Positions 1 through 21,049 of a stretch of DNA of 21,049 nucleotides are shown piece by piece. This stretch comes from a virus. The stretch is taken from the IMG/VR virus record IMGVR_UViG_3300010412_000097, positions 1 to 21,049 of that record; one strand, written 5' to 3'. The position numbers were made by a program, and so were the translations under genes. Each line of letters begins with the position of its first letter. The stretch's first letter is position 1. The notes beneath the pieces are model-generated. The model was not told the origin of the DNA. It searched no databases and saw nothing but the letters and a program-made list of their open reading frames with translations.

Positions 1-2069
1 GCAACTCGTGTAGTTAAATTTTCGTTGATAGTGCTATTGTAGTTAGCCATACCATCGAGAGTGTTATAAGAAGGTGGAATATCGTACAGAGGGTTAACTT
101 CTGTAAGAGAAGCCATGCCGATATACTGCCGCATGTTATCGGCAGCACTAGCGCCAATATCAACTGTTTGACCCTGTACAACTTGTACAACTGCGCCCTC
201 AGTTCTTACTATTAAACGAGCTAATGTAGCAAGACCTACAGAGGATTCGTTACCCGTGCCAACGCCCGCTATTCTAAACGTATTTCCGCTAGCACTGTTA
301 ACAAGATATGTTCCGTCATGCGATAAGGTGCCGCTAATCTGTATCTTATCACCATCTCGAAGTCCATGGTTCGCAGATTCCAATTGAAATCCGTCGCCGT
401 TATCTCTAGCTACTGTTGTTACAACGGAGTAAACTGCTGTACCTGAATCTGGTGTAGTAATAGAGCTGTTAATGTAGAATACTGTTGAACTTTCTACTTC
501 AACTTGCCAATCGCCGTCAAAACCAACTGAACCAGATACATTGATCCAGTCCCCGTCGTTAAGACCGTGGGCCCCTGTTGATGTTACTTTAACTGTATCA
601 CCGTCACCGTCGCTAAAGGCAACGGAAAGACTAGTTTCATTTATGCTACCAATCTTTTGAATTGTGTCGCTTCGTGTTGCCAACCAGTGAAAGTTTCCAC
701 CAGCTAAACTTATTGCTGCTTGATCTCTAGTTGAGACAACGACATCTGATGCAAGATATTCGCCTTGATCATATCTAGCTTTTTCTATCGCAGTTGAGCC
801 AGCATAATTTGCGCTTAACTTAATAGATTTAGCATTGGCTGCACTAGTTGGCGAACCACCATTTAATCCATCGTAGAACTCTTCTACTCGAAGAAACTTA
901 TCATTACTATCATTGATCTTCTTTATCCAGTCACCTTGCTTTAATTGACTAAATAAGCCAACAGCTCCGCCAACTGTATTTACGTAATTGCTTCCAGCAG
1001 TCCATTGAACTGGTTGATCAGAGGTATTGATAGGTTGGTTGCGAACCATCTCTACGTATAAAACCTCTTCGTCTGCAAGATTTACCGTGTGACCTGTAAA
1101 TGGAGCTGCATTACCGGCTCTAATTATATATGTTCTTAAGTCACTAGTTACTTTTAAGTTTATATCTTCTGTCCAGGTAAGGTCACCAGGAGTTCCAGCA
1201 TCATGGATCCATCGACCTTTAGACTTAAAAGCTGTAGCGCATGAATCTATAAAAGTTGATACAACACTGAATGTGCTTATGTCTTCGTACCAATGCGTTG
1301 TTCCGCCAAGCTCTCTGAGCTTTGACATTACAGCGTCCATCCACTCTTTCATTGACTGAATGTTCTTATCTGCCCCCTGAAATGGATTGTCGCCGGTGCT
1401 GTTAGTAATTGCGCTAGCAGGTTCAGTTCTCTGAAATGTAGCTGAAGGCAGCGATCTCCAAGCATAGTTACTGAATGGATCAGGATTAAGTCCTCCTGAA
1501 CCCAATCGGAAAAGCATATGTCTAGCGTCTTTAATTGACTCAATAGTTAATGCGCCGACTTTAATAATAGCTACTGGAATAGTGTTTGCTGGAAAAGATC
1601 CAACTGAAACATTCACTTCAACTTTAAGTACGGACTCCGTATTGATATCTTGAGTGAACTCTCCACCTGCTCCACCATCCTTATCAGGATCCCAGAATGC
1701 TCTAGTATCGGTGGAAGTGTTGACAGTGGTTAAAGTTAAGTATACATAGTTAATAGCATTTTTACGAAGTTCTGGAATAAGTGGTGCAGCTTGAGCATGG
1801 CCTTCTTCTAGACCATGAAAAAAAGAACCTGCACTTGATCCTGGATAAAATACAACTGAGTCTGCAACTCTGATTGCACAATTTTCCTCACCGATAGCAT
1901 TATTAGGATCGATAATGTCAAAGCCCTTTAGGATAAAGGGCTTTGAATCACCTACCATACCTTTGAGAAAAAATTTCCAATCACCGGCCGCATAACTATC
2001 TATTGATAATAAATCTGGAAGATCTAGACGTTCTGCGCTTGATACTAATAATCTACCTAATACTGCCAT
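1..2069 (-). CDS. Fibre-like / baseplate-peripheral structural protein, C-terminus missing (runs off left edge)
   Basis: An open frame of 689 codons begins at the ATG at 2069-2067 and runs without a stop off the left edge, so the C-terminus is missing. The start is supported by an AAGGTG Shine-Dalgarno-like stretch a few bases upstream. The N-terminal ~250 residues (MAVLGRLLVSSAERLDLPD onward) look like a conserved phage structural region and include an acidic Gly-rich stretch (WDPDKDGGAGGEF). Near residues 501 and 568 are two copies of a beta module of the form HGL-x-D-G-D-x-I-x-(I/V)-S-G followed by DG(T/D)W/Y, resembling FCCH-like modules of tail proteins. It lies last in the wedge cluster, the usual place of proteins linking baseplate to fibres or of the fibres themselves. 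I do not recognise a specific family; a gp10-like wedge/fibre-socket role is possible. Structural role likely, exact role uncertain. Confidence 0.8.
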   Translation of the reverse strand, partial: MAVLGRLLVSSAERLDLPDLLSIDSYAAGDWKFFLKGMVGDSKPFILKGFDIIDPNNAIGEENCAIRVADSVVFYPGSSAGSFFHGLEEGHAQAAPLIPELRKNAINYVYLTLTTVNTSTDTRAFWDPDKDGGAGGEFTQDINTESVLKVEVNVSVGSFPANTIPVAIIKVGALTIESIKDARHMLFRLGSGGLNPDPFSNYAWRSLPSATFQRTEPASAITNSTGDNPFQGADKNIQSMKEWMDAVMSKLRELGGTTHWYEDISTFSVVSTFIDSCATAFKSKGRWIHDAGTPGDLTWTEDINLKVTSDLRTYIIRAGNAAPFTGHTVNLADEEVLYVEMVRNQPINTSDQPVQWTAGSNYVNTVGGAVGLFSQLKQGDWIKKINDSNDKFLRVEEFYDGLNGGSPTSAANAKSIKLSANYAGSTAIEKARYDQGEYLASDVVVSTRDQAAISLAGGNFHWLATRSDTIQKIGSINETSLSVAFSDGDGDTVKVTSTGAHGLNDGDWINVSGSVGFDGDWQVEVESSTVFYINSSITTPDSGTAVYSVVTTVARDNGDGFQLESANHGLRDGDKIQISGTLSHDGTYLVNSASGNTFRIAGVGTGNESSVGLATLARLIVRTEGAVVQVVQGQTVDIGASAADNMRQYIGMASLTEVNPLYDIPPSYNTLDGMANYNSTINENLTTRV

Positions 2070-2088
2070 GCTTCACCTTATAGTCTAA

Positions 2089-2094
2089 ATTATA
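2089..2094 (-). promoter_or_regulatory. TATAAT hexamer in the gap before the fibre-like gene (possible -10 element)
   Basis: The 37-base gap between the gp7-like stop and the next start holds a perfect TATAAT on the minus strand, 19 bases before the ATG. No TTGACA-like -35 is visible about 17 bases upstream and there is no TGn extension, so a sigma70 promoter is not well supported. A phage late promoter reading only a -10-like box is possible. AT-richness makes a chance match plausible. Confidence 0.25.
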
Positions 2095-2106
2095 CTATGA
2101 AAAGCT

Positions 2107-4620
2107 CTAGCCAGGATCTATTCCACTTCTATAAACATCTAAAGTTGCATACAATTGTTCAGGGTATCGAACAAGGAAGTCTACAAAAATACCTGCACTT
2201 TTTACAGACTTAATTAGCTCTTGAAGTATGAAGCGAGCCTCAGATGGGTCTGTGATATACGGAGCATATTCGGCAGCCTTGCCGCGTAAGGTATGCGGGC
2301 CCTTCTTACTAATTGCTACAACTGGAGATCCAGCTGAGTGAGTCTTCTTGAAGGTATAAGAAGGATCTATTGCTATGGTATTAGGCGTGGGTTTATAAAG
2401 ATATCTAACTGGACCTTCTTGGTTCTGCCGTCCATAGTTAAAGATTACGTAACCTCCACCTTCTGGTATGTCATTCGCCGAAGTATTTAACAACCTAACT
2501 ATTTTCCCTGCTTGAATGATATCGCTAGTTGACGCTGTTTTAGAAGATAGCACGTACGGTGCAGTTAGATCCCAAACATATGCGCCGGTTAATCGACTCA
2601 CATCGTTCTTTATGGCATCTATAAGTATGACTTTAGAGCCAGATGCAGACATGCCTATTCTTTCAACCCTACAAGTACCTGGAGTCATAGCAGAGCCGTC
2701 GCTGCCGATCAGATTAAAAGTAAATATGTTCCCACTGGCAGACGTAAGCATTGCAGTTGTATTTACATTCTCGCTAAAATTTATAGTAGATCCGGCAACT
2801 GTATTTGTTGCGTTAGTGCTCATTGTCACGCTCGTAGGCGTGACAGATACCACATAAGAATTTAAAGGAATATCAGGTCCCCATATCGTCATGCCAGGTA
2901 TTACGCCAGCAGTACTTGACATATTAGTTATAATATTACTAGTTGAACTAATATCTCCAGTCTCCGTGCTAAACAGTATGCCAGTTGAGTCAGCCACTAT
3001 TACAGACTCACCAATCTTATAGCCATGATTAGAAGATGTTGTCCCAGTTACTACGTTACTAGTTCGACTTAAAGATGTTAGTGAGAGTTGATTTAAGCTA
3101 GCAGCTACTGGTAAGTTTGGTGTTATTCCGGTCAACTGGTTGCCTAGAAACTTAACTGTCTGCCCTGTTGCAGTAGCGGCAGCTGGAAATGATATGTTAA
3201 CTAGGTTACCGGCTATACTAGTTACCCTAGCATACTCAGGTACTCCGCTAATCTTAACTTGTTGTCCAACTTGAATACCTACAGTAGATGCTAGATTAGT
3301 TATCTGAGATACACCTTCTACTATATCACCAGTAGTTGTAAGAGCTGCACGGCTAGCATATTCGTATCTCTGAAGCTTACTATTTAAGCGCGTATTGAAC
3401 TTCTTGGATAATACTTGATCTTCATCAGGCGTCAGTACTCTATATTGCAGTTCATCTAACTGCTCAAGAAAAAAGCTGCCTGTCTCTGGAAACAAGAATG
3501 CATCCGTAACTGTAAGCGATGTATTACTGTCTCTGCTAACCATTTGACTAAAAGCACCGTTTACATGCACAGAGCCTTTAAGCGATCTTTTGACTACCGG
3601 TGGCGACGTAGGCATCTCAACAGTTATTTCACCAGGAGAGGTTTCCCATGTCATGGCTCTTCTTGGATTAAGGTATGCAACGTATTTATTAGATTGGATG
3701 AACTTAACTTCATCTGATGAAACTTGAGTAAATGTTCCAGTAGTTGAAAATAGATTAGTGAACTTTATACTGTTACTAAAAAGATCTATTTCATTTATTG
3801 CGAAAGAGCCCTGATTGCCAGGAATATTAATTATTGCGATATCACCTACTTGAACTTGATCTAAACTAGGAGATGTTCCACCGGTATATGTAAAAGTAGT
3901 CTCGTCACCGACTTTAGAAACTGTCCATTGAGTATTAGATCCATTGCCAGCTGCACTAATAAAACCATTAAATCTTATGGCTACGTTCGCTCTTCCACCT
4001 AATATTCTAAGTGACCCTTTTGATCCGACAGTTTTACTAAAAAGTTTTATAAAAGTGTTCTTGGTGATACTATCGTAGTATGCAGTGGCGTAACAGTACT
4101 TAGCCTCTCTGTTTATAGCTCCAACTATCTCATTCGCAGTGGCAGCGCCTATATTCGTAAACTCATCAGTGTTGAAAATTATGCGATCGATGTTCTGTTC
4201 ATCGACCAAAACCTCAAGTTCCCAGCCATCACTCATAGCAAATGGACTAAAGTTTGAAGATGTTATAAAGGCAGTAGTAGATTCTTTGAAAAAGAATATA
4301 TCTAATAGCTGATCGATAATTAATTTAACTTGTTTTGGCTGATAAGAAAGAACTGGTATATACTGCCTAAACGAAGAATCATCCATTCCAACAAATTTTG
4401 GTCTAGCTATCTTGTTGTTTGCAGCTAATCTATCAAGATACGGTCGTGATGCTGTCTTTACAAAAAACTGCTTGCGAACCTCAGCTATCAAGTTTGCAGT
4501 TTCTTGATCGGTTTCGCCTATAGCATCTACAAGAGCTTTCCAATTAGTATTACCGCGCGTATTTAGATGGCGCGGTAATAGATCGTGCAGCTGATCCTTC
4601 TTGTCCTTATTTGCTGCCAT
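2107..4620 (-). CDS. Baseplate wedge protein, gp7/gpI-like, with inserted repeat modules
   Basis: This 837-residue protein probably forms part of the baseplate wedge next to the gp6-like protein. Residues 1-~120 have the gpI/gp7-type pattern: LLPRHL, then an Ile/Glu-rich helix, a basic-aromatic segment ending in PYLDRLA, and a D-x-x-FR-x-Y motif. Residues ~158-216 carry a module with an INRE helix, then S-K-T-V-G-S-K-G-S and GGRAN, like modules in the gp6-like protein. Residues ~252-290 hold a GD...N-Q-G-x-F module, and ~435-615 hold three short beta modules, including HGYKIGE and a VIPGMTIWG type common in phage tail proteins. The C-terminus (~755-837) ends in AGIFVDFLVRYPEQLYATLD. It starts one base after the gp6-like stop, with AGGGA nine bases upstream, so translation is probably coupled. 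The wedge role is fairly safe; the gp7 versus gpI assignment is less so. Confidence 0.72.
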   Translation of the reverse strand: MAANKDKKDQLHDLLPRHLNTRGNTNWKALVDAIGETDQETANLIAEVRKQFFVKTASRPYLDRLAANNKIARPKFVGMDDSSFRQYIPVLSYQPKQVKLIIDQLLDIFFFKESTTAFITSSNFSPFAMSDGWELEVLVDEQNIDRIIFNTDEFTNIGAATANEIVGAINREAKYCYATAYYDSITKNTFIKLFSKTVGSKGSLRILGGRANVAIRFNGFISAAGNGSNTQWTVSKVGDETTFTYTGGTSPSLDQVQVGDIAIINIPGNQGSFAINEIDLFSNSIKFTNLFSTTGTFTQVSSDEVKFIQSNKYVAYLNPRRAMTWETSPGEITVEMPTSPPVVKRSLKGSVHVNGAFSQMVSRDSNTSLTVTDAFLFPETGSFFLEQLDELQYRVLTPDEDQVLSKKFNTRLNSKLQRYEYASRAALTTTGDIVEGVSQITNLASTVGIQVGQQVKISGVPEYARVTSIAGNLVNISFPAAATATGQTVKFLGNQLTGITPNLPVAASLNQLSLTSLSRTSNVVTGTTSSNHGYKIGESVIVADSTGILFSTETGDISSTSNIITNMSSTAGVIPGMTIWGPDIPLNSYVVSVTPTSVTMSTNATNTVAGSTINFSENVNTTAMLTSASGNIFTFNLIGSDGSAMTPGTCRVERIGMSASGSKVILIDAIKNDVSRLTGAYVWDLTAPYVLSSKTASTSDIIQAGKIVRLLNTSANDIPEGGGYVIFNYGRQNQEGPVRYLYKPTPNTIAIDPSYTFKKTHSAGSPVVAISKKGPHTLRGKAAEYAPYITDPSEARFILQELIKSVKSAGIFVDFLVRYPEQLYATLDVYRSGIDPG

Positions 4621-4621
4621 A

Positions 4622-7600
4622 TTACGCTATCCCTATGTCTTCCGGAGTTATAGTGGCTTTTTCGTTATCGGCTATAGTTATTCTCTCTGTATTGGGCGTA
4701 GGATATGTAAATGTTACGGCTCCAACGCCTTTAATCTGCATTATAGACGCTATAATCTCAGAGAGAATTACATCTTCTCCTACGCCAAGAGTGTCTATAT
4801 AATTAATTACTACAGATTTAATATTGTTAGAGATATCGCCCAAGTTCACGCCATCATCTGTTGTAATGTCAATAGAGATGTTTATTCGTTTATTGAGTGG
4901 TGGCAATATCTCTATTGCTCCGCCGATTGCTCTACGACCTGGATATGTATCGCTATCTGGTTCAAAGCCGTCCACTATTCTTTGAACTCTTCTCAGTAGT
5001 CCAGTGTAATATAAGTATCCATCGATACCTGATGTGACATCAACACTGTACCCCAACTTACCCATATGCATAATACTAGTTGTATTGGACTCGCTAAACT
5101 TATATGACCTATTATCTGGTGTCATATATATTGCTCTTCTTTCAGGATTCAAGTCGTCAAGACATACATTTGTTATCTGTCTCATAGAGTAAAATCGATT
5201 GACAATGCTTTCTGTAACGTATAGTCCGTCCACGCTAACTGACATCAATCTATTAGTCTGAGATAGCGCAGAATTATTAGAAACTTTTATATATGGCTTA
5301 AGACCCACTGCATCTGTTCCTACGCCTATGATGTCAAAGGTGCCTATGTTACTTGTGCTAAACCAACTAGGATTAACTATATTTTGTACAGAGAGTGTGT
5401 CACCAGCTAATGTACTGTCACCCTCATAGACGGTGATATCGTCCACAGATTGCAATATGACACCTTCATTGTAGTCGTTATACATATCGTAGCTGACGCC
5501 AGGAGCTATCGCAGATGAGCCATTATAGCTACTACCTAAAGTAATAGTTGTAGCTAGTGCGGGTGCGGCTGGAGACATCGCAATAACCTGTCTATATGCA
5601 GAATCAGGGTCTTCTGGCTTCTTAACCCAAGAGCCAACAGTAACATACTTAAATGTTCCAGCAATACCAGTGACAACATTTGTGTTTGCACTCCAAGTAG
5701 CTTGCAAATCTTTATTATTGAATTTTTTTACAGTGTTTGTCTCGTTTGTAGCAGTGTCATTTTCAACTATCATTGAGTCATTATCAATGGCTAAAACCCT
5801 ATATAATCCACTATTATTGGCAGCAAAAGTAGATCCGCTTATAACCACATAATCATCCACTGCTACACCGCAATCTGTAAAGCGTGGAGATTCACCGCTC
5901 TGACGTTTGATTCTAGTTAAACCGTTTAGACCTAATTTTTCAACTCTATAACGAGTAGGCGTTAAACCGCTCTTTATCATTGCTGCGCCAACATTAACTT
6001 CACTAAAATTAGTACCCACATAAGAAAATGTAAACTGCGTCGAACTAATAGAGGTTACTGGGCCATATGTTGCATCAGGTAAATTATTACTATCCATCAC
6101 GTCAACCATGTCGCCAGTGTTTAATAGATGCGGTTTGACAGTGTTAACTGTTACTGTACCAGATGACAAGATTATGCTGTCAATTTCTATGTTAGCTGCA
6201 TGAGCTAAATTCCACTTAATAGACGGCGAAGGACATACATTGATCGTCATATTTAGACCAACAGCCTGAGATCCCATAGCCTTACCGCGAGGATTTATTA
6301 CATCTATATAATCGGCAGAATCATTGACATATACGATCGGAAAACCAGATACAACATCATCTCCTGTGGCGCTCAACTTATTGCCTTGTGCCCAGGCTGA
6401 ATCAGTGCCCGATACTAACAATTGATCGCCAGCTGCTATATTAGCTAAGGTGGCAGAACCATCGTGAGTCCATCTCCACACGAATCCGGCAGGTCTACCA
6501 TAAGACCCAGATACATCAGTGATCGTGAAAGATGTAGTACTAGTAATATTAGTTAACTTATTATTGAATAGGTATTTAGCGACACCAGTCGAAGCTTGTA
6601 CATCTATGGAGTCATTTGCGTCAAGTCTTGATAGTCTCTTAACGCCTTTATCGTTTTGAAGTTTTACGATATCACCTACGTTAAAAGTATCAGGATACGC
6701 TGGAACCTTAGTTAGGATAGTACTTCCACCAGTGTCAGATGACACTTCTGATTCGCCATATATATAAGCTTGAGCTTTATTGGCATTTCCGCCAATGACC
6801 TCTATGGCTCCTGATGATCCTAAATTTTTAGAAGTTATCTGTATATTCTTTCTATCGCTAGAAATACTAATATTAGCTACGATAGGTAACTGAGATAAAG
6901 CTTTCTGTGTTAGATGGTGATATATATTCTTCACTGTCACTGGTATCAATTTCAAGCGTTCACCAAGATCTGCGCTGTTGTAATTAGGAGCAGAGTCCAT
7001 CTGATAAACACTAGGAGCAACATTATTTAATGTTAGACTGGTTTTTAAAGTGAAATTTGGATTTGAGTTCTGAAAACTCTTGATCCAGTTGACACCATCA
7101 TACAAAGAAATATAACTGTTTAAAGATGACAAACCTGGATTATGACCAAAAGCAAGTGCACTAGAGTCACCAGAGTACGTATACACATCCTCTCTAGTTG
7201 ACTTGGATATAGTTAAAGCATCATTGCCGATAGGAGTGATTTCTACTATAGACTCTGCATTGACTGTGGTAGCAATAGTTGCAACATCAGTCCCAGTAAG
7301 CGGATATATTTGAACTCCGTTTATGTCTGTGATAGTTTCAGCCGTGCCAAGAGTACCGTCTGTTATAGTTACAGAAAAACCTGATGTCCCCGCTGCAGCA
7401 TTTACTAAATTACCATTATTCGCTGCTACAATTGTAATTATATTACTCGTACCAAGCACATTTGACGCTGAAAATGACGCATCGAAATTTATAGCCTGAA
7501 CAGTGGCAGATGCGACATTTATTGCGCTCATACCGGAGGTGACGCCTGCTACCTTAATAGATCTATCGGCGCCATGAAATGGCTCTGCAGTTCCGTTGTC

Positions 7601-10600
7601 ATCGACATCGTACCAAACTGCAACAGATCCGTCTTGATCGTTAAGTAAGAAGTATTTACCATCTATTGAGTTATTAGCTACGCCAGTTAAAGTGCTCACA
7701 GAGAAACCCGATGTTCCAGCGCTTGCAGAAGCTAAAGCTCCATTTATTAAGTTAGTGACTGTAATTTGATTTAATATTGCGGCGACAGAGAAAGCATTGT
7801 CTAACGCAATTGCTTGCGCTGTTTTATTGGCTACATCGTCAGCGGTATCGCCAGTTGCAACAGTAGCAACCTTTATTGCTCTATTTGCCCCATGCGGGGG
7901 TGCAGCTGCTCCGACATTATCTATATCATACCAAACAGCAACTGATCCTTGAGTATCATAAATTATGAAGTACATTTGATGCAAAGATCCTGCGATATCT
8001 GCTACAGTATTTATCGTATATACAGTTGGCGAACCAACTATATCTGCGATCGTTGTAACCAGTGCAGTCTCTGGTGTGCCAGGCGCAGTCACACTTGCAT
8101 TTGGATTTAGTACACGTATAGTAAGCGTACTCTTATTCCATATCCTAAATTGTCCACTATTTGACGCACTAACACCACTAGTACTTAAAATTGATAGCAC
8201 ATCACCAATTTGCACAGTCGCCAATGATCCTGATGAAAATGTATAGTCGTAGTAATCTCCAGAGGACGCAAGACCATTTGGAAAGTTCGTAGTGTCATCT
8301 GGATATGGCCCTTGGACACTTATAACTGTTCCTGGACCTGGAATAAGTGGAGATAGTGCTAGTGCTCTAGCCGCTCCAGATCCAAAAAAGTATGAATACT
8401 GATTCCATGATGGTGAGTTGCTAAGAGTAGTACTTGGGTCTTGATCAGGTGAATTAGGATACTCTAGGCTAAAGCGTAGTTTCTCGCCGTTAGGTCCAAA
8501 CTGAGCAGAACGAACTAACATCTTACCATCTACACCTGATACGCCGCCAGTTGAGTACCAGTTTCTTGCACGCATCCATATAGAGTAGTCACTAAAATCT
8601 GTCTTGTTGATGGATGTTCCCCATACGTTAACATTACTAAAATCTATACCTGGCTCGTTATCGTCGTCAAATGCTGAAAACTCAGTAGTTGTCGGCAAAA
8701 ACGAACCTACGCCTGATCCAGAATTTACCCTGGCGTTTCTTGACATTGCAATATCTATAGTCTTAGTGCTCGCATCATTGTCCATTACTACGACGATGCT
8801 ATCATCAGATGATATTGACATTGGTCGTTGCAACTCTATTTCATCACCTATGACGTGATCTAATTCAGTTCTAGCTGAACCCTCTTGAGTACCAACTTGA
8901 TCAGTTGGAATTTTAGCTTTTACGGTTTTTATTTGACCGCGATTGTTGCCGCTAGTAAAGCTTACATAGTCATCATAACTAACATTATTTGAGGTTAATA
9001 TACCTGTGGATTCTATTAGTTCGCTATATGGAGCTATATTTGGAACTGTATCGCTAGTTAGTGAGCCTTTAACATCTGTATATGTATGTCTATTTAAGAA
9101 TACATTGGCACTGACTGGCGAAGTTCTTTTGAACATAGACACCAGTGTCCTATCAGACGTCCTTGATGCTATATGTGGAGGATTTCCATATTGAGCTTGT
9201 GTAGTTTCAGTAAACAGTACTGCAGCGTTACCTATACATATAGGTAATGCAATACTGCCACCACTTTCTGTAGTAGATGTAAGCTTAATTGAATTAGACT
9301 TATATATACTAGCTTTAACATTTATCAATCTACTATTTAAAGAATCTACGATATTAGATATCGTCTCAGCAGGAGGATTAGATACATACGTGCCTCGCCA
9401 GATTTGAGGCAGACCATCTGTTTCAAAAGCCTTAATGTCTAGTGAATCGATCATCACCAGAGATCCCGGGACTGCAGGCTCAGAAACAACACCGATGTTA
9501 TCGACTTCTATAAAAGTATCAACGCCAGCAGTAGTATGTGATCCCTTTGCTTTAACTTTAAAAAGACCAGTATTATTAATATTCAACCATGTAGATCTAT
9601 AAGCAATATAGACAAAGTCTCCTGGTAGAACACTTGAAAAAGCATTTAGAGATGCACCAAGAATTCTCATAGTAGAGGCGGTCGGAGCGCTTATAGTTAT
9701 TGCACTGCCAACAGGTAATGACAATGACTTCTTATTGCAGAAAGAAGAGTCTGTAACAATAACAATCTCAGCAGGTCTACCTGAAGAATCAGTAGATACG
9801 TTATATGTGCCAGAAGTAGTAGACGAAGATATCGCAAAGCCTTTGGCATCTTCTACGCCAGCTGTAATAGTATCTCCGGGCGCAATTTCAGTCAATATTC
9901 TCAAGTTACCTGTTTGTCTATTTAACTCAAACTGAGCACTTTGACCATAAGATGTCTTAGGTAGATTTGGAAACCATTTTGCAACTAAAGAACCGCCAGA
10001 AATAACTATCGAAGACTCTGTGCCAATTCTATTAGATCTAATAACCATTGTTTCGCTTGGCGTGGCCTCTGCAGTAAGACCTGCAAATTTCCTGTTAAAT
10101 GCATCAACCCAGTCTTGTAAAGATAAAGATGCAAAAGACGACACACCTGTGAAATCACTGAGAGGGAACGATCTTGCTTGAGATGGCGTCCCATCAACTT
10201 CAATGACGATATCATCGGCCGGAATCACCTCAATAGTATTCCATTGAGCATAAGGTGCCGTTGTTAATTCTGCAGCACGACTCTTTTCTCTCAGGCGAGT
10301 GCTGTTCTGATATAGAGAGATGTAACTAAACTCATCGGTAGGAAACTTGATCGTAGAGTTTGCGTATAGTGCTGAATCATCTGAGTCACGCAGCTGTGCA
10401 ACCTGTATTCGCTCGACATCGCTAGCAACAGGGTATATTAGGATATTATTTGAGCTATTGGCAAAACGGGCTTTAAATAAAGTAGACTGATCATTGATAG
10501 CAATAATTACTTCAGATACTGTTGCTGCAGATATATTTAAAAACTGACTTGAACCAAAATAGATAGTCTCTTCCTGTCCATCAACTATAACTCTTAAGAA

Positions 10601-11743
10601 CGACCCATTTGGTAAATTAAATGGCCCTTCAGCTGTATTTATTACCTGAGGTCTAGGCACTGGATAATTTGATAGTTGTAAAAATTCTTCTTGGCCTGTT
10701 GCATTAGTTAATAGCTTATCCACAGACTGACCTGCGAATGAAGGTTGAAAACCGCTACCATCGTCTATATACAAGATAGACGGATCGCCAACTTTTACAG
10801 GCTCCGTCATTATTGCAGATGCAACTTGCTTACTGTCATCTGGGTCAGATACCCCAATAACTGATGCTAATATACTTGGTGCCGTACCTCGTGCAAGTGT
10901 GATTGAATACGACTTAATTCTATTGCGCAACTGAACATCAGTCTCAATATCTTGTCCGTTTGAGAATGCGGTTGTGTTTGTTACAGTTGCACCTGAAAAT
11001 GGTGCGACGTCGAACTGCGTAATAGAATTTATTCCGGCATTGCCCTGTGAACCTGGCACCAACGCTATAACTTCAATCCCTGTGACTATGTCTTCACCTG
11101 CCGGTATTACTGCCGATCTCAATGTTACATATTGAATTTCTGGATTTTGGTTATTGGCCGGAATCTTCACTATAGTTCCGGCATTTATCAACCTATCTGG
11201 TTCGCCTTGTGAGTCTATGACCACATCTGAAATTAAGTGATCTTTTTGAAGGGATGAACCTAATATAATTTCTGAATAAGTTGGATACACATTTATTGAA
11301 GTGTAAGGAATTGGACCTTCAAAATTATCAGTACCTCTACCGATATAGAGCGATCCACTTGAAGCCCAACCAGTAGTATTATTTACGTAAATCTTACTCT
11401 GTCCAGATATTGGAGCTGGCTTGATTACGTACAGACCGGTACTTCTTTTCGTTATATTAGTATTAGATATGTCAACTAATCCAGATGCTTTAATCGCAGG
11501 GCGTCTAGTAAGACCATAGTCTGCTGCCCTAGCGTCCAAATCATTGTTCTTGATGGCATCTATATTAAGCAACTCTAGCACATTCAATATTGCGGCATTG
11601 TTTTCATAGTCATTAGATGCAGCTGCCTCTAACAACGTCAACAATACTGAACCAGTATAGATGTCATTTAGTGGTGTTTCGGCAATGATCTTTCGGACCA
11701 TGTCGCCCAATAATTGATTCGGACTCTTGATTTCTATAGCCAT
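4622..11743 (-). CDS. Giant baseplate wedge protein, gp6/gpJ-like (Baseplate_J family), 2,373 aa
   Basis: This is the probable gp6-type wedge protein, which dimerises to form the ring transmitting the contraction signal. Residues 1-~110 match the family entry region (llEaaA, LDARAADYGLTRRPAIKASG). Residues ~255-300 carry the hallmark NGQDIETDVQLRNRI, followed by ARGT at 284-287. The C-terminus (~2268-2373) has the usual beta segment, then VINYIDTLGVGEDVILSEI and IMQIKGVGAV. Between the two cores lie ~1,900 extra residues; T4 gp6 is ~660 residues and P2 gpJ ~300. The insertion contains IN-like modules (~394-440, 536-595, 788-846, 1603-1660), GD...N-x-G modules (~708, 1180, 1772, 1963, 2125), a tandem duplication (1258-1458) and an HLL-type module (~1865-1910). 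No enzymatic motif is evident. The start has only a weak Shine-Dalgarno (TAGG close to ATG), behind a hairpin. Family call is strong; function of the insertion is unknown. Confidence 0.88.
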   Translation of the reverse strand: MAIEIKSPNQLLGDMVRKIIAETPLNDIYTGSVLLTLLEAAASNDYENNAAILNVLELLNIDAIKNNDLDARAADYGLTRRPAIKASGLVDISNTNITKRSTGLYVIKPAPISGQSKIYVNNTTGWASSGSLYIGRGTDNFEGPIPYTSINVYPTYSEIILGSSLQKDHLISDVVIDSQGEPDRLINAGTIVKIPANNQNPEIQYVTLRSAVIPAGEDIVTGIEVIALVPGSQGNAGINSITQFDVAPFSGATVTNTTAFSNGQDIETDVQLRNRIKSYSITLARGTAPSILASVIGVSDPDDSKQVASAIMTEPVKVGDPSILYIDDGSGFQPSFAGQSVDKLLTNATGQEEFLQLSNYPVPRPQVINTAEGPFNLPNGSFLRVIVDGQEETIYFGSSQFLNISAATVSEVIIAINDQSTLFKARFANSSNNILIYPVASDVERIQVAQLRDSDDSALYANSTIKFPTDEFSYISLYQNSTRLREKSRAAELTTAPYAQWNTIEVIPADDIVIEVDGTPSQARSFPLSDFTGVSSFASLSLQDWVDAFNRKFAGLTAEATPSETMVIRSNRIGTESSIVISGGSLVAKWFPNLPKTSYGQSAQFELNRQTGNLRILTEIAPGDTITAGVEDAKGFAISSSTTSGTYNVSTDSSGRPAEIVIVTDSSFCNKKSLSLPVGSAITISAPTASTMRILGASLNAFSSVLPGDFVYIAYRSTWLNINNTGLFKVKAKGSHTTAGVDTFIEVDNIGVVSEPAVPGSLVMIDSLDIKAFETDGLPQIWRGTYVSNPPAETISNIVDSLNSRLINVKASIYKSNSIKLTSTTESGGSIALPICIGNAAVLFTETTQAQYGNPPHIASRTSDRTLVSMFKRTSPVSANVFLNRHTYTDVKGSLTSDTVPNIAPYSELIESTGILTSNNVSYDDYVSFTSGNNRGQIKTVKAKIPTDQVGTQEGSARTELDHVIGDEIELQRPMSISSDDSIVVVMDNDASTKTIDIAMSRNARVNSGSGVGSFLPTTTEFSAFDDDNEPGIDFSNVNVWGTSINKTDFSDYSIWMRARNWYSTGGVSGVDGKMLVRSAQFGPNGEKLRFSLEYPNSPDQDPSTTLSNSPSWNQYSYFFGSGAARALALSPLIPGPGTVISVQGPYPDDTTNFPNGLASSGDYYDYTFSSGSLATVQIGDVLSILSTSGVSASNSGQFRIWNKSTLTIRVLNPNASVTAPGTPETALVTTIADIVGSPTVYTINTVADIAGSLHQMYFIIYDTQGSVAVWYDIDNVGAAAPPHGANRAIKVATVATGDTADDVANKTAQAIALDNAFSVAAILNQITVTNLINGALASASAGTSGFSVSTLTGVANNSIDGKYFLLNDQDGSVAVWYDVDDNGTAEPFHGADRSIKVAGVTSGMSAINVASATVQAINFDASFSASNVLGTSNIITIVAANNGNLVNAAAGTSGFSVTITDGTLGTAETITDINGVQIYPLTGTDVATIATTVNAESIVEITPIGNDALTISKSTREDVYTYSGDSSALAFGHNPGLSSLNSYISLYDGVNWIKSFQNSNPNFTLKTSLTLNNVAPSVYQMDSAPNYNSADLGERLKLIPVTVKNIYHHLTQKALSQLPIVANISISSDRKNIQITSKNLGSSGAIEVIGGNANKAQAYIYGESEVSSDTGGSTILTKVPAYPDTFNVGDIVKLQNDKGVKRLSRLDANDSIDVQASTGVAKYLFNNKLTNITSTTSFTITDVSGSYGRPAGFVWRWTHDGSATLANIAAGDQLLVSGTDSAWAQGNKLSATGDDVVSGFPIVYVNDSADYIDVINPRGKAMGSQAVGLNMTINVCPSPSIKWNLAHAANIEIDSIILSSGTVTVNTVKPHLLNTGDMVDVMDSNNLPDATYGPVTSISSTQFTFSYVGTNFSEVNVGAAMIKSGLTPTRYRVEKLGLNGLTRIKRQSGESPRFTDCGVAVDDYVVISGSTFAANNSGLYRVLAIDNDSMIVENDTATNETNTVKKFNNKDLQATWSANTNVVTGIAGTFKYVTVGSWVKKPEDPDSAYRQVIAMSPAAPALATTITLGSSYNGSSAIAPGVSYDMYNDYNEGVILQSVDDITVYEGDSTLAGDTLSVQNIVNPSWFSTSNIGTFDIIGVGTDAVGLKPYIKVSNNSALSQTNRLMSVSVDGLYVTESIVNRFYSMRQITNVCLDDLNPERRAIYMTPDNRSYKFSESNTTSIMHMGKLGYSVDVTSGIDGYLYYTGLLRRVQRIVDGFEPDSDTYPGRRAIGGAIEILPPLNKRINISIDITTDDGVNLGDISNNIKSVVINYIDTLGVGEDVILSEIIASIMQIKGVGAVTFTYPTPNTERITIADNEKATITPEDIGIA
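7370..7972 (-). repeat. Tandem duplication (106-residue period) inside the gp6-like gene
   Basis: Two consecutive copies of one module occupy residues 1258-1363 and 1364-1458. Both contain GSVAVWYD (1266-1273 and 1372-1379), then HGA-(N/D)-R-x-IKVA, an Ala-rich helix-like stretch, and end in AGTSGFSV. Just over half of the residues in the front part of the two copies are identical. The DNA over GSVAVWYD is also close, which is consistent with duplication inside this gene. Modules of this general type occur in phage tail and exported bacterial beta-rich proteins; a binding or spacer role is inference. Confidence 0.85.
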
Positions 11744-11750
11744 GCCTATA

Positions 11751-11772
11751 TTTTACTATGTAGATAGTAAAA
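11751..11772 (-). other. Perfect 9-bp inverted repeat (hairpin) just before the gp6-like start
   Basis: Directly after the TAG of the gp25-fusion gene, the minus strand reads TTTTACTAT, a 4-base loop CTAC, then ATAGTAAAA, a perfect 9-bp stem. Only one pair is G:C, so the stem is weak. It fills nearly all of the 29-base gap and ends seven bases before the ATG. No T-run follows, so it is not a standard intrinsic terminator. It could tune translation of the giant wedge gene or mark an RNase cut, but chance is possible. Confidence 0.5.
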
Positions 11773-13374
11773 CTATTGATTATTCACTGTAAAACTAATA
11801 GGGACTACAGTGCTTCCACCGGCCATTCTCACTGTCATTGTAATAGTTATAGCTGAAGCAGCATTAACACCACTGTTCGCATCAATATAATCAACATTGA
11901 TGCTCTCTATTCGATCAAAGCGATCATCTGCTGCTATTTGACCTGTCAATGAATCAACTATGAGACCGCGCACTTGATTAATATTGCTATTACTTGAGCC
12001 TAATACATTAACAAGTCCGAACTCAGGATGGGCCCTAAGTGAGCCTAATTCTGTGACCACTTTTAACTTTAAAGCCTGAATTGCATTGTCTATGCCATAA
12101 CTTAACTTAAGATCACCGTTAGTTCCAAAAGATATATCGCCATCTTCTGCTATATCGAGATCGACCTTCATCTTTTGCTCATCTATTGGCTTTTTTGCCA
12201 AAAACCACGGCATCTCTTCATTTCTAAGATCATCTAACGGTTGAGATGACGGTATAAGTATGTAAAATGAACTATTTATTGTATTTGGCTTATAGACTCG
12301 CACATAGGCACCTTCGCTAACTTTATAATCAGATAGATTATCGTCACCATCCAACTCCAATATTATCTCACCGGATACTGGTATCTGTCTTATATTAATG
12401 ACAGTTCTCTGATTTGCGATGACTTGAGTATTAGATTGTAGGAAGACTGGTTGATTAATATAGAATTTATCTATATTCAACTCACCATTTATGTCTTTTT
12501 CAGCTATATTTATCTGATTACCTTTTCCGTTAGAAAGCAGAGATATTTGCTCCCCCACTTCATCTATGTATGGAGGTTTTAGTCCGTTTGCAATGGCTAT
12601 GTCTATCCACTTATCTCCGCTACCAAGATATCTATACGCCAGTGACTGTAAAGATTCGCCATAATTTAATTTGACTAAATTACCAGAACGATACTGAGCT
12701 ATATCTATCTCTGGATTATTAGCATTTGCTCTCGCAAGTGCAAATGGATCTAGCGATAGATCAACAGAAAATAAGTTGGCCAATATAAAATCTACAGACT
12801 TTATTGCGTTCTGTATGGCTAATATTTTATTTACGTCAACTATAGTTGCATCTATCTGCTGAGCTATCGCACTTCTTCCTACTGCCTTGTCATAGTCAAC
12901 ATCATTTAGACCTATTACATCTACCTGTCTGTCTCTATAGTCTATCAAATTTTTCTTAATATCGAGAAAGTCATTCTTTGAAAATGCCTGCACTCTTGCG
13001 AGCTCTGCCTGTATTATGCGCTCTTCTTCGTTATTTGTATTGATTGAATTTATGGCAATTATGTCAAACAATCCGTTAAATCTATCCACTATCTTAGAGT
13101 CAGATAGTGGATTTATTTTCTTAGGTGAATTTCGCTGTGACTCTATGAACGAACTAAAATCAAGTATCTGTTGGTTTATAAAGTCAGGGTTATCTGTGTT
13201 GTCAAGATTGCTTATCAAGTCAGGCTTTATAAATTCCCACTCACTCTTCAGATATTCCCATCTAAGTGGTATCAAAGATGGAACATCCCCAAGCATAAGT
13301 TCATCTCCGGCCTGTACTTTAAACCAGAGACTAAGATCAGACATGCTTTTACTTGCAGCTTTTAATGTTGCCAT
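11773..13374 (-). CDS. Baseplate wedge fusion: LysM/gp53-like N-terminal part plus gp25-like C-terminal domain
   Basis: This 533-residue protein joins two baseplate parts usually encoded separately. Residues ~225-280 form a LysM-like/gp53-like segment: KLNYGESLQSLAYRYLG, then KWIDIAIANGLKPPYI, then a closing beta strand. Residues ~400-533 look like the gp25/GPW domain, with AIQALKLKVVTELGSLRAHPEFG and a final strand set ITITMTVRMAGG. Many gp25 proteins carry an EPR motif; the aligned position here reads FDRI, so the motif is degenerate. Residues 1-~220 are mainly helical and unassigned, and ~285-395 is a beta-rich linker. In T4-type baseplates gp25 and gp53 join gp6 in the inner wedge, and the gp6-like gene follows directly. 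Only three bases separate its ATG from the upstream stop (TAG-AGC-ATG), so translation is probably coupled. The domain calls are pattern-based. Confidence 0.78.
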   Translation of the reverse strand: MATLKAASKSMSDLSLWFKVQAGDELMLGDVPSLIPLRWEYLKSEWEFIKPDLISNLDNTDNPDFINQQILDFSSFIESQRNSPKKINPLSDSKIVDRFNGLFDIIAINSINTNNEEERIIQAELARVQAFSKNDFLDIKKNLIDYRDRQVDVIGLNDVDYDKAVGRSAIAQQIDATIVDVNKILAIQNAIKSVDFILANLFSVDLSLDPFALARANANNPEIDIAQYRSGNLVKLNYGESLQSLAYRYLGSGDKWIDIAIANGLKPPYIDEVGEQISLLSNGKGNQINIAEKDINGELNIDKFYINQPVFLQSNTQVIANQRTVINIRQIPVSGEIILELDGDDNLSDYKVSEGAYVRVYKPNTINSSFYILIPSSQPLDDLRNEEMPWFLAKKPIDEQKMKVDLDIAEDGDISFGTNGDLKLSYGIDNAIQALKLKVVTELGSLRAHPEFGLVNVLGSSNSNINQVRGLIVDSLTGQIAADDRFDRIESINVDYIDANSGVNAASAITITMTVRMAGGSTVVPISFTVNNQ

Positions 13375-13377
13375 GCT

Positions 13378-14367
13378 CTATCTACCAAAAATATCTATTG
13401 CGCCAAGTGTACTCTTCAATAAAGATTTTCCATTCTTGGCAAATTTTTGAAATTTACTAAAAGCAGAGGAACCCTCTACGCCATTTAGCTGTAAATCACT
13501 TTGTCTTTGTTTTAATAAAATACCTGAGTCTATTTTGTCGGCCACTGATCTAAGATTATATCCACGCAGTTGTATGCTGTAATAATACAGCATCGGGTTA
13601 TCAGCTGATCGTCTAAGCGTGAAACTTCTAACTGCAACATCGTAACTATTACCGTCTTTATAATTAAAGAATGTCAGTGGATGTCTCGTTCTTTCTGTAG
13701 TATTTGTGCTACCATCTGTCGTAATACCAGATACATCATCTTTGTATTTCTTTAGAAAGCGATATAAATTATGAAATGCAACATAGCCGCTATTTGCATC
13801 AAGAAAACCTTTTTCACGTTTAGTGGAAGAGTCGCTCACGAGATCTACAGCTTTATTTGCAGCCTTGGCTATTGCTCCCAAAGTCTTTGAAAAGAAGCCG
13901 CCCGCTACACCAGCTATTCCTCTAGATATAGGAGTTGAGATCCTTCCAGGTCTTACGGCGCTACCATAGGCTTGAGACGGTGACCCAAAATACGGGTCTA
14001 CAAATTTTGGAGCCATTCCGGTTGTGCCCTCGATAGATATATCGTAATACCTTATCTCAGAGTGTTCCTCAACAGTTCCATATAGAGTTGGAACTATATT
14101 GGTTGCAAAATTAGTATTAATAGTTAAATTACTTGGGCTTATAGGTAGAAACATCGTTACTGATGTCCCATTCCTATCTATGAAGGTGAAACCGTATGGT
14201 TTAGCTAAATACCAGTTTGAGTAATCCCCATTAGGATCCAGTGAGTACACACTATTCATCTCAAACTGTTGAATAGTAGTCTGAACCTGCGTTCTAGGCT
14301 TCTTAGGAGACAGGGTGTCTTTAATCAGACCTTCCAATGATTTTTTAGCATTATCAAAAATACTCAT
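13378..14367 (-). CDS. Probable tube/baseplate junction or hub-associated protein (XkdP/Afp7-like N-terminal type)
   Basis: The 329-residue product has a central segment around residues 70-125 (FLPISPSNLTINTNFA, TLYGTVEEHSE, YYDISIEGTTG) that resembles the first domain of XkdP/Afp7-type LysM proteins, which join tail tube to baseplate. That family typically has a LysM domain at its C-terminus; none is visible here, but one is present in the next gene. The middle (~155-185) is basic and Ala-rich, and residues ~225-275 (HPLTFFNYKDG, YYYSIQLRGYNLR) form a second beta-rich part. The gene lies between spike and gp25-like genes, where a baseplate protein is expected. The Shine-Dalgarno is poor: the sequence before the ATG is mostly A and T. 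A structural role is likely; the family link is tentative. Confidence 0.62.
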   Translation of the reverse strand: MSIFDNAKKSLEGLIKDTLSPKKPRTQVQTTIQQFEMNSVYSLDPNGDYSNWYLAKPYGFTFIDRNGTSVTMFLPISPSNLTINTNFATNIVPTLYGTVEEHSEIRYYDISIEGTTGMAPKFVDPYFGSPSQAYGSAVRPGRISTPISRGIAGVAGGFFSKTLGAIAKAANKAVDLVSDSSTKREKGFLDANSGYVAFHNLYRFLKKYKDDVSGITTDGSTNTTERTRHPLTFFNYKDGNSYDVAVRSFTLRRSADNPMLYYYSIQLRGYNLRSVADKIDSGILLKQRQSDLQLNGVEGSSAFSKFQKFAKNGKSLLKSTLGAIDIFGR

Positions 14368-14374
14368 ATTGTAT

Positions 14375-14380
14375 ATTATA
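14375..14380 (-). promoter_or_regulatory. TATAAT hexamer in the gap after the spike gene (weak candidate)
   Basis: The 29-base gap between spike stop and next start contains TATAAT on the minus strand, but it ends only seven bases before the ATG. A transcript started from it would be nearly leaderless. The surrounding bases are almost all A and T, so this is the weakest of the three TATAAT gap matches. Confidence 0.12.
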
Positions 14381-14396
14381 TCTCATATCGACTCAG

Positions 14397-15404
14397 TTAA
14401 AGAGAGCCAGTAATTTCCTTGATCTTCTGCTGCACAGCTTTTACTCCAGACCACTCAGGTGTTGCCATGAGCGGTGTACATGGTCCAACTGGAGATATTG
14501 GCTTAACCTTACCTAACTCATCTAGCATCTTTGAAAGTTGATCTAAAAGCTCAACACCATTTTTACCTATAGCAATCTTATCACTTTTAATTTTAACAGA
14601 CTCTTTAGAGTCAACTGAGTACTTCTTTGTCTTAATGGACATCGAGTTTTCTGTAACTATATCGATAATCTTACTCTTGACATTCATTTGTTCTTTTGAC
14701 TTAGTTAAGACTATTGAAATGTTTCCAGAATTAATGGCGATGGTACCATTAGCCTTATCAATTCTAATATTTTGAAGGTCTTTTTCGGCCTTGTCGTTAA
14801 TCTCAATAGATCCTGTCTTATCCAGTTTTATAAAAGATCCGCCTATCTTTTTATCATATTTAGGTGGCTCTATCTTTTTAGATGGCTTATCTTTAAGTTT
14901 AGCAATATTGGTAGGTATCGCCTTAAAAGTAAGAGTGTATTCACCTTGATCATTTATTACAGTCTCTATACCATTAAATTCACTTTGATAATAAGGTCCC
15001 TTATCAACAGGTATTGTAGATTTTCTTGCTGGATGTGTGATACCACCCAGAATTATACCTTCGCGGCTTTGCCCATTTAATGCAACAACAAGTACAGCAT
15101 CCCCTGCCTTGGCAGTAAAATCTAATACTGGATCAGGTTTGTCATCGAACTTATAACCAGAAGTAACTACATCTTGATAGTTATAGACCCCACCAAACTG
15201 TCTAACCATTCTACAGTTCATTTCTATAGCGTCATTTCTATCACGCACCTCAACCAGGTATCTAATATCACCGGTGGACACATCTCTACGTGCATCCTTC
15301 ACTACGCCTATTCTGACATACGGATCTTTTTTATGAATAGCGGCGTGCTGCTCGCTGTCATACCAGATAGAACTATCTTTAATTATGTCAAATGGATCTG
15401 CCAC
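14397..15404 (-). CDS. Baseplate central spike protein (gp5/gpV-like: OB fold plus beta-helix), no lysozyme domain
   Basis: This 335-residue protein is the probable membrane-puncturing spike under the hub. Residues ~28-125 form an OB-fold-like region (PYVRIGVVKDARRD, YLVEVRD, MVRQFGGVYNYQD, AGDAVLVVALNG, GIILGGI) as in gp5/gpV N-termini. Residues ~185-275 are short alternating strands rich in Ile, Val, Lys and Ser (IEIND, IRID, GTIAINSGNISIVL, SIKTKKYSVDSK), typical of a spike beta-helix. The C-terminal ~60 residues are a helix-like segment, GPCTPLMATPEW and a second helix. T4 gp5 (575 aa) has a lysozyme domain between these parts; it is absent here, as is an HxH iron-binding tip. The start codon is GTG at 15404-15402, sharing one base with the upstream TAG, with GAGGTAG just ahead, so translation is probably coupled. 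Confidence 0.83.
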   Translation of the reverse strand: MADPFDIIKDSSIWYDSEQHAAIHKKDPYVRIGVVKDARRDVSTGDIRYLVEVRDRNDAIEMNCRMVRQFGGVYNYQDVVTSGYKFDDKPDPVLDFTAKAGDAVLVVALNGQSREGIILGGITHPARKSTIPVDKGPYYQSEFNGIETVINDQGEYTLTFKAIPTNIAKLKDKPSKKIEPPKYDKKIGGSFIKLDKTGSIEINDKAEKDLQNIRIDKANGTIAINSGNISIVLTKSKEQMNVKSKIIDIVTENSMSIKTKKYSVDSKESVKIKSDKIAIGKNGVELLDQLSKMLDELGKVKPISPVGPCTPLMATPEWSGVKAVQQKIKEITGSL

Positions 15405-17188
15405 TACCTACCTCTAACTGGTTTATCTGGATCTAGTTCGCCAGAAGTTGTTATAGTGTTTGCAGTATTTCTATCTTCTGATTTGCTTGACTTATCTGTA
15501 ACAGTATATTTATCAACTGCGGCGTCGCCAATGCTCACATTATCTTTATTAGTAATAATGCCTCTGACAAACTGTATCGTTGTCCGATACTGTCTTGCGC
15601 CATCTTCACCAACAGTGAAACTATGACTTATATTTTCTACATGCGCAATCATATATGTCTCATTGTTGCCCGACATAGATCGATTCATATTAGGAGTGGG
15701 ATTGATGAGTCTGGCATCTATTTTTACATTGTCGCCTACAGCTATATAGTCATTTATACCTGTTAACACAATTGTTCCATTTAAGAGTCTATGGGTATCA
15801 AAAAACCATTCTCGCAATAGATAGCACCATGAAGATAATACATTCATGTCCACTGATATGGATTTTCCACCAGAGCCGGGAAACTGTTTAGTGTTAACTA
15901 TATATGGCCTAAAGCCCTCTCTATCAAGAGCTATTAAATCCACTAGCTGAGTCTTTTGCTTGGTCCAATTTGCGATTATGTCGAAATCTTGAAAGTTTGG
16001 CTTTATCTCTATGAAGTTATACTTATCTCTCCAATTGGTGCCAGCGTTTATAGATAGCACGGTTATATCTTCTAATCTATGAGTTCGTATATTCTGAAAA
16101 AAAGATTTTATACCGATAGTCTTTGACTCACCACCAGAATATCCTTTGTAACTAAAAGGCTTAATGCGATTATATAGAGCTAATGCTAAAGACTCATTGT
16201 CTCCATCTAACCACCTCATTTCGCAAAACATTTCATTTAGAGCGGGATTGCTGTTGTCAAGCATTATCTGCCAGAAACTATTTGTTCCTTGTAATGAAAA
16301 TGGATCTATGTATCCATAAGCTTCGTTTGAAGGAACATAACTGTCCTTATCCTTAAGGTATCCAGTAATTAAGCTTATCATGTCGCTTAATTGTCGCTTC
16401 TTTTCGCTTTTAGCAGTAGTAACTACATTAGTATATATCTTCTTCTTCTTGTCGTAAGTTTGAGTTGTTTTTTTAAAATCAAAGTAGTCTATCATTTTTT
16501 GTGGGACACTTAGGCTGTAGACTCTTGCACCGCCTAATCTATTTATCTCTTGTGCAGCTTTTTCAAAGCCTGGTACAGATTTTCCAAATATATTTAACAA
16601 CGACCTTAAATTATCCTTAACTAAAAAAGATTGCGGCGTGTTACCTTTACCAAATAGCATGTTGCGTAGTGCCACAGCTGCACCGTTACCTTGGCTTTTT
16701 GGGTCACTTGGACTAGCAAGAAGATTATCTATATATATGGTGCTATTTAATACATGTCCCCAATCTACGCCTGTTACGTAATACAGAGTTCTACGAGACC
16801 CATCAGCTTGAGATTCAGTCTGCACTCTAACGGACTCAATCTTACCGATCATCTTAACTTTTTTTCTATTTGCTTTGTCTAGATCATCTTTTGTTATGGG
16901 CTCATTTGACATGAGTATGGCGCACCAACTACCTGGTGTTATAGCTGCAACCCAATTTTTATACGGTGCAAGAACTAGACTAAAAGTTCCTTCTGGTTGA
17001 CTTTTAGACTTGCTTGTCTGTATAGATACGCACGAAACGGTACTTATTATAACTTCTTCTACTAAATCTAAGTCCTGCTTATTTGTACCTGAAGATGTTG
17101 GTCCACCTTTAGGTTGATCAACTCTATCTTTATAGTTCCACACTATTACGGCAGCGTGTGGGGTTTTTACTGTGTGATTTTTGAACAT
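15404..17188 (-). CDS. Baseplate hub protein (gp27/gpD-like)
   Basis: The 594-residue product is the probable trimeric hub that joins the spike to the tail tube. The N-terminal half has the hub pattern: EEVIISTVSCVSIQTSKSK, then GTFSLVLAP, then TPGSWCAILMSN, and KMIGKIESVRVQT leading to a Gly-rich YYVTGVDWG. Near the C-terminus are WFFDTHRLLNGTIVLTG, YIAVGDNVKID, MIAHVENISHSF and TTIQFVRG, matching the closing beta domains of gp27/gpD-type proteins. The Lys-rich middle (~240-275) and a helical region near 165-225 are extra compared with T4 gp27 (391 aa). The gene follows the tape measure gene and overlaps the spike gene by one base, the standard hub-spike order. The start ATG has GGAGAG about eight bases upstream. 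No enzymatic motif is seen. Confidence 0.82.
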   Translation of the reverse strand: MFKNHTVKTPHAAVIVWNYKDRVDQPKGGPTSSGTNKQDLDLVEEVIISTVSCVSIQTSKSKSQPEGTFSLVLAPYKNWVAAITPGSWCAILMSNEPITKDDLDKANRKKVKMIGKIESVRVQTESQADGSRRTLYYVTGVDWGHVLNSTIYIDNLLASPSDPKSQGNGAAVALRNMLFGKGNTPQSFLVKDNLRSLLNIFGKSVPGFEKAAQEINRLGGARVYSLSVPQKMIDYFDFKKTTQTYDKKKKIYTNVVTTAKSEKKRQLSDMISLITGYLKDKDSYVPSNEAYGYIDPFSLQGTNSFWQIMLDNSNPALNEMFCEMRWLDGDNESLALALYNRIKPFSYKGYSGGESKTIGIKSFFQNIRTHRLEDITVLSINAGTNWRDKYNFIEIKPNFQDFDIIANWTKQKTQLVDLIALDREGFRPYIVNTKQFPGSGGKSISVDMNVLSSWCYLLREWFFDTHRLLNGTIVLTGINDYIAVGDNVKIDARLINPTPNMNRSMSGNNETYMIAHVENISHSFTVGEDGARQYRTTIQFVRGIITNKDNVSIGDAAVDKYTVTDKSSKSEDRNTANTITTSGELDPDKPVRGR

Positions 17189-17220
17189 ATAAAGAGCTCT
17201 CCGTAATTATTGTACAATTA

Positions 17221-20136
17221 TTATCGCTCTTTTGCGTAGCCAGGTTTAGTCATATTTCTTTGTTTGGGTGCAGGCGCTGTTGCAGGAGATATTCCTGCCT
17301 TTCCAGCCAGTATATTTGCTGCTTCTAAAATCTTACTTGCCCCACTGCTAAAAATTTCCATAGACGAACCTTTAAATTCTCCAGCAGCTTCTCCAGCAGC
17401 GGTTGACATCTTCTTCTCAAACTCAGGTCCTTTAGACTCTATGAGTTTAGACATCTCAGAAAGGGCTTCGAAAGCCTTTTTAGCGTCACCAAACGCTGCA
17501 GCACCTTGCTTCGCCGCCTCCGCCATTTGGGTAAAACCAGAAGTAGCCATATTGAAAGCTTCCTCTTGTAGCTTTCCTGCACCTTTACCAGCCATTGCCT
17601 CTTCTGCTTTTGCCTTACCTGTAGTGTTAGTCTCTTTTATTCCAACTATAGATCTATAGTATTCGTCACCAGCTAATTTAAACTTCGAACCTATTTGCCC
17701 AAGCGCCGTCTGTTCTTCTTCAGAAAGACTGCTATAGTCCTGCTTGTTCATTGCTTTTGACACTATACTTTTTCTCATTGTATCTGAGACAAGAGCGAAG
17801 CCTGTACCTTTACCTTCCACCATAGAGTACATTTGATTTTCAAGCTGAGTTTGTATAAACTCTTGTGGACTAAGTTTACTTTCATCTAGATTTACGCCTC
17901 GTTTTCTAAGCGCAGCCTTTATGTCAGCATCTGTCTTACCAGACAATCCTCTAAGTTCTTCAGTGGACAGTTGTGTTGCAAAAATTTCTGCTCCGCCACC
18001 TAACCCTGTTGTCTTTGAAGTTCTTGAAGTATTAACCATACCAGCAAAACTAACTTCAGTATTGGTTGTTACCTCTCGTGCAACCGCTGCTGCACTAAGT
18101 GCTCGCTGTACTGCGAATTCTTCATTTTTTTGATTAGGATCAATGTTTGCACCTAATAGTGCTGCACTTGCAGAAGTAACATCTATTCCTGCTGCGGTTG
18201 CAACAGCGTTACTCTGAACCATTGCTGCCGTATTCTCCGCCATCATATTTAGAGCTCTTGAACTATCAAGAGATTTAGAGAATGCTGCTTCAAGTACAGA
18301 AGCAAGTCCGGCTTGCGGATTATTTGAGCCAGCTTGTGCTAACTGAGTCATGCGTTGCATATTCTGCTGAGCAGTTCCAAAACCAGCTCTTTGTAAATTT
18401 TGAGCAGTATACACCTGCTCTATTCCAAAAGTGCTACCCATCTGCTCTACGCCAATTTGAGAAAGCTGATTGAACTGCTCGGGGCTCATTCTTGCGGCAG
18501 CCATCCTATTCATGTTCTTGTCCGATACGACTTCGTTCATGAATGCCTCTCCGGCTCCGCCCATCTGCATAGATATATTACCTGCACCAACAGCGTAATC
18601 TCTAAAGCCTTGAACTTGAATTGCTTGATTTCTCACTATTTGGCGATATGTATTTAGGCGGGCTTGCTGACCTGCTATATCAACCTGACCTGCGGTTATA
18701 CCTTGTGCCATATCTGATATATTTACTGTAGCTGAGGCGGCAGCAGACATAGTCTGCATTAATCCTGATTCACCAACCTCTGCAGCTTTAGCTAAATTAC
18801 CAGTTAACGCACCGCCTGGTATACTAAGTGCTGCAGCCTTCATTTTTGCGACGCCGGCGACCCCTTGTGCGACATTTCCACCTATCTCAAGACTTTTAGA
18901 GATATTAGCCATTAAGCTCAATTCTCCTCCAAAGTCCATCGCATTATCGAACGCACCAAGCATCATTTGCGACTCTATATCGCCAGCTCTCGCTCTACGA
19001 TAAGTGTCGTACTTCTCATTTTCCAACGCAGCGAATCCTGCGCGATTTTGCTCCTTAGTTAATCTTTGACTTACACCGATTGACATCGCAGCACCAGCTA
19101 GAGCGCCGAAACCTCCGCCGAAAAGCTGTGCTATATTAGCTATATTGCCGTACCTATCACCGCGACCCTGTGCAGCTGCCTCCATTTCAGATAAGCGCTT
19201 GGAAGATGCTTCTCTTTGTCTATGCAGTTCAGCTTCTTTTTCCGCTGCGTCCCCAGTAGTCCTCGATAGTTCCTCAAATATCTCCTTTAAGTTCTTCATC
19301 TCCTGCGCTATACCAGAGGTTAGATCTGATATACCAATTTTAGTTAAAGTACCCTTCCCCGCCTGAGCAAATCCACTACCGTATTCAAATTCTTTTTGTC
19401 TTGAGAGGGTTGTTGCTCGATCTCGTTGAACAATTTGGCCATATTGAGCTATGGACTTTGCAGCTACAGATTCCGGATCAGTTCCAAGCTGTCTTTGATA
19501 TCTTGCTGCAACATCGTAGCTTGCCATCTGCTTCTCTGTGGCTCTAATTTTATCAAGTATTGGCCTCATTTCATTTGATGTTTCTGGATCAAAGTCTCCG
19601 CCGGGGATCCACATCCTCGCATTAACGTTCTCTGCTTCTCTATGCAAGATCCTCAACTGCTCTTGATCCCGGCGCCGAAGTTCCTCTATTTCTTTAGCTG
19701 GTCGTGCAGCCATTGATACGCCAAGATTTTGAACCTCAGTTGTTCTCATGGCTCTAGTTATTTGACCATTTATACTGCTTGGTGAGAAGATTTTTGATAA
19801 AAATGTTGAGTATTGAGCTCTACCTCTTTCAGTTGCACGAAGCTCATGTCCTGATACATTAGCCTCGGCTTTTGCAAGAACTGCGTATTGCTCTGCGATA
19901 AGGGGTTCACCGTAAGGATTTTGTTCAAGAGCTTTTATAGTATTCGGTACGGAGATACGTAATATATCGCGCTCTTCTAACGCTCGTCGATATTTTTCAC
20001 CCTTAGGCTTAACTTGCTCACTAATTCTTGACACCATATGCTGGTGCTCATGACTTAAAAACTCTTCTTCGCTGCCAAATACAGCTTCACCAAAGCCATT
20101 TATTGGTCTATCTTTCTGATTAGGATCTTTAGCCAT
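17221..20136 (-). CDS. Tail tape measure protein
   Basis: The 971-residue protein is the probable ruler filling the tail tube during assembly. Position is the main evidence: it follows the overlapping chaperone pair and precedes the hub. Composition agrees: long Ala/Gln/Glu/Met-rich helical stretches, few aromatics in the middle, coiled-coil-like segments at ~270-325 and ~830-935, and a Gly-rich hydrophobic stretch around residues 330-355 (IAQLFGGGFGALAGAAMSIG). No lytic domain is evident. The N-terminal HEHQH at residues 29-33 fits HExxH only by pattern. At the usual rule of about 1.5 angstrom per residue, 971 residues would correspond to a tube of roughly 145 nm (inference). The gene begins five bases after the previous stop with a poor Shine-Dalgarno, so its translation may depend on the upstream gene. 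Confidence 0.85.
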   Translation of the reverse strand: MAKDPNQKDRPINGFGEAVFGSEEEFLSHEHQHMVSRISEQVKPKGEKYRRALEERDILRISVPNTIKALEQNPYGEPLIAEQYAVLAKAEANVSGHELRATERGRAQYSTFLSKIFSPSSINGQITRAMRTTEVQNLGVSMAARPAKEIEELRRRDQEQLRILHREAENVNARMWIPGGDFDPETSNEMRPILDKIRATEKQMASYDVAARYQRQLGTDPESVAAKSIAQYGQIVQRDRATTLSRQKEFEYGSGFAQAGKGTLTKIGISDLTSGIAQEMKNLKEIFEELSRTTGDAAEKEAELHRQREASSKRLSEMEAAAQGRGDRYGNIANIAQLFGGGFGALAGAAMSIGVSQRLTKEQNRAGFAALENEKYDTYRRARAGDIESQMMLGAFDNAMDFGGELSLMANISKSLEIGGNVAQGVAGVAKMKAAALSIPGGALTGNLAKAAEVGESGLMQTMSAAASATVNISDMAQGITAGQVDIAGQQARLNTYRQIVRNQAIQVQGFRDYAVGAGNISMQMGGAGEAFMNEVVSDKNMNRMAAARMSPEQFNQLSQIGVEQMGSTFGIEQVYTAQNLQRAGFGTAQQNMQRMTQLAQAGSNNPQAGLASVLEAAFSKSLDSSRALNMMAENTAAMVQSNAVATAAGIDVTSASAALLGANIDPNQKNEEFAVQRALSAAAVAREVTTNTEVSFAGMVNTSRTSKTTGLGGGAEIFATQLSTEELRGLSGKTDADIKAALRKRGVNLDESKLSPQEFIQTQLENQMYSMVEGKGTGFALVSDTMRKSIVSKAMNKQDYSSLSEEEQTALGQIGSKFKLAGDEYYRSIVGIKETNTTGKAKAEEAMAGKGAGKLQEEAFNMATSGFTQMAEAAKQGAAAFGDAKKAFEALSEMSKLIESKGPEFEKKMSTAAGEAAGEFKGSSMEIFSSGASKILEAANILAGKAGISPATAPAPKQRNMTKPGYAKER

Positions 20137-20141
20137 CTACT

Positions 20142-20624
20142 TCACTCAAAAGACTCTTCTATGTCTTCCCCAAAAGTTTCACCATACATGTCCTGAGCTT
20201 TTCGCATCTCCTCTTCCATCCACGCGACATTATCAGGATCTTTGGTTGGATCAAGAGACTCCTCACCTCTCATCTTGAGCTCCTCTAATTCTCGGCGCTC
20301 TTCTTGTTCGGCCCAGTCCAATGCCTCTTGTTCCTTCTTATCTTCTATCTTATCATTTTCTTGCTCAATTGACTCTTTATAGGCTTTTTCTCGTTCTATT
20401 CTGTCGTAGAATTCATATAGCAACTCTTCAAGAGTATATGATAATAAAATAGGGTCCTTTAGAGGCCTGTTATAGGTTCTAGACCACCAGCTTTGTAAGA
20501 ATAATAATAGATAATATTCATCATCAAGATTAGCTCTTGCATTTCTAGCTGCAATAGCTTTTACTGCATCGACTAGACTTAATCTTGGGCCGCTTGAGCC
20601 TTTTTCATCAAATCCGTCTTCCAT
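20142..20624 (-). CDS. Tail assembly chaperone, downstream (T-like) frame, probably made by -1 frameshift fusion
   Basis: This 160-codon frame lies in the -1 frame relative to 20579-20947 and overlaps its end. Its first ATG (20624) lacks a good Shine-Dalgarno, and an in-frame TGA lies two codons upstream of that ATG (20631-20633), so the ATG may never be used. Slipping at 20600-20606 would join 116 residues of the first frame to residues 9-160 here, giving about 268 residues, close to the lambda gpGT scheme (G 140, GT 279 aa). The first half has aromatic helices (YYLLLFLQSWWSRTY, LEELLYEFYDRIE); the second is a highly charged helix ending in an acidic tail. Immediately upstream of the tape measure gene, the T-like part would contact the tube while the G-like part binds the tape measure. 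Confidence 0.75.
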   Translation of the reverse strand: MEDGFDEKGSSGPRLSLVDAVKAIAARNARANLDDEYYLLLFLQSWWSRTYNRPLKDPILLSYTLEELLYEFYDRIEREKAYKESIEQENDKIEDKKEQEALDWAEQEERRELEELKMRGEESLDPTKDPDNVAWMEEEMRKAQDMYGETFGEDIEESFE

Positions 20625-20947
20625 TGTGCTTCACACTCTTTTACTTTTTGATAAAGCTGAACAAGAACATCCTCGTCATCAATGATATTTCCACCATTGC
20701 TTTGCTTCCACCATTCTGGACCATCTACGATTTTTGCTCTCAGATTTGAGAGCACCATAGCTAATCCCTCTAAATCTGGCGTCGGCGATGCATAGTTACC
20801 CAATAGACGAGTTTCTTCGAGGGCCATTAAGTGCTTTTGACCTACATTCAAAAGGCATAAGACCGTAAAGCGTCCATCATACTGTCTACCAGTACTAAGC
20901 CCTGTGTGACTAAACTCAAATGTTTTCTCTTTACTTGGTAAATCCAT
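20579..20947 (-). CDS. Tail assembly chaperone, upstream (G-like) frame
   Basis: The 122-residue product is probably the abundant form of the tail chaperone. Its N-terminus (PSKEKTFEFSHTGLSTGRQYDGRFTVLCLLN) looks beta-rich, the middle is helical (ALEETRLLGNY, LEGLAMVLSNLRAKI), and it has the DGPEWW and VLVQLYQKVKECEAQW segments often seen in small chaperones of this position. The start has a strong AGGAG seven bases upstream. It sits upstream of the tape measure gene, where lambda G-type chaperones reside, and its last codons overlap a second frame holding a slippery-looking A-run. I assign the role from position, size and the overlap; sequence similarity alone would not settle it. Confidence 0.75.
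   Translation of the reverse strand: MDLPSKEKTFEFSHTGLSTGRQYDGRFTVLCLLNVGQKHLMALEETRLLGNYASPTPDLEGLAMVLSNLRAKIVDGPEWWKQSNGGNIIDDEDVLVQLYQKVKECEAQWKTDLMKKAQAAQD
20600..20606 (-). other. Candidate -1 ribosomal frameshift site (G AAA AAG)
   Basis: In the reading frame of the upstream chaperone the site is G-AAA-AAG. Slipping back one base would re-pair the two lysine tRNAs on GAA-AAA. The window open in both frames is about 20582-20630, and this A5 run is the only homopolymer in it. A purine-rich GGAAG about 12 bases upstream could act as a stimulating Shine-Dalgarno, as in dnaX. The heptamer departs from the strict XXXYYYZ form because its first base is G. No strong downstream stem was found by eye. 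Confidence 0.6.
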
Positions 20948-20986
20948 GCTCTCTCCTATACTGAAGAGAATTATACCCCGTAGATC
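20948..20986 (-). promoter_or_regulatory. 39-base gap before the chaperone gene: TATAAT box and strong ribosome-binding site
   Basis: This is the longest gap in the window. On the minus strand it contains TATAAT at 20970-20975, 22 bases before the ATG, then AGGAG close to the start. That arrangement would fit a promoter with a short leader. No clear TTGACA lies 16-18 bases upstream, so a host-type promoter is only moderately supported; a phage late promoter is possible. Confidence 0.35.
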
Positions 20987-21049
20987 TTATGCTAAAGTTC
21001 CTGTGCCCCTAGTTGCAGGTGATTGTGTTCCAGGACCTAGACTAAACTG
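20987..21049 (-). CDS. C-terminal end of an upstream gene (20 codons plus stop), unidentified
   Basis: Reading in from the right edge, one frame stays open for 20 codons (ending PATRGTGTLA) and stops at the TAA at 20989-20987; the other two frames hit stops within a few codons. The position directly before the chaperone pair is where the tail tube (or sheath then tube) gene normally lies, so a tube protein C-terminus is a reasonable guess. The sequence is too short to recognise. Confidence 0.55.
   Translation of the reverse strand, partial: QFSLGPGTQSPATRGTGTLA

Follow-up and report, generated by a model that had tools for sequence, protein, structure and literature searches.

The window, an IMG/VR virus contig of 21,049 bases, carries its tail genes as a consecutive run on the minus strand (Table 1). 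One of these genes encodes a gp6/gpJ-like baseplate wedge protein and has the neighbours typical of that wedge family, a gp25-like sheath-initiator gene upstream and a gp7-like gene downstream, the latter matching Phi92 gp146 and phi812 TmpF weakly (E 0.003-0.007). Further upstream, two additional tail-type genes separate the tube-initiator-like gene from a large gene that matched no Pfam or PHROG family and that, judged by size and position, is probably the tape measure. The initial annotation had placed the wedge protein at 5030-10755 without naming a strand; that range marks the insert described below (residues ~330-2238), while the whole gene is longer at both ends. Its size estimates were sound: the product is 3.6 times as long as T4 gp6 (660 aa; about 3.5 times had been claimed) and nearly eight times as long as P2 gpJ (~302 aa).

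Table 1. Tail genes of the window and features of the gp6/gpJ-like protein (residues are those of the 2,373-aa product).
Feature	Residues	Coordinates	Strand	Remarks
Fibre-like tail gene		3..2069	-	Cut by contig end; shares insert modules
gp7-like wedge partner		2107..4620	-	837 aa; downstream of gp6-like gene; shares insert module
gp6/gpJ-like baseplate wedge protein		4622..11743	-	2,373 aa, 252 kDa
gp25-like sheath-initiator gene		11773..13374	-	Weak LysM-like stretch; upstream of gp6-like gene
Tube-initiator-like gene		13378..14367	-	
Large gene, tape-measure-like		17221..20136	-	
Four helices, putative equivalent of wedge domain I (core bundle)	1-78	11510..11743	-	AlphaFold compared with XM1 gp16
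Beta wing, putative equivalent of wedge domain II	80-265	10949..11506	-	pLDDT mostly 85-93; compared with XM1 gp16
N-terminal part of Pfam Baseplate_J	179-279	10907..11209	-	Model 30-125
Insert, in putative equivalent of wedge domain III	331-2235	5039..10753	-	1,905 aa, ~202 kDa
FliD/flagellin-like beta-alpha-beta module	365-445	10409..10651	-	Also in next gene
Second FliD/flagellin-like module	491-603	9935..10273	-	
GD...NxGxFxV barrel module	672-755	9479..9730	-	Relatives carry Kelch repeats near residue 751
Third FliD/flagellin-like module	770-856	9176..9436	-	
Barrel module	1126-1219	8087..8368	-	Similar to 672-755, E 4e-10
First copy of ~110-aa module	1233-1341	7721..8047	-	
Second copy of ~110-aa module	1342-1466	7346..7720	-	
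Barrel module	1727-1820	6284..6565	-	Includes slot ~1761-1763
Barrel module	1960-2016	5696..5866	-	Overlaps weak PHROG 1236 match
Barrel module	2108-2180	5204..5422	-	
C-terminal part of Baseplate_J, putative rest of wedge domain III	2236-2373	4625..5038	-	Model 179-254

The two ends of the protein were each recognised as gp6/gpJ sequence, in agreement with the initial annotation, by Pfam and PDB profile searches and by AlphaFold models of the two halves compared by Foldseek, with PHROGs adding a match for the N-terminal part (PHROG 6, E 9e-33). Searched as a separate fragment, residues 1-330 matched positions 30-125 of the Baseplate_J model above the cut-off (E 9e-14), and the 138 residues at the C-terminus matched on their own with 24.3 bits against a cut-off of 21.1 (E 2e-5). 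The 1,905-residue insert thus separates Baseplate_J positions ~125 and 179, consistent with the separation of about 1,900 residues proposed earlier, and Baseplate_J was split likewise in relatives G001, G002, G005, and G010. Both half profiles also found phi812 ORF62 in the PDB, the N half at residues 128-205 (E 3e-8) and the C half, weakly, at residues 260-316 (E 0.02), so that about 1,950 residues here take the place of roughly 50 in ORF62.

AlphaFold models of the separately folded halves (residues 1-1150, pLDDT 73; residues 1174-2373, pLDDT 78) placed each end, modelled within its own half, among gp6/gpJ wedge proteins. The N-half model matched those of phi812, Bas63, phiCD508, Mu, and diffocin and, more weakly, T4 gp6; the C-half model matched the phi812 wedge protein (1.9 A over 92 columns) as well as diffocin, PhiTE, and R2 pyocin, and its PDB matches beyond the C-terminal ~100 residues, mostly low-probability beta-domain chains, were left out of the analysis. 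Helices were predicted with moderate confidence (pLDDT ~55-80) at residues 8-22, 33-42, 46-58, and 67-75, as in a core bundle, and by comparison of helices and strands with XM1 gp16 we infer the equivalents of wedge domains I, II, and III. In XM1 gp16, domain III covers residues 192-404; it mediates dimerisation between wedges, and its match in T4 gp6 is 340-489 (PMC10457771). On the same comparison some 30 residues of domain III would precede the insert, which leaves domain III as a sizeable additional domain, as in Alg11-type wedge proteins. Because pTM was low for both half models (0.35 and 0.52), they do not fix whether the modules are arranged as an arm, as a cage, or in a collapsed form.

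Tested alone, residues 331-2235 yielded no Pfam family above cut-off, and no recognised binding or enzyme domain was found by Pfam in the window protein's own insert. Low-confidence regions of the models were found at the junctions (331-354 and 2229-2281) and at 1512-1655. The composition previously ascribed to the insert held in part: Ser and Thr were enriched (11.9 and 9.3%, vs. 8.2 and 7.7% in the ends) and Asn slightly so, but Gly was not, and low Cys is not a distinguishing feature, with five Cys in the insert and none in the ends. Repeated modules had likewise been reported; two recurring types were supported by profile comparison, while obvious repetition was confined to a single pair (~1233-1341 and 1342-1466). 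In profile self-comparison, 43 of 1,540 pairs of sequence segments scored above 30, against 1 of 600 reversed controls; the segments overlap, so the pairs are not independent. The beta-alpha-beta type fits the matches of the N-half model to FliD (E 3e-4) and, more weakly, to flagellins, with which it shares a strand-strand-helix-strand build; this is a fold resemblance of single modules with no overall homology, and the insert modules matched no flagellin family in Pfam. Modules homologous to parts of the insert also occur in the two following tail genes, the one at 365-440 in the gp7-like gene and region 1970-2120 in its fibre-like neighbour (both at E ~1e-11); relatives show this consistently, which suggests module exchange among baseplate genes. 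Across the family, copies of the ~110-aa module ranged from none detected to seven per member, and L025, L027, L035, and L049 have further copies in tail genes located downstream.

The full-length family comprises 33 non-identical members of 1,849-3,878 aa, that is, the window protein and 32 further homologues, and the open reading frame is intact in every complete member but L035, where a frame break divides it into 847 + 3,026 aa. One member belongs to an isolate with a closed genome, Myxococcus phage Mx1 (PMC10720576), in which the 1,925-aa homologue (~200 kDa) is deposited as 'baseplate protein J-like' (WNM70274.1). A similar 'Baseplate protein J-like' entry of ~2,377 aa is present in BFVD, and database entries such as A0A6J5KUV1 (~2,377 aa) are, like the Mx1 protein, homologous full-length large J-like proteins. 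Baseplate_J was searched for in 13 records, namely complete Mx1, eleven IMG/VR records above 140 kb, and one of 96 kb; only the gp6 gene exceeded the cut-off in them, and G002 had a second, weak match below it. Two related contigs fell into Bacteroidota bins (Cyclobacteriaceae and Cytophagales), which hints at hosts but could also reflect binning. In Mx1 (L010, 14112-19644), a nicotinamide phosphoribosyltransferase and a nicotinamide-nucleotide adenylyltransferase, of NAD-salvage type, are annotated between two baseplate genes.

The family also settles whether an assembly or sequencing error joined two genes, for which nothing speaks beyond the unusual length. Intact non-identical members from many metagenomes and the closed Mx1 genome refute such a fusion, and neither GC nor GC3 shifts along the gene; we regard the chance of this artefact as negligible.

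In the family alignment, length differences were confined to a few places in the insert. Near residue 751, L044, L046, and L050 carry an additional 363 to 501 aa, with Kelch repeats in L044 and L050. Between the tandem ~110-aa modules, L026 and L031 carry an additional 212 to 219 aa; four tandem copies of the module were considered for this slot and rejected, its content being an ice-binding-like domain (PF11999; E 1e-28 in L026 and 2e-36 in L031) at residues ~1357-1556 of the Baseplate_J protein. At ~1761-1763, six relatives have gained 134 to 140 aa and L024 has gained 1,638 aa, comprising ten FG-GAP repeats (E 2e-100) and extra ~110-aa modules, and near 1823 L015 has gained 209 aa. A 3,878-aa gp6-like protein with ten FG-GAP repeats in one slot was observed in L024/L049 (10001-21634), and the same gene is the one broken in L035. 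Propeller and ice-binding-like folds usually bind ligands. These slot domains, carried by relatives rather than by the window protein, are the main support for an adhesive role, which is plausible; the window protein, like most members, is without recognised accessory domains.

Identity was compared between the window and seven close relatives, two of which lack part of the comparison. The core ends were most conserved (72-84%), followed by the insert at 48-73% (base, residues 300-660, 61-73%; remainder 48-67%) and the gp25-like gene at 57-63%, while the tape-measure-like gene (30-35%) and the distal part of the fibre-like gene (26-56%) were lower. By these values the insert is better described as a conserved scaffold with variable slots than as a fast-changing receptor binder. 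Variation driven by a diversity-generating retroelement (DGR) was considered and rejected, as 13 relatives yielded no reverse transcriptase and the window has no repeat as long as 40 bases.

The protein shares with T4 gp6, phi812 ORF62, XM1 gp16, and P2 gpJ a core at both ends, by profile and by fold, as well as the gp25-like gene upstream and the gp7-like gene downstream; however, T4 gp6, ORF62, and gp16 have 348-660 residues, whereas in the window protein ~1,900 interrupt domain III. The nearest structural precedent is Alg11 of AlgoCIS, also a gp6-like wedge protein, in which domain IV extends from the tip of domain III and builds a hexagonal spike cage (PMC8894135). That domain contains two carbohydrate-binding modules, and its authors suggested that they may help in attachment (PMC8894135). 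The differences are considerable, since domain IV spans residues 278-643 (~366 aa) of a protein that forms Alg11-Alg12 heterodimers in an injection system, while the insert here is five times longer, is built of other modules, and belongs to a phage. Alg11 was absent from the PDB profile searches of both halves and from the 50 Foldseek matches listed per half. Large J-like homologues have already been deposited, under automatic names only, and the cage of the extracellular contractile injection system (eCIS) is a published parallel; in the literature searched we found no description of the insert, nothing relevant on the Mx1 baseplate, on J proteins with Kelch, or on DUF3494 in phage tails, and no account of a jumbo-phage gp6 of similar size.

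Taken together, we moderately favour the reading that the protein is a gp6/gpJ-type baseplate wedge subunit of a myophage whose modular arm forms a skirt or cage with adhesive slots, because the Alg11 cage is the closest precedent. Residues ~1-330 and ~2236-2373 would jointly build the wedge core, with core-bundle helices, wing, and the domain-III dimerisation fold, while the ~1,900 residues within domain III would fold into small beta modules linked in series. XM1 and T4 have two gp6-type copies per wedge (PMC10457771). With the same number here, a single gp6 gene, and a gp7-like partner, 12 arms carrying ~2.4 MDa of insert would leave the iris ring distally; that the 12 copies are identical is an assumption, given the second, below-cut-off match in G002. 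Together the arms would surround the spike as a largely rigid skirt or cage. They would meet the host surface early, a role made likely by the discrete slots that accept binding-type domains in relatives, and hold the tail in place until a gp6-gp7 rearrangement triggers contraction. The earlier suggestion that the insertion projects from the wedge and adds surface-binding sites or stiffens the baseplate is thus plausible, and the propeller and ice-binding-like domains in the slots of relatives, together with the AlgoCIS precedent, lend support to this functional reading.

The main rival to an adhesive skirt or cage is a purely structural one, in which the insert is a cage or collar holding the wedge ring and spike, without host binding, and the extra domains of relatives are decorative. 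In conservation the insert is on a par with the gp25-like gene and surpasses the distal fibre, and its small barrels and FliD-like folds are common in tail parts; relatives have, however, repeatedly gained propeller or ice-binding-like domains at discrete slots, and we consider the purely structural account rather unlikely. Those accessory domains in several relatives, and the modules common to the insert and the fibre-like gene, could also be taken to mean that the insert is the main receptor-binding device in place of tail fibres. This appears improbable, since the window retains a fibre-like gene that is more variable toward its distal part, and most members have no recognised accessory domain. 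Far less credible still is cleavage in the virion, by which the insert would be set free to act as separate structural proteins: the great length of the chain and its modular construction are all that speak for it, whereas no protease or cleavage-type domain was found, the two core ends are expected to remain within one fold, and the reading frame, L035 aside, is unbroken in all complete members.

Returning to the adhesive skirt or cage, the ~1,900 residues of small beta modules that split the gp6 core probably form a cage or skirt in contact with the surface of the host, because relatives place propeller or ice-binding-type domains at fixed positions of the insert. More tentatively, and with somewhat less than even confidence, a widespread group of myophages of 145-175 kb may build a giant cage or skirt of 12 gp6 arms, with domain III acting as a modular docking platform for the swapping of propeller and ice-binding-like adhesive domains, a phage counterpart, evolved from different modules, to the spike cage of eCIS. 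In contractile-tail baseplates gp6 ranks with the most conserved parts, and it is commonly regarded as a compact builder of the ring. A ring protein carrying up to ~3,400 inserted residues with binding-type slots suggests that the ring core can host innovation in host recognition, as the eCIS cage had already hinted, and Mx1, a phage of Myxococcus xanthus (host strain DK1050), provides a culture-ready test object for the large gp6 family.
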